From NCBI GenBank assembly GCA_017457065.1, contig JAFTIE010000151.1, positions 1 through 51,163 on the forward strand: DNA of 51,163 bases, written 5' to 3'. Of this stretch, positions 1-51,163 are shown in pieces. The stretch is from Lentisphaeria bacterium (GTDB taxonomy: Bacteria; Verrucomicrobiota; Lentisphaeria; Victivallales; Victivallaceae). Numbering within the stretch: position 1 is the first letter of the stretch; every line of letters begins with the position of its first letter. The notes below the pieces were generated by a model. The model was given only the letters and a program-made list of their open reading frames with translations. It was not told the origin of the DNA and searched no databases. The position numbers and the translations under genes are program-made.

Positions 1-158
1 ACTGCTGCCTGGCTTGTCCCGCCGCAGCTTTATGCGGAGGGGGAAAGGTAACAACCGCTTGTCCCGCCGCAGCTTTATGCGAAGGGGGAAAAACGCTCCC
101 TTTATCAGATCGAAGAAGAGGGCTCTTTGACAATTTTGAGGAGTTTTGAAATTGCCTC
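1..158 (+). mobile_element. MITE-like element, copy 1 (5' end outside window)
   Basis: This is the right-hand part of the repeat family also seen at 4333-4527, 4991-5235, 26072-26235 and 51023-51163. It carries two tandem units starting CTTGTCCCGCCGCAGC, each with a short CCGCA/TGCGG-type hairpin, then the shared right module (GCTCCC...TTTGACAATTTTGAGGAG), and ends with TTTTGAAATTGCCTC. The end lies two bases before the stop codon of the coiled-coil gene at 161. The left end and any target duplication are not visible. No transposase is encoded. Confidence 0.75.
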
Positions 159-160
159 TA

Positions 161-775
161 TTATGCTTCAAGTTCATCGTCCGCTTTCCGGGACGAAGCG
201 GGGGCGGTACCGCAAATCTCTGAAAGTTCTTTTTCCAAGCTCTCATCCGCCCGGGCATCTGCGGGGGCGGCGGTGAACTCTGAAAGATCGGGAGCCGTCG
301 TCTCACTGCCTTTGTACTCATTCTTTTCCAGCTGCTCCAGAACTTTATTCTGGTCACGCATATCATCGTTGAGATCCTGTATTTGCGTCACCAGCGTTTC
401 CAGAGCATCGGTCCGCTCGGGAGTACGGGGCAGATCACGCAGATTTTCCAGTTTGGCAAGCTGTGCGGTGACAGCTTTCATGTTGTCGCTGAGCAGCCGT
501 TGTTTTTCCGCCATGGCGGCACGTTTCTGGAGCAGGGGCTTGATTATTTCAGCGTATGCGCCTTTGGAGGGGCCCTGAGCCTCTTCGTATTTGGGCTGAA
601 GCTTTCTGATTTCACGTTCAATGGTTTCAGCCTCATTGATCTGCATTTCCAGAAGCTCTCTGAACCGGCTCAGTTCCTCTTTGCATCCGGCGATCATTTT
701 CTGGATCTTTTTTTCTTCTGTATCAACCAGTCCGATGGCAGCAAGAAGGTTGAAAAGCCAATCCGGGATAACCAT
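161..775 (-). CDS. Coiled-coil protein of unknown function, last gene of the sigma factor/protease operon
   Basis: The product is about 204 aa. The start at 775 is preferred over an upstream in-frame ATG at 835 because AAGGAAAGG lies just upstream of it, and the upstream choice would overlap the preceding gene. The N-terminus has a short hydrophobic stretch (WLFNLLAAIGLV, about residues 6-17). Residues about 20-150 are rich in heptad-like E/K/L/Q patterns and probably form coiled coils. The C-terminal 50 residues are acidic and Ala/Ser-rich, likely disordered. It starts 28 nt after the protease gene and is probably co-transcribed with it. I recognise no family; the coiled-coil pattern is loosely PspA-like, but no PspA signature is evident. 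A partner or scaffold role for the membrane protease is conjecture. The stop codon lies two bases from the end of a MITE copy. Confidence 0.75.
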   Translation of the reverse strand: MVIPDWLFNLLAAIGLVDTEEKKIQKMIAGCKEELSRFRELLEMQINEAETIEREIRKLQPKYEEAQGPSKGAYAEIIKPLLQKRAAMAEKQRLLSDNMKAVTAQLAKLENLRDLPRTPERTDALETLVTQIQDLNDDMRDQNKVLEQLEKNEYKGSETTAPDLSEFTAAPADARADESLEKELSEICGTAPASSRKADDELEA

Positions 776-803
776 GATAAAATTTCCTTTCCTTACAGTT
801 ATG

Positions 804-2591
804 TTATCTGTTGAATTGTATGAATTTCCGGGCACGGATACCGCAGACTATGGTAGACAGTATCCAGGCAACGGCAGTGATGGAACACTGAACGACTGCG
901 TTGGGAGACAAACTTTTTTTGAATCCGGTGGCAATGAGACAGATCATCAACAGCAGCAGTGACAGTGCCACCAGACCGCACGCCAGATTGGCTGAGCGTC
1001 TGGTGAACCTTGCGGCACGTTTATATCCGGGGGGGGGGGCTTCCCCTTCCCTGATCCTGAGCAGATGTCCCTTTTTATCCTTGGCATATCTGCCGCTGCG
1101 GAACAATTCATCAAGAGAGCGTGCCACGAAGAAATCGTAACAATTTTCATCATACAGTTCCAGTTCCCGTTTGAGAGTTGCGACTGAGACTGCTCCTGAA
1201 AGTCCCCAGACGGCATTTGCAGCTTCCTGTTCAATGGCAGGGATATAATTCACCGGCAGGATGTGTCTGAAAAACTCTTTTGTGCCCCACCCGCACTCAT
1301 TTTCCGCTGCGGGGAGTTTGAAGGTCCAGAGCCCTTTGGCGTTCAAAGTGCAGAGGAATACAGTTGGATCTTTGGAAACCTGACAACTCTCATCAAATCC
1401 CGCGGCACTTCCGACGGTATAGAAAAGATGGGTGTATGTCACCTGGGGGGAATCACCTTGTTTGAAGTGCTCCACATAATCATAAACGGTCTTCAGATCC
1501 TCCCGGGTGAGTTTTTTGCCGTCTCTGCGGTAAAGAAAAGCGCTCACCAGCCGGTAATGTCTCCGGCAGCTGAGGACCACCCGGTAGATCCTGATTTCTC
1601 CCTTCACGTTTCCGATGCCGTTCTTTTCCAGAAAAGCTTCAAAATCCCCCTTACGGTTTTGAGGAGCGTTGAAGGAGGCGGCACTCTTCACCCGGGCGTT
1701 GATGCCCCAGCTCTGAAGAGCGGGCAGCTTGATACCGGGAAAGGGGTAGTCGCCGTAAAAATTGTTCTGCTGGTCATTGAAAAACTTTTCCATTACATTT
1801 TCAGCGGCGGCGCTGCCGGATACAGAAAGTTGTTTTTCTGCGGGAAGTTCCTTTTCCTCAGGCTTTTCCTGAGCTGCAGAGCTCTCTTTCTTCTCTTCCG
1901 GGGGAGCAACAGCACAGAAGGCACAGTAAGCGTGGGCTTCAATATATTCGTAAGGGATCCTGATATCGTGACGCCCCTTCCAGCTGTTGGCGGCACGGAA
2001 AAATCCCCGTGACTCCATTCCGGGCGTGTCACACCAGCCGTAAATGGTCATGGCGTGGAGCCCCTCAGGGGGAACCAGAGCATTCCCGGGCAGCCGGAGC
2101 CATTGACCGTCATCGAGAGAGTCTTCAAAAAGGAGACACCCCACGGAAATCGGTGAAGGGCGGTTGCCGCCGGCTCCGCAGAGCACGCTCTTGTACTCGT
2201 CAATGCCCCGGGGCGGATCGGTTTTCAGAGGCTCAAACTCAATGTCATCAAAGGTCTCAACGGGGATCTTTGCCCAAAGTTCCTCTGAGATCTGCGCCTC
2301 TTCTCCGGCAGGTATCTTGTTGTAGGGCCATTGGTCATAGAGACAGACGCCATGCTCTTTGACAGAACGGAATATCTCTTTAAATTCAGTTCCCTCCTGA
2401 TGGCGCATCTCTTCGCTCAAATGGGTGGAAGCATAGATATACTGAGGACTGAAACGCTTTTTATTCCCTCTGAGATACTCCAGCATGGCGACGGCGCTGA
2501 AAGCAGCACAGGTCCCCCTGCGCCCCTGATCTCCGGAAAGCTGAAACCCGGGCAGAGAAAAGGATTCAGGATATCCGCCTGAAGAGCTCAT
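804..2591 (-). CDS. Papain-like (C1 family) cysteine protease with two C-terminal membrane helices
   Basis: The product is 595 aa. The N-terminal ~230 residues have the C1 peptidase layout: oxyanion-hole Gln22 and nucleophile Cys28 in DQGRRGTCAAFS, His179 in GLHAMTIYGW and Asn202 in AANSWKG. No signal peptide or propeptide is visible, so the catalytic domain probably starts in the cytoplasm. A low-complexity E/K/A linker (about 230-255) leads to a ~250-residue domain I do not recognise. Two hydrophobic helices near the C-terminus (about 535-556 and 566-588) would anchor the protein. The start overlaps the anti-sigma-like stop by 4 nt (ATGA), so translation is coupled. A run of 11 G (C on the coding strand) at 1029-1039 lies just before the membrane helices and could be slippage-prone. 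The context suggests a role in signalling with the sigma factor; substrates are unknown. Confidence 0.8.
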   Translation of the reverse strand: MSSSGGYPESFSLPGFQLSGDQGRRGTCAAFSAVAMLEYLRGNKKRFSPQYIYASTHLSEEMRHQEGTEFKEIFRSVKEHGVCLYDQWPYNKIPAGEEAQISEELWAKIPVETFDDIEFEPLKTDPPRGIDEYKSVLCGAGGNRPSPISVGCLLFEDSLDDGQWLRLPGNALVPPEGLHAMTIYGWCDTPGMESRGFFRAANSWKGRHDIRIPYEYIEAHAYCAFCAVAPPEEKKESSAAQEKPEEKELPAEKQLSVSGSAAAENVMEKFFNDQQNNFYGDYPFPGIKLPALQSWGINARVKSAASFNAPQNRKGDFEAFLEKNGIGNVKGEIRIYRVVLSCRRHYRLVSAFLYRRDGKKLTREDLKTVYDYVEHFKQGDSPQVTYTHLFYTVGSAAGFDESCQVSKDPTVFLCTLNAKGLWTFKLPAAENECGWGTKEFFRHILPVNYIPAIEQEAANAVWGLSGAVSVATLKRELELYDENCYDFFVARSLDELFRSGRYAKDKKGHLLRIREGEAPPPGYKRAARFTRRSANLACGLVALSLLLLMICLIATGFKKSLSPNAVVQCSITAVAWILSTIVCGIRARKFIQFNR

Positions 2592-3280
2592 CGGAGCGCC
2601 TCCGGCAAAAATTTGATGCGCCCCGGCGACACAACACCGTCACGGGTGACAAAAGAGATCTCCCGGCAGCCTTTGTTTTCGATAAAAACTCTGAAGGGCA
2701 GAGAAGCAAGTCCGCAGCGCAGTTCCATCCTCTGATTGAGAAAATCCATGATCCCGTCAAGAAAGGCCCCTTTGGAATCTGTGACCTTCATGGAAATCAG
2801 GGACGAACCCGAAGGAATACGGGGCAGGGTCATCTGCATCTTCCAATAACTGCCGGATTCAGGCGTTGCGTATGATTCAAAGGTGAACCTGATATCTTCC
2901 GCAGGACCGGGAAGCTTCACGGCTCCCTGTCCTGAGGAAGCGGCAAAAAGAACAGAAATTTCACTGCGCAGCGAACCGAAAGAGGTGCTTTTGAAAACAT
3001 TTCCGGCAGGAGAGGTGATTTTTTTACTCAGGTCATCCACTGTGTCAAAGAATTTGTTCCACATGGCATTGGAGCCGGTCAGTTCTGCTGCGGCATTTTC
3101 TGCGGCTGTTTCCTCTTCTGCGGACAGTTCATACTCCTTTTCGCAGACAGACTCCAGCGCCAGCTGAAAATTGTCACGGCAACGGCTGCACCCGGCGATA
3201 TGGAGAGCTGCGGGGCAATTTTCACTGCGGAGCGGTTCCATGGCAAAGCAGATCAATTCTTCAGGGGTCATACACTTCAT
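2588..3280 (-). CDS. Zinc-finger anti-sigma-like protein
   Basis: The product is 230 aa. Near the N-terminus, HIAGCSRC gives the H-x3-C-x2-C pattern typical of zinc-binding anti-sigma domains, preceded by a helical stretch containing a further Cys. The rest (about 90-230) looks beta-rich, with no clear membrane helix. This differs from many anti-sigma factors, which are membrane-anchored. It lies immediately downstream of an ECF-type sigma gene with a 4-nt overlap, the usual arrangement of a sigma/anti-sigma pair, and overlaps the protease gene by 4 nt at its own end. By family knowledge it would bind and restrain the sigma factor. The C-terminal domain could sense a signal or contact the protease; that is inference. 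Confidence 0.7.
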   Translation of the reverse strand: MKCMTPEELICFAMEPLRSENCPAALHIAGCSRCRDNFQLALESVCEKEYELSAEEETAAENAAAELTGSNAMWNKFFDTVDDLSKKITSPAGNVFKSTSFGSLRSEISVLFAASSGQGAVKLPGPAEDIRFTFESYATPESGSYWKMQMTLPRIPSGSSLISMKVTDSKGAFLDGIMDFLNQRMELRCGLASLPFRVFIENKGCREISFVTRDGVVSPGRIKFLPEALR

Positions 3281-3879
3281 ACAGCCATTCCTCCTTCCCT
3301 TCTGAGCATCTGCCGCATATTTTCATCAGCACGATGGAATATCGTATCGACATTTTGCGGCGTAATGTCAAGCATGGCGCTGATTTCTTTGGAACGCAGC
3401 ATGTCATACCTTCTCAACAAATAAACATAAGCGCTCATGGGATTTTCCTTCCACAACTTTGAAAAACAAGTTTCGACAGACTGCCAGTTTTCCCGGCTTC
3501 CATCTGTAAAGAGTTCCTCATTGCTGTTTTCTGACACGGCAGAATCGACTTTTTCGGAAGAAACCGGTGAATCATTACGTTTGCAGTGTTCCAGTATGAG
3601 CATCTTGACATAAAAACGCATCCAGAAAACGACAGGCGAACGGAAACCGTAGTTGCTCAGTTTGCCTTTGCCGATCATATAGTCGTAAAGCATTCCGTAA
3701 ACGGTCACATCGTTCAAATCTCTGTCCTTTGCGATCTGACGGTAGGAAACACCATTTTTCGTTTTTCCGGCAAGGACGGGAGCAACAGATCTCTTGAAGA
3801 TAACACTCCAAGCCTCTTTGTCTTCAGCTTTCAGGCGTTGAAAAAACGCCATTTCCGTTTCTTTATCAAAAGTTTCCAT
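3277..3879 (-). CDS. ECF-like RNA polymerase sigma-70 family factor
   Basis: The product is 200 aa, a typical ECF length. The N-terminal half resembles region 2, with a hydrophobic and aromatic stretch (VVFWMRFYVKMLILEHC). The C-terminal ~50 residues resemble region 4: a helix-turn-helix around RSKEISAMLDITPQNVDTIF, followed by a basic helix. The linker between them is Ser/Glu/Asp-rich. Its stop overlaps the start of the zinc-finger anti-sigma-like gene by 4 nt. It is the first gene of a four-gene operon with a papain-like protease and a coiled-coil protein, so it may drive its own operon or a wider regulon. A sigma-70-type promoter is visible at 4025-4053, leaving a leader of roughly 140 nt. 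Confidence 0.8.
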   Translation of the reverse strand: METFDKETEMAFFQRLKAEDKEAWSVIFKRSVAPVLAGKTKNGVSYRQIAKDRDLNDVTVYGMLYDYMIGKGKLSNYGFRSPVVFWMRFYVKMLILEHCKRNDSPVSSEKVDSAVSENSNEELFTDGSRENWQSVETCFSKLWKENPMSAYVYLLRRYDMLRSKEISAMLDITPQNVDTIFHRADENMRQMLRREGGMAV

Positions 3880-3903
3880 TATGACCTGCTTTGAATATCC
3901 CCA

Positions 3904-3938
3904 TAAAAATAAAAAATCTGTGTCGATAAAAGCACAGA
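3904..3938 (-). terminator. Hairpin plus T-run in the leader of the sigma-factor operon (possible attenuator)
   Basis: On the minus strand, TCTGTG pairs with CACAGA across a 10-nt loop (3917-3938). It is followed by a T-rich tract (TTTTTTATTTTT), about 25-40 nt before the sigma gene start. The stem is only 6 bp, so it may be weak. It would fit an attenuator within the operon leader. Confidence 0.35.
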
Positions 3939-4024
3939 GATGTACCGCACTGCGAAAACAGCCGGAACAGCACTTTCACTTTCTGCTGTCTTTTACCTTT
4001 GAACAAAACTCTATAATCGTTGAT

Positions 4025-4053
4025 AATATAATACTTGACACAAAAATTTGCAA
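4025..4053 (-). promoter_or_regulatory. Predicted sigma-70 promoter of the ECF sigma/protease operon
   Basis: On the minus strand the -35 box is TTGCAA (4048-4053) and the -10 box is TATATT (4025-4030), with a 17-nt spacer. It points toward the sigma gene that starts at 3879. No housekeeping -10/-35 pair of similar quality is evident closer to the gene. The remaining DNA from 4054 to 4332 is AT-rich and holds no gene I can support. Confidence 0.5.
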
Positions 4054-4332
4054 ATTGATTTTTCAAAAAAAGCCGTTCTTTGTGAAGCATCTTTTTTCGT
4101 TCTTTCCTCCCTCTCCGGCGGCGGCGGGAATGGCGGCAAAGCCCTGCTTCTCGGCTTTCCTGAGTCCTCTTTGTTCCGGCAGAGAAACAGCTTTTCGTGA
4201 AGAAAGAGAGGATTTATCAAGAATTGTGGATGCAAAAACTTGAAAAAAACAGAAAGACCGCTTATATTTAAATGACAGCGGCACCTTTTCTGCCGGAGTT
4301 CCGGTGTTTGAGGAAAGGTTTTTTTCAATGTT

Positions 4333-4527
4333 GAGGCAATTTCAAAATTCCTCAAAATTGTCAAAGCGCCCTCGCTTCGATCTGATAAAGGGAGCGTTTT
4401 CGGCTGTTACCTACAGGTAGCAACCCTTGTCACGGCATAGCCTTGGCGACGCCGGATCAAACTACCCTTTACAGCTCTTTGCGAATGGCATCTTTGCCTT
4501 TTTTTGAATGACTTTTGAAATTACCTC
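4333..4527 (-). mobile_element. MITE-like element, copy 2 (complete, inverted relative to the other copies)
   Basis: This 195-bp element is bounded by GAGGCAATTTC at 4333 and GAAATTACCTC at 4527, which are imperfect terminal inverted repeats of about 15 bp. The flanking 4-mers TGTT (4329-4332) and AGTT (4528-4531) are a possible but imperfect target duplication. Read on the minus strand it contains the left module (CATTCGCAAAGAGCTG...GGGTAGTTTGATCCGG), a short TACC/GGTA hairpin instead of the tandem units, and the right module. It ends 22 bp before the ribosome-binding site of the desulfoferrodoxin gene. Confidence 0.8.
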
Positions 4528-4559
4528 AGTTGTCAGCACTTTTTCAGATGAGGTATTTT

Positions 4560-4937
4560 ATGGCAAACGCGATTCACGACATTTATCACTGCACTCATTG
4601 CGGACTGACTGTTGAAGTCACAGCTCCCGGAGCAGCTCCTGTCTGCTGCGGAGAAGCAATGGTCCTCTGCAAAGAAAACACCAGCGACGGCGCAAAGGAA
4701 AAACATGTGCCCGTCCTTGAATCCACTTCTCAGGGTTCCCTTGTGCGTGTGGGCAGTGTTGCCCATCCCATGACAGAAGAACACTATATCCAGTGGATCG
4801 AGATCATCAACGGCGCCTGGGTCAACCGTTGTTACCTCAAGCCCGGGGATGCTCCCCAGGCGGAGTTTTACGTTCCCGCAACGGATAAACTGATCGTGCG
4901 TGCTTACTGCAATCTCCACGGTCTCTGGAAGAAGTGA
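4560..4937 (+). CDS. dfx: Desulfoferrodoxin (superoxide reductase, class I)
   Basis: The product is 125 aa, the usual length. Centre I (desulforedoxin-like FeCys4 site) is present as Cys11, Cys14 and the adjacent pair Cys29-Cys30. Centre II (catalytic FeHis4Cys) has His49, His69, His75, Cys117 and His120, with the catalytic Lys in KEKHVP. The enzyme reduces superoxide to hydrogen peroxide without producing oxygen, using electrons typically from rubredoxin, which is encoded nearby at 6488. The start at 4560 has GAGG six bases upstream. In-frame ATGs at 4515 (inside the adjacent MITE) and 4548 are less likely. The gene is bracketed by two oppositely oriented MITE copies, and any promoter must lie within or before copy 2. 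Confidence 0.95.
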   Translation: MANAIHDIYHCTHCGLTVEVTAPGAAPVCCGEAMVLCKENTSDGAKEKHVPVLESTSQGSLVRVGSVAHPMTEEHYIQWIEIINGAWVNRCYLKPGDAPQAEFYVPATDKLIVRAYCNLHGLWKK

Positions 4938-4957
4938 ATTTGTGATTCAGACGTAAA

Positions 4958-4984
4958 AAGGGGTTTCGCAAGGAAACTCCTTTG
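4958..4984 (+). terminator. Probable terminator after desulfoferrodoxin
   Basis: AAGGGGTTTC (4958-4967) pairs with GAAACTCCTT (4973-4982), with one G-T pair and a GCAAG loop, followed by a few T residues. It lies 20 nt after the dfx stop and just before MITE copy 3. Confidence 0.5.
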
Positions 4985-4990
4985 ACGTTA

Positions 4991-5235
4991 GAGGTAATTT
5001 CAAAACAAAGATCTCATTCGCAAAGAGCTGTAAAGGGTAGTTTGATCCGGCGTCGCCAAGGCTATGCCGTGACAAGGGCTGCTGCCTGGCTTATCCCGCC
5101 GCAGCTTTATGCGGAGGGGGAAAGGTAACAGACGCTTGTCCCGCCGCAGCTTTATGCGAAGGCAGAAAAACGCTCCCTTTATCAGATCGAAGAAGAGGGC
5201 GCTTTGACAATTCTGAGGAGTTTTGAAATTGCCTC
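4991..5235 (+). mobile_element. MITE-like element, copy 3 (complete, 245 bp)
   Basis: The element is bounded by GAGGTAATTTCAAAA (4991) and TTTTGAAATTGCCTC (ending 5235). It has an exact 4-bp direct repeat, GTTA, at 4987-4990 and 5236-5239, as expected for a transposition target duplication. It shares the GATCCGGCGTCGCC...GACAAGGG module with copy 2 only. It carries two tandem CTTRTCCCGCCGCAGC hairpin units, as copy 1 does. Its right end is 15 nt before the ribosome-binding site of the flavodiiron gene. No protein is encoded. Confidence 0.85.
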
Positions 5236-5263
5236 GTTAAGGTATTTTTTAAGGAGATGATTG

Positions 5264-6466
5264 ATGAAAAAGGTTTTCAAAGCAGAAAAAATTTCTGATA
5301 ATGTATGGTGGGTGGGGGCTTCTGACTGGAACGTCAGGAACTTTCACGGATATCTGACTTCACGGGGATCCACCTACAACGCTTATCTGATCATTGACAA
5401 AAAGGTGACTCTCATCGATACAGTCAAAGCACCTTTTGCAGATGAGATGCTGGCAAGGATCAGTTCGGTCATCGCTCCTGAAAAGATCGACTATATTATT
5501 TCCAACCACGCCGAGCCGGACCACTCAAGTGCTCTTCCGGCTGCCGTCGCCGCCATCAGACCTGAAAAGATCTTCACCTCTGTTGCAGGAGCAAAAACCC
5601 TCACAGCTTACTACGGTGATCTGGGGTATACGCCTGTAAAAACCGGTGACACCGTCGATCTGGGCAAAGGCAAATGCGCCTTCGTGGACACCAAGATGCT
5701 CCACTGGCCTGACAGCATGGTCACCTGGTATGACCGTGACAAAGTGCTTTTCTCTCAGGACGCTTTCGGTATGCACCTGGCAGGCAGTTACCTCTGGGCG
5801 GATATGTACGACTGGAGCGTGCTGGAGCAGGAGGTCCGGAAATATTTCGCCAATATCCTCAATCTCTACAGCGAAAAGGTCATTGCTCTGCTGGATTCGC
5901 TCCCCGGGCTGGGCCTTGATATCGGGATCATCGCTCCCGATCACGGTCCTCTGTGGCGCAAAGATCATGAAAAGATCATCGGCCTCTACCGGGATTGCGC
6001 CGAACAGAACCCCCGTCCCAAAGCTCTGGTCGCCTACGCCACCATGTGGAACGCCACCAAATGCTGCGCTGAAGCATTTGCCGACGGCGTGCGCTCCAAA
6101 GGGGTCGAGGTGGAGCTGGCGGATCTCAATGTCTGCGACCGCAGCGATATCATGACCAAAGCATCCCTTTCCGGGATCATCGCACTGGGAGCTCCCACCA
6201 TGAACAATCAGGTATTCCCCCTCATGGCGGATGTTCTCAACTATCTCAAAGGTCTGCGCATCAAAAATAAACTGGGATTTGCTTTCGGCTCCTGCGGATG
6301 GAGCGGTGAAGGCGCCAAACAGATCGCCGCCGCCTTTGAGGAAATGAAAATCGAACAGCCCTGCCCCATGAAGCAGGTGAAATATATGCCCACTGAAGCA
6401 GATCTTCAGGAGTTTTTCAACACCGGCGCTGCTCTGGCTGAACAGCTGCTGGCAAAAATCAAATAA
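5264..6466 (+). CDS. Flavodiiron protein (A-type flavoprotein, oxygen/NO reductase)
   Basis: The product is 400 aa with two domains. The N-terminal metallo-beta-lactamase-like domain (about 1-250) holds the diiron ligands: His82, Glu84, Asp86 and His87 in NHAEPDHS, then His in TKMLHWPD, Asp in FSQDAFG and His in APDHGPLW. The C-terminal flavodoxin domain (about 250-400) begins KALVAYATMWNAT, the FMN phosphate loop. Family members reduce O2 to water, or NO to N2O, with electrons from rubredoxin. Rubredoxin is the next gene, 21 nt downstream. The ATG at 5264 is preferred over the adjacent TTG at 5261; AAGGAG lies at 5251-5256. Together with desulfoferrodoxin it forms an anaerobe's oxygen-defence set. 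Confidence 0.95.
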   Translation: MKKVFKAEKISDNVWWVGASDWNVRNFHGYLTSRGSTYNAYLIIDKKVTLIDTVKAPFADEMLARISSVIAPEKIDYIISNHAEPDHSSALPAAVAAIRPEKIFTSVAGAKTLTAYYGDLGYTPVKTGDTVDLGKGKCAFVDTKMLHWPDSMVTWYDRDKVLFSQDAFGMHLAGSYLWADMYDWSVLEQEVRKYFANILNLYSEKVIALLDSLPGLGLDIGIIAPDHGPLWRKDHEKIIGLYRDCAEQNPRPKALVAYATMWNATKCCAEAFADGVRSKGVEVELADLNVCDRSDIMTKASLSGIIALGAPTMNNQVFPLMADVLNYLKGLRIKNKLGFAFGSCGWSGEGAKQIAAAFEEMKIEQPCPMKQVKYMPTEADLQEFFNTGAALAEQLLAKIK

Positions 6467-6487
6467 TTTCAGGAAAGGAATTGAAAA

Positions 6488-6649
6488 ATGGAAAAATTTG
6501 TTTGCAACATCTGCGGTTATGTCTATGATCCTGCCAAGGGCGATCCCGACAACGGCGTCGCTCCCGGAACTCCCTTTGCCGAGCTCCCCGAATCCTGGGT
6601 CTGCCCCGACTGCGGTGCCACCGTGGACGACTTTGAGAAAGCAGAATGA
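6488..6649 (+). CDS. Rubredoxin
   Basis: The product is a 53-aa electron carrier with the four iron ligands Cys6 and Cys9 (CNIC) and Cys39 and Cys42 (CPDC), plus the typical [18 protein letters not shown] loop. AGGAAAGG lies about 10 nt upstream of the ATG. It follows the flavodiiron gene by 21 nt and is its likely electron donor; it may also serve the superoxide reductase upstream. Its stop overlaps the start of the following lipoprotein gene by 4 nt (ATGA). Confidence 0.95.
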
Positions 6650-7005
6650 AAAAGACGCTTTACGGCAAATTGCTTAAATCCGGTCTGGCAGGAGCTCTGC
6701 TGCTTCTGCTGACCGGATGTGTCACTGAAGCCGCAAAAAATATGGAAAAAGCCAGGGCACTCCGGGTGGGAATGACCAAGGCACAGGTCCTCGCTGTAAT
6801 GGGTGAACCTGTGAATGAAAGTTTTTCCACTCCCGATCGCTGGTTCTATTTTGTAAATCCGGTCTGGTCCGACGGTCTGACCTCAGAAGAAGAGTGTATG
6901 CCCCTTTTCTTTGAAAAAGGACGCCTCGTGGGTTGGGGAAACCGGTTCGGCGCCAAATACCGCAGCGGCTCAATCAAAGTCAAACAGGAGGTCCCCGAAA
7001 AATGA
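6646..7005 (+). CDS. Small lipoprotein with SmpA/OmlA-like domain
   Basis: The product is 119 aa. A lipoprotein signal (hydrophobic [11 protein letters not shown] then Cys25) predicts lipid attachment after export. The segment [16 protein letters not shown] (about residues 40-56) matches the start of SmpA/OmlA (BamE-like) folds, followed by a strand containing WFYFVNP. Such small domains occur in outer-membrane assembly factors and in many unrelated lipoproteins, so a BamE role is not claimed. It starts within the rubredoxin stop and ends within the start of the dCMP deaminase gene (both ATGA overlaps), so it is translated as part of this operon. Confidence 0.75.
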
Positions 7006-7475
7006 GCAGCAGTTCCGAACGTCCCGGCTGGGACCGCTATTTCATGGATATCGCCCAGGTCGCTGCCAAACGGAGCAACTGCTCCCGCCGGCAGGTGGCG
7101 GCAGTGCTGGTCAGAGACAAAAGGATCATTTCCACCGGTTACAACGGCACTCCCCGGGGCGTGCGCAACTGCAATGAAGGGGGCTGCCCCCGCTGCAGCT
7201 CCGATGCGCCTTCAGGCTCCCATCTGACCGAATGTCTCTGCAGTCATGCTGAAGAAAATGCCATTGTCCAGGCCGCCTACCACGGGATCATGGTCAAAGG
7301 CGCCACACTTTACACCACTTACAGTCCCTGTCTGCTCTGCGCCAAGATGATCATCAACGCAGGCATCGTTGAAGTGGTCTATCATGAACGGTACTCCATC
7401 GACACCACCTCCATGTCTCTGCTTTCCGAAGCAGGAGTCAAGGTCAGACCTGTTTCAGATGAGGAGGTCCGATGA
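7002..7475 (+). CDS. Deoxycytidylate (dCMP) deaminase family protein
   Basis: The product is 157 aa. Zinc ligands are visible as His82 in CSHAEENAI (with Glu84 as proton shuttle) and Cys110 and Cys113 in SPCLLCAK. The motif STGYNGTPRG (about 44-53) is typical of dCMP deaminases. The reaction is dCMP to dUMP, feeding dTMP synthesis. The start at 7002 is chosen because AGGAGG is upstream and ATGA overlaps the previous stop. An open frame extends further upstream but lies inside the lipoprotein gene. Extra Cys residues around 57-80 (NCNEGGCPRC) suggest a second zinc site, as in some family members. Confidence 0.9.
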   Translation: MSSSSERPGWDRYFMDIAQVAAKRSNCSRRQVAAVLVRDKRIISTGYNGTPRGVRNCNEGGCPRCSSDAPSGSHLTECLCSHAEENAIVQAAYHGIMVKGATLYTTYSPCLLCAKMIINAGIVEVVYHERYSIDTTSMSLLSEAGVKVRPVSDEEVR

Positions 7476-7957
7476 GTGATATCGCCGCCAACATTCTTTC
7501 TCTTGACGATGCCGTGAAGTGGCGGCGTTCCATGGCGGAGCAGGGGTACAAAGTCGCCGTGACAAACGGCTGTTTCGATCTGCTCCACCGGGGGCACGCT
7601 GTTTATCTTGATGCGGCGCGTGAAGAAGCGGACTTTCTTCTGGTTCTGGTGAACTCAGATGCTTCGGTGCGGGCTCTCAAAGGTCCCACCCGCCCCCTTC
7701 AGAATGAAGAGGACCGTGCTTTTCTGCTCTGTTCCCTTAAAGCGGTGGATAAATGCGTGATCTTTGACTCCCCCCGCTGCGACAGGGAACTTGAAGCACT
7801 TGCCCCTGATGTCTACGTGAAGGGGGGGGACTACACTGAGGAGTCCCTGGATCCCGGAGAGCGTGCCGCTTTGAAAAAGAGCGGCAGCCGCATCGTTTTC
7901 ATCTCCTTTGTGCCGGGACACTCCAGCACCGGCATCATCCGGAAGATGCAACCTTGA
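7472..7957 (+). CDS. D-glycero-beta-D-manno-heptose 1-phosphate adenylyltransferase (HldE C-terminal/RfaE2 type)
   Basis: The product is 161 aa, a stand-alone nucleotidyltransferase of the cytidylyltransferase fold. The signature TNGCFDLLHRGHAVYL (about 31-46) contains the HxGH nucleotide-binding motif. KGGDY and GHSSTGII near the C-terminus are also conserved in this family. It makes ADP-heptose for the lipopolysaccharide inner core, consistent with a Gram-negative envelope. The kinase half found in fused HldE proteins is not in this window. The start overlaps the dCMP deaminase stop by 4 nt. A coding G8 run lies at about 7822-7829. Confidence 0.9.
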   Translation: MSDIAANILSLDDAVKWRRSMAEQGYKVAVTNGCFDLLHRGHAVYLDAAREEADFLLVLVNSDASVRALKGPTRPLQNEEDRAFLLCSLKAVDKCVIFDSPRCDRELEALAPDVYVKGGDYTEESLDPGERAALKKSGSRIVFISFVPGHSSTGIIRKMQP

Positions 7958-8817
7958 CTGAGTGGGATTCCATCTGCAGCCGGGGTGCGGAAATCTGCAT
8001 GGAGGCATTGATAAGCTCAGGTATCATCCTGAGCTTTTTCGGTTGTTTCCTGCTTCTGGCACTTCTTCTGCAGCTGGTGACACTGAGTCTGCGGCGCAGA
8101 TGGTACGCACTTCTGGGTGAGCGCAGCTGGATCATGCTGGCGGCACCGGGAACGGTGGTCCACGAAACAGGACATGCGCTTTTCTGTCTGCTCTTCCGCC
8201 ACAAGATCCTTGAAATGAAGCTCTTTTCCCCTGCGCCTGACGGGACCATGGGGTTGGTGGATCACAGCTGGGATCCCAAAAGTTTCTACCAGCGGACGGG
8301 CAATTTTTTTATCGGCACAGGTCCTATCATCACCGGGAGCTGTGTCATTGCGCTCCTGACGGTGTTCCTCATGCCCGAGGTGTGGGAAGAGCTGGAACTG
8401 CCTGAAGTTTACTCTGTCAGTGATCTCTGGGCGGCACTCTTTTCCCAGCTCTGCCGCATGGTCAGAACATTCTTTTCGGTCCGGGTCTGGAACAAGTGGC
8501 AGACCTGGGTCTGGGTGGTTTCCACGCTGCTCATCGGTTCTCATGTCACACTAAGCCGGGAGGATCTTAAAAATGCTCTCAGGGGGATCTGGCTCATTCC
8601 AGTCACGGTCCTGATATTTGATTTTGCTGTGATCTGGTACTGCAATCCGGGGAAACTGCTCCTTGAATACGGCAGCGGATATCTGGTCTGCACCCTGGCG
8701 GTGCTGATCTTTATCATCCTCATACTGGGGAGTTTCACCCTTCTGCTCCATCTGCCGGTTTTTCAGGAGTCCGCTCCAGAAAAAAAATCTGCCCGGCGCC
8801 GGACTCCGGGCAGATGA
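7954..8817 (+). CDS. M50-like membrane metalloprotease / unknown integral membrane protein with HExxH
   Basis: The product is 287 aa from a TTG start that overlaps the previous stop (TTGA). The next in-frame ATG, at 7999, would give 272 aa and cannot be excluded. VVHETGHALF (His70, Glu71, His74) is a zinc HExxH motif of the HExGH type seen in M50 site-2-like proteases. Several hydrophobic segments follow (about 17-47, 105-130, 180-200, 205-240, 245-270). A second metal-ligand motif such as the NxxPxxxLDG of true S2P is not evident. The C-terminus is basic. The last ~35 nt of the gene contain the terminator of the convergent operon. Confidence 0.65.
   Translation: MTEWDSICSRGAEICMEALISSGIILSFFGCFLLLALLLQLVTLSLRRRWYALLGERSWIMLAAPGTVVHETGHALFCLLFRHKILEMKLFSPAPDGTMGLVDHSWDPKSFYQRTGNFFIGTGPIITGSCVIALLTVFLMPEVWEELELPEVYSVSDLWAALFSQLCRMVRTFFSVRVWNKWQTWVWVVSTLLIGSHVTLSREDLKNALRGIWLIPVTVLIFDFAVIWYCNPGKLLLEYGSGYLVCTLAVLIFIILILGSFTLLLHLPVFQESAPEKKSARRRTPGR
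8780..8814 (-). terminator. Rho-independent terminator of the 8845-10436 operon
   Basis: A perfect 9-bp stem, TCTGCCCGG with CCGGGCAGA (8788-8796 and 8806-8814), has a 9-nt loop. On the minus strand it is followed by a T8 run (8780-8787). It lies inside the 3' coding end of the convergent plus-strand gene. Confidence 0.85.
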
Positions 8818-8844
8818 AAAAAGAGATCGTCCCACGCCTTTTTT

Positions 8845-9981
8845 TTACCGATTTGCGCTCTCCTTTTTCAGTCTCTCTCTGAGCTCTTTGTTTCGGCGGA
8901 GGGCATCTGAGATCTCCTGCGCCGAAAAAGAGACCGGCGGCGGTGGAGGGGAATGAAGCCTGACTCCGGCAGTCGCCAGACAGCGTTCCAGCAGTTCAGC
9001 GGGCAGAGAAGCGGCATACTCCAGATGCCACTTGTAACAGTACGCCGCCGCTATGACCTCATCGCTGAAACTTCTTTCCCGCTCTCTTTCTGTTTCAACG
9101 GAAACTTCCGGAGACTTTTTTTCCGCAGACTTTTTTTCCGCAGACTTTTTTTCCGCAGACTTTTTTTCCGCAGACAAACTCTTTACAGCTCCCGGCACTT
9201 TTTCTCTTTCCTGAATTACAGGAAGGGAGCTGCTTTCAGACTCTGAAAGAAAAGCAGACTCTTCCTCTTCCTTCCGTTCCGGGGCAAGCAAGGATCCGCC
9301 GCCGGGAAAAAGCAGCTCCGTGATCACCTTGCTCCCCGCTGCCGCCACAGGGCGGGGAAGGTATTTCCGCCCCAAAGCAAAAAGTGTTCCCTTTGCCAGA
9401 GTTTTCAAAAAGGGGAAAAGATATTTTTTCAATATCCCCGGCTTTCTTTCTGAAGATCCGGGAGTATCTGCCGGAGGAGACTCTTCGGGAAGAGATCCGT
9501 CACCGTCAGGCGCTCCGGCAAAAATATCCGCTTCCGGATCTGCACAGAGAGAAAAAGTTCCTTTTTCCTGTTCCGGGAAGGCGTGTACGCTCACTTCCTG
9601 CTTCGACGGCAGCAGATGATCTGAAATCGAAATAACGGAAAGATCCGCCTCTTGAAACTTTACCGATCTTTCCTGCAAGAGGGGTGTTTTTTTTCCGGCT
9701 TCCGGCGGTGCCCCGGAAACAGCCGGGGACTCTTCCCCGGCAAGAATGATAAAGGCAGAGATGAGTTTGCATACATCAGACTCAGAAATATCTGCCAGTT
9801 GCTCCCGGAACCTGGAGGGAAAAAAAGGCGCAAGACTCTGAAGGACAGCGCTGCGCCCTGATCCGGGTCCATGCAGCAGGGATCGACGGAGTGCTTCAGC
9901 TGTTTTGCGGATCGACTCCGGTTCCGGGAGACGAAGATCGAACCTTTCCCCGGATCCGCTGATGACCGTAAGATTTTCCAT
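8845..9981 (-). CDS. Unknown protein with SAEKK repeats, paired with a tail-tube-like protein
   Basis: The product is 378 aa. The N-terminal ~90 residues look helical and folded. A long low-complexity Pro/Glu/Ser-rich middle follows, then a basic segment around 185-235 (KKYLFPFLKTLAKGTLFALGRK). Four perfect SAEKK pentapeptides come next, encoded by a 15-bp tandem repeat at 9111-9170. The C-terminal ~80 residues are helical, with a PPPPP run. It starts 2 nt after the 150-aa tail-tube-like gene. In tailed phages this position is often occupied by tail-assembly chaperones, which makes that a possible role, but I see no diagnostic motif. It ends with Arg/Lys-rich helices. Confidence 0.55.
   Translation of the reverse strand: MENLTVISGSGERFDLRLPEPESIRKTAEALRRSLLHGPGSGRSAVLQSLAPFFPSRFREQLADISESDVCKLISAFIILAGEESPAVSGAPPEAGKKTPLLQERSVKFQEADLSVISISDHLLPSKQEVSVHAFPEQEKGTFSLCADPEADIFAGAPDGDGSLPEESPPADTPGSSERKPGILKKYLFPFLKTLAKGTLFALGRKYLPRPVAAAGSKVITELLFPGGGSLLAPERKEEEESAFLSESESSSLPVIQEREKVPGAVKSLSAEKKSAEKKSAEKKSAEKKSPEVSVETERERERSFSDEVIAAAYCYKWHLEYAASLPAELLERCLATAGVRLHSPPPPPVSFSAQEISDALRRNKELRERLKKESANR
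9111..9176 (+). repeat. 15-bp tandem repeat (about 4.4 units)
   Basis: The unit CAGACTTTTTTTCCG is repeated four times (first unit with G in place of C at position 1) and then partly. It encodes SAEKK on the minus strand. Each unit carries a T7 run, so both unit number and reading frame could vary by slippage. Confidence 0.9.
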
Positions 9982-9983
9982 AA

Positions 9984-10436
9984 TCAGGCAAAGGTGAAAA
10001 GAGCAGTGTTTTCATCGCTTGCATAAGCTTTGAAAACCAGTTTTGCCACATGATCCTGTCCCATGGCGGGCACATAACTTGCATCAGGCTGAAGATACGC
10101 TGCCGGGAAGACCAGACTTTTTTCGCCCTCAGCAAGGGGGGTGAAGGTCAGGGGCTTCTTTTTGTCGGCGGTCATGATATCCTCCCCCAGGGTGAAGTTG
10201 CTCAGAAGTTCCAGAGCGGTGCTCACATCTTTGGTTTCCAGAGTGATGGTGGCACAATCCTGGACCAGGTGTGCCGCCACAGCCTCCACGCCACCGTTTT
10301 CATAGATGGTGGACTCCACCACCTTGCGGTTGGTTTCGATCCTGGGTGCCGAAGCAAGAGGAGCGATGACAGTGTCGCCGAAAGAGGCGACATAAGCATG
10401 TCTTTTGATAGTCGTGACATCGTAAGTTGCAGCCAT
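9984..10436 (-). CDS. Phage tail tube-like protein
   Basis: The product is 150 aa, mostly alternating beta strands and short helices. It starts AATYDVTTIKRHAYVASFGD and contains ATITLETKDVSTALELLSNF, a pattern reminiscent of small major tail/tube proteins of siphophages and related contractile particles. The resemblance is by eye only. It is the first gene of a two-gene minus-strand unit ending at the strong terminator at 8780-8814. No capsid, terminase, integrase or other tail genes lie nearby, so this is either a remnant or a domesticated gene pair. AAAGGAAA precedes the start. Confidence 0.4.
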   Translation of the reverse strand: MAATYDVTTIKRHAYVASFGDTVIAPLASAPRIETNRKVVESTIYENGGVEAVAAHLVQDCATITLETKDVSTALELLSNFTLGEDIMTADKKKPLTFTPLAEGEKSLVFPAAYLQPDASYVPAMGQDHVAKLVFKAYASDENTALFTFA

Positions 10437-10604
10437 GATTGATTTTTCCTTTCTTTATTTGAGGTTGCTGTTTCTTCTCTGCCGGTTAAGGCGGAGCTTC
10501 CGGAAATAAAAAATTATGTCAAGACAATATTTTTCACTTCCTCCGGGCACCGCAGGAAGCGGGATGGATTTTTTTGCGTTTTTCTTCATGTTTGATTTGC
10601 AGAA

Positions 10605-10633
10605 TTGATAAAAGAGCATTATATTTATATAAA
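10605..10633 (+). promoter_or_regulatory. Predicted sigma-70 promoter for the 10683 gene
   Basis: The -35 box is TTGATA (10605-10610) and the -10 box is TATAAA (10628-10633), with a 17-nt spacer. It lies about 50 nt before the start codon at 10683. The flanking region 10437-10604 holds no gene I can support. Confidence 0.7.
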
Positions 10634-10682
10634 AGAGGATCATTGCTATTGCAACCTAACCATATCAACGAAAGGAACGATT

Positions 10683-11252
10683 ATGTCCAAGATCTTCAAA
10701 AGTGTGCTGCTCGCAGCTGTGTGCCTTACCTCTCTGGGATGTTTCGGAGCCAGCTGGTTCGTGCGGGGCAACAAGTACAATGTGGAAACTCTTGTCATCA
10801 CCGGGAACTATAAAAGCCCCCGGCTCATGGCTGATCTGATCCAGGCAGAAAGCCGTCAGCCCTACATTATCGTTCCCGCCGCCAATGCCAAATACAGCTA
10901 CTGGTACGTTGCCATGCCCAAGACTGACGGATTCGCCATGAGTGAAGACAAGTTCGGTCCCTGGGTGAAGTTTTCCCAGTGCCGCCGTGTGGTGATCCTG
11001 GGGGACAAAAACTGCGTTCCTGAAAAATATGAAGCCATGATCGACAAAAGCATTCCTGTTGTCCGCATTACAGGCGACTGGGAACGTGTGTCGGAAGAGT
11101 TGACCTTCATGTTGAATCTGAGCAATTTGAAGCGCAACTATGTCAAGCTCCGCCGTCAGTTGGATCAGACCTATCAGCCTATTTCCGCACCTGCCCCCCG
11201 TGCTCCCAAAGCTGACGGCAAAGAAGTCGTGCCCGCAGCGGACGAAAGATAA
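10683..11252 (+). CDS. Lipoprotein of unknown function
   Basis: The product is 189 aa. The N-terminus (LLAAVCLTSLGC) has a lipoprotein signal with candidate lipidated Cys20. The body contains mixed strands and helices, an RRVVILGDKNC segment and a Pro/Ala-rich C-terminal tail (about 165-189). I do not recognise the family. The start is set by AAAGGAA upstream of ATG at 10683; a longer frame from 10605 would begin inside the promoter. It precedes an ABC-2 permease by 27 nt and is probably in the same transcript, so it may work with that transporter. Confidence 0.7.
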   Translation: MSKIFKSVLLAAVCLTSLGCFGASWFVRGNKYNVETLVITGNYKSPRLMADLIQAESRQPYIIVPAANAKYSYWYVAMPKTDGFAMSEDKFGPWVKFSQCRRVVILGDKNCVPEKYEAMIDKSIPVVRITGDWERVSEELTFMLNLSNLKRNYVKLRRQLDQTYQPISAPAPRAPKADGKEVVPAADER

Positions 11253-11279
11253 GCGATCTGCAGTTCCCGGAGTCAGGAT

Positions 11280-12239
11280 ATGTTCAACCTCTGGAAAATC
11301 GCTTTCAACGCCTTCCGCGAGTCCCTGCGTGAGCCTGTCTATTTCCTCATGCTTCTTGCGGCACTGCTGCTTATTGCCCATTATCCCCCTGCGGCGATCT
11401 TTGTCTTTTCCGAACAGCTGAAACTGGTGGTGGACAGCTCCATGGCGACCACGCTCCTTTTCGGACTGGTGGTGGCGGTGCTCTGCAGCAGTCATACCGT
11501 TGCCCGTGAAATGCGTAACGGGACCGTTCTGCTTCTCATGTCCAAGCCTGTTCAGCGCTGGAGCTTTGTCCTTGGCAAGATCTTGGGGATCTGCATGGCG
11601 GGGACCCTCTTTGTGGGGGTGTGCAACTTTGCAACTTTCATCTCTGTCTTTATCGCCACTGACCAGTTCCGTTTTGAAATGGGACTCTACTTCACCATGC
11701 TGGGACTGCTGGCGCTGGGGTGTATCACCGGTATGCTCGCCAACTATTTGAAGGCGTGTTCGTTCCCCGAAGTCGCCACCTGGGCGACGGCACTGCTCAT
11801 CCCTCTGTTTGCGGTCTACTGTTACATGACAGGGGAACATCCCGCTCTGGGGCTCAGGGATCTGACCAAGGCTCTCATACTGGTGAACTTTGCCGTTGTG
11901 ACCATGGGAACCTTTGCCGTAGTCTTTGCCACAAGGCTCGATATCGTTCCCAACCTCTGCTGCTGCACGGGGCTTTTCTTTGCGGGACTTGTTTCAAGTT
12001 ACCTTTTCCAGCGCACCACAGACAACGAGATCCTCAACGGTCTTTGTGCGGTGCTTTACGCCATTTTCCCCAACTGGCAGTTCTTCTGGCTGGCAGATGC
12101 TGTGGCGGTCAAGCGCCATATTCCCAACGAATATATGCTCAATGCGGCGCTTTATCTGCTGATCTACATCATCCTCGGCTCCACCTGGGCTGTGGCAACG
12201 TTCCAGCACAAGGAGCTGGCAGGTGACAGCAGAAACTGA
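11280..12239 (+). CDS. ABC-2 type transporter permease subunit
   Basis: The product is 319 aa with about six hydrophobic segments. The N-terminal pattern (NLWKIAFNAFRESLREPVYF, then a first membrane helix) and the cytoplasmic loop HTVAREMRNGTVLLLMSKPVQRWSFVLGK are typical of ABC-2 permeases, where the loop after helix 2 contacts the ATPase. No ATP-binding subunit lies in this window, so it must be encoded elsewhere. The substrate is unknown. It overlaps the biotin ligase gene by 17 nt. Confidence 0.75.
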   Translation: MFNLWKIAFNAFRESLREPVYFLMLLAALLLIAHYPPAAIFVFSEQLKLVVDSSMATTLLFGLVVAVLCSSHTVAREMRNGTVLLLMSKPVQRWSFVLGKILGICMAGTLFVGVCNFATFISVFIATDQFRFEMGLYFTMLGLLALGCITGMLANYLKACSFPEVATWATALLIPLFAVYCYMTGEHPALGLRDLTKALILVNFAVVTMGTFAVVFATRLDIVPNLCCCTGLFFAGLVSSYLFQRTTDNEILNGLCAVLYAIFPNWQFFWLADAVAVKRHIPNEYMLNAALYLLIYIILGSTWAVATFQHKELAGDSRN

Positions 12240-12981
12240 CCCCTTTATCCTCACTCTGGAGCAGACAGACTCCACCAACACCTACGTCCGGGAGCACTTT
12301 GATGAGCTTCCGGACCTTGCTTTGGTCAGGGCAAAGTTCCAGACCGCAGGGAGGGGCAGGCTGGGGCGCAAGTGGCTCTCGCCCCCCGGCGTCAACTTTT
12401 GCGGTACTTTCTGTTTCAAAAACGTCGCAGACGGATTTCACGCAGGGATGCTCTGCGGTATTGCCCTTATGCGCACTGTTGCCGAATTGCTCCCCGGTGT
12501 CCCCTTTTACCTCAAATGGCCCAACGACCTCTACTTTGAAAAATCCAAAGCCGCAGGGCTTCTGGGGGAAGGCATCCTCCGGCAGGGGAAGATCGCCGGT
12601 ATCGCCATGGGGATCGGACTCAATGTCAACACAACTCAAGAGGAACTCGCCGGAACAGGGCAAAGTGCCGTTTCCCTCAGAATGATCGCAAATCAGGAAT
12701 TTAATGTGGATTTTGTTGCAAAATTACTGGCAAAACAGCTGAATGTGTGCTATATTATGTATTCAGACTCTGTCCCTGAACTTTTTCCAGAGTGGCGTTC
12801 CTGCAACAAGCTTATCGGTAAAACAATTGCCGTGACCGATGCCTGCGGAGCGCGCTTTGAAGGGTTTTTCAGAGATGTGACGCCGCAGGGTGAGATGATA
12901 TTGGAGTATGAAGAACAGGGCGTTCCGCTTCAGAAGATCTTCAACTGCTGTGATGTTTCCGTGGATAAGAGTTCGTTGTGA
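12223..12981 (+). CDS. birA: Biotin--protein ligase (BirA-type, no DNA-binding domain)
   Basis: The product is 252 aa from a GTG start at 12223, with AAGGAG seven bases upstream. The ligase core shows AGRGRLGRKW (about 42-51, the biotinyl-AMP loop) and LKWPNDLYFEKSKAAG (about 99-114). There is no N-terminal helix-turn-helix, so it is a monofunctional ligase, not a repressor. It joins biotin to a Lys of acceptor domains. The acceptor is very likely OadA, encoded two genes downstream. An intergenic gap of 106 nt separates it from oadG. Confidence 0.92.
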   Translation: MTAETDPFILTLEQTDSTNTYVREHFDELPDLALVRAKFQTAGRGRLGRKWLSPPGVNFCGTFCFKNVADGFHAGMLCGIALMRTVAELLPGVPFYLKWPNDLYFEKSKAAGLLGEGILRQGKIAGIAMGIGLNVNTTQEELAGTGQSAVSLRMIANQEFNVDFVAKLLAKQLNVCYIMYSDSVPELFPEWRSCNKLIGKTIAVTDACGARFEGFFRDVTPQGEMILEYEEQGVPLQKIFNCCDVSVDKSSL

Positions 12982-13087
12982 AAGGTTTTAATTGCTTGAA
13001 ACATTTTCATAAATCGTTAAACGCCGGAGGAGTGGAATTTTTCGGCACAAAAAAAAGTGTTTCAGCCTAAAATAAAAGGAAAGTATT

Positions 13088-13333
13088 ATGGACTATGGTG
13101 AATTGATGGCCGGAGGCATCAAGCTGATGGTTTTCGGCATGGGCATGGTGTACGTCTTCCTCGTCATCATGATCGGTGCAATGAAGGTGCTTGAGGTGGC
13201 ATTGCGCCCCTTCGCAACGCTTCTTGATCCCCCTGCCGCCGCTCCCGCTGCCAAAAAGCCCGCAGCAAGCTCAGAAGATGCAAATCTGGCAGCCATTGCC
13301 GCTGCAGTCGTGGCAAAAATGACAAAAAAATAA
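13088..13333 (+). CDS. oadG: Oxaloacetate decarboxylase gamma subunit
   Basis: The product is 81 aa, with one membrane helix near the N-terminus (about 9-35, LMVFGMGMVYVFLVIMIGAM), an Ala/Pro-rich linker and a charged C-terminus. This matches the small OadG subunit, which anchors OadA to OadB. It lies directly upstream of oadA and oadB. Short OadG proteins are poorly conserved, so the call rests on topology and position. The ATG is preceded by AAAAGGAAAG. Confidence 0.85.
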   Translation: MDYGELMAGGIKLMVFGMGMVYVFLVIMIGAMKVLEVALRPFATLLDPPAAAPAAKKPAASSEDANLAAIAAAVVAKMTKK

Positions 13334-13363
13334 CATTATTTTAATTTCAGGAATTAAAGCATT

Positions 13364-15181
13364 ATGAAAAAAATCAAATTCATGGATTGTTCGTTCCGTG
13401 ACGGATTCCAGTCCTGTCTCGGCGCCCGCGTCAAAACCGAAGACTTCCTCCCCGCTCTCGATGCCGCTGTCAAAGCCGGTATCAACCACATCGAAATCGG
13501 CGGCGGCGCCCGTTTCCAGAGCCTCTATTTCTACTGCCAGGAAGATGCTTTTGACATGATGGACAAATGCCGCGAAGTGGTTGGTCCCGATGTCAATCTG
13601 CAGACTCTTTCCCGCGGTGTCAACGTGGTGGGTCTTTCCAGCCAGTCCTCCGACATCATCGACCTCCATGCCCGCATGTTCAAAAAGCATGGTATCACCA
13701 CCATCCGTAACTTTGACGCTCTCAACGACGTCCGCAACCTGATCCCCTCCGGTAAGAGCATCCACAATGCCGGACTGAAACATCAGGTCACTGTCACCAT
13801 GATGGGTCTTGCTCCCGGACTGACTGAGTCCTATGCTCATACCCCCCAGTTCTACGCTGACAGCCTCAAGGCGATCCTTGACAGCGGCGTGCCCTTTGAC
13901 TCTCTTGCCTTCAAAGATGCCTCCGGCACCTCCACTCCCCAGACTGTCTACGAAACCGTGAAAATGGCCCGTGCCATGCTGGGCAGCGATATTGAGATCC
14001 AGTTCCACACCCACGACACCGCCGGTATGGCTGTTGCCTGTAACTGGGCTGCCATCGAAGCCGGTGCCGATGTCATCGACCTTGCCATGAGTCCTCTCTC
14101 AGGCGGCACCTGCGAAGCTGACATTCTGATCATGTACCAGAGACTCCGGGGCACTGAGTACACTCTCGACATCGATCCCGAAAAGATCCTTGCCGCTGAG
14201 AAGGTCTTTGAGAAATGCATGGAAAAATATTTCATGCCCCCCGAATCCATGCAGGTTTCCCCCAAGATCATCTTCAGCCCCATGCCCGGCGGCGCTCTCA
14301 CTGCCAACACCCAGATGATGCGGGACAACAACTGTCTGGACAAATACGATGCCTGTATCGAAGCCATGCGTGAAGCTGTTGCCAAGGGCGGTTTCGGAAC
14401 CTCCGTCACCCCTGTCAGCCAGTTCTATTTCCAGCAGGCTTTCGCCAACACCATGTTCGGTGCCTGGAAGAAGATCGACCCCAACGGCTACGGCAAGATG
14501 GTTCTCGGCTACTTCGGCAAGACCCCTGTGGCTCCCGATCCCGAACTGGTGAAAATGGCTTCTGAGCAGCTGGGTCTGCCCCCCACCACCGAAGCTGTTG
14601 TTGACCTCAACGACAAGAACCCCAAACTGGGTATCGCTTACAACACCAAACTTCTGGAAGAAGCCGGACTCCCTGTCACCGATGAGAACATCTTCATCGT
14701 CGCCGCCTGCGGCGAAAAGGGTCTGAAATACCTCCAGGGCGACCGTCCCAACGGCATCCGCTACGCTGAAGCCGCCAAACCCGCCGCCGCTGCCGGTGCT
14801 TCCACCTACACCGCCACCATCGACGGCAAGGCTGTCGTAGTCGAAGTCAGCGCCAACGGTGCTGAATACACCGCCACTGTCAACGGCAAGAGCTTCAAAG
14901 TCGGCGTCAAGGAAGGTGCCGATGCCGCCGCCGCTGCTGCTCCCGCAGCTGCCGCCGGTGACGGAAGCGAAACTGTGGTTGCCGCTCCCATGCCCGGTAC
15001 TGTCAACAAGATCCTGGTCAAGGCCGGTGACTCCGTCGGTGCTGATGACACTGTTGTCATTCTCGAAGCCATGAAGATGGAAACTGAGATCAAAGCCGGT
15101 AAAGACGGTGTGGTCGCTTCTGTCAGCGCCGCTCAGGGTGCTGTGGTCGCCGCAGGTGACGCTCTCGTCAGCATCAAGTAA
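13364..15181 (+). CDS. oadA: Biotin-dependent oxaloacetate decarboxylase alpha subunit
   Basis: The product is 605 aa. The N-terminal carboxyltransferase TIM barrel (about 1-300) starts with DCSFRDGFQS, a variant of the usual D-T-x-x-R-D-A-x-Q-S. It has LAFKDASGTSTPQ, containing the Lys normally carboxylated, and FHTHDTAGMA, containing metal-binding His residues. The conserved post-barrel domain follows. An Ala/Pro linker leads to a C-terminal biotinyl domain with EAMKMETEI; the biotin would sit on Lys571. It transfers the carboxyl group of oxaloacetate to biotin, releasing pyruvate; OadB then decarboxylates carboxybiotin and pumps Na+. A pyruvate carboxylase B-like role is possible, but the adjacent OadG and OadB favour the pump. 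Confidence 0.93.
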   Translation: MKKIKFMDCSFRDGFQSCLGARVKTEDFLPALDAAVKAGINHIEIGGGARFQSLYFYCQEDAFDMMDKCREVVGPDVNLQTLSRGVNVVGLSSQSSDIIDLHARMFKKHGITTIRNFDALNDVRNLIPSGKSIHNAGLKHQVTVTMMGLAPGLTESYAHTPQFYADSLKAILDSGVPFDSLAFKDASGTSTPQTVYETVKMARAMLGSDIEIQFHTHDTAGMAVACNWAAIEAGADVIDLAMSPLSGGTCEADILIMYQRLRGTEYTLDIDPEKILAAEKVFEKCMEKYFMPPESMQVSPKIIFSPMPGGALTANTQMMRDNNCLDKYDACIEAMREAVAKGGFGTSVTPVSQFYFQQAFANTMFGAWKKIDPNGYGKMVLGYFGKTPVAPDPELVKMASEQLGLPPTTEAVVDLNDKNPKLGIAYNTKLLEEAGLPVTDENIFIVAACGEKGLKYLQGDRPNGIRYAEAAKPAAAAGASTYTATIDGKAVVVEVSANGAEYTATVNGKSFKVGVKEGADAAAAAAPAAAAGDGSETVVAAPMPGTVNKILVKAGDSVGADDTVVILEAMKMETEIKAGKDGVVASVSAAQGAVVAAGDALVSIK

Positions 15182-15208
15182 TCTCTTTTGACAGGAGTAT
15201 TTACAACT

Positions 15209-16972
15209 ATGTTCAAATATATCACAACCGCCGTGCTGACCATGGTTCTTTCTGTCTCCCTTTTCGGAGCCAAAGAACCTGTCGTCGGTGCCAAGGCTTC
15301 TGCCAAGGCCGCTGTCAAAGCGGTGAAGCAGGATATGAAAAAATGCTGCCCCAAGGCTGCCAAAGATTGCAAAGTTGCCAAGGATTGCGCCAAAGCTTGT
15401 GCCGCTGTCAAAAAGTGTACCAAGGCTGTTCTGCCTCAGTGCGCTAAAGTCGTCAAGGCTGACTCCAACGACATGGTGACCTGGTACAAGGACTCCACCG
15501 GTAAACGTTATCTGGTCTACACCTGGGCAAAGCCTGCCACTGTTTTCGCCTGTTCCTTCAAGGTTGGCGCCAATATGAGCGCCGGTTCCGAGCTGATGAC
15601 CGTCGCCCCCGAAGGCCGCAGCAAGGGCAAGGTCAAGAACTCTGTGAGTTTGCGTGTGGTCAAGATGGGCGGCAACGCCTATCCTGCGGGCATCCTGAAC
15701 AAAGGTGATCTCATTGCTGAGTTCATGCCCATTGAAATGACCCACGACTCCGTGGACAACGCCGCTCCCGCCATGATCAAGATGCCCGGATGGGGCGAAG
15801 GTTTTGCCGGACTCTGGAAGAGCACCGGTCTCAATGCTCTTATCGAGCAGACTACCTCCTGCTTCAAATCCACCTGGGTGCTGGGTCTCGGACGTGTCAT
15901 CATGATCCTTGTGGCTCTGGTGCTGATTTACCTCGCCATCGTCAAGGGCTTTGAGCCTCTGCTGCTGCTCCCCATCGGTTTCGGCGCTCTCCTTGCCAAT
16001 ATTCCTCTGGCAGGTATCGCCAACCCCGGCGGTCTGCAGTGGATGATCTATCAGGTCGGTATCGAATCCGGTGTCTTCCCCCTGCTCATCTTCATGGGTG
16101 TGGGTGCCATGACCGACTTCGGTCCCCTGATCGCCAACCCCAAGACTGCTCTGCTGGGCGGTGCTGCTCAGTTCGGTATCTTCTCTGCTCTGCTGGGTGC
16201 TCTGGTCCTTACCTGGCTGGTTCCCGGAATCGAATTCAGCTTGCGTGATGCTGCCTCAATCGGTATCATCGGCGGTGCTGACGGTCCTACCTCCATCTTC
16301 CTGACCAGCCGTCTGAGCCCCCATCTGCTGGGTGCTGTGGCTGTGGCTGCTTACAGCTACATGGCTCTTGTGCCCATCATCCAGCCCCCTATCATGAAGC
16401 TTCTTACTACCGAAGCCGAACGCAAGATCAGGATGTCTCAGCTCCGCACTGTGAGCAAGGTGGAAAAGATCTGCTTCCCCATCCTCATCACTCTGCTCTG
16501 CGCCCTTCTGCTGCCTGATGCCGCTCCTCTGATTGGTATGCTGATGTTCGGTAACTTGATGAAGGAATGCGGTGTTGTCAACCGTCTGAGCGACACTGCT
16601 TCAAACGCCCTTATCAACATCGTCACCATCTTCCTCGGTATCGCTGTGGGTTCCAAGCTCTCCGCTGACCAGTTCCTCTCTCTCCAGACTCTGGGTATCC
16701 TGTTGCTGGGCGCTGTCGCCTTCAGTATCGGAACTGCAACCGGTGTGATCTTTGCCAAGATCATGAACATCTTCAGCAAAGAGAAGATCAACCCCCTCAT
16801 CGGTGCTGCCGGCGTCTCTGCTGTGCCTATGGCAGCCCGTGTGGTCAACAAGGTCGGTCTTGAAACTGACCCCGGCAACTTCCTGCTGATGCACGCCATG
16901 GGACCCAACGTTGCCGGTGTGATCGGTTCTGCCGTTGCTGCCGGTGTGCTGCTCTGCATGCTCGGCAAATAA
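15209..16972 (+). CDS. oadB: Oxaloacetate decarboxylase beta subunit with an unusual N-terminal exported extension
   Basis: The product is 587 aa. The C-terminal ~385 residues (from [15 protein letters not shown], about 201) are the Na+-translocating OadB core with many membrane helices and the conserved [13 protein letters not shown] motif. Typical OadB proteins are about 375-430 aa. Here an extra ~200 residues precede the core: a likely signal peptide (about 1-21), a Lys/Ala/Cys-rich repetitive segment with seven Cys (46, 47, 54, 60, 64, 70, 78), and a folded-looking region (about 88-195). The ATG at 15209 is used, with AGGAG upstream; a TTG at 15188 is in frame. It is the last gene of the oad cluster and is followed by a strong terminator. 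Confidence 0.9.
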
Positions 16973-16995
16973 GCACTTTCAGTGCAACCCCCAAA

Positions 16996-17026
16996 GGCTG
17001 TCGGAAAAGCTCCGACAGCCTTTTTT
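16996..17026 (+). terminator. Rho-independent terminator after oadB
   Basis: A perfect 10-bp stem, GGCTGTCGGA with TCCGACAGCC, has an AAAGC loop and is followed by TTTTTT. It is 23 nt after the oadB stop. Confidence 0.95.
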
Positions 17027-17115
17027 CTTGGTTCATTAGAATAATCGCTTCTTCTGTCAGATTTTACATTGTTGTTGCTCTCAATAAACAGAACAACAAA
17101 AAAGGAGATAAAATC

Positions 17116-18306
17116 ATGGACAAAAGAAGTAATATTTCAGGAATTTTTCAAATCATTCTCGGTTCGATCATATTAGTGGCGGGAGCTATCATATTTTACC
17201 GGAAAGTACAATATGGCGGTCCTGAAAAATTGAATCTCAATTATATAGACAAATCTTTCCGGATCATCAAAGAGATGCACCGGGTCCACCACGATCAGGA
17301 AAAGAAACTGGATAAACTTCTGCGGCTTCAGCTGCTTCACGCTTCTGTTTCAGTCGAAAACTGGCTGAAGTTCAAAGAGTGCGCCGAAAGTGTCAGTTCC
17401 CAATGTACCCTTTACGCTTCAGAACAACATGCCGCAGCAATAAACCACGCCGCCGAACTCAGTAAAATTGAAGCGTACAGAAAAATCTGCGCCGATGCCA
17501 GACACTTTCCTCTTTATGTCACTGCCCTTGAAAACACAGCCGAAGCTGTGACTCCACTGAAAGCCGGTCTTGCCGCTGCAGCGGATCTGCAGCACTTTAC
17601 AGGGCTCGGAGAATCTTTTATCCGCCGTATCGGTTCAGCCTTTCGCGACATCCACACCCCCGTAGAGACCATTTATGATGCTCTGGGAAATGCCAGGCTT
17701 TCCCTTACCAATATCAGCCGGATCAGCAAAGAAGAGCTTATCCCCGCTCTGGACAAACGCATTACTCTTTTGAAAGGGCAGATCCGCACATCAAGACAGC
17801 GTGCTCTTGCCGCCCAACAGCGTGCCGCCGCCATCAACCGCCTTTGCGCCATGGAAGATCTGCAGAACAATATCAGCAATTTACACGCCGCCGCCAAAGA
17901 GCTGAATCTCCATGTCAGGAGCCGCACGGAAAACCGGCATTCCGCAGAAGGGGATATGGAGTACCGTAAACTTGTGAAAGTGGTCAACAAACTGCAGCAG
18001 GAGATCGCTGAAACTGAAAAAAGCAGATCCGAAATGCAAAAGAGAGTTCCCGGAAAAGGTCTGCAGGATTATGACCTGATCCTCAGTGATCTCAAGGATA
18101 AGCTCTCCGCCGCACAAAAGCGCATGAAAAGCAAGGAGTTTCTCTATGACACCGAACATGTGCTCTCTGAGAGCTCTCAGCGTTTGGAAGAGATCGCCGG
18201 TCTGAAAAAGAGTATGACCGTCATCATGGTGTGCGAACTGATCTTCTGCCTCAGCACCGGTACCGGTTTCATTGCCAACGGCACCCGGATCTGCCGGAAC
18301 TGCTGA
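17116..18306 (+). CDS. Membrane protein with two terminal helices and a large coiled-coil domain
   Basis: The product is 396 aa. A membrane helix lies at about residues 9-28 (IFQIILGSIILVAGAIIFY) and another near the C-terminus (about 366-385, SMTVIMVCELIFCLSTGTGF). The ~330 residues between are almost wholly helical with coiled-coil character, rich in Ala, Leu, Glu, Arg and Lys. No HAMP, methyl-accepting or kinase motif is evident. AAAAAGGAGAT precedes the ATG. It stands alone between terminators, so it is probably a single-gene unit. I do not recognise the family. Confidence 0.7.
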   Translation: MDKRSNISGIFQIILGSIILVAGAIIFYRKVQYGGPEKLNLNYIDKSFRIIKEMHRVHHDQEKKLDKLLRLQLLHASVSVENWLKFKECAESVSSQCTLYASEQHAAAINHAAELSKIEAYRKICADARHFPLYVTALENTAEAVTPLKAGLAAAADLQHFTGLGESFIRRIGSAFRDIHTPVETIYDALGNARLSLTNISRISKEELIPALDKRITLLKGQIRTSRQRALAAQQRAAAINRLCAMEDLQNNISNLHAAAKELNLHVRSRTENRHSAEGDMEYRKLVKVVNKLQQEIAETEKSRSEMQKRVPGKGLQDYDLILSDLKDKLSAAQKRMKSKEFLYDTEHVLSESSQRLEEIAGLKKSMTVIMVCELIFCLSTGTGFIANGTRICRNC

Positions 18307-18322
18307 TGAAAGAAACCGGCTT

Positions 18323-18360
18323 AAAAAAAGGGGAGGCTGTTGCAGTACTGCACAGCCCCC
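18323..18360 (-). terminator. Rho-independent terminator of the 18412-25935 operon
   Basis: On the minus strand a GC-rich stem (GGGGGCTGT with ACAGCCTCCCC, slightly bulged) encloses the palindrome GCAGTACTGC and is followed by T7. It lies about 50 nt after the sugar isomerase stop. Confidence 0.8.
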
Positions 18361-18411
18361 TTCCCGCTCTCTAAGAGTGAGCACCGTTGATGACGGTGCC
18401 TGTGTTTTGGA

Positions 18412-19203
18412 TCAATTGTTCCGCAGATACTCCAGAACCTTTTTGGTTCCCTCGTCGGCGCGGTATTTATTGTTTTCGTATTCGATGTTGATGAAGCCGT
18501 CGTAGCCCCCTTCTTCCAGAGCTTTGACGGTGGCGATGCTGTCCACCCATCCTTCGCCGATGAGGGCGGGGCGGTAGTAGGCGCCGTCAAGCATCTTGCG
18601 CATGCCTTCGACTTCAGTTTCGCTGCGGTCCCAATCCTTCAGGTGGACGTGGGCGATATCTTTGAAACAGCGTTTCAAGCTGGCGATCTGATCTTCCCCG
18701 GTGGCGGCGTTGCCGTTGTCAAAGGTGAGACGCAGAGAGGGGATCTGTGCTTTTGCCTTGTAAAAGTCATCGGCTGTGACAAAGGGACTCAACATGCCGG
18801 GGAAGTTTTCCACCGTCAGGATGAGGTTGCGTTGTTCAGCCAGAGGAGCCACTTCGGCAAGCATTTCGCACCAGCGCTTGTGGTTCTCTTCCCGGGACTC
18901 CACCCCTGCCAGAGGACTGGGGGGGATCATGACCACAGGCGCCCCCAGAATACAGGCGTTATCCAGAGACTTTTCAGCCACACCAAGGAGTGTTTCCCCT
19001 TCCTTCAAACGCAGAAAGAAGGTGTGGGCGGCAACAGTGAGTCCTGCATCTTCGCTCATCTTCCGCAAGAGTGCGGGATCTTCACCGTATGTCGTCACCC
19101 AGTCGATGCCTTCCATCTTGAGTTCGGCGGCGACACGGACACAATCAGCCGGGGTGAATCCCCCCTGACGCATGAGGGTGTAGGTCATCATGGAAAATTT
19201 CAT
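18412..19203 (-). CDS. Sugar phosphate isomerase/epimerase (xylose isomerase-like TIM barrel)
   Basis: The product is 263 aa. It has the AP-endonuclease-2/xylose isomerase-like barrel pattern: LTVENF (metal-binding Glu), LRLTFDNGNA (Asp), HVHLKDWD (His) and FINIEYEN near the C-terminus (Glu). Such enzymes isomerise or epimerise sugars or inositols using a divalent metal. It is the last gene of an operon with a DegT-type aminotransferase and three ceramidase-family proteins, starting 1 nt after the stop of the 518-aa paralogue. The substrate is unknown; a role in modifying a sugar or amino-sugar is plausible. Confidence 0.85.
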   Translation of the reverse strand: MKFSMMTYTLMRQGGFTPADCVRVAAELKMEGIDWVTTYGEDPALLRKMSEDAGLTVAAHTFFLRLKEGETLLGVAEKSLDNACILGAPVVMIPPSPLAGVESREENHKRWCEMLAEVAPLAEQRNLILTVENFPGMLSPFVTADDFYKAKAQIPSLRLTFDNGNAATGEDQIASLKRCFKDIAHVHLKDWDRSETEVEGMRKMLDGAYYRPALIGEGWVDSIATVKALEEGGYDGFINIEYENNKYRADEGTKKVLEYLRNN

Positions 19204-19204
19204 T

Positions 19205-20761
19205 TTATCTTATCTCCTTCAATACTTTAAGTGTTTCTTCAACCAGTTCCTGACCGCCCTCAGGGGAAACCTGATTGCAGTAGGGCGAGGCGCTGTACCC
19301 TTTGTTGGCTTGAGCTCTTTTTGTGGCAAGGTATGAGCCGTACTGATGGGGATCCCCTGTCAGCTGAACGATAAAGGTCTGCTCAAAGGGACTCCGCGCC
19401 TGGATCCGGTGCATGTAGTCCATAAAAAGCTCAAAGCGGTTGGTGGCAAATGCCACGTTGCCCACTTTGACCACATGGATCTCCGCCGGAAGTGTGGGTT
19501 GTTCCTTTTGAAGTGCGCAGCGCTCCACCACGCCGCCGCAGCGTCTTCTGCGGCTTTGGAGCGTGGAGTTGTGCTGCAGCTGCACATACTTGTTTCCCTC
19601 TGTGAGCATGGAGTCATTCATCAATGCCTGGTAATTATTCTTTTCCTCCTCCAATATCTCTTCGGGGAAGAGCTCCCGTTTCAGGGGGATAGTCCTGATT
19701 TCGTGTTTGAGTTCGGGGGCGGAAAACTTCTCTTTTGAAGCCCACTCCAGCACCTCCTCAAAGGCGGCGGCAATGCGGCTGCCCATATCTTCGGCACGGA
19801 GCGTTTCCAGACAGAAGTGTTCGTTTCTTTTTGCGACGATCTCCTCACATCCGGGATCATCCGGATCAACGGGGAACTTCATGGGATCCGCCATAAAGCG
19901 GGCTCTGAGTTCGGGATACTTCAGGGCGTAGCGCCGCTTTTCAGCTTCAAGATAGTGGAGCTGCATGGGTGAAAGATCTCCGGCGCCGGCACATTGAGCG
20001 ATGATGCCGATCTCACCGTGTAGGGCAGAAAGTTTCTCACGGACATTGTGCCAGAAACTTGCGTGAAGCTCCCAGGCGTGCATACCGGTCTGTGAAGGAC
20101 AGGGCAAATTGATCACGGCACCTGTGAGTTTTTCATTGCTGTCAAAGGTGTAGAGCAAATTTACAAAGGGATCTGTTCCCGCTTCGTAGCAGTTGAACAT
20201 ATCATCCTTTGTATTGCCGTACATCTTGGCGTTGCCGTTGACGGTGAAACCGGGACGGGCATTTTCCCGCTCCCCGATATTGTCGGTATAGACGGTGCGG
20301 CGGCTCAACCCCACTTCGGCGAAACCGTAGCCGTAGGCGATGGAACCGGGGGCACGGGCTGCCCACGCTTCTTTCACAGCATCGGCGATCTGACGTGCCA
20401 GAAAGGAGAATGTTTCCTCATTGGATGCCATTTCCACATTGCGGGGGAACTCCGCAACTTCAGCGCCCCCCGGCCCGGCGTGGGTATGGGTGGCGCTGAT
20501 GAAAAGTTTGGAAACCGGCAGCTGCGGGAGTTCTGTTTTCAGGATCTCCTGCACCTGAGTGAGCAGACGGGGTCTGATCCCCACCATGTCGCAGGAGACC
20601 ATGACCACCAGATCTTCGCCGTTTTCAAGCACCAGAGCGCTTGCCATAACGGGAGTGCGGACCCCCATGGAAACACGCAAGTAGAACTGTCCCGTCACAG
20701 GGACGGGAAAATCAGGAGCTATGGAGCGTTTCCCCCAGCCGATGTTCAGTTGAGCTGCCAT
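19205..20761 (-). CDS. Neutral/alkaline non-lysosomal ceramidase-family protein, paralogue A
   Basis: The product is 518 aa, without an obvious signal peptide. The zinc-site motif SATHTHAGPGG (His92, His94) and the nucleophile-region motif GAGDLSPMQLHY are both present, so the catalytic Ser of the family (GDxSPN in known enzymes) appears conserved. Family enzymes are amidases that cleave ceramide to sphingosine and fatty acid. These short proteins lack the C-terminal immunoglobulin-like domain of canonical ceramidases (about 650-700 aa), so the true substrate may differ. It follows paralogue B by 15 nt and ends 1 nt before the sugar isomerase gene. Confidence 0.85.
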   Translation of the reverse strand: MAAQLNIGWGKRSIAPDFPVPVTGQFYLRVSMGVRTPVMASALVLENGEDLVVMVSCDMVGIRPRLLTQVQEILKTELPQLPVSKLFISATHTHAGPGGAEVAEFPRNVEMASNEETFSFLARQIADAVKEAWAARAPGSIAYGYGFAEVGLSRRTVYTDNIGERENARPGFTVNGNAKMYGNTKDDMFNCYEAGTDPFVNLLYTFDSNEKLTGAVINLPCPSQTGMHAWELHASFWHNVREKLSALHGEIGIIAQCAGAGDLSPMQLHYLEAEKRRYALKYPELRARFMADPMKFPVDPDDPGCEEIVAKRNEHFCLETLRAEDMGSRIAAAFEEVLEWASKEKFSAPELKHEIRTIPLKRELFPEEILEEEKNNYQALMNDSMLTEGNKYVQLQHNSTLQSRRRRCGGVVERCALQKEQPTLPAEIHVVKVGNVAFATNRFELFMDYMHRIQARSPFEQTFIVQLTGDPHQYGSYLATKRAQANKGYSASPYCNQVSPEGGQELVEETLKVLKEIR

Positions 20762-20776
20762 GATTTGAAAAGCCTT

Positions 20777-22327
20777 TTACCTGATTTCTTTGAGAACCTT
20801 CAGCGTTTCCTCCACCAGCTGCTGACCGCCTTCGGGGGAGACCTGATTGCAGTAGGGGGAAGCGCTGTAACCTTTATTCTCCTCGCCCCGGACCGTGGCA
20901 AGGTAGCTGCCGGAACCGTTGGGACCTGTCACCAGCTGGACGATGAAGGTCTGTTCAAAGGGGCTCCGTGCCTGGATACGGTGCATGTAGTCCATGTAAA
21001 GCTCAAAGCGGTTGGTGGCAAAGGCGATGTTGCCGATCTGCACCACATGGATGTCTGAGGGGATATTGGGCTCTTTCTGCTGGATCTCATAACGCTTCAC
21101 CACGCCGCCGCAGCGGCTCCGGCGGCTGTTGAGCATGGAGTTGTGACGGAGCTGCTCCCATTTGTCGCCCTCTGTCATCATCTCCTCTTTCATGAAGTTT
21201 TCATGATTTTTCTTTTCCTCTTCCATCATCTCTTCGGGGAACATCCGGCGTGCCAGATCCACGACACGGACTTCGTGTTTGAGTTCGGGAGCGGAAAATT
21301 TCTCTTTGGAAGCCCATTCAAGGACCTCATCAAAGGCAGTGACGATGCGGTTGGCGATATCCTCTGCGCGCATAAATTCAATGCAGGAGCTTTGACATGA
21401 TGCCTGTTTATCCTCAGGGGAAAGATTTTCGTACCCGGGGAACTTCATGGGGTTCGCCATGTAGGCAGCGATCTTTTCGGGGTATTTAAGCTGATAGCGC
21501 CGCCATTCAGCGGTGCGGTAGTGGAGCTGGCGGGGAGAAAGATCCCCTGCGGCGGCGGCTTGTCCCACAACGCCGATCTCACCGTATCTGGCGGTGAGCT
21601 TTTCACGGACGTGGTGCCAGAAACTTGCATGGAGCTCCCAGGCGTTTTCGTTGGTCTGGGAAGGACAGGGCACGTTGACCACTGCTCCTGAAAGTTTACC
21701 ATTGCTGTCAAAGGTGTAGAGCAGATTGATGAAGGGATCGGTACCGGCTTCGTATGAAGCGAACATATCATCGGCGGTGTTGCCGTACATCTTGCCGTGT
21801 CCGTCAATGGCGATACCGGGACGGGCTCCGGAGCGCAGACCGATGTCATCCAGATAGATGGAGCGGCGGCTGTGGCCCGTGGTGGCGAATCCGTAACCGT
21901 AGGCGATGGAGCCGGGAGCACGCTTCTGCCACGCCTCTTTCACCGCATCGGCGATCTGACGGGCGAGGAAGATACGGAGTTCTTCCCCCTCTTTCATTTC
22001 CACATTGCGGGGGTAGTCCCCCACATCACGGGAGCCGGGACCCGCATGGGTGTGGGTGGCGTTGATGATGAGTTTGTTTCCCTGAAGCGCAGGGAGTTCC
22101 GCAGCCAGAAGAGCTTGCACCTTGAGCAGCACATCAGGATCCACGGAAACCATGTCGCAGGAAACGAAGATCACCTGATCTTCGCCGTTTTCCAGCACAA
22201 GGGCACTGGCGAGGACGGGGGTGTAGCACCCCACTGATACACGCATGTAGAACTGTCCGGGGATGGGAACAGGGAAATCCGGGGCAAGGGAGCGTTTGCC
22301 CCATCCGATATTGATTTGCTGAGCCAT
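20777..22327 (-). CDS. Neutral/alkaline non-lysosomal ceramidase-family protein, paralogue B
   Basis: The product is 516 aa, closely related along its whole length to the flanking paralogues. It starts with QINIGWGKRSLAPDFPVP, close to paralogue A. It keeps the zinc motif NATHTHAGPGS and the Ser-containing motif AAGDLSPRQLHY. No signal peptide is seen. The C-terminal segment QARSPFEQTFIVQL and the end NQVSPEGGQQLVEETLKVLKEIR are nearly identical to paralogue A, pointing to recent tandem duplication. As for A, ceramide hydrolysis is the family reaction, but the physiological substrate is not known. Confidence 0.85.
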   Translation of the reverse strand: MAQQINIGWGKRSLAPDFPVPIPGQFYMRVSVGCYTPVLASALVLENGEDQVIFVSCDMVSVDPDVLLKVQALLAAELPALQGNKLIINATHTHAGPGSRDVGDYPRNVEMKEGEELRIFLARQIADAVKEAWQKRAPGSIAYGYGFATTGHSRRSIYLDDIGLRSGARPGIAIDGHGKMYGNTADDMFASYEAGTDPFINLLYTFDSNGKLSGAVVNVPCPSQTNENAWELHASFWHHVREKLTARYGEIGVVGQAAAAGDLSPRQLHYRTAEWRRYQLKYPEKIAAYMANPMKFPGYENLSPEDKQASCQSSCIEFMRAEDIANRIVTAFDEVLEWASKEKFSAPELKHEVRVVDLARRMFPEEMMEEEKKNHENFMKEEMMTEGDKWEQLRHNSMLNSRRSRCGGVVKRYEIQQKEPNIPSDIHVVQIGNIAFATNRFELYMDYMHRIQARSPFEQTFIVQLVTGPNGSGSYLATVRGEENKGYSASPYCNQVSPEGGQQLVEETLKVLKEIR

Positions 22328-22342
22328 TTTTCTGTCCTTATT

Positions 22343-24625
22343 TTATCTGGAAAATTTCAATGTGGCGCCTTTGTCAAGATTCTTGCGGGCACCAAAGTTC
22401 TGGATATAGGAACCTGCAGAACGTTTGATCTGTCCTGCGGCATTCTTGTAATAGCTGTTGCGGAAGACGTTGAATCTGTATTCGCCAGTTTTTCCTTTGG
22501 CGGAAAAGAGCAGTTCATCAAGGGGAATGGCAAGGAAGGCTTCCCAGCTGCCCCCAGAGGAAAGAGCGCTCTCAAACTTCAGATCCCGGCAATTCCATGA
22601 GGAACCTGTGACTTTGGTGCCGCGGCTGTGTGAAAGGTCCATGAGCTTTTTCCCGGGGGCGTAGATGAACTGGAAGCACTCATTATTCTGCCCGATGAAA
22701 AATTCAATGCACTCAAACTGCCAGATGGAACCGTCACGGGCGGGTTCTTCCGCAGGAGGAGGGATCACCTTGTCCCCTTTGGCAGGAACGCCGCATTCGG
22801 TCTTGATGTAAAGGAACTTGCCGTCCTGAAGCAGACGCAGCACCGTGGGGGCGCTTTGCATACCTCTGCCGTCGGTGAGGCAGAAGTTCCCTGCCTTTGC
22901 CGCCTTCTGCCAATCCTTTGCTGTGGGGATCCCCTTGACTTTGGGGACAGTGATCACAGGAGGATTCTTTTTGACAACGGCAGATCTATCCAGAGCTTTG
23001 AGCATCTTCAGTGTTTCGTTGACCAGCTGCTGTCCTCCTTTGTAAGAGACCTGATTGCTGTAGGCAGTGGCACTGTATCCCTTGTTCTTTTCGCCCCTTG
23101 CGGTGGCAAGGTAGCTGCCGGTGCCTCTGGGATCCACGGTCAACTGGACGATGAAGGTCTGTTCAAAGGGACTTCTCCCCTGGATACGGTGCTGGTAGTC
23201 CAGGAAAAGCTCAAAACGGTTGGTGGCAAAGGCGATGTCCCCGATCCGCACAGCGTGGATATCAGTGAGAAGGAAGGGCTCCTTTTTCACCTGTTCGTAA
23301 CGGGTGCTGATAGCAGCCATGCGCCGTCTGCGGCTTTGGAGACGGGAGTTGTGCATAAGCATGGTCAGGGGATCCCCTTCGGTCAGGAACTTTTCTTTCA
23401 TGCTGGCGGCATGTTTGCGTTTTTCATCATCCACCAGTGCTTTGGGGAAACTCCTTTTGGCAAGTTTCACAGTTTTGACATGGTGTGTCAGCACGGGGGA
23501 GGAGTATTTTTCCTTCCCTGCCCAGCTCAGGACTTCGTCAAAGGCGGCGACGATGCGGTTGGCGATATCTTCGGCGCGCATGAGCTCAATGACTTCGCCG
23601 CTGTCGGCTGCCACTGCAGAACTTTTCACACCGTTGAAAGCAGGACGGGGCATGGGGTTTTTAATGTACTCTTCAATAAGTTTGCTGTATTTGAGCATGT
23701 AGCGCCGTCTTTCAGCAGCTTTGTAGTGGAGCTGACGGGGAGCCAGATCCCCTGCGGCGGCGGACTGGGCGATCACCCCCACATCGCCGTATTTGGCGGC
23801 AAGTTTTTCACGGACATTGTGCCAGAAACTTGCGTTGTATGACCAGACAGCTTCACTGGTCTGTGAAGGACAGGGCACATTGATGACCGCACCTGAAAGC
23901 TTGCCCTTGCTGTCAAAGGTGTAGAGCAAGTTTATAAAGGTGTCGGTTCCGGCTTCGTATGAAGCAAAGTCGGGATCGGCAGTGTTGCCGTACATGATAC
24001 CGTGTCCGTTGACAGCGACACCTGCGGAGGCTTTGAACTTTTTGCCCATATCCCTGAGATAGACGGCACGGCGGCTGTGTCCTGTGGTGGCGAATCCGTA
24101 GCCGTATGAGACGGCACCGGGGGCACGCTTCTGCCACGCCTCTTTCACCGCATCGGCGATCTGACGGGCGATAAATTTCTGCACCTCAGAACCGGGAGTG
24201 ACCTTCATCTTGTTGGGATAGTTGATCACATTTGCCCCGGTGGAGGGACCGGCGTGGGTATGGGTGGCGTTGATGATGAGTTTCTCAACAGGGAAACCTT
24301 TGATCTCCCGGGCAAGGATCTCTTTGACAAGGATAAGGACTTTGGGCTGGACGGAGACCACATCGCAGGAAACAAAGATCACCGCATCTTTGGAGTTCTC
24401 GATCACCAGAGCACTGGCGATGACAGGGGTATATGTTCCCTGAGAGACCCGCAAGTGGAACTGTCCTGAAATGGGGACAGGTCCGGGCATGGCGATGGAG
24501 CGTTTGCCCCATCCGATCTTCAAATCACCGGCAGCACTTTTTCTGCACTCCTGAGTTGAGGCGCAGGAGGGGAGCAAAAAAAGCGCTGCAGCCACCATGA
24601 GAAAGGCTGCAGCATGCTTTTTCAT
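22343..24625 (-). CDS. Ceramidase-family lipoprotein, paralogue C, with CBM9-like C-terminal domain and altered nucleophile
   Basis: The product is 760 aa. It starts with a lipoprotein-type signal (FLMVAAALFLLPSC, candidate lipidated Cys21). The family core follows, with INATHTHAGPSTG. The nucleophile motif reads AAGDLAPRQLHY: the Ser present in paralogues A and B is Ala, encoded GCT. After the core, about 200 extra residues resemble a family-9-type carbohydrate-binding or sugar-sensing domain (tracts such as IWQFECIEFFIGQ and WEAFLAIPLDELLFSAKGKTG). If the Ser is the nucleophile, this copy may be inactive as an amidase and act as a binding protein. Its ATG at 24625 overlaps the DegT stop. 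Confidence 0.85.
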   Translation of the reverse strand: MKKHAAAFLMVAAALFLLPSCASTQECRKSAAGDLKIGWGKRSIAMPGPVPISGQFHLRVSQGTYTPVIASALVIENSKDAVIFVSCDVVSVQPKVLILVKEILAREIKGFPVEKLIINATHTHAGPSTGANVINYPNKMKVTPGSEVQKFIARQIADAVKEAWQKRAPGAVSYGYGFATTGHSRRAVYLRDMGKKFKASAGVAVNGHGIMYGNTADPDFASYEAGTDTFINLLYTFDSKGKLSGAVINVPCPSQTSEAVWSYNASFWHNVREKLAAKYGDVGVIAQSAAAGDLAPRQLHYKAAERRRYMLKYSKLIEEYIKNPMPRPAFNGVKSSAVAADSGEVIELMRAEDIANRIVAAFDEVLSWAGKEKYSSPVLTHHVKTVKLAKRSFPKALVDDEKRKHAASMKEKFLTEGDPLTMLMHNSRLQSRRRRMAAISTRYEQVKKEPFLLTDIHAVRIGDIAFATNRFELFLDYQHRIQGRSPFEQTFIVQLTVDPRGTGSYLATARGEKNKGYSATAYSNQVSYKGGQQLVNETLKMLKALDRSAVVKKNPPVITVPKVKGIPTAKDWQKAAKAGNFCLTDGRGMQSAPTVLRLLQDGKFLYIKTECGVPAKGDKVIPPPAEEPARDGSIWQFECIEFFIGQNNECFQFIYAPGKKLMDLSHSRGTKVTGSSWNCRDLKFESALSSGGSWEAFLAIPLDELLFSAKGKTGEYRFNVFRNSYYKNAAGQIKRSAGSYIQNFGARKNLDKGATLKFSR

Positions 24626-25935
24626 TACTTGTTTTTCCTTGCTTCAAGGACCTCAAAGACTTTATCGGGATCCAGCGTATCAAGGCTGTTGAAGACCTTT
24701 TTGATACCCTGGACCGCCTGTTCGGCGATATCCAGTCCGTTGGGAGCGCGCAGGGTCTGGACCACGGAGATGTGCTTGCGGCTGTACTCCAGAGCGTTGG
24801 GGAACTTCTCAAGGGAGTAATCTACACCTTCGTCGGCGCCGGGGATGCTCCAGGGATAGCCGCCGCCGTAGGCGTTCTTTGCCTTGAAGACGGTCATGTC
24901 GGGCAGGATGAAGCGCTGCCACACGCTGGCACGGAGTCCCTCATCACGCAGACATGCTGCCACGGCATCACGGAATTTTTCCTGTGCGGCGGGTTCGCTG
25001 ATGCCCAGTTTGGCAAAGTCGATGCGCAAGTTGAAGTTGTACCAGTTGTGGGTCGCCCATTCAGGCTCATAGGGAAGCAGCAGATAGGGAGTTCCTGCCA
25101 GATTTTTCAGCAGATATTCGCCGTTTTCCCGGAGAGTGTTGAAGTAGAAATCATACTTGGAAAGCTGTGCACGGGCGTAAGCGGCGGTGATTTCGTTGTT
25201 GCGGTACATCCAGCCCAGAGCGTAGGCGTGGTAGTCACGGTTCTCTTCGGGACGGGCGACTTCACCGAAACTCCACAGTTTGGCGGCGCCTTTGTAGATC
25301 TCTTCGTTGTTGGTCACGAACATACCGCCTTCGCCGCAGCAGAGGCACTTGTTCTGGTTGAAGCTGAAAGCGGCGCAGTCACCCAGAGTACCTGCTTTGC
25401 GGCCCTTGTACATGGCGCCGTGTGCCTGACAGGCATCTTCAATGACCTTCAGGTTGTGCTTTTTGGCAATGGCGTTGATCTTGTCCATATCGTTGCAGAG
25501 ACCGTGGAGCTGGACAACGATAATAGCTTTGGTGCGGGGAGTGATGGCAGCTTCGATCTTGTCGGGGTCCATCAGGAAGGTTTCGGGATCGATGTCAACG
25601 AAGATCGGAATGGCATCGTGGTGCAAAATACAGGTGGCGCTGGAGCTCCAGGTGTAAGCAGTCACCAGCACATGGTCGCCTGCACCCACGCCGCAGCCTA
25701 CCAGACACATGTGCAGTGCGGCAGTTCCGGAGTTGGTGAAAAGGGCATAGTCGTTGCCGTTCCACTGGCAGAACTCTTTTTCAAGAGCCATGTTGTGGAC
25801 GCCGCGAGCCTGATTGGGCTGATGCAGCGCATCGAGGACCATCTTTTCATCGATCTCATCAATGGGGGGCCAGTTGACGACTTTTGAAACATCCACTGCA
25901 GGAGTTCCACCGAAAATTGCAAGAGTATCAGCCAT
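24625..25935 (-). CDS. DegT/DnrJ/EryC1/StrS family PLP-dependent aminotransferase
   Basis: The product is 436 aa. The fold-type I pattern is clear: TNSGTAALHMCL (about 65-76), the Asp in VIEDACQAHGA and the PLP-binding Lys in FSFNQNKCLCCGEGG. Family members transaminate keto-sugars to amino-sugars, or act as dehydratases. It is the first gene of the operon that continues with three ceramidase-family genes and a sugar isomerase, suggesting work on an amino-sugar or a sphingolipid- or glycan-like substrate. AAAGGGATG lies just upstream, with a promoter at 25994-26022. Confidence 0.92.
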   Translation of the reverse strand: MADTLAIFGGTPAVDVSKVVNWPPIDEIDEKMVLDALHQPNQARGVHNMALEKEFCQWNGNDYALFTNSGTAALHMCLVGCGVGAGDHVLVTAYTWSSSATCILHHDAIPIFVDIDPETFLMDPDKIEAAITPRTKAIIVVQLHGLCNDMDKINAIAKKHNLKVIEDACQAHGAMYKGRKAGTLGDCAAFSFNQNKCLCCGEGGMFVTNNEEIYKGAAKLWSFGEVARPEENRDYHAYALGWMYRNNEITAAYARAQLSKYDFYFNTLRENGEYLLKNLAGTPYLLLPYEPEWATHNWYNFNLRIDFAKLGISEPAAQEKFRDAVAACLRDEGLRASVWQRFILPDMTVFKAKNAYGGGYPWSIPGADEGVDYSLEKFPNALEYSRKHISVVQTLRAPNGLDIAEQAVQGIKKVFNSLDTLDPDKVFEVLEARKNK

Positions 25936-25993
25936 TTTTCATCCCTTTCATGTTTGGTTTGGCATCAATGAACTGTAATTGCTGTCTTCACAT

Positions 25994-26022
25994 AGTATAC
26001 CCCTTGAAAAGTCAAAAAACAA
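25994..26022 (-). promoter_or_regulatory. Predicted sigma-70 promoter of the DegT/ceramidase operon
   Basis: On the minus strand the -35 box is TTGTTT (26017-26022) and the -10 box is TATACT (25994-25999), with a 17-nt spacer. It lies about 60 nt before the DegT start at 25935. Confidence 0.5.
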
Positions 26023-26071
26023 TAGCAAAAAATAAGAAAATTTTGTCAATGATAATATTTTTTTGTCATTC

Positions 26072-26235
26072 GAGGTAATTTCAAAAGTCATTCAAAAGAT
26101 GGCAAAGATGGCATCGCAAAGAACTGCAAAGGGTAGTTTGAAGCTGCTACCTGCAGGGTAACAGCTGAAAACGCTCCCTTTCGCAGAGCGAAGCGAGGAC
26201 GCTTTGACAATTTTGAGGAGTTTTGAAATTGCCTC
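26072..26235 (+). mobile_element. MITE-like element, copy 4 (complete, 164 bp, short form)
   Basis: The element is bounded by GAGGTAATTTCAAAA (26072) and TTTTGAAATTGCCTC (ending 26235), with an exact 4-bp direct repeat, ATTC, at 26068-26071 and 26236-26239. It lacks the tandem hairpin units and the GATCCGG module. Between the left and right modules is only a short GCTACCTGCAGGGTAACAGC hairpin. It lies in a 528-nt gap between the divergent DegT and 26464 genes; the rest of that gap holds a promoter on each side and no gene I can support. Confidence 0.85.
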
Positions 26236-26392
26236 ATTCAGCAGTTGCAGAGTACAACTACTCCGGCATGATGAGAGCGCTTCAGAGTACCGGTGGGAGA
26301 TTGGGTTTCAGGTCACAGTCCCGGCTGCAGGCGAAGGGGCATCCGGGGAAAAAGGTCTTTCAAAAAAAACTCTATTCTCTGTTAAAAACATC

Positions 26393-26421
26393 TTGCCAAT
26401 TTCCTGTTGCGGGTGTATATT
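26393..26421 (+). promoter_or_regulatory. Predicted sigma-70 promoter for the 26464 gene
   Basis: The -35 box is TTGCCA (26393-26398) and the -10 box is TATATT (26416-26421), with a 17-nt spacer, about 43 nt before the start codon. Confidence 0.65.
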
Positions 26422-26463
26422 ATCCTCTTAAGTAAATAACCCCGCTCTCAAGGAGAAATATCA

Positions 26464-27504
26464 ATGGCAGAAGCCGGAAAAATAAAATCACTGCTCTTTT
26501 TTTTCCTGAAGATCGTTCTTGCCGCAACTGTGGTGTGGATCCTTTTCAGCAGAGGACAGCAGGAGATCCTCAAGGGATTGAAGAACTTCGATTACCGTTT
26601 TCTGCTTCCGGCATTTTTCTTTCAGTTTTTCCAGCTCTTCGTTTCTTCATGGCGCTGGAAGGTTCTTGCCGGGGTGCTGAAGGTGAAACTTTCTTTTTTT
26701 GAAGCTCTTTCCCTCACCATGCAAGGGAACTTTTTCTCTCTGGTGATCCCCGGGGGCGCCATTGGAGGTGATGTGGTAAAAATGGCGGTCATCAGCAAAC
26801 GGTCCGGCTCCGGTAACAAAATGGAAGGGGTCTTTACCGTCTTTATGGACAGAGTGGTGGGCATGATCTCTCTTTTCTCACTGACTTTGCTGCTGCTGAT
26901 CCCCGGCGCAAAGCTGCTGATGGGACTCCAATTTGCTCAGTTCCCCCGTGATCCCCGGCTCAATGTGCTTTTCATCGCCGGGACCGCTCTGCTCTGTCTG
27001 GCGGGCCTGGGGGCAAGCGGCATGATCTTTTTTCACAGGACTCTTTTCAAACTTCCCGGTGTGAGAACTCTTGCAGAAAAAGCAGAAAATCTCTCTCACG
27101 GCGCCGTTTCGCGCATGACCGGTGCCGCCGATTTCTACGCAAGTTCCTGGAAAAAACTGATCTTTCTGGTGCTTATAACCACATTTTTCGTTCATCTGGC
27201 GGCAACACTCCCCTTTTTCTTTCTGCTCCGGGGCTTGGAAACGGAGTTCTCTTTCTTCGCCGTCATACTGGCAGTAAATATCGGCAACATCGCCGGATTG
27301 ATCCCTCTCTTCCCCGGGGGGATCGGTATAAGAGATCTGGTCACAGTGACCATTCTCAGTGCAAGTTCCATTGCCGCCGGAGATGCCAAGGCCGCCATGC
27401 TTCTTGCCACGGCTCTGATGCTGGTCATCAACCTTTCAGGCGGAATTTTCTTTATCTTTGATCCCGGCAGACGAAAACAGGAGGTGAAAAATGGGCAGCA
27501 ATGA
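26464..27504 (+). CDS. Lysylphosphatidylglycerol synthase-type membrane protein (YbhN/flippase-like)
   Basis: The product is 346 aa with about eight hydrophobic segments. VSSWRWKVLAG, VIPGGAIGGDVVKM and FPGGIGIRDLV are typical of the LPG_synthase_TM/UPF0104 family. Family members include the membrane half of MprF and uncharacterised flippase-like proteins near glycan or lipid synthesis genes. No aminoacyl-transferase domain is attached, so the lipid substrate is unknown. CAAGGAG precedes the ATG. The gene overlaps the methylenetetrahydrofolate reductase gene by 14 nt. Confidence 0.85.
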   Translation: MAEAGKIKSLLFFFLKIVLAATVVWILFSRGQQEILKGLKNFDYRFLLPAFFFQFFQLFVSSWRWKVLAGVLKVKLSFFEALSLTMQGNFFSLVIPGGAIGGDVVKMAVISKRSGSGNKMEGVFTVFMDRVVGMISLFSLTLLLLIPGAKLLMGLQFAQFPRDPRLNVLFIAGTALLCLAGLGASGMIFFHRTLFKLPGVRTLAEKAENLSHGAVSRMTGAADFYASSWKKLIFLVLITTFFVHLAATLPFFFLLRGLETEFSFFAVILAVNIGNIAGLIPLFPGGIGIRDLVTVTILSASSIAAGDAKAAMLLATALMLVINLSGGIFFIFDPGRRKQEVKNGQQ

Positions 27505-28810
27505 TCTGCAGCTGGAAATGAATTTTTCAGAAAAACAGCAAAACAGTTTTCGCAAAACTGTTGAATCAGGGGCTTTCTCACTGCTGATCGAAAGTTCCGT
27601 CCCGGGACCTCAGCTCCCCGCCAGAGATGCGATGAAACAGCTGAGAGTTCTTGAAGAAGAAATAGCAGGGATCTCCGCCCTCCCCTGTGGCATGGCCATC
27701 GTTGACCGGCCCGGTAATCCCGAAGGATGGAGCGGCATAGAATTTGCCTCCCAGATGTCAGAAGAACTCCGGGACCGCCATCTGGTCTATCTGTCAGGAT
27801 TCAACCGGGATCCCGGAGAGATCGACCGCCAGCTCGCCATTGCCGGAAATTCAGGAAACTTCAACATCGCCTGTGTCTCAGGCGACCTGGGTGAAGGTGC
27901 CGCCGCAAGGACCGATTCAGGACAGATCTTCAAAAAAGTCATGGCAAAAAAAGGCTTCTTCGGCGGAGTGACTGTCAATCCCTACCAATACGACCCCTGG
28001 GCGCTTACGGCGCAGTACAGCAAACTGGGGGCAAGGATACTCTCTGATGCAGGATTTTTCATCGCTCAGACCGGATGGGATACTTTGAAGCTCCAATCCC
28101 TTTCCTGGTATCTGCTTTCCCACGATTTTTATGCACCGGGATTTGTCCGTCTGCTTTTTCTGACGCCGGAACGCATGAAGCATCTGCTGGAACACGGACA
28201 ACCCGGCATCATCATCGGCAAAGAGCTGCGCCGCACCATGGAAAGGGAACTCAAATTGGACCGGGTCCTCTTTGACGTGGCACAGTTCACCCGTCTGGAA
28301 CGTCAGGCGGCAGCGTGCCGCATACTGGGGTTCAGCGGTATCCAGCTCTGCGGCGCCGATCACCCGAAGATCGTTGCCGAAGCGGTCAACGCCGTCCGCA
28401 AGGGGATCGATTCATGCACCACCTTTGAGGATTTTCTGGAGTGCTACCACAACGGCATGGCAGAATCAGAAGTCAACTCTTTTCATTTGAAGTTCCAGCT
28501 TTTTGACCGGGTGCTCAAGCGTCCCTATCCCTTTGATGATCCTCCGTCTCCTGCGGAACTGCCCGATCCCGGAGTGACTTTCTGGGAAAAAACCGCAGTC
28601 AGATTTTCAAGGAAAGATGCCTTTGCAAAGAATCGTCAGGGGGTCTCCACCGCCATGAAATGTCCCAAACACAACACTCTCGGACCCTGCGGCGGCGTCA
28701 GACACGACGGCAGATGTGAAAGCGGCAGTCAGGAGTGCGTCTACCGTAAATGGTTCAGATTCGCCCACGCCTGCGATGCTCTTTCAGGAATAGAAAAGGA
28801 AATGATCTGA
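27491..28810 (+). CDS. Methylenetetrahydrofolate reductase with C-terminal zinc-type MTHFR_C domain
   Basis: The product is 439 aa. The N-terminal ~300 residues form a TIM-barrel MTHFR-like domain (LLIESSVPGP; GGVTVNPYQYDPW; FFIAQTGWDT, close to the MetF flavin/folate region). The C-terminal ~60 residues have a Cys-rich module: MKCPKHNTLGPCGGVRHDGRCE and a final Cys in ECVYRKW. This resembles the separate MTHFR_C/MetV subunit of acetogen-type reductases. The enzyme interconverts 5,10-methylene-THF and 5-methyl-THF, for methionine synthesis or one-carbon flow. AGGAGGTG precedes the start inside the upstream gene. Confidence 0.8.
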   Translation: MGSNDLQLEMNFSEKQQNSFRKTVESGAFSLLIESSVPGPQLPARDAMKQLRVLEEEIAGISALPCGMAIVDRPGNPEGWSGIEFASQMSEELRDRHLVYLSGFNRDPGEIDRQLAIAGNSGNFNIACVSGDLGEGAAARTDSGQIFKKVMAKKGFFGGVTVNPYQYDPWALTAQYSKLGARILSDAGFFIAQTGWDTLKLQSLSWYLLSHDFYAPGFVRLLFLTPERMKHLLEHGQPGIIIGKELRRTMERELKLDRVLFDVAQFTRLERQAAACRILGFSGIQLCGADHPKIVAEAVNAVRKGIDSCTTFEDFLECYHNGMAESEVNSFHLKFQLFDRVLKRPYPFDDPPSPAELPDPGVTFWEKTAVRFSRKDAFAKNRQGVSTAMKCPKHNTLGPCGGVRHDGRCESGSQECVYRKWFRFAHACDALSGIEKEMI

Positions 28811-28828
28811 ACTTTTGGAGAAATGTAT

Positions 28829-28857
28829 TTGATTTTACACGCTTTGTAAGCTATATT
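28829..28857 (+). promoter_or_regulatory. Predicted sigma-70 promoter for the 28894 gene
   Basis: The -35 box is TTGATT (28829-28834) and the -10 box is TATATT (28852-28857), with a 17-nt spacer, about 37 nt before the start codon. Confidence 0.65.
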
Positions 28858-28893
28858 AACAAAGTGTTTGTAAAAAGGAGCTGCAGCGAATCT

Positions 28894-29520
28894 ATGGAAA
28901 CGATCATTTATCTGGTCCGGCACGGGGAAACCGAAGCCAATGTGACCGAAACGCTTCAGGGACAGAGGGACGTGCCTTTGAATGAAAACGGCTTGAGCCA
29001 GGCACGCCTGATCGGGGAGCGTCTGAGAAAAAAACACTTTGATGTGATCCGCTCCAGTGATCTCTCCCGGGCCCGCATAACGGCAGAGGCGATCGCCGGG
29101 GAGCGGCAGATCACTTTTGATCCGTTCTTGCGGGAGTGGGATCTTGGCGAGTGGGTGGGACTCAAATGGAGCCAAATCGCTGAAAAATATCCCGGAGAAG
29201 CGGCAGCTTTCAAAAAGGGCTCCATGGATTCCCCCGTCCCGGGCGGTGAGTCACGCAGGGAATTTTATTCCCGGGCTGAACGGGTGCTCAAAGAGCTTGT
29301 CGTTTCTTTCCCCGGCAAAGAGGTATTGTGCGTTTCACACGGCGGATTGCTCCGTGCCATGCTCAATGTTGCCGCAAAAGGGCAGTTGTCCATTTCGATC
29401 AGAACAGACAACACCTGTTTCTGCTGTCTGAAGTATCTGCACAACTCTGAGAGCTGGCAGATGGTATTCTGGAACGATACAAGCCATCTGGAAGGCCAGA
29501 AACTCAGCAACGGATGGTAA
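28894..29520 (+). CDS. Histidine phosphatase family protein (phosphoglycerate mutase-like)
   Basis: The product is 208 aa. The catalytic motif LVRHGETEAN (about 7-16, nucleophile His) and the second active-site His in CVSHGGLLRAML (about 150-161) are both present, with RSSDLSRARITAEAI between. Such enzymes are phosphatases or mutases acting on sugar phosphates, alpha-ribazole phosphate or similar; the exact substrate cannot be read from sequence. The start at 28894 follows a promoter and AAGGAG (13-nt spacing, rather long). A longer frame from 28750 lies within the reductase gene. Confidence 0.88.
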   Translation: METIIYLVRHGETEANVTETLQGQRDVPLNENGLSQARLIGERLRKKHFDVIRSSDLSRARITAEAIAGERQITFDPFLREWDLGEWVGLKWSQIAEKYPGEAAAFKKGSMDSPVPGGESRREFYSRAERVLKELVVSFPGKEVLCVSHGGLLRAMLNVAAKGQLSISIRTDNTCFCCLKYLHNSESWQMVFWNDTSHLEGQKLSNGW

Positions 29521-29555
29521 AATAAAAGTCATTCAACACAAGGAGAAGATACATT

Positions 29556-30764
29556 ATGGAAAAGAAAGTCAAATTCGGCGTTGTGGGCGTAGGTTCCCGT
29601 GGACTTGGTGCTTTCAGCACAATGATCTGTCAGCGCACAGATGCAGAGGTCGCCGCCTTCTGCGACACCAATGAGATCCGCATGAAAACAGCGGCGGAAA
29701 AGCTGAAGATCAACCCGAATTTTTACGCCACCATCACCGATATGGTGAAAAATGAATCCCTTGACGCCGTGGTCATCACCACCCCCGACTTCTACCACGA
29801 ACAGTGCGCCGTGGAAGCTTTGGAAAACGGTGTCAACGTCCTCATCGACAAACCCCTTGCCACCAGTGTCAAAGGGTGCCGCAACATCATCGCAGCCGCT
29901 GAAAAAGCGGGCAAAACTGTTATGCTGGGCTTCAATCTGCGCCACAATGCGGTGCTCAAAAAGGTGAAAAAACTCATCTCTGAAAACACCATCGGCAAGG
30001 TGTTTCTCATTGAGAACCGTGAATTTTACGACGGCGGACGCACCTATATGTCACGCTGGAACAGAAGTTACGAATTCTGCGGCGGCTTGTGGATCCACAA
30101 AGGGAGCCACGACTTCGACGTCTTCCAGTGGCTGCTGGATTTCCCCAAACCCGTGAAGGTCAGCTCCTTTGCCGGGATCAATGTCCTCAACAAAGACCAC
30201 ATCCCCTTTGAGGTCACTCCCGGAACTCCCGTGGGGCCCACCTGTCATGAGTGCCCCTACAAGAAGATCTGCCCCGACATCTACGACATCTCCGGCGAAC
30301 TGGACCGCTGGGGCGATGAAGCTGCCCAACTTGACGGCTACAAAAAGGATCTCTGCATCTACACCTCTGACAAGAGCGTCCACGACAACGGTATCGCCAT
30401 GGTCGAGTATGACAACGGCGCCCGTGCCAGCCACATGGAGTGTTTCGTCACCCCCATTTCCGACCGCCGTTACACCATCGTGGGCGAACTGGGACAGATC
30501 GAAGCCAGCCTGACCGACCGCATCGTGACCCTGCGTCCCCGGTGGAGCCGGGAGATCGTCACCTACCAGATCCCCGACGAAGAGGGCGGTCACGGCGGTG
30601 CCGACCCCAATTTGCTGGATGCCTTCATCAAGGTCATTACAGGAGTCCTTCCCAACACCTCCACCACCGAACACGGCATGATGTCAACTGCCGTGGGACA
30701 GGCGGCAGAGCTTTCACGGCGTGAAGAACGCACTGTATTCATCGAGGAACTTTTCAGAGACTGA
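29556..30764 (+). CDS. Gfo/Idh/MocA family NAD(P)-dependent oxidoreductase
   Basis: The product is 402 aa. An N-terminal Rossmann fold (FGVVGVGSRGLGAF) is followed by VLIDKPLATSV, a variant of the usual EKP motif with Asp before Lys-Pro, and by the C-terminal alpha/beta substrate domain. A Cys cluster (CHECPYKKICP, about 229-239) in the second domain is less common and may bind a metal. Family members oxidise or reduce sugar or inositol carbons. AAGGAGAAG precedes the ATG. An AEC transporter gene follows by 12 nt, suggesting uptake or export linked to this step. Confidence 0.9.
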   Translation: MEKKVKFGVVGVGSRGLGAFSTMICQRTDAEVAAFCDTNEIRMKTAAEKLKINPNFYATITDMVKNESLDAVVITTPDFYHEQCAVEALENGVNVLIDKPLATSVKGCRNIIAAAEKAGKTVMLGFNLRHNAVLKKVKKLISENTIGKVFLIENREFYDGGRTYMSRWNRSYEFCGGLWIHKGSHDFDVFQWLLDFPKPVKVSSFAGINVLNKDHIPFEVTPGTPVGPTCHECPYKKICPDIYDISGELDRWGDEAAQLDGYKKDLCIYTSDKSVHDNGIAMVEYDNGARASHMECFVTPISDRRYTIVGELGQIEASLTDRIVTLRPRWSREIVTYQIPDEEGGHGGADPNLLDAFIKVITGVLPNTSTTEHGMMSTAVGQAAELSRREERTVFIEELFRD

Positions 30765-30776
30765 AACTGATTTGCC

Positions 30777-31712
30777 ATGAACGGGGAAATGATAATCAAG
30801 GTCCTGCTTGCCATCGGACAGACCTTTGTATTTTTTGCGGTGGGTGCAGCGGCGGTGAAGTTCAAATATCTGGACTCCAGAGATGTTTCCAGATTGGGCA
30901 ACTTCACTATGGATGTGATTTTCCCCTTCTGCTGTTTCGCAAGTGTCTTTCACGGGATGCAGGGCGCCGACCCCATGGCGGTCTGGATGCCCCCCGTTCT
31001 GGGGTTCGGCATCATGGCGCTCAACGGGATCATCGGTCTGGGATTGCAGTACGGCTTGAAGAACCGCTCCGAAAGCCGTATGAAAGCCTTCAGGCAGATG
31101 GCGGCTATCAACAACTACCTCTTTCTGCCTCTCATCATCGTTGAAAGTCTTTACGGCAGTGCCGGCAGTGCCTGTCTCATGCTCTTTTCAGTGGGCTCCG
31201 CCGTGGGATTCTGGAGTGTGGGTATCTGGGTCATGTCCAAATTCGGACTCAATAAAGAGACCTTCAAAAATCTCATCACCTCCAATCTCATCGCAGTACT
31301 TATGGCTGTGGCTCTCGTCTGCTTCAAAGTGCCGGTCCCCCATGAAGTCATCAGACTTGTCAACGGCATCGGCATGATCGGAACACCCCTCATGCTGGTG
31401 CTGACCGGAGCTTCTTTGACCCTTTCGGGGGCGGCGCTCTTCAGAGAAGGCAGAGATGCCGCCTGGGGTGTCCTCTGCCGTCTGGTCATCATCCCCGCAT
31501 TGACTGTGGCGGTGCTGAAAATGATCCCCATGCCCCCCATGGTATTCAATGTGGCGCTGATCATCGCTCTCATGCCGACTTCCTGTGCATCGGTCATCAT
31601 CGTGGGGAAATACGGCGGAGACGTGGATTATTCAGGACAGCAGTTGCTTTTGTCCACCTTTATTTCCCCTGTGACCATTACAGGATTTCTCTATTTGTCA
31701 ACTCTTTTTTGA
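30777..31712 (+). CDS. AEC family transporter (auxin efflux carrier-like permease)
   Basis: The product is 311 aa with about ten hydrophobic segments. The pattern of two five-helix halves and motifs such as FTMDVIFPFCCFASVFHG and GMIGTPLMLVLTGASL match the AEC family, which exports or imports organic acids and related anions. The start at 30777 is 12 nt after the oxidoreductase gene. The substrate is unknown. Confidence 0.85.
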   Translation: MNGEMIIKVLLAIGQTFVFFAVGAAAVKFKYLDSRDVSRLGNFTMDVIFPFCCFASVFHGMQGADPMAVWMPPVLGFGIMALNGIIGLGLQYGLKNRSESRMKAFRQMAAINNYLFLPLIIVESLYGSAGSACLMLFSVGSAVGFWSVGIWVMSKFGLNKETFKNLITSNLIAVLMAVALVCFKVPVPHEVIRLVNGIGMIGTPLMLVLTGASLTLSGAALFREGRDAAWGVLCRLVIIPALTVAVLKMIPMPPMVFNVALIIALMPTSCASVIIVGKYGGDVDYSGQQLLLSTFISPVTITGFLYLSTLF

Positions 31713-31725
31713 AAGGAATAAATTT

Positions 31726-32529
31726 ATGTTGAAGATGTTTTTTGCTTTCTGTGCCGCTTTTCTGCTGATCTGCGGCAGTTATGCCGCTCCCGCCCCCTCC
31801 AAAGCCAAGGCGCCCGCCAAAAAAACTGCCGCCCAAAAGCGTGTCAGGCGCAATGCTGTCAAAACCTTTTACAATGCGCAGTTCGTCAAGGGCAAGTGGA
31901 ACCCGAAAGATTGGGAAATGGTCCGCAGCTGGCGCTTCGATCATGATGCTGAATTTCTTCAGAAAGCCAACTGTATCCAGAACCGTGTTCCCGAAGGAGT
32001 GAGCGATATCGAACTTCAGGGTAAAAAGGGCAGCTCCGGATACGCCATCATGCTGCTCAAAGAGAAGTTCAAAGGCAACACCGTCATCACCTGCAATATG
32101 GAGTTCGACTACCGCATGGCGCCGGGGATCATCATTGCCCATGAGCCCAAAAAACTTGCCAACGGCAAACTGGAACTCAGAGAGCACTTTGAAGTGATCC
32201 TCTACGACGACGGACTCAATTTGTGGCACCATTACTTTGAGAAGGGTGCCCCCGACTCCAAAGACCCCAGAGTGAAGCGCTCCGGCGTGGAGCAGAAGTG
32301 GCGCAAACAGTGCCACCTGACTGAGAAAAAGTTCTACAAACCCAAAACCAAATATGAACTCAAAGTCAATGTCCGTTACACCGGACGCGGTTCTTTCATC
32401 GACATCTCCTGCGGCGGCAGGACCATCGGTTCTTATGCGCCTCAGATGCCTGCGGGCGAATACCGCATCGGACTGGTGGGTTGCGAAGGCAGAAACAGAT
32501 TCTATGACTTCAAAGTGACCAACCGCTGA
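31726..32529 (+). CDS. Secreted protein of unknown function
   Basis: The product is 267 aa. A signal peptide (MLKMFFAFCAAFLLICGSYA) precedes a Lys/Ala/Pro-rich linker (about 21-45). The remainder (about 60-267) is beta-rich, with patterns such as SWRFDHDAEF, VITCNMEFDYRMAPGIIIAH and FIDISCGGRTIGSY. This resembles a concanavalin-like or DUF1080-type lectin fold; that is inference from strand pattern and the final FYDFKVTN. It follows the AEC transporter by 13 nt. Confidence 0.7.
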   Translation: MLKMFFAFCAAFLLICGSYAAPAPSKAKAPAKKTAAQKRVRRNAVKTFYNAQFVKGKWNPKDWEMVRSWRFDHDAEFLQKANCIQNRVPEGVSDIELQGKKGSSGYAIMLLKEKFKGNTVITCNMEFDYRMAPGIIIAHEPKKLANGKLELREHFEVILYDDGLNLWHHYFEKGAPDSKDPRVKRSGVEQKWRKQCHLTEKKFYKPKTKYELKVNVRYTGRGSFIDISCGGRTIGSYAPQMPAGEYRIGLVGCEGRNRFYDFKVTNR

Positions 32530-32542
32530 AAAAGGCGTTGAA

Positions 32543-33028
32543 ATGAAATCCCCTCTGGTAATCGTTCTTGACCGTTTGCGGAGCGCTCACAACGTGGGCA
32601 ACATATTCCGTCTTGCCGAGGCGCTGGGTGCTGAAGTTATCGGCTGCGGCGCCACCCCCATGCCCCCTCACCCCAAATTGGAGCGCACCGCCATGGGGAC
32701 TGACCAAACAGTCTCCTTCAGAAGTGTTCCTGAAACAGCTGATGCCATCCGTCTGCTGCGGCAGGAGGGAGTCAAAACCATCCTTGCCGCCGAACCGGGG
32801 GGCGGAACAGCTTCAGAAGCATGGCGCAGAGAGTATCTCCCCCCTGTGGCAGTGATTTTCGGCAACGAAGCTCTGGGAGTCCACCCCGAGGCTTTGAAAA
32901 TGGTTGACGGTCTGGTATCGCTCCCAATGAAGGGGAACAAGGCTTCAATCAATGTGAGCAATGCGGCAGCGGCGATCATGTACGCTGTGGAGTCTTCACT
33001 GCGGAGAAAAAAAGAAAATGAAAATTAA
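32543..33028 (+). CDS. SpoU (TrmH) family tRNA/rRNA methyltransferase
   Basis: The product is 161 aa. The three SPOUT motifs are visible: RSAHNVGNIFRLAEALGA (motif 1), VAVIFGNEALGV (motif 2) and VSLPMKGNKASINVSNAAAA (motif 3). It transfers a methyl group from S-adenosylmethionine to RNA, usually at a ribose 2'-O. Without the N-terminal RNA-binding extension of larger homologues the RNA target cannot be assigned. Its end overlaps the NAD kinase start by 11 nt. Confidence 0.9.
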   Translation: MKSPLVIVLDRLRSAHNVGNIFRLAEALGAEVIGCGATPMPPHPKLERTAMGTDQTVSFRSVPETADAIRLLRQEGVKTILAAEPGGGTASEAWRREYLPPVAVIFGNEALGVHPEALKMVDGLVSLPMKGNKASINVSNAAAAIMYAVESSLRRKKENEN

Positions 33029-33761
33029 ACTGACTGGAAAAAATCTGGAAGACATACGCGTCCTTCTCCCCCGTTTCGGACTGGAAGAGTGCGAAGAAGG
33101 TTTTGAAACCATCATCTGCCACGGCGGAGACGGTGCTCTGCTGGGGGCTGAAAGAGAGTTCCCCGGAGTCCCCAAGTTCCCCATCAGAGATGCGGCAACC
33201 GCACCCACATGTCCCTGCCACCACCTTGAAGCAGAACTGGAAAAGTTTGTCTCAGGCAGCATGAAAAAAAGTTTTCTTCCAAAACTGGCAGGCGTCTGGA
33301 ACGATACAAAGGTTCTGGGGCTCAACGATGTTTTTCTTCACAACAAAATCTGCTGCGGCGCTCTGCGGTTCAAGGTCTTTATCGACGGCGAACTCTACGC
33401 CTCTGAGATCATGGGAGACGGCGTGGGTGTTTCCACCGTTCACGGCAGTACAGCTTATTACAAGAGCATCACCCGGGGACTTTTCCGCACCGGCATCGGA
33501 CTTGCCTTCAGCAACGCAACGGTGGAGATCAGCCACCTGGTCCTCCCTGAAACAAGCCAGGTGGAACTGGAAGTGCTCCGGGGACCGGGACTGCTTATTG
33601 CCGATAACTCCCCCGTCACAGAGATCCCGGAAGGGGAAAAACTGAAGCTCTTTCTCTCTGAAGAAAAGGCTCTTCTTCTGGGAGTTGAAGAGTTCATGTG
33701 CCCCGAATGCCGCCGGCTCCGCCACCGCTGCGGCAGCGCAGAAAAAAGCCGGATCAGATAA
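33018..33761 (+). CDS. nadK: NAD kinase (ATP-NAD kinase family)
   Basis: The product is 247 aa. HGGDGALLGA (about 35-44) is the GGDG nucleotide-binding motif. GLNDVFLHN corresponds to the usual LNEV region. GDGVGVSTVHGSTAYYKSITRG is the conserved DG-STP-GSTAY-like loop. It phosphorylates NAD to NADP. A C-terminal Cys pair (MCPECRRLRHRC) is an unusual tail that may bind metal. The ATG at 33018 overlaps the methyltransferase gene end. The gene converges with, and overlaps by 8 nt, the yigZ gene on the other strand. Confidence 0.85.
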   Translation: MKIKLTGKNLEDIRVLLPRFGLEECEEGFETIICHGGDGALLGAEREFPGVPKFPIRDAATAPTCPCHHLEAELEKFVSGSMKKSFLPKLAGVWNDTKVLGLNDVFLHNKICCGALRFKVFIDGELYASEIMGDGVGVSTVHGSTAYYKSITRGLFRTGIGLAFSNATVEISHLVLPETSQVELEVLRGPGLLIADNSPVTEIPEGEKLKLFLSEEKALLLGVEEFMCPECRRLRHRCGSAEKSRIR

Positions 33762-34341
33762 AACGGCACTTGGCGCAGGTCAACTCTGAAAGCTCTTTCT
33801 TCAGCTGAAGTGCATCGGCTTCCCTGATCTCACCCTGAATAGTGACAGCAGCGCTGAATTCTTCGGCAAGGACCGTAAATCCGCAAGCTTCAAAGAGCCT
33901 TTTTGCCTGATCGTAATAATTATAGGGCAGCACGATACCGAAACGCTCCATGGGGAGCAGTTCACAGACCTCAGCGTTCTCAAGGGCAAGACGGGCGCAG
34001 TCGGAGTAGGCACGGACCAGCCCCCCTGTCCCCAGCTTTGTCCCTCCGAACCAGCGGGCGGCGGTAACGATCACATTGGTCAGCCCGCTCCCCTTGAGAA
34101 CCGCCAGCATGGGGCGTCCTGCAGTGCCGGAGGGCTCCCCGTCATCGGAACACCCCATGATATTCCCCTGAGGTCCCGTTATAAAGGCGTAGACGATGTG
34201 TCCGCCGTTATCATAACGTTCTTTCTGAGCGTGCCAGAGTTCCCGTGCCCCTTCGGGGGTGTCAACGGGAATGGCTTCGGCGATGAACCGGGAATTCTTG
34301 ACCATGAACTCCGCACAGGTGGGCGCTTTGAGTATAAGCAT
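33754..34341 (-). CDS. YigZ/IMPACT family protein (UPF0029)
   Basis: The product is 195 aa. The signature CSDDGEPSGTAGRPML (about 69-84) and the following VIVTAARWFGGTKLGTGGLVRAY are diagnostic for the YigZ N-terminal domain. A C-terminal ferredoxin-like half follows. The function in bacteria is uncertain; eukaryotic IMPACT regulates translation. It lies downstream of the poly(A) polymerase gene, with a 10-bp hairpin between them. Confidence 0.9.
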   Translation of the reverse strand: MLILKAPTCAEFMVKNSRFIAEAIPVDTPEGARELWHAQKERYDNGGHIVYAFITGPQGNIMGCSDDGEPSGTAGRPMLAVLKGSGLTNVIVTAARWFGGTKLGTGGLVRAYSDCARLALENAEVCELLPMERFGIVLPYNYYDQAKRLFEACGFTVLAEEFSAAVTIQGEIREADALQLKKELSELTCAKCRFI

Positions 34342-34356
34342 ATATCACTTGTTCAC

Positions 34357-34382
34357 TTACAAGGGGGGAACTCCCCTTGTAA
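34357..34382 (-). terminator. Strong hairpin between pcnB and yigZ
   Basis: TTACAAGGGG (34357-34366) pairs perfectly with CCCCTTGTAA (34373-34382) around a 6-nt loop. No clear T-run follows on the minus strand, so it may be a processing or stabilising hairpin, or a weak terminator. Confidence 0.5.
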
Positions 34383-34390
34383 AAGCTGAT

Positions 34391-35647
34391 TCATTCAGCG
34401 CTTTTCTCTGTTATTTTTGGTTTCCGTGAACGTTTGCGAAAGCCGCCTTTGGAAGCACCCGGACGGCGAAGATGGTTCACAGCAGCAGGGAGCGGCCACT
34501 CTTTGTCAGTCTGCTCAGGGTCCCCGCCGTCAACGGCACTGCGAATGATCTTCAACTCACGGGCGTTGGGATAGGAACGTGAAGAGTAAAGCTCCTGAGG
34601 ACATTTCCCCTGATCGAAGATCGTCTGAAGCGTGAGGATCTTTTCCGCAGACAAATTGAGCCGGACCATCATGTGCAGAGGCAGAAAGATCCTTTCAAGG
34701 ACCCGTGAAACCACCGCCTGACACTTTTTCTGGGGGATGGGCGTTCCCGGCTCGATCCCCATTTCCTCCTCAACAAAGGGGAGCGCCACACATGCCATGG
34801 CAAGGGAAACACTGTTGCGGTAACGTCCTTCATCAAGGCGGCAGTTACGTTCATAGAGCAGATCAAGAGCCCGATCCATGGGGGGGGTATCCCAGGCGTG
34901 ATTGAGTTCGGGAAGAAAATACTCCAGCAAACCGTAATCGTGGAAGGCTCTCAAATGGCGGTCGCCGCAGCAGGAACCGAAGATCTTTTCCAATTCCAGC
35001 GCCAGACGGGAAGGCGAAGCAAGTTTCAGCAGCTCCAGTTTGGCGAAGAGGGCATTTTCAGTGGCAGAATCCAGAGTGAATCCGAACTGCCCCACCAGCT
35101 TCAGCGCCCGGAGCATACGCACCGGATCTTCTTCAAAACGCAGAGCCGGTTCCCCGATGGCACGGACGGTCTGTGACTTGATATCCTCCAGCCCCATTCC
35201 GGTATGGTCGTAAAGTTCCTCTCTGACAGGATCGTAAAAAAGGGCGTTGACAGTGAAATCCCGCCGCCATGCGTCTTCGACGGCACTGCCCCAGGAGTTG
35301 TCCGAAACGATCAGATTCTCTGCATTCTCATCTTCATCAGAGTTCACCCTGCCGTGCTGTTCTGTTTCGGCGGGAGCTTTTCTGAAAGTGCTGACTTCAA
35401 AAAGTTCCCCTTTGACCGTTACATGGGTCAGACGGAACCTTTTACCGATGATCCTGGCATTGCGTCTGCCGAAAAGCTGCCGCACCTCTTCAGGGGTGGC
35501 AGAACAGCCGATGTCAAAGTCTTTCGGCGTGCGGTCAAGGAGCAGATCCCGGATGGCACCACCGACGATGCAGGCTTCGTACCCTGACTCCTGCAAAGCG
35601 GAAACAACCCAGCGGGCGTTGGATGAAATGGGCAGTTTGATCTTCAT
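34391..35647 (-). CDS. Poly(A) polymerase / tRNA nucleotidyltransferase family (PcnB-like)
   Basis: The product is 418 aa. The nucleotidyltransferase head shows CIVGGAIRDLLLD (about 26-38), TPKDFDIGCSATPEEV (catalytic Asp pair) and ARIIGKRFRLTHV, which resembles the poly(A) polymerase I signature. AWRRDFTVNALFYD follows. The C-terminal 35 residues are strongly basic, as in PcnB RNA-binding tails. This favours poly(A) polymerase, which tags RNA for decay, over a CCA enzyme, but both share the fold. It follows nadB by 24 nt. Confidence 0.88.
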   Translation of the reverse strand: MKIKLPISSNARWVVSALQESGYEACIVGGAIRDLLLDRTPKDFDIGCSATPEEVRQLFGRRNARIIGKRFRLTHVTVKGELFEVSTFRKAPAETEQHGRVNSDEDENAENLIVSDNSWGSAVEDAWRRDFTVNALFYDPVREELYDHTGMGLEDIKSQTVRAIGEPALRFEEDPVRMLRALKLVGQFGFTLDSATENALFAKLELLKLASPSRLALELEKIFGSCCGDRHLRAFHDYGLLEYFLPELNHAWDTPPMDRALDLLYERNCRLDEGRYRNSVSLAMACVALPFVEEEMGIEPGTPIPQKKCQAVVSRVLERIFLPLHMMVRLNLSAEKILTLQTIFDQGKCPQELYSSRSYPNARELKIIRSAVDGGDPEQTDKEWPLPAAVNHLRRPGASKGGFRKRSRKPKITEKSAE

Positions 35648-35671
35648 TGCTTTTGAAATTCCCTCAATGTG

Positions 35672-37324
35672 TCAGAACTTCCGCTGTATAACTGTATCCA
35701 CGCACTCCAGTTCCGGATCAAGGAAGGGGTAATCCGCATTGTAATGGAGCCCCCGGCTTTCGTGCCGGAGCAGTGAACAGTCGATGATCAGTTCCGCCAC
35801 TGTGGCAATATTGCGCAGTTCGATCAGATCGGCGGTAACGGTGAAGTCCCAGTAGTATTTTTCTATCTCTTTACGGATCAGTTTGATCCGGTTTTTGGCA
35901 CGTTCAAGGCGTTTATTGGTGCGATAGATCCCCACATAGTCCCACATGAAGCGGCGGATCTCATCCCAGTTATGGGCGATGACCACCTGTTCGTCGGAGT
36001 CTGTGGCATTGCCGCTTGTCCAGTTCAAAGAATCCGCTTCGGAAGGACGGTTCAACTTGAAGCGGTCAAAGTTTTCATCTATACTCTTTGCGGCGAAACG
36101 TGAGACCACCAGCGCCTCAAGAAGACTGTTGGAAGCCAGACGGTTGGCGCCGTGGAGCCCGGTGCAGGCGGTTTCGCCCACGGCATAGAGTCCTTCGATG
36201 CTTGAAGCGCCGTCGATGCCGGTCTTGATACCGCCGCACATGAAGTGCGCCGCAGGAACCACAGGGATCAGATCTTTTGCCATGTTGACACCGGCTTCAA
36301 GGCACTTGGCAAAGATGTTGGGGAACCTGCGTTTCAGATGCTCTTCGGAGTGCATCCTGATATCCAGATAGACGCACTCTTCGCCGGTCCGCTTCATCTC
36401 GGAGTCAATGGCACGCGCCACCACGTCACGGGGAGCCAGACTCTTCATGGGGTGGTACTTGTGCATGAATTCAACAGGTTCCGCCTCCTTGTTCTCACGG
36501 CACTTGAGCACAGCGCCTTCACCCCGCAGCGCTTCGCTGATGAGGAACGAACGGATGGTGGTATGGTGCAATATGGTGGGGTGGAACTGGACAAACTCCA
36601 TATTGGCTATCTCGGCACCGGCACGGTACGCCATGGCAATGCCTGAGCCGCATGCCACGTCAGGGTTGCTGGTATAAAGGTAGACCTTTCCCGTGCCGCC
36701 GCAGGCGATGACCGTGGAAGGAGCAAGAAAGGTGATGACTTTGTTGTTTCTGATATCGAGAACGTATGCGCCGAAACAGCGGTTGGGGGAATTTTTATCA
36801 AAGCGGCGACTTACCACCAGATCGACGGCGATATGATTTTCAAGGACAGTGATATTTGAGCGTGCCCTGACCGCTTCGACCATGACCCGTTCCAGTTCGG
36901 CGCCGGTGATGTCACCGGCGTGGAGCACCCGCCGTTTGTGGTGTCCGCCTTCGCGCCCCAGATCAAATTCGCTTCTGGCATCGGAGTACCCCAGGTCGCC
37001 CCGGGTGGTGAATCGGGCGCCCAGTTCGATCAGTTCGGCAATAGCGGCGGGGCCTTCTTCAACGATGGCGCGCACCACCTCTTCTTTGCAGAGTCCGGCA
37101 CCGGCGGTCAGAGTATCCTGAACGTGTTCATCAAAGGTGTCAAGTCTGTCCATGACACAGGCAACGCCCCCTTGAGCCAGACGGCTGTTGCATTCATCGA
37201 TCTCTCTTTTGGTGATGACCACCACACTGCGTCCGGACTTTGCCAGATGCAGTGCGCTTGAAAGTCCTGCCAATCCGCTGCCGATCACGATATGATCGTA
37301 ATTTCTGATTTCACTGATTTCCAT
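35672..37324 (-). CDS. nadB: L-aspartate oxidase
   Basis: The product is 550 aa. The FAD-binding N-terminus (IVIGSGLAGLSSALHLAKSG) and the substrate/cofactor motifs RLAQGGVACV, EFVQFHPTIL, SEALRGEGAVL and LAPRDVVARAID match the fumarate reductase/L-aspartate oxidase family. The length and the motif HFMCGGIKTGIDG fit NadB. It oxidises L-aspartate to iminoaspartate for quinolinate and NAD synthesis; in anaerobes fumarate can replace oxygen as acceptor. NadA and NadC are not in the window. Its promoter lies within the shared dyad at 37393-37419 and diverges from lnt. Confidence 0.93.
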   Translation of the reverse strand: MEISEIRNYDHIVIGSGLAGLSSALHLAKSGRSVVVITKREIDECNSRLAQGGVACVMDRLDTFDEHVQDTLTAGAGLCKEEVVRAIVEEGPAAIAELIELGARFTTRGDLGYSDARSEFDLGREGGHHKRRVLHAGDITGAELERVMVEAVRARSNITVLENHIAVDLVVSRRFDKNSPNRCFGAYVLDIRNNKVITFLAPSTVIACGGTGKVYLYTSNPDVACGSGIAMAYRAGAEIANMEFVQFHPTILHHTTIRSFLISEALRGEGAVLKCRENKEAEPVEFMHKYHPMKSLAPRDVVARAIDSEMKRTGEECVYLDIRMHSEEHLKRRFPNIFAKCLEAGVNMAKDLIPVVPAAHFMCGGIKTGIDGASSIEGLYAVGETACTGLHGANRLASNSLLEALVVSRFAAKSIDENFDRFKLNRPSEADSLNWTSGNATDSDEQVVIAHNWDEIRRFMWDYVGIYRTNKRLERAKNRIKLIRKEIEKYYWDFTVTADLIELRNIATVAELIIDCSLLRHESRGLHYNADYPFLDPELECVDTVIQRKF

Positions 37325-37379
37325 CTTAAAAAATTCCTGAAATTTTCAATTTTTTTTGCACGAAAACTTCTTTTTCAGG

Positions 37380-37408
37380 TTGCAGAAAAAATGTTCACGG
37401 TGTAATTT
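37380..37408 (+). promoter_or_regulatory. Predicted promoter of lnt
   Basis: The -35 box is TTGCAG (37380-37385) and the -10 box is TAATTT (37403-37408), with a 17-nt spacer. It overlaps the minus-strand promoter of nadB and the central dyad. Confidence 0.55.
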
Positions 37409-37419
37409 ACAGCATGAAC
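37393..37419. promoter_or_regulatory. 27-bp dyad, possible shared operator between nadB and lnt
   Basis: The arrangement is GTTCA, 3 nt, TGTAA, T, TTACA, 3 nt, TGAAC: two nested inverted repeats with one centre. Both divergent -10 boxes (37403-37408 plus strand, 37404-37409 minus strand) fall at the centre of the dyad, so a bound dimer would block both. The regulator is unknown. Confidence 0.55.
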
Positions 37420-37432
37420 ACTGTTTTTTCAA
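37404..37432 (-). promoter_or_regulatory. Predicted promoter of nadB
   Basis: On the minus strand the -35 box is TTGAAA (37427-37432) and the -10 box is TAAATT (37404-37409), with a 17-nt spacer. It points to the nadB start at 37324. Confidence 0.55.
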
Positions 37433-37453
37433 ACATAAGGAACGATTATTTTG

Positions 37454-39181
37454 ATGAGTTTTTTGAATAAGTTGTTATCAAAGGGAAAAAATCCCCCTGT
37501 GCTTTCCGGGGAACTTGAGCTTCTGAATGCAACCCCCCTCTGGTATTACCTCCTTTTCAGCTTTTCCGGCGGACTCCTTTTTTCCGTTGCGCTCCCCCCG
37601 CTGAATCTCTCCTTTGCCGGATTCGCCGCCCTCGCCCCTCTGGTCTGGTGTGCACACCGTCTGGAGTGGAAACGTGCCGCTTTCTGCGGATGGGTATGGG
37701 GGCTGGGGTGGGCTCTTTTTTCATTCCAGTTTCTCCGGGAAATAGAATGGATCGTCCCCTACCTTCTTGCCCCTGTCCTTGCCCTCTGGCCCGCTGCTGC
37801 AGGAGCTTTGATCTCCCTTGCCGCCAAAGGGATCCTTTACACCCCCGCTGCCGCCAATGAGGAATATGAAACAAGAAAAGATTACCTTGCCAAAACTCTT
37901 CCGTGGTACAGGACTTTGATCTTCATCCTTTTCGCCGCCGTGGTCTACACCCTTATAGAGTGGACCCGTTCACGGCTTTTCACATGGAACGATCTTTCCA
38001 TCACTCAGTGGCGCAATCTGCCTTTTCTGCAGATCTGCTCTGTGACAGGCTCTTACGGTGTCCTTTTTCTCACGGCTCTGGGAGGTGCGGCACTGGGATG
38101 TGTCACGCTCAAAGGGGGGAAACTTTGCCTCATTCCTGCGGCACTGCTCATCGCCGCCAACTGGGGATGGGGAGATTACCGCATGAAGCACCTTATGACT
38201 GAAAGAGATAAAACATGGTCACCGGCACTCATCCAGGGGGATCTCTCACAGCGCCGTCACTCAGGAGAAAAGGAGTTCAAAGAAGCTCTTTACACTTATA
38301 TTTCAATGAGTTACAAAGCTGCAAAGTTGAAGCCCTCTCTCATCATCTGGCCCGAAAGTGCCGTTCCCATCCCTTTGCGTTCCGCCCATCCCTGGGGCAG
38401 GGAGTTTGCCAAAGAGTTCAGCACCCTCATGGTCAACTGCCGAACCCCCATGCTCATCGGTGCTCTTGACTTTGTGCCTCTTTCCCCGGACAAAAAAAAT
38501 TTCGGGATCACCAACAGTGCCCTTTACTTCACCTCTGAGGGGCTTCTCAAATACAAATATGACAAGATCCACCGTGTCCCCTACGGGGAATACATTCCCT
38601 TCAGGAGTCTGCTTCCGGAGTTCATCATCCGCATGATCGATATGGGCAGGGATCTCACCCCGGGAACAAACCGTACTCCCCTGGCGCTCCCTGACGGTCC
38701 GAAGATCAGCACCGCCATCTGTTACGAAGGAGTCTTCGGATATCTCACCAGAGACTTTGCCCGGAGAGGGGCTGAAGTCCTTCTGGTCCTTTCCAACGAT
38801 GCCTGGTATCCCCGAAGCAGCGAACCCGAACAGCACCTTGCCAACGCCCTCATGCGTTCCATTGAAACGGGACTCCCCATGGTCAGATGCGGCAACAACG
38901 GCGGTTCGGGGGTGGTCGAGCCTGACGGCAGACTTTCTGCCTTCCTCGATGTCCCCGGAGAACCCGGACGCATTGAGATCAAGCGGGGGCGTGCCATGGG
39001 AATCGTGCCGGTGAAATACGCACCACTCCCGCAGAAAACATTTTACGTCAGAAACGGCGAATGGTTCATACTGGTGCTCTTTCTGCTTTTTCTTCTTCTC
39101 GGCGGATACGGCTATCTTTCATTCCTCCAAAGCTGCCGTATGCTCCCTGAATCAAGCAAGGTGCTGAAAAAAAACAGATAA
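37454..39181 (+). CDS. lnt: Apolipoprotein N-acyltransferase
   Basis: The product is 575 aa. The N-terminal half has several membrane helices. The nitrilase-like domain (from about 250) contains the catalytic Glu in LIIWPESAVP, Lys in KYKYDKIHRVPYGEYIPF and nucleophile Cys in STAICYEGVFG. A final membrane helix lies near 540-560. It adds the third acyl chain to lipoproteins in the inner membrane of Gram-negative bacteria, consistent with the lipoproteins in this window. An in-frame TTG at 37451 gives slightly better spacing from AAGGAA (37437-37442), so the start could be one codon earlier. Confidence 0.93.
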   Translation: MSFLNKLLSKGKNPPVLSGELELLNATPLWYYLLFSFSGGLLFSVALPPLNLSFAGFAALAPLVWCAHRLEWKRAAFCGWVWGLGWALFSFQFLREIEWIVPYLLAPVLALWPAAAGALISLAAKGILYTPAAANEEYETRKDYLAKTLPWYRTLIFILFAAVVYTLIEWTRSRLFTWNDLSITQWRNLPFLQICSVTGSYGVLFLTALGGAALGCVTLKGGKLCLIPAALLIAANWGWGDYRMKHLMTERDKTWSPALIQGDLSQRRHSGEKEFKEALYTYISMSYKAAKLKPSLIIWPESAVPIPLRSAHPWGREFAKEFSTLMVNCRTPMLIGALDFVPLSPDKKNFGITNSALYFTSEGLLKYKYDKIHRVPYGEYIPFRSLLPEFIIRMIDMGRDLTPGTNRTPLALPDGPKISTAICYEGVFGYLTRDFARRGAEVLLVLSNDAWYPRSSEPEQHLANALMRSIETGLPMVRCGNNGGSGVVEPDGRLSAFLDVPGEPGRIEIKRGRAMGIVPVKYAPLPQKTFYVRNGEWFILVLFLLFLLLGGYGYLSFLQSCRMLPESSKVLKKNR

Positions 39182-39205
39182 GGTTTGCCAATGGCAAAAC
39201 AGCGC

Positions 39206-39724
39206 CTATTTTTTCTGCAAAGCAACGTATCTCCGGGCGGCTTCACGCCACTCAAGGTGTTCCACCTCTTTGAGTTCGGGCGCATATTCGACGGCAATGG
39301 CGATCATTTTCTGCCCAATGGCACGGTTGCGTGCTGAAAAGGTCATGATCTTGCCGGTAAGAAAGAGCTTTTCCGGATCACGGAGGATGAAGTTTTTCAA
39401 GCGTGCGCCCCGGTTTTCCTCAAGTTCCATGAGCAGATCTTCAGGTGTTTCCGCCTCAAGGGCGGCAGCGGCGGCGGCGAGGGCTTCAAAGTAGTTGTAC
39501 TCTGCGCGCCGCAGAGAGATAAGCACAAAAAGTACGATGACCACTATGGCGCCCACACCGGAAACGGTCCATGAGGCAGGGAGATTTTTCAATCCGGTAC
39601 CGTCGATCCAGCCCATGAGCAAGGCGATAACAGGAATGATCAGTGCAAAAAACACCAGTACCCCACGGTAATCAGAACAATGGTAACGGCAGCGCCAAAG
39701 TTGTTTTTTGGGAACAGCTTTCAT
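39206..39724 (-). CDS. Small membrane protein of unknown function
   Basis: The product is 172 aa. Two adjacent membrane helices lie at about 21-42 (VLVFFALIIPVIALLMGW) and 53-70 (VSGVGAIVVIVLFVLISL). An Ala/Glu-rich helical cytoplasmic tail follows (FEALAAAAAALEAETPEDLL). The start at 39724 has GAAAGGTG upstream; a longer frame to 39826 overlaps speE. It begins 4 nt after the speE stop and is last in the ddh-gph-speE operon. I do not recognise the family. Confidence 0.7.
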   Translation of the reverse strand: MKAVPKKQLWRCRYHCSDYRGVLVFFALIIPVIALLMGWIDGTGLKNLPASWTVSGVGAIVVIVLFVLISLRRAEYNYFEALAAAAAALEAETPEDLLMELEENRGARLKNFILRDPEKLFLTGKIMTFSARNRAIGQKMIAIAVEYAPELKEVEHLEWREAARRYVALQKK

Positions 39725-39728
39725 AAAA

Positions 39729-40565
39729 TCACCTTTCAAAAAGCTCCCGGGCAAATCCCGGGAGCATAAATGATCCCCGGTGGATCTCAGGAGTGTAGTA
39801 ACGCAGTTCTTTCTGCAGTTTCTCATCAGGGCTTCTCAAGGGAGCGAACACGCACTCTGAATCAGATGCCACGCAGCAGCCGATGACACCCGTGGGATAG
39901 GTTGGCACATGGATCTGGGCAAACCCCGCATTTTTGAAAAGTCCTTTGGCGAACTTCACCACCCGGCGGGCGATGTCAGGGAAAAGGAAATAAGACTCCG
40001 CCTGGGTTCCTATGGCGCCCCCCGGCTTCAAAGCCCGCTTCAGACCGGCGTAAAATTTTTCGCCGAAAAGCGGTTCCCCCGGACCTGCGGGGTCGGTGGA
40101 ATCCACGATGATGATATCGTAGCACCCGGGGTGCTCCTGAATGAATCTGCTCCCGTCACCCACATGGATGGCGACTCTCTCATCATCGTAGCCGCAAGCG
40201 GTCTCAGAGAGAAACTCCCGTGCCGCTTTGATGACCTCTGCGTCGATCTCACAGATATCTATGCTTTTCAGTTCAGGATGTCTCCCGAGTTCTCTCAGGA
40301 CTCCCCCGTCGCCCCCCCCTATGACCAGAGCCCTTTCAGGGGTGTGACCGCAGGCGTAAAAGGGGAGATTCGCCATCATTTCGTGATAAGCGAACTCATC
40401 GTAAGAGGTGAGCTGGATGATCCCGTCCAGCATCAGCAATTTTCCCAGATTGACAGTTTCAAAGATTTCGATGTGCTGATACTTTGAACGGATATCGCAC
40501 AGCTGATTCCGGGTGTTGACGGTAAGTCCCCATCCCTCATTGACTTCACTTACCCAGCGTTCCAT
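39729..40565 (-). CDS. speE: Spermidine synthase (polyamine aminopropyltransferase)
   Basis: The product is 278 aa. The motifs SYDEFAYHEMMANLPFYA, ALVIGGGDGGVLREL (cofactor site), IVDSTDPAGPGEPLF (catalytic Asp region) and EIDAEVIKAAREFL are typical of SpeE. It transfers aminopropyl from decarboxylated S-adenosylmethionine to putrescine. It overlaps the upstream gph gene by 20 nt. The matching decarboxylase is not in this window. Confidence 0.93.
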   Translation of the reverse strand: MERWVSEVNEGWGLTVNTRNQLCDIRSKYQHIEIFETVNLGKLLMLDGIIQLTSYDEFAYHEMMANLPFYACGHTPERALVIGGGDGGVLRELGRHPELKSIDICEIDAEVIKAAREFLSETACGYDDERVAIHVGDGSRFIQEHPGCYDIIIVDSTDPAGPGEPLFGEKFYAGLKRALKPGGAIGTQAESYFLFPDIARRVVKFAKGLFKNAGFAQIHVPTYPTGVIGCCVASDSECVFAPLRSPDEKLQKELRYYTPEIHRGSFMLPGFARELFER

Positions 40566-41220
40566 AACTTCTGCTCCCTTCTTTTACTTCGGTCACTGCG
40601 GCAGTAAATGCCTCAAAGGAGTCAAACTCCCGGTCGAAGGTTTCGGTCCGGAGCTCCCCGTAGCCCCACCGGGCGAATCCCCGGTTGAACCCGGCGGCTC
40701 TGCCGGCGCCGAGATCGGTATAGTGATCCCCCAGCATCCAGCAATTTTCCTTTGCGGCGCCGTACTGTTTCTGAAATGCCAGAAGCGCCGCCGGATCAGG
40801 TTTCAGAGGGAATCCGGAACCCCCTCCCCAGATCTCATCGAAAAAAGAAGCTGCTCCGAGAGTCTCAAGGATCTTCCGGGCGATAGGAGTCTGCTTGTTG
40901 GTCACAACAGCCAGATGGATCCCCTTTGATTTCATGATTTCCAATCCCTCTCTGACTCCGGGATAGAGCACAGTTGCCTCAACAGGGTTTTCAGCGTAGA
41001 AAGAACTCTGCCTTCTGACACCTTCTTCCACAGAAGCATCGCTTCCCTTCAAAGCCCGTGTCACCAGCATGACCACACCGTTCCCGGTAAGGGGGGCGAT
41101 CTCCTCCGGTGCCATGACGGGGAGTCCGAAACTCTCCCGCATCCGGTTGACAGCGCTGGCGATATCCAGCATGGAGTCGATCAGAGTACCGTCAAGATCA
41201 AATACCGCTATTTCAGTCAT
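40546..41220 (-). CDS. HAD-family phosphatase, phosphoglycolate phosphatase-like
   Basis: The product is 224 aa. The HAD motifs are present: AVFDLDGTLIDS (motif I, catalytic Asp), VVTNK (motif II) with a downstream Lys in PLKPDPAAL (motif III), and WMLGDHYTDLGAG (motif IV). The cap and length fit the Gph group, which hydrolyses 2-phosphoglycolate, but HAD substrates are hard to assign. It starts 8 nt after ddh and overlaps speE by 20 nt. Confidence 0.85.
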   Translation of the reverse strand: MTEIAVFDLDGTLIDSMLDIASAVNRMRESFGLPVMAPEEIAPLTGNGVVMLVTRALKGSDASVEEGVRRQSSFYAENPVEATVLYPGVREGLEIMKSKGIHLAVVTNKQTPIARKILETLGAASFFDEIWGGGSGFPLKPDPAALLAFQKQYGAAKENCWMLGDHYTDLGAGRAAGFNRGFARWGYGELRTETFDREFDSFEAFTAAVTEVKEGSRSYGTLGK

Positions 41221-41228
41221 GAGATTTA

Positions 41229-42224
41229 TCAGATCCAGTGTGCCAGCAGTTCTTCATGGTCCAGCATGGAAAAGTAGGCAGGGGGAATATCCAGTATGGT
41301 GAAAGCGCCTTTTCTGCCCTCGGCAAAGAGTCTGGCGGCGGCACGGGCGTGGGCGACCAGAACGCTGGCGGTGGCTTCGGGATTGCTGCCCCAGACACAG
41401 CGGTACTCAATGGCGGCAGAATTGCCTTCTCCGGTGACTCCGGCGGCGGCAACGGTGCCGTCATGGGGGAAGCCCTTGTACTTTTCGTTGAGCTCTTCCT
41501 GAGAGACGAAGTTCACCACGGTCTTGTAGGGAGCGAAATAGCCGGGCATGGATTTGATGGTTTTCTCGATCTCCCCTTTGTCGGCATCGGGAGCGGCAAC
41601 GACAAAACATTCACGGGTGTGCATGTCACCCGGCTCAAAAGCGGGATTTTCCCCCTTGCGGACCCTGTCAAGAGCTTCAGGTATGGCGTGGGTGAACTGC
41701 CGTGCATCCACCACACCGGGGATGGTGCGCAGTGCATCGGAGTGGCCCATGCTCAAGCCCCCTTTGGGGCCCAGTCCGTAAAATCCGTAGGCACGGCTGC
41801 CGGGGAGAAAAGCGCCGCCGAGAGTTCTTTCAAGAGAGAAGATACCGGGGTCCCAGCCTGTGGAAATGATGGAAACATGGCATCCTTTTTTTGCCGCATC
41901 ATCCATGCTGTGAAAATATTCCGGCACCCGGCTGTGGTTGTCAAAACTGTCAACGGTGTTCATATACCGTGCCATCCGGGGTCCCTGGAGCGGGAGGTCA
42001 TTTTTTGATCCCCCGCAAAGGATCGCCACATCCGCCTTGAGAGAAAGGAATCCTGCCACATCATCGTAGTGGAGCACAGGCACATCAGTGATCTCTTTGC
42101 GGACCCGTTCAGGGGAACGGCTGATGATCCCCGCAAGTTCCATATCGGGATTACGCTTCAATGCGGCGACAACGCCACGTCCCACATTGCCGAACCCGGC
42201 AATCAGAATACGGATTTTTTCCAT
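41229..42224 (-). CDS. ddh: Meso-diaminopimelate dehydrogenase
   Basis: The product is 331 aa. The N-terminal Rossmann fold (RILIAGFGNVGRGV) and AILCGGSKNDLPLQGPRMARYMNTVDSFD are diagnostic of Ddh, as are STGWDPGIFSLERTL and GPKGGLSMGHSDALR in the substrate domain. It makes meso-DAP from tetrahydrodipicolinate in one NADPH-dependent amination, bypassing the succinylase or acetylase routes, for lysine and peptidoglycan. It is the first gene of its operon, with TGAGGAG upstream. Confidence 0.93.
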   Translation of the reverse strand: MEKIRILIAGFGNVGRGVVAALKRNPDMELAGIISRSPERVRKEITDVPVLHYDDVAGFLSLKADVAILCGGSKNDLPLQGPRMARYMNTVDSFDNHSRVPEYFHSMDDAAKKGCHVSIISTGWDPGIFSLERTLGGAFLPGSRAYGFYGLGPKGGLSMGHSDALRTIPGVVDARQFTHAIPEALDRVRKGENPAFEPGDMHTRECFVVAAPDADKGEIEKTIKSMPGYFAPYKTVVNFVSQEELNEKYKGFPHDGTVAAAGVTGEGNSAAIEYRCVWGSNPEATASVLVAHARAAARLFAEGRKGAFTILDIPPAYFSMLDHEELLAHWI

Positions 42225-42329
42225 AACTCAAAAACTCCTCAATAAATATGTGGATTGTATTGTCTTAAATATAGCATGTTTTTCAACTTTTTTCTACTCT
42301 CCGCAACATCTTACCCCTATTTTTTCTGC

Positions 42330-42380
42330 AAAAAAACACCTTCTCCCCTTTGCACCTGAAATGCTCAAAGGAAAGAAGGT
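42330..42380 (-). terminator. Rho-independent terminator of the glycogen/DUF4838 operon
   Basis: On the minus strand a long stem forms: ACCTTCT and CCTTTG pair with CAAAGG and AGAAGGT, with a 2x2 internal loop and a 13-nt apical loop. It is followed by GTTTTTTT. It lies about 107 nt after the DUF4838 gene stop; the DNA between (42381-42486) shows no gene. Confidence 0.8.
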
Positions 42381-42486
42381 CCGTTACTCCGGCTCCGGTA
42401 AAGTTCCCCATCAGGAACTCATGCCGGATCAAACTGCGTTACGGTACGGAAGAGGGCGCACCCCCTCCCCCCCCGGAACTGCACTC

Positions 42487-45400
42487 TTATTTTTCAGGGA
42501 GCTCGATGATCTCCACCTGATCGATCCAGGCGACGCCTTTGGGATCATTGAATCGGCTGATACGGCAGAAGGAAAGGTAGGTCCTGCTGTCCCTGCCGAA
42601 CTCTTTCGGGGTGGTGAACTCAAAGCTCTGGCGTGTCCAGGGCATGGTTCCCTGGAATCTGCCGTTGTTTTTGGGGAAGAGTATGAGTTTCCGGGGCTTC
42701 ATGCCGCAGTCGATCTGGAAATAGACCCCACCGCCCCAGTTGAAAAGACTGACCACATCTTGGATCTTGATATAAAAGGTCAGCCGGTAGCGGGTATCGG
42801 GCTTCATGAAGCCTTTGAGATCGTAGAAGGTGAATCCTTCAGTTTCCTTATCCATTTTCATGGACATACCGCCTGTACGGAAGATCTTCGTGTCTTTCCT
42901 GAGGAAACGGTCATTGTACCAGCGGGGTCTCTTGTGGCGTCCGAGAAACCGTTTGCTGTGGATGGGTTCGGTAAAATCCCCGCCGGGGATCACGGAAAGG
43001 GTCCTGGGAGGCGCAAATTCAAGGATGCCGTAGTGGTCAACATACTGGGAGTTGTTGATCCTGGGGCTCCAGGTGTCAAAGGGTGAACGGTGTTCAGCCA
43101 CCACCCGTGAACGCATGACATTGGCAATAAGGCGCTCTTTGCAAGGCTCCATGGTATTCCGGGGGATACGGACTTCGATGCTCCACTTTTTACCGGGAGT
43201 GACAGAGACTTTGTGTTCAGCTTTGGAGTTCCATTTCCAATCCATGGACTTCAATTTGAAGCGATTGTCAGAAAGACAGTTGAGAGAGTTGAAAAGAAGC
43301 TGATAGCCGGTCTTGCGGTCTCCGGAAGGGTTGAGGAAGATCTCAACGGTGTTGTCCTCCCAGATGTTGAATTCGTCAAATTTCCGCTTGAGAGCGGTCA
43401 TTTTGGCGGTGTTTGGCTCTTCGCACTCCACATAGAAATAGAAGTTATCCTTATCTCTGAGGGCTTTGAAGAAGGTCCGCACTTCCACTGCCTCGGACTT
43501 CACTTCGCTGTTGGGCAGCAGATAGTGGGCAGGGGCTTTGCTCCATGCCTTTTCATTGCCTTTGCCGTCGATGGTGATCTTTTCATTGGCTTTCAGAACT
43601 GGCATGTGCCCCTTCCACGCCTCCACATCGGCGGTGGTTTTCAGATAGTTGGCAGCCCCTTCTTCCAGACGGTCGTAGAACTCCCGGCGCATGAAGGCGA
43701 TACGCTTGAGGGAATCAGGATCTTTGGCGCATTTGGCAGTTGCTTTTTTCAAAAGTCCGGACAGTTTTTTGCGCAGAGCGGGGGAGTAGATCTCGTTCCA
43801 GAGCATGAACTCAGAGGGACGGATGGAAACAGGTCCCACATCGGTTTCCACCACTTTGCCTACGATGTGGCGCATCCAGATATCTTCCAGAGTGTCAAAG
43901 AAACGGGTCATTTCCGGGGCACCGGCACCGTACATGAGTTTGTAGTGTTCGGCAAGGATGGCATCAGCATCGGCTTTTTTGTCCCACATCATTCTGCCGA
44001 AGATGTAGTAGTTCAGAAAACCGAAGATCCAGTAGTCTGTCTCACACTCAAGGAAAGCGCCGAAAATATCGTCCCCCACCTCTTTGTAGTAGCGTCCGAA
44101 AGCCCGGGGAGTGCAGTTGGGGACCAGCTGGATCCGGGCGGCAAACTTGGTGGCGTAGTTCCACAGATAGGGACGCGCCCCCAGCTTTTTACGCCATGCT
44201 TTAAGGCGTTCCATCTGCACTTTTTTGGCGTGTGGTGTCAAATCGCTCCAGGGACCGGTCAGAGCCAGCATCACCAGCATGTTGTCGGGGATCTCCACCT
44301 CAGGCACAGGGGCATAATGGGCGTAAGACATGGTAAGCACATAGCCGGGGACCTTCTCTTTTTTCAGGGCGTTGGCAATGTCGGTCATAAATTTCCAGGT
44401 CAGATTTGAAGCGGCAAGGGAGTGCTTTTTGTTCCACTTGAGTTCGGCAAAGGCGGGTTTGCATTTGGGGCACTGGCAGTAGTGGGCGGAATCGTTGGGC
44501 ATAACGTTGAAGAATCCGTAGATCTGGTCGCCGTTTGGCCATGCGGGGCGTCCGTTGCGGAATGCGTTGCGGGAGCGTCCGTCTTTGCCGGTCTGGATGG
44601 CTTTGGCGTCGAGGATCAGCTCCTTTTTCAGCCCTTCGGAGCTGAAACAGACATGTCCGTACTTACCGGCGTTGTTGTGCTTGGAGCCGATCTCACGGGT
44701 CCCCCGCTGGTTCATGGCGAAATACTCCGGATTGCTCTTGCCGAAACGCTCAGAAAGCGCCAGATGTGCCAGTCCGTGACAGGACTGGAAAGGGGAGCGG
44801 CGCTGGATACGGTAGTACCTGTGGGCGCTTGCAACACCATTCTTTTTGGTGGCTGTGTCATACCAGCGCACAGGACCGCCGCCGTGGAAGTTGTTCACAA
44901 AGGGATCCACGCTGTACATGGTTCGGGTCTGCATGTCGGGACGGTCAGAGATATCAATGGCAGGGACCACCCATTTCTTTATTTTGGGGACAACGGTGCC
45001 GATCTCACCGGGGAAATAGAAGCGCACTCCGGCAAAGCGTTCAAGAAAGTCGTAAACGCCGTAGAGAGTCCCTTCGGAGTAGACGCCGTCATCTCTTCCG
45101 GCAATGATGATGTCATTGCCCACGCTCTTGATGCGGAATGCGCCCCACTCCATCTTTTCAGGGTCGAATCCCGCTTTTTTGGCAGCCTCAACATCCCCTA
45201 CGATAATGGCGGAGATATTGGGCTTTTTCTTTGCAGAAGCCCACACCTTCACCCCCAGTGAACGGGTCAGGGTGTTGGCAAGTTCCACAGCCCCCAGCAT
45301 TGCCCAGCGGGATTTGCCGTAGACGATCTGAAATTTGGCTTTGCCCTTCTCAAAGAGGAGCTGGCTTTTCTTTTTGTCCACCTTGCAGTAACGGGGCGCC

Positions 45401-45489
45401 TGGGGACGGGGTTCAAAACGCCCGGCAGGGGCGGCACAAAGCAGAGCCGCTCCCGCAAGACACAACAGAAAAAGTGTTTTTTTAAGCAT
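42487..45489 (-). CDS. Secreted DUF4838-type protein with C-terminal carbohydrate-binding-like domains
   Basis: The product is 1000 aa with a signal peptide (LFLLCLAGAALLCAA). The central region has YGFFNVMPNDSAHYCQCPKC, characteristic of DUF4838, a fold related to glycoside hydrolase families such as alpha-glucuronidases. About residues 660-830 resemble a family-9-like carbohydrate-binding domain (FYFYVECEEPN...NTVEIFLNPSGDRKTGYQL). The last ~150 residues look like a further beta-sandwich. The start at 45489 is set by AAAGGAA; an upstream ATG at 45516 is in frame and overlaps the pilin-like gene. It is probably a polysaccharide-degrading or binding exoprotein; substrate unknown. Confidence 0.8.
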   Translation of the reverse strand: MLKKTLFLLCLAGAALLCAAPAGRFEPRPQAPRYCKVDKKKSQLLFEKGKAKFQIVYGKSRWAMLGAVELANTLTRSLGVKVWASAKKKPNISAIIVGDVEAAKKAGFDPEKMEWGAFRIKSVGNDIIIAGRDDGVYSEGTLYGVYDFLERFAGVRFYFPGEIGTVVPKIKKWVVPAIDISDRPDMQTRTMYSVDPFVNNFHGGGPVRWYDTATKKNGVASAHRYYRIQRRSPFQSCHGLAHLALSERFGKSNPEYFAMNQRGTREIGSKHNNAGKYGHVCFSSEGLKKELILDAKAIQTGKDGRSRNAFRNGRPAWPNGDQIYGFFNVMPNDSAHYCQCPKCKPAFAELKWNKKHSLAASNLTWKFMTDIANALKKEKVPGYVLTMSYAHYAPVPEVEIPDNMLVMLALTGPWSDLTPHAKKVQMERLKAWRKKLGARPYLWNYATKFAARIQLVPNCTPRAFGRYYKEVGDDIFGAFLECETDYWIFGFLNYYIFGRMMWDKKADADAILAEHYKLMYGAGAPEMTRFFDTLEDIWMRHIVGKVVETDVGPVSIRPSEFMLWNEIYSPALRKKLSGLLKKATAKCAKDPDSLKRIAFMRREFYDRLEEGAANYLKTTADVEAWKGHMPVLKANEKITIDGKGNEKAWSKAPAHYLLPNSEVKSEAVEVRTFFKALRDKDNFYFYVECEEPNTAKMTALKRKFDEFNIWEDNTVEIFLNPSGDRKTGYQLLFNSLNCLSDNRFKLKSMDWKWNSKAEHKVSVTPGKKWSIEVRIPRNTMEPCKERLIANVMRSRVVAEHRSPFDTWSPRINNSQYVDHYGILEFAPPRTLSVIPGGDFTEPIHSKRFLGRHKRPRWYNDRFLRKDTKIFRTGGMSMKMDKETEGFTFYDLKGFMKPDTRYRLTFYIKIQDVVSLFNWGGGVYFQIDCGMKPRKLILFPKNNGRFQGTMPWTRQSFEFTTPKEFGRDSRTYLSFCRISRFNDPKGVAWIDQVEIIELPEK

Positions 45490-45509
45490 GTTGTTTATTC
45501 CTTTGATAT

Positions 45510-46457
45510 TTACCATGGAAGATGATATTGGGGATCAGAGTACCAGAAAGCACAGACACCGGTGGGCAATTCAGCTATTTTCATGGTGCTCACGTTGCCC
45601 CCGGCAAAAATGATGTTGAAGCTGGTTCCGGGATGAAACTGGGGCATGGCAACATTAAAGAAGTTCCCCAGATTGATATCCACTGACTGCCCGATGCTTT
45701 TTTCTGAGATCAGAAAGAGACGGGAGGGATAACGCAGTTGGGAAAATTTGGTCTTGTGACCGACAGAGTAGTTTCTTCCCAGAAGGTGGATCTGGTTGGT
45801 GGGAGCAAAGTCTTTCTTTTCAGTCAAGTTGCGCCCGGGGCACATGAATTTGCAGCGGACCTTGTTGTAGTATCCTGCCAGAGGCAGATCTTTGGAACCG
45901 TTGACACCCATATACTCTGCCAGAAGTCCGAAACGTTTGTCAACAGTGCGCTCCGGACCGCTGCGGGAGTACGCCCAGTGCCCGGAGTAAGTATCTCCGT
46001 TGGAAATGCCGTTGTGCTTGGGCAGCACGCTGTCCTTGTTGTCAACACCGTACTGGAGCACTGCTTTGCCGATGGAGCCCATATTGTTGACGCAGTTGAT
46101 GAGCTTCGCCTTATCCCGTGCCTGCTGCAAAGCGGGCAGCAGCATGGCGGCAAGAATAGCAATGATCGCAATAACGACCAAAAGCTCAATCAGCGTGAAC
46201 GCTGATCGAATGAAGCACGGCTCCGCCGTATGAAGCATTTTCCTGCGGAAAATATGAAGCGCCCCGTTGGGGCATGAAGCGCTTGCTTCGCAAGCATAAT
46301 GAGGTATTTTTTTGTTTTCTTTTTTCAGGTAATACAACGGAAAAACACCTGTTTGACAGGTTTTACTCACCAACAGTTCGATGAGGGTAAAAATTCCCCG
46401 GAGCCCAAGGGTTTTTCCGGGAATTGAAAGCTCTCTCTTAAAACACTTGCTACCCAT
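45510..46457 (-). CDS. Type II secretion/pilin-like protein with duplicated FTLIELLV leader and in-frame insert
   Basis: The product is 315 aa. It begins with a basic leader, then [10 protein letters not shown] (residues 21-30), but the next residues (SKTCQTGV...) are not a pilin helix. A second copy, [10 protein letters not shown] (85-94), is followed by the full hydrophobic prepilin helix and ALQQARDKA. The C-terminal end [18 protein letters not shown] resembles the usual H...DGHV end of such proteins in this phylum. The 56 residues between the copies are encoded by an array of short hairpins. AGGAG lies 10 nt upstream of the start at 46457; translation from an internal Met at 46238 would give a short leader ending SA before the second FTLIE. 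It follows glgA by 19 nt. Confidence 0.8.
46189..46361. repeat. Array of short hairpins with constant 7-nt spacer inside the pilin-like gene
   Basis: On the plus strand four units each consist of ATGAAGC (46210, 46230, 46254, 46274) followed by a hairpin with a 3-nt loop: ACGGC TCC GCCGT, ATTTTCC TGC GGAAAAT, GCCCC GTT GGGGC and GCTTGC TTC GCAAGC. A further hairpin, ATCAGCG TGAA CGCTGAT (46189-46206), spans the right junction with the second leader copy. ACCTGT TTG ACAGGT (46347-46361) lies near the left junction. Stem sequences all differ, but spacer and loop size are constant. Confidence 0.85.
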
Positions 46458-46476
46458 TTACTCTTTGCTCCTGAAT

Positions 46477-47997
46477 TTATTTGTTGAGCAGCGGACGCTC
46501 AAGCATGGATTCGTAGATGTCGATGTAGTGCCTTGCCGTCACATCGTGGTTGAAACGGCTTCTGGCGCTTTTCATGACCCTTGTGACAGTTTGTTCCCGT
46601 TCTGCGGCAGGGAGTGCGTGGAAACGCATTGCCTCATCCACCGCCCAGCGGAGTCCGTTGGCATCGTAGTCCTTGAAAACAAATCCGTTACCGGTGTTTT
46701 CGGTAAAGTTGTAGTGCTCTACCGTGTCGTGGAGTCCCCCTGTGTCACGGACGATGGGGAGACTGCCATAGTACTGCGCCGTCATCTGAGGCAGTCCGCA
46801 GGGTTCAAAGCGTGAAGGAACCAGCACAAAGTCCGAGGCGGCAAAGGCAAGGTGTGAAAGTTTCTCATCAAAGTCACACACCGTCACCCGGTCGTAGAAG
46901 TCGTGGAACGCCACAATGTCACGGAACACCTTCTGATAGCTGCCGTTGGCAACAATGGCGATCTGCAGATTGCGGTCATAGTAGCGGTGGACAAGATCAT
47001 ACATGATCTCAGATAGAAGCTGACACCCTTTCTGCACCGGGTCCAGACGGTTGGGCCAGAAGAGCAACGGGGCATTCTGATCCACCAGCAGTCCTGTTTT
47101 GGACTGAAAGGCGATCTTGTTGACCTGTTTAGCCTGAAAATGGGTTTCAGGGGTGTAGCAGACTTCAAGAGAGGTGTCGGTTTCCGGGTTGTCGGCTTCG
47201 TCGGGGGAGTTGAGGATGCCTCCGGCGCAGCCGGAACGGTATTTTGCGGCGATCTCCTGACGGATCTGGGGTGCCACAAAGTCGTGGTGTCCCTCTACGA
47301 TCTCCTTTAAGAACGTGGGACTTACCGTGTTGATGAAGTGGGCGCCGAAAATGCCGCTGGTCAGCATATCCACAGGGTTGGTGCTCCGGGTCTCTTCGTA
47401 GCTGAAAGGAGGTCTTTCGTAGTAGAGGTTTTCCCAGAAGGGAGCTGTATCCAGCCCTCTGTCCTCGATCTCAGCCAGAGTCACCTTGCTGGTGTGGATA
47501 TTGTGGACCGTGAAGAGACAGGGTATCCCCATACGTCTTGCGGCGCCGGGGATCAATCCGGTCATCCAGTCGTTGCAGTGGATCAGATCAGGTTTCACCA
47601 CCGGGATGATGTTGTTGAGCACTTCCCGCTGGAACGCCACAGCCTGCTTGAAACTGTCATCTGAATAGCTGCTGTAAACGGTGTCCCGGTAGTAAAAGAT
47701 CCGGTCCTCCGCCAGATGGATCCGGGAGCGGGTGTTGTTGAAGTGCATCATGTAGGCACGGAGCTCATCACTGACCATGTTGCCCAGATCCACATGGAAC
47801 ATCCGCCTGTAGTGAGGCAGTGCCACATGGACATCTGCTCCGCAGCGGAACAATGCCCCCACGAGAGAAGCGGAAACATCCGCCAGACCTCCTGCCTTGG
47901 CACGCAGACGGTTTGCCATATTCCCCATGCCGGGGGGCAGAGAGGTGATCTCAGGCGTGACCACCAGGATCCTGGGTGAGCTTTTTCTCTTTTTCAT
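46477..47997 (-). CDS. glgA: Glycogen (starch) synthase, GT5 family
   Basis: The product is 506 aa. The N-terminal KAGGLADV (34-41) is the ADP-glucose binding motif. The C-terminal VLVPSRFEPCGLPQMTAQYYGSLPIVRDTGGLHDTV is the conserved GT5 catalytic region with the Glu of the E-x7-E motif. It elongates alpha-1,4-glucan from ADP-glucose. It follows the glycogen phosphorylase gene by 23 nt. No ADP-glucose pyrophosphorylase or branching enzyme lies in this window. Confidence 0.93.
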   Translation of the reverse strand: MKKRKSSPRILVVTPEITSLPPGMGNMANRLRAKAGGLADVSASLVGALFRCGADVHVALPHYRRMFHVDLGNMVSDELRAYMMHFNNTRSRIHLAEDRIFYYRDTVYSSYSDDSFKQAVAFQREVLNNIIPVVKPDLIHCNDWMTGLIPGAARRMGIPCLFTVHNIHTSKVTLAEIEDRGLDTAPFWENLYYERPPFSYEETRSTNPVDMLTSGIFGAHFINTVSPTFLKEIVEGHHDFVAPQIRQEIAAKYRSGCAGGILNSPDEADNPETDTSLEVCYTPETHFQAKQVNKIAFQSKTGLLVDQNAPLLFWPNRLDPVQKGCQLLSEIMYDLVHRYYDRNLQIAIVANGSYQKVFRDIVAFHDFYDRVTVCDFDEKLSHLAFAASDFVLVPSRFEPCGLPQMTAQYYGSLPIVRDTGGLHDTVEHYNFTENTGNGFVFKDYDANGLRWAVDEAMRFHALPAAEREQTVTRVMKSARSRFNHDVTARHYIDIYESMLERPLLNK

Positions 47998-48020
47998 CTT
48001 TCTTCGCCTTTATTCCAAAA

Positions 48021-50570
48021 TTACTCCTGACCGGGCCAGCACATGAAGCTGGGGATACTGTTGTCCCAGTCGGTGCCGCCGGCTTTGATCCGGGCGGTAA
48101 GTCCGAAACGTCCCGCCTGACGGCACTCCACGGTACAAGTGTAGATATAGTTGCCGTTGCCCAGATTTTCCACCATGGTCATGGGTTCGGAGCTGCTGGC
48201 GATCATATCGTTGTGGGCATCCACGGTACCGTAGTAGGCGTCCACCTCCACATCAGAGGGAGCCAGATCCGCCAGAGAGACTCTGGCGCGGACCTTGAAT
48301 TTGTCGCCCACGTGCATATCTTCAAGAGTGCTGTCAAGGACCTCAGGGAATGAAATGCTCATCTTGCCGCTTGAGAAACTTGCTTCCAGATGAGCCTTGG
48401 TCGCCACAAGTTCTCTCGCGCGGGCGGCGCCGTTGGCGGTAAGCTGGGTGTAAGCGGCGGCGGCAGGGCGGTAGAAGTCCCGGTCATAATCCTGTACCAT
48501 GCGGGTACTGGAAAAGGTTCCCAGTCCTGTGATGATGGACTCTTTCATACGGGCGATCCATCTCTTGGGGAGCTCCCCGCCGCTGCGCTCGTAGAAACAG
48601 GGGATCAGCTCGTTTTCCAGAAGGTCAAAGAGGTTGGCAGATTCAAAGTTGTCCCGGTCATCGTCGCTGTTGAAAAATTCATTGCCGCCGATCGCCCAGC
48701 CGTTGATGCCGTTGTAGCCCTCAGCCCACCATCCGTCAAGGATACTGCAGTTGATGACGCCGTTTATCGCCGCCTTCATGCCTGAAGTACCGCTTGCCTC
48801 CTGAGGACGGCGGGGAGTGTTGAGCCAGACATCCACCCCCTGGACCAGAGCCCGTGCCATGCCGATATCGTAGTTTTCAAGGAAGATGAACTTATCCTGC
48901 ACCTGTTCTTCACGGGCGAACTGGATCAGATCTTTGATAAGCTGTTTGCCCCCCTCGTCGGCGGGATGTGCCTTACCGGCAAAGATGAACTGCACCGGGT
49001 GGCGGGTATCTTTCAAAAGTGCCAGAAGGCGCTGGCGGTCACGGAGCAGCAGCGTTCCCCGTTTATAGGTGGCGAAGCGGCGGGCAAAGCCGATGGTCAG
49101 CACATCAGGGCGCAGGATCTCGGAAGGCTTCCCGCTTCTGCCGTCAAGACTGCCTCTGAGAGTGTTCTGCATCCAGCGCCGTGCCCGGCGCAGCAGAGAC
49201 TGACGGCAGAGTTCGTGCGCCATCCAGAGCTCTTCATCAGGCAGCGCACGCACCGCTTCAGCAAACTTTGCGGCAGAGGGATTTTCACCCCATTTGGTAG
49301 GCAGGTACTGGTCAAAAAGTACTCCGATACGGGCGGAGATCCAGGAGCGGATATGCACGCCGTTGGTGATGTGGCGGATAGGGATCTCAGCAATGGAACG
49401 CTGAGGCCAGAGATGTTTCCACATGGAACGTGCCACTTCTCCGTGGAGCTTGCTCACGCCGTTGCAGTAGTTGGCAGCCAGACGCAGTCCGAAAACGGTC
49501 ATGGACATCTCATGGGCTTTTTCACGCTCACCGATGGCGATACCCCAGTTGATGACCCTTTCCGTATCCAGTTTTGCCTCGGCGGCAAGGGTGTTGAGGT
49601 AAGGACGCAACAGGTCGATGGGGAACACTTCGTTGCCCGCAGGTACGGGGGTGTGGGTGGTGAAAACGTTGGAGCGCCATACGGTTTCCAGAGCCACTGC
49701 AGGTTCATACCCCCGGTCATTGACCAGATGAGCGATACGGGCAAGGGAAAGGAATCCGGCGTGACCTTCATTCATGTGGCAGACCTGGGGTTCGCACCCC
49801 AGAGCCAGAAGCGCCTTGACACCGCCGATACCCAGGAGCAGCTCCTGATGGAGACGCATGGTCTTGTCGCCGCCGTAGAGCCGCCAGGTGACGGAACGCA
49901 GTTCCGGGGGATTCTGGGGGATCTCGGCATCAAGCAGGACCAGCGGCACGTTGCCGATACGCAGGATCCAGACCGCCGCATGGAGCTGACGGTCCACCAG
50001 AGGAACGGTGACGATGATCTCTTTGCCGCCGGAATCCTTGGCACGCTCGATGGGCAGATCGTGGATCTCGGAAACAGGATAGTGTTCAGTCTGATAGCCT
50101 GAACGGTCCAGCACCTGACGGAAATATCCCTGACGGTAGAGAAGTCCCACACCGGCAAGAGGGAGCTTCAAATCGCTTGCCGCCTTGAGGTGGTCGCCTG
50201 CAAGGACGCCCAGCCCGCCGGAAAAGATGGGGATGCTTTCGTGAATACCGAACTCCAGAGAAAAGTAGGCTATGGAGCGGTTGGGAAAGTTGTCGTCAGC
50301 AGGGATCTGGCGTTCAAATTCATTTTTCACAGCGTGAAGCTGACGCAGATAACCGTGGTCCTTCGCCAGTTCCTCCAGACGGTGCTGGGAAACCCGGCGC
50401 AGAAAGGTCTTGGCATTGCCGGAAAGTTCCCGCCACAAGTAGGGATCTATACGGACAAAAAGCTCCACCGCCTGAGGATGCCAGCACCACCAGATGTTAT
50501 TGGCGAGAGTTTCAAGAAATTGAAGTTCCGCAGGGATGCGGGGAGCGACATTGAAAAGCTGCAGGTTCAT
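48021..50570 (-). CDS. glgP: Alpha-glucan (glycogen) phosphorylase
   Basis: The product is 849 aa, matching the shorter alpha-glucan phosphorylase group with an N-terminal DUF3417-type region (LANNIWWCWHPQAVELF). The PLP-site motif EASGTSGMKAAINGVINCSI and the catalytic stretch VLAGDHLKAASDLKLPLAGVGLLY are present. It releases glucose-1-phosphate from alpha-1,4-glucan. It starts 15 nt after the CBM48 gene. Residues about 760-849 form an extra C-terminal domain of beta strands. Confidence 0.93.
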   Translation of the reverse strand: MNLQLFNVAPRIPAELQFLETLANNIWWCWHPQAVELFVRIDPYLWRELSGNAKTFLRRVSQHRLEELAKDHGYLRQLHAVKNEFERQIPADDNFPNRSIAYFSLEFGIHESIPIFSGGLGVLAGDHLKAASDLKLPLAGVGLLYRQGYFRQVLDRSGYQTEHYPVSEIHDLPIERAKDSGGKEIIVTVPLVDRQLHAAVWILRIGNVPLVLLDAEIPQNPPELRSVTWRLYGGDKTMRLHQELLLGIGGVKALLALGCEPQVCHMNEGHAGFLSLARIAHLVNDRGYEPAVALETVWRSNVFTTHTPVPAGNEVFPIDLLRPYLNTLAAEAKLDTERVINWGIAIGEREKAHEMSMTVFGLRLAANYCNGVSKLHGEVARSMWKHLWPQRSIAEIPIRHITNGVHIRSWISARIGVLFDQYLPTKWGENPSAAKFAEAVRALPDEELWMAHELCRQSLLRRARRWMQNTLRGSLDGRSGKPSEILRPDVLTIGFARRFATYKRGTLLLRDRQRLLALLKDTRHPVQFIFAGKAHPADEGGKQLIKDLIQFAREEQVQDKFIFLENYDIGMARALVQGVDVWLNTPRRPQEASGTSGMKAAINGVINCSILDGWWAEGYNGINGWAIGGNEFFNSDDDRDNFESANLFDLLENELIPCFYERSGGELPKRWIARMKESIITGLGTFSSTRMVQDYDRDFYRPAAAAYTQLTANGAARARELVATKAHLEASFSSGKMSISFPEVLDSTLEDMHVGDKFKVRARVSLADLAPSDVEVDAYYGTVDAHNDMIASSSEPMTMVENLGNGNYIYTCTVECRQAGRFGLTARIKAGGTDWDNSIPSFMCWPGQE

Positions 50571-50585
50571 AGATCTCCTTAAAAA

Positions 50586-50888
50586 TTATTTGGGCTCCAC
50601 CTTGAGCAAACTGTTGAGTTCGCCGAAACCGTTTGGAGCAAAACAACCGTTGCTGCCGTCAAGGCGCCATTCGCCGTTGACCACAAATTTGTACTGGTAT
50701 TCGCCGGGTTCAAGGAGCAGACGTCTGATATAGACGCCCGGAGTCTTTCTGTCGCTCATGGGAGTCGTCATCTGCCAGTTATTGAAACTCCCGGCGAGGA
50801 AGACCTCTTTTCCGGGGGCATCCTCAAAGACAAAATCAACTGCCCGGCGGCAGACGGTACGTTTTGCTTCTTTTCTGACATTCTTCAT
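50586..50888 (-). CDS. Stand-alone CBM48 / AMPK-type glycogen-binding domain protein
   Basis: The product is 100 aa. After a basic N-terminus (about 1-15), the segment EVFLAGSFNNWQ...GVYIRRLLLEPGEYQYKFVVNGEW matches the CBM48 glycogen-recognition fold with its aromatic binding residues. Nothing else is attached, so it is probably a targeting or regulatory protein that bridges glycogen and the phosphorylase or synthase encoded downstream. It is the first gene of the glycogen operon; a promoter lies at 50982-51010. Confidence 0.88.
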   Translation of the reverse strand: MKNVRKEAKRTVCRRAVDFVFEDAPGKEVFLAGSFNNWQMTTPMSDRKTPGVYIRRLLLEPGEYQYKFVVNGEWRLDGSNGCFAPNGFGELNSLLKVEPK

Positions 50889-50981
50889 AATTCTATGGAC
50901 TCCTTATCTTTGATAAAAAGAGCGCTCAGGGAAACTGTTTCCGGAGCGACTCTCCCGGAACAACGGCATTCCACCATCCAA

Positions 50982-51010
50982 AATATACACCGGGAAAGGT
51001 GATTTTACAA
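50982..51010 (-). promoter_or_regulatory. Predicted sigma-70 promoter of the glycogen operon
   Basis: On the minus strand the -35 box is TTGTAA (51005-51010) and the -10 box is TATATT (50982-50987), with a 17-nt spacer. It lies about 95 nt before the CBM48 gene start. Confidence 0.65.
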
Positions 51011-51022
51011 ATTTTTACAGAG

Positions 51023-51163
51023 GAGGTAATTTCAAAAGTCATTCAAAAAATGACAAAGATGCCATTCGCAAAGAGCTGTAAAGGGTAGTTTGCACTTGCT
51101 ACCTGGCTTGTCCCGCCGTAGCTTTATGCGGAGGGGGAAAGGTAACAGGCGCTTGTCCCGCCG
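51023..51163 (+). mobile_element. MITE-like element, copy 5 (right end outside window)
   Basis: The element begins GAGGTAATTTCAAAAGTC and runs through the left module (GCCATTCGCAAAGAGCTG...GGGTAGTTTG) and at least one complete CTTGTCCCGCCG hairpin unit plus the start of another, to the end of the window. It is a long-form copy like copies 1 and 3, without the GATCCGG module of copies 2 and 3. Confidence 0.8.

Follow-up and report, generated by a model that had tools for sequence, protein, structure and literature searches.

Here we report that four genes at the start of a metagenomic contig from a Lentisphaeria bacterium form the front part, devoted to regulation and proteolysis, of a bacterial ESCRT-III/Vps4-like operon that is truncated by the contig end. 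In relatives, the same genes run on into a Snf7-like ESCRT-III gene and the gene for an AAA ATPase with a predicted MIT domain, and we put the probability that the whole is a bacterial ESCRT-III/MIT-AAA operon at roughly 0.87. To our knowledge, ESCRT machinery made up of Snf7-like and MIT-AAA proteins has so far been described only from archaea and eukaryotes. That the two occur side by side in Lentisphaeria and in further families of this phylum calls such confinement into question and bears on the origin of the eukaryotic membrane-scission machine. The link to a sigma/anti-sigma pair and a protease leads to a testable hypothesis, namely that a bacterium converts the assembly of ESCRT proteins into gene expression.

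Gene content and truncation of the operon

The window (the whole stretch of DNA that was analyzed, 51,163 nucleotides) forms the beginning of contig C109 in a metagenome-assembled genome of 3.5 Mb (MAG; G000). A check of its open reading frames placed four genes on the minus strand, and coordinates and sequence agree with the original prediction as to the reading frames, the two 4-nucleotide overlaps and the 28-nucleotide gap. Gene 1 (positions 3277-3879, 200 amino acids) encodes a divergent ECF-type sigma factor, gene 2 (2588-3280, 230 amino acids) a putative soluble anti-sigma with a conserved C-terminal domain, gene 3 (804-2591, 595 amino acids) a papain-like cysteine protease, and gene 4 (161-775, 204 amino acids) a helical protein that we propose, from its predicted fold, as an ESCRT-III-like subunit (A). 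The overlaps are of the ATGA type and join sigma to anti-sigma (3277-3280) and anti-sigma to protease (2588-2591), while the gap lies between the protease stop and the start of gene 4; we read the four genes as translationally coupled. Both overlaps are kept in the diverged relatives L021 and L061, and the first also in L017, L018 and L019; having been found again at such distance, they are not due to chance.

The same prediction took these four genes for a complete operon, a view that we abandon here: the operons of relatives continue into ESCRT-III/MIT-AAA genes, and the contig breaks in a repeat. The 160 nucleotides from gene 4 to the contig end all lie within this dispersed repeat (1-160, no strand), which matches its own genome at 42 places; 40 of these copies are full length (97 bases or more), and many lie at contig ends. 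Since the contig starts with a repeat of about 40 copies, the assembly broke directly after gene 4. The window also holds partial copies near 4333-4400 (this one inverted), 5079-5235, 26168-26235 and 51102-51163.

Conservation and genomic settings

The conserved gene order is sigma factor, anti-sigma, papain-like protease, helical protein A, Snf7-like ESCRT-III protein B, MIT-AAA ATPase, 2-TM protein and DUF4384 protein. In G013, G027, G049 and G002, gene 4 is followed by a second helical protein (gene 5, encoding B) and then by the AAA ATPase (gene 6); gene 7, which encodes hydrophobic helices, and the DUF4384 gene come next wherever the contig is long enough. The end of contig C168, from the same genome as the window, carries a C-terminal AAA fragment (82% identical to that of G013), gene 7, the DUF4384 gene, another gene-5 paralogue and another MIT-AAA gene, in the order seen in G013; this assembly lacks gene 5 proper and the front part of gene 6. 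Two genomes sampled from sheep colon and yak cecum carry the same operon. MAG contamination was considered as the source of the window and rejected, as Snf7-like genes share contigs with bacterial sigma genes in G013, G027, G049, G002, G385 and G144.

The synteny of sigma, anti-sigma and protease genes is conserved, the pair lying directly upstream of the full-length protease in 8/8 operons (G000, G001, G002, G013, G027, G049, G144 and G385). A six-frame search with the protease gave matches in 7 of 100 genomes, its own included; in six of them the match is the protease of the operon or an orthologue that has diverged from it, and G085 has a short papain fragment only. The protease and gene 5 occur in an identical set of 6 of the 100 genomes (P about 8e-10, not corrected for phylogeny). 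Across the phylum, relatives of gene 5 are patchy (16 of 388 genomes). No relatives of the protease were found in a search of viral sequences, and none of gene B in a search of plasmids.

The sigma/anti-sigma/papain triple recurs in four more distant genomes (L084, L085, L087 and L086, the last of which is cut) with different downstream genes and no ESCRT genes nearby. The anti-sigma proteins of L084, L085 and L087 have no HxxxCxxC motif, and since the papain-like protease is still there, zinc or redox release through that motif cannot apply to them, an observation that weakly favors proteolysis over redox release. The pair also occurs without this protease (L081, L082, L083, L088 and L089), so that the protease is not obligatory for it; in L081 the anti-sigma gene is followed by membrane proteins. 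Read from the sequence, L082 (6742-10068) and L083 (6328-9667) have HD-, GAF- and subtilase-like reading frames after sigma and anti-sigma, and the same regulatory pair may have acquired a different protease there.

Elsewhere in the phylum, the majority of ESCRT-III B/MIT-AAA loci have neither the sigma factor nor the protease. In L062 and L064-L069, pairs of gene-5-like and MIT-AAA genes sit in bigger clusters with SPFH/zinc-ribbon, FHA, Ser/Thr kinase, trypsin-like, M48-like and LpoB-like genes, and these clusters apparently represent a further type of ESCRT-like locus in bacteria.

The Snf7-like protein and the MIT-AAA ATPase

A profile built from 22 gene-5 proteins and run against 177,635 PDB sequences gave its four best scores to yeast SNF7 sequences (1.8e-8 to 6.5e-8), followed by matches to a Heimdallarchaeota ESCRT-IIIB (1.2e-3) and a Vps20/32/60-like ESCRT-III (3.2e-3), with two designed repeat proteins intervening; a smaller profile of 10 sequences matched SNF7 at 3.2e-9. 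The Pfam Snf7 model, in turn, matches 19 of the 22 proteins at E<=0.1, and of ten tested, those of L061 and L068 exceed its gathering score. The gene-5 family is accordingly placed in Snf7-family ESCRT-III, with SNF7 as its top match in the PDB and Pfam Snf7 scores above the cut-off in several members. A six-frame search of the 388 phylum genomes with Pfam Snf7 gave scores above the cut-off in G001, G002, G235 and G385; Sulfolobus was the sole control genome with a match, which fell under the cut-off. Profiles A1 and A8 run against the PDB had no match to PspA/Vipp1, and PspA/IM30 sequence membership was not found.

The strongest Pfam Snf7 scores came from G372 and were set aside, as its contigs encode a RING finger and low-complexity acidic proteins of eukaryote-like character; most likely this bin (L107-L109) is contaminated by eukaryotic contigs, despite a listed contamination of 1%. 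At L110 (3635-8782), a Snf7-family gene scoring above the Pfam cut-off and too diverged for the gene-5 profile adjoins two AAA ATPases (1110 and 370 amino acids) with N-terminal helical regions.

The N-terminus of gene 6 is modeled as an 80-amino-acid three-helix domain (pLDDT 93), for which the closest PDB folds are the MIT domains of VPS4A, VPS4B and Sulfolobus Vps4 (TM 0.72-0.83, rmsd about 2 A; E>=0.07, weak values owing to the small size of the domain). By sequence this domain has no Pfam MIT match; from the model, gene 6 is predicted to encode an AAA ATPase with an N-terminal MIT domain. Walker A and Walker B are intact. Two-domain Cdc48/p97 proteins rank first among PDB matches of the AAA domain, and since they dominate there, assignment of the AAA class by best PDB match was rejected. 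In a small tree with five reference sequences, the domain grouped with VPS4A/katanin (support 0.945), a placement that the Cdc48 ranking makes tentative. It is about 40 residues shorter than VPS4A downstream of Walker A, so that the Vps4-type beta-domain insert is probably absent. Candidate MIM1-like tails are visible in the alignments.

Gene 4 as a putative ESCRT-III-like subunit

Gene 4 was originally described as a coiled-coil partner of the protease, and in light of the operons of relatives it is more than that, forming part of the front of an ESCRT-III/MIT-AAA operon. Its AlphaFold model (pLDDT 73) begins with a short amphipathic N-terminal helix, which is followed by a long hairpin and a third helix; the C-terminal helix carries the amphipathic motif DESLEKELSEI. 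The C-terminal helix contains ADESLEKELSEI, which we take to be similar to the MIM1 motif. A Foldseek search with the model placed Asgard ESCRT-IIIB at the head of its list, with VIPP1, CdvB2 and PspA also near the top, all at non-significant values (E>=0.05). Sequence profiles of gene 4 matched coiled coils only and no ESCRT-III, and a profile comparison with the gene-5 family gave no match; an assignment to ESCRT-III by sequence thereby failed. Its predicted fold and its position make gene 4 a likely ESCRT-III-like subunit.

The sigma/anti-sigma pair and the protease

Region 4 of the sigma factor matches PF08281 above the Pfam cut-off (E=3.4e-7), and region 2, which has no Pfam match in gene 1, is too diverged for Pfam. 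Sigma orthologues are 29-80% identical and lie upstream of the same genes. The upstream regions of the operons, compared by eye, share no common promoter motif. In the anti-sigma, the motif reads H27-x3-C31-x2-C34 and is present in 8/8 orthologues from ESCRT operons; a Pfam search assigned the protein to no family, anti-sigma families included. The protein was predicted to have no membrane helix, and its highest hydropathy over 19 residues is 0.76, with no hydrophobic helix. HxxxCxxC, no transmembrane segment and an adjoining sigma gene together make gene 2 a putative zinc anti-sigma (ZAS) protein.

The protease consists of a catalytic domain (residues about 1-230), a C-terminal domain (about 260-535) and two membrane helices (536-554 and 565-583). 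A profile of the family matches the cysteine protease 3ois in the PDB (2.5e-15) and also cathepsins; the window sequence alone scores under the Pfam cut-off. The Gln-Cys-His-Asn catalytic set of peptidase C1 (papain) is found in order, and Q22, C28, H179 and N202 are conserved in 12/12 complete homologues, a thirteenth being truncated by a contig end. By hydropathy, there are two hydrophobic helices at the C-terminus and zero at the N-terminus, and the simplest reading of this arrangement is a cytoplasmic catalytic domain. Homologue alignment and hydropathy thus uphold the intact catalytic residues, C-terminal anchors and helix-free N-terminus that had been described from the single sequence. 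Neither a protease found mostly without the pair nor unconserved catalytic residues, the two outcomes against which the original prediction had been set, was seen (8/8 operons, 12/12 homologues).

Among the 388 genomes, the C-terminal domain of the protease is found in six, and all six have ESCRT-III B (gene 5). At L063 this domain stands alone beside A and B, with neither a papain domain nor a sigma factor, which suggests that it may be the part that connects the protease to the ESCRT proteins. A solitary papain-like paralogue in G013 (L022, 6426-7706) has neither the ESCRT-associated C-terminal domain nor adjoining sigma genes.

Comparison with known systems

The operon resembles archaeal and eukaryotic ESCRT-III-Vps4 systems (CdvB-CdvC; Snf7/Vps4) in that a Snf7-family gene adjoins a MIT-AAA gene, and in the MIM-like acidic/leucine C-terminal tails. 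It differs in its bacterial host, in the coupling to a sigma/anti-sigma pair and a papain-like protease, and in that some of the ATPases contain a second AAA domain; genes for ESCRT-I/II or winged-helix proteins were not seen here. Bacterial PspA/Vipp1 and PspA/Snf7-AAA loci belong to the same superfamily, and at some of them an AAA+ ATPase accompanies a PspA or Snf7-clade protein (PMC11237479). Their described neighbors are ABC transporter and PBPB/OmpA genes rather than sigma or papain genes, and the bacterial Vps4 examples are without Snf7 (PMC11237479). Unlike PspA/Vipp1, the gene B profile matches Snf7 and Asgard ESCRT-III, never PspA.

In the CalpL-CalpT-CalpS system of type III CRISPR, a SAVED-Lon protease is switched on by cA4 and, once activated, cuts an anti-sigma (PMC11417357). 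Genes for a protease, a soluble anti-sigma and an ECF sigma factor lie together in both systems, whereas the protease described here is papain-like, membrane anchored and ESCRT-linked. Membership in type III CRISPR/Calp was rejected, as the protease is not SAVED-Lon and the window holds no CRISPR-like tandem-repeat array. In the fungal Rim/Pal pathway, membrane Snf7 is required for the calpain-like protease Rim13 to activate Rim101 (PMC4393102). The likeness would be a path from ESCRT-III at a membrane through a papain-fold cysteine protease to a transcription factor; the regulators are not homologous, and the target here would be the anti-sigma/sigma pair. The locus is a member of neither the CalpL-CalpT-CalpS nor the fungal Rim pathway. 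A literature search found no paper on this arrangement, a weak negative given that subscription papers and preprints lay mostly outside its coverage.

Proposed mechanism and alternative explanations

From gene content, gene order, domain identities and catalytic residues, all read from the sequence, we infer the following functional steps. A and B would polymerize on the inner membrane, at its cytoplasmic face, when this membrane is under stress or attack; the polymer would be remodeled and/or recycled by the MIT-AAA ATPase. The protease would sit at the same membrane through its C-terminal helices, dock through its ESCRT-specific C-terminal domain and be activated by A/B assembly. It would then cut the soluble anti-sigma and free the sigma factor, which in turn would raise expression of the operon and of repair or defense genes. 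Such proteolytic sigma release is plausible and compatible with the conserved triple. We regard an envelope-damage or defense module, in which the membrane-anchored, ESCRT-linked protease cleaves the anti-sigma, as the most likely explanation, held at somewhat under even odds, and grade action of the protease on the anti-sigma equally. That ESCRT assembly triggers the protease is a more tentative step, and the fullest version, a true bacterial ESCRT-III/Vps4 machine in which Snf7-like filaments, formed where a membrane is damaged or under phage attack, switch on a protease that destroys the anti-sigma, is rather unlikely. Counted against the preferred explanation are the non-significant fold match of gene 4 and its lack of sequence similarity to ESCRT-III, the pairs found without the protease, the many ESCRT-III B/MIT-AAA loci of the phylum that have neither sigma factor nor protease, and the missing middle of the operon. 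If the fullest version holds, the operon would be a bacterial counterpart of the Snf7-Rim13-Rim101 relay, and ESCRT function would have existed, or moved, beyond archaea and eukaryotes.

The surroundings of the operon admit another explanation. The operon of G002 is flanked by caspase genes, two lying on each side, and one follows the ESCRT cluster of G001; caspase-like (PF00656) genes are found at L039 (918-4393), L040 (3-4110) and L037 (14560-16017), one of them with BspA-type leucine-rich repeats. These neighbors suggest a setting in defense or cell death. The sigma pair might then only control expression, through zinc or redox loss or a ligand, with the papain-like protease, joined by caspases in some relatives, as effector; the protease would degrade cell proteins after membrane attack, and ESCRT-III/AAA would sense or repair the damage. 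HxxxCxxC can act as a redox switch in other anti-sigma proteins, and the patchy spread (16/388 genomes) and the varying protease type (papain-like or subtilase-like) beside one sigma/anti-sigma family point the same way. We consider this explanation rather unlikely. Against it, the protease C-terminal domain tracks ESCRT genes rather than caspases, and L084, L085 and L087 have lost the zinc motif and kept the protease. PADLOC had no match for the anti-sigma or the protease, a weak restriction-enzyme match for the sigma factor (E=0.03) and coiled-coil background for gene 4, and a known defense system was rejected on this result.

A role in envelope stress or membrane maintenance, with the protease processing A/B or the 2-TM protein, and with sigma and anti-sigma as ordinary regulators on a shared transcript that are freed by another protease, would account for L063, for ESCRT cores without sigma factor or protease in other families, and for the SPFH, kinase, FHA and trypsin-like genes that adjoin those cores. 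It is improbable given that the start of the protease gene overlaps the anti-sigma stop, or directly adjoins it, even in diverged operons, and that the triple recurs away from ESCRT genes, which ties the protease to the anti-sigma and not to A/B. Least probable by far is a convergent likeness, in which genes 4 and 5 would encode coiled coils of a generic kind, and gene 6 would be a Cdc48-like AAA whose helical N-terminus is unrelated. The coiled-coil matches of gene 4, the Cdc48/p97 proteins heading the PDB matches of the AAA domain, and Foldseek E-values above 0.05 for MIT and gene 4 are what it would predict. Against it, SNF7 came first for the gene-5 profile among all PDB sequences searched, Pfam Snf7 finds gene 5 independently, MIT domains top an unbiased fold search, and genes 5 and 6 share an operon in the order usual for ESCRT-III/Vps4.

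Other features of the window

Three tandem paralogues (518, 516 and 760 amino acids; positions 19205-24625) have a common N-terminal region with an I-G-W-G-K-R-S motif and look like a local triplication. A tandem 15-bp repeat at 9106-9175, within the reading frame at 8845-9981, encodes an AEKKS repeat.
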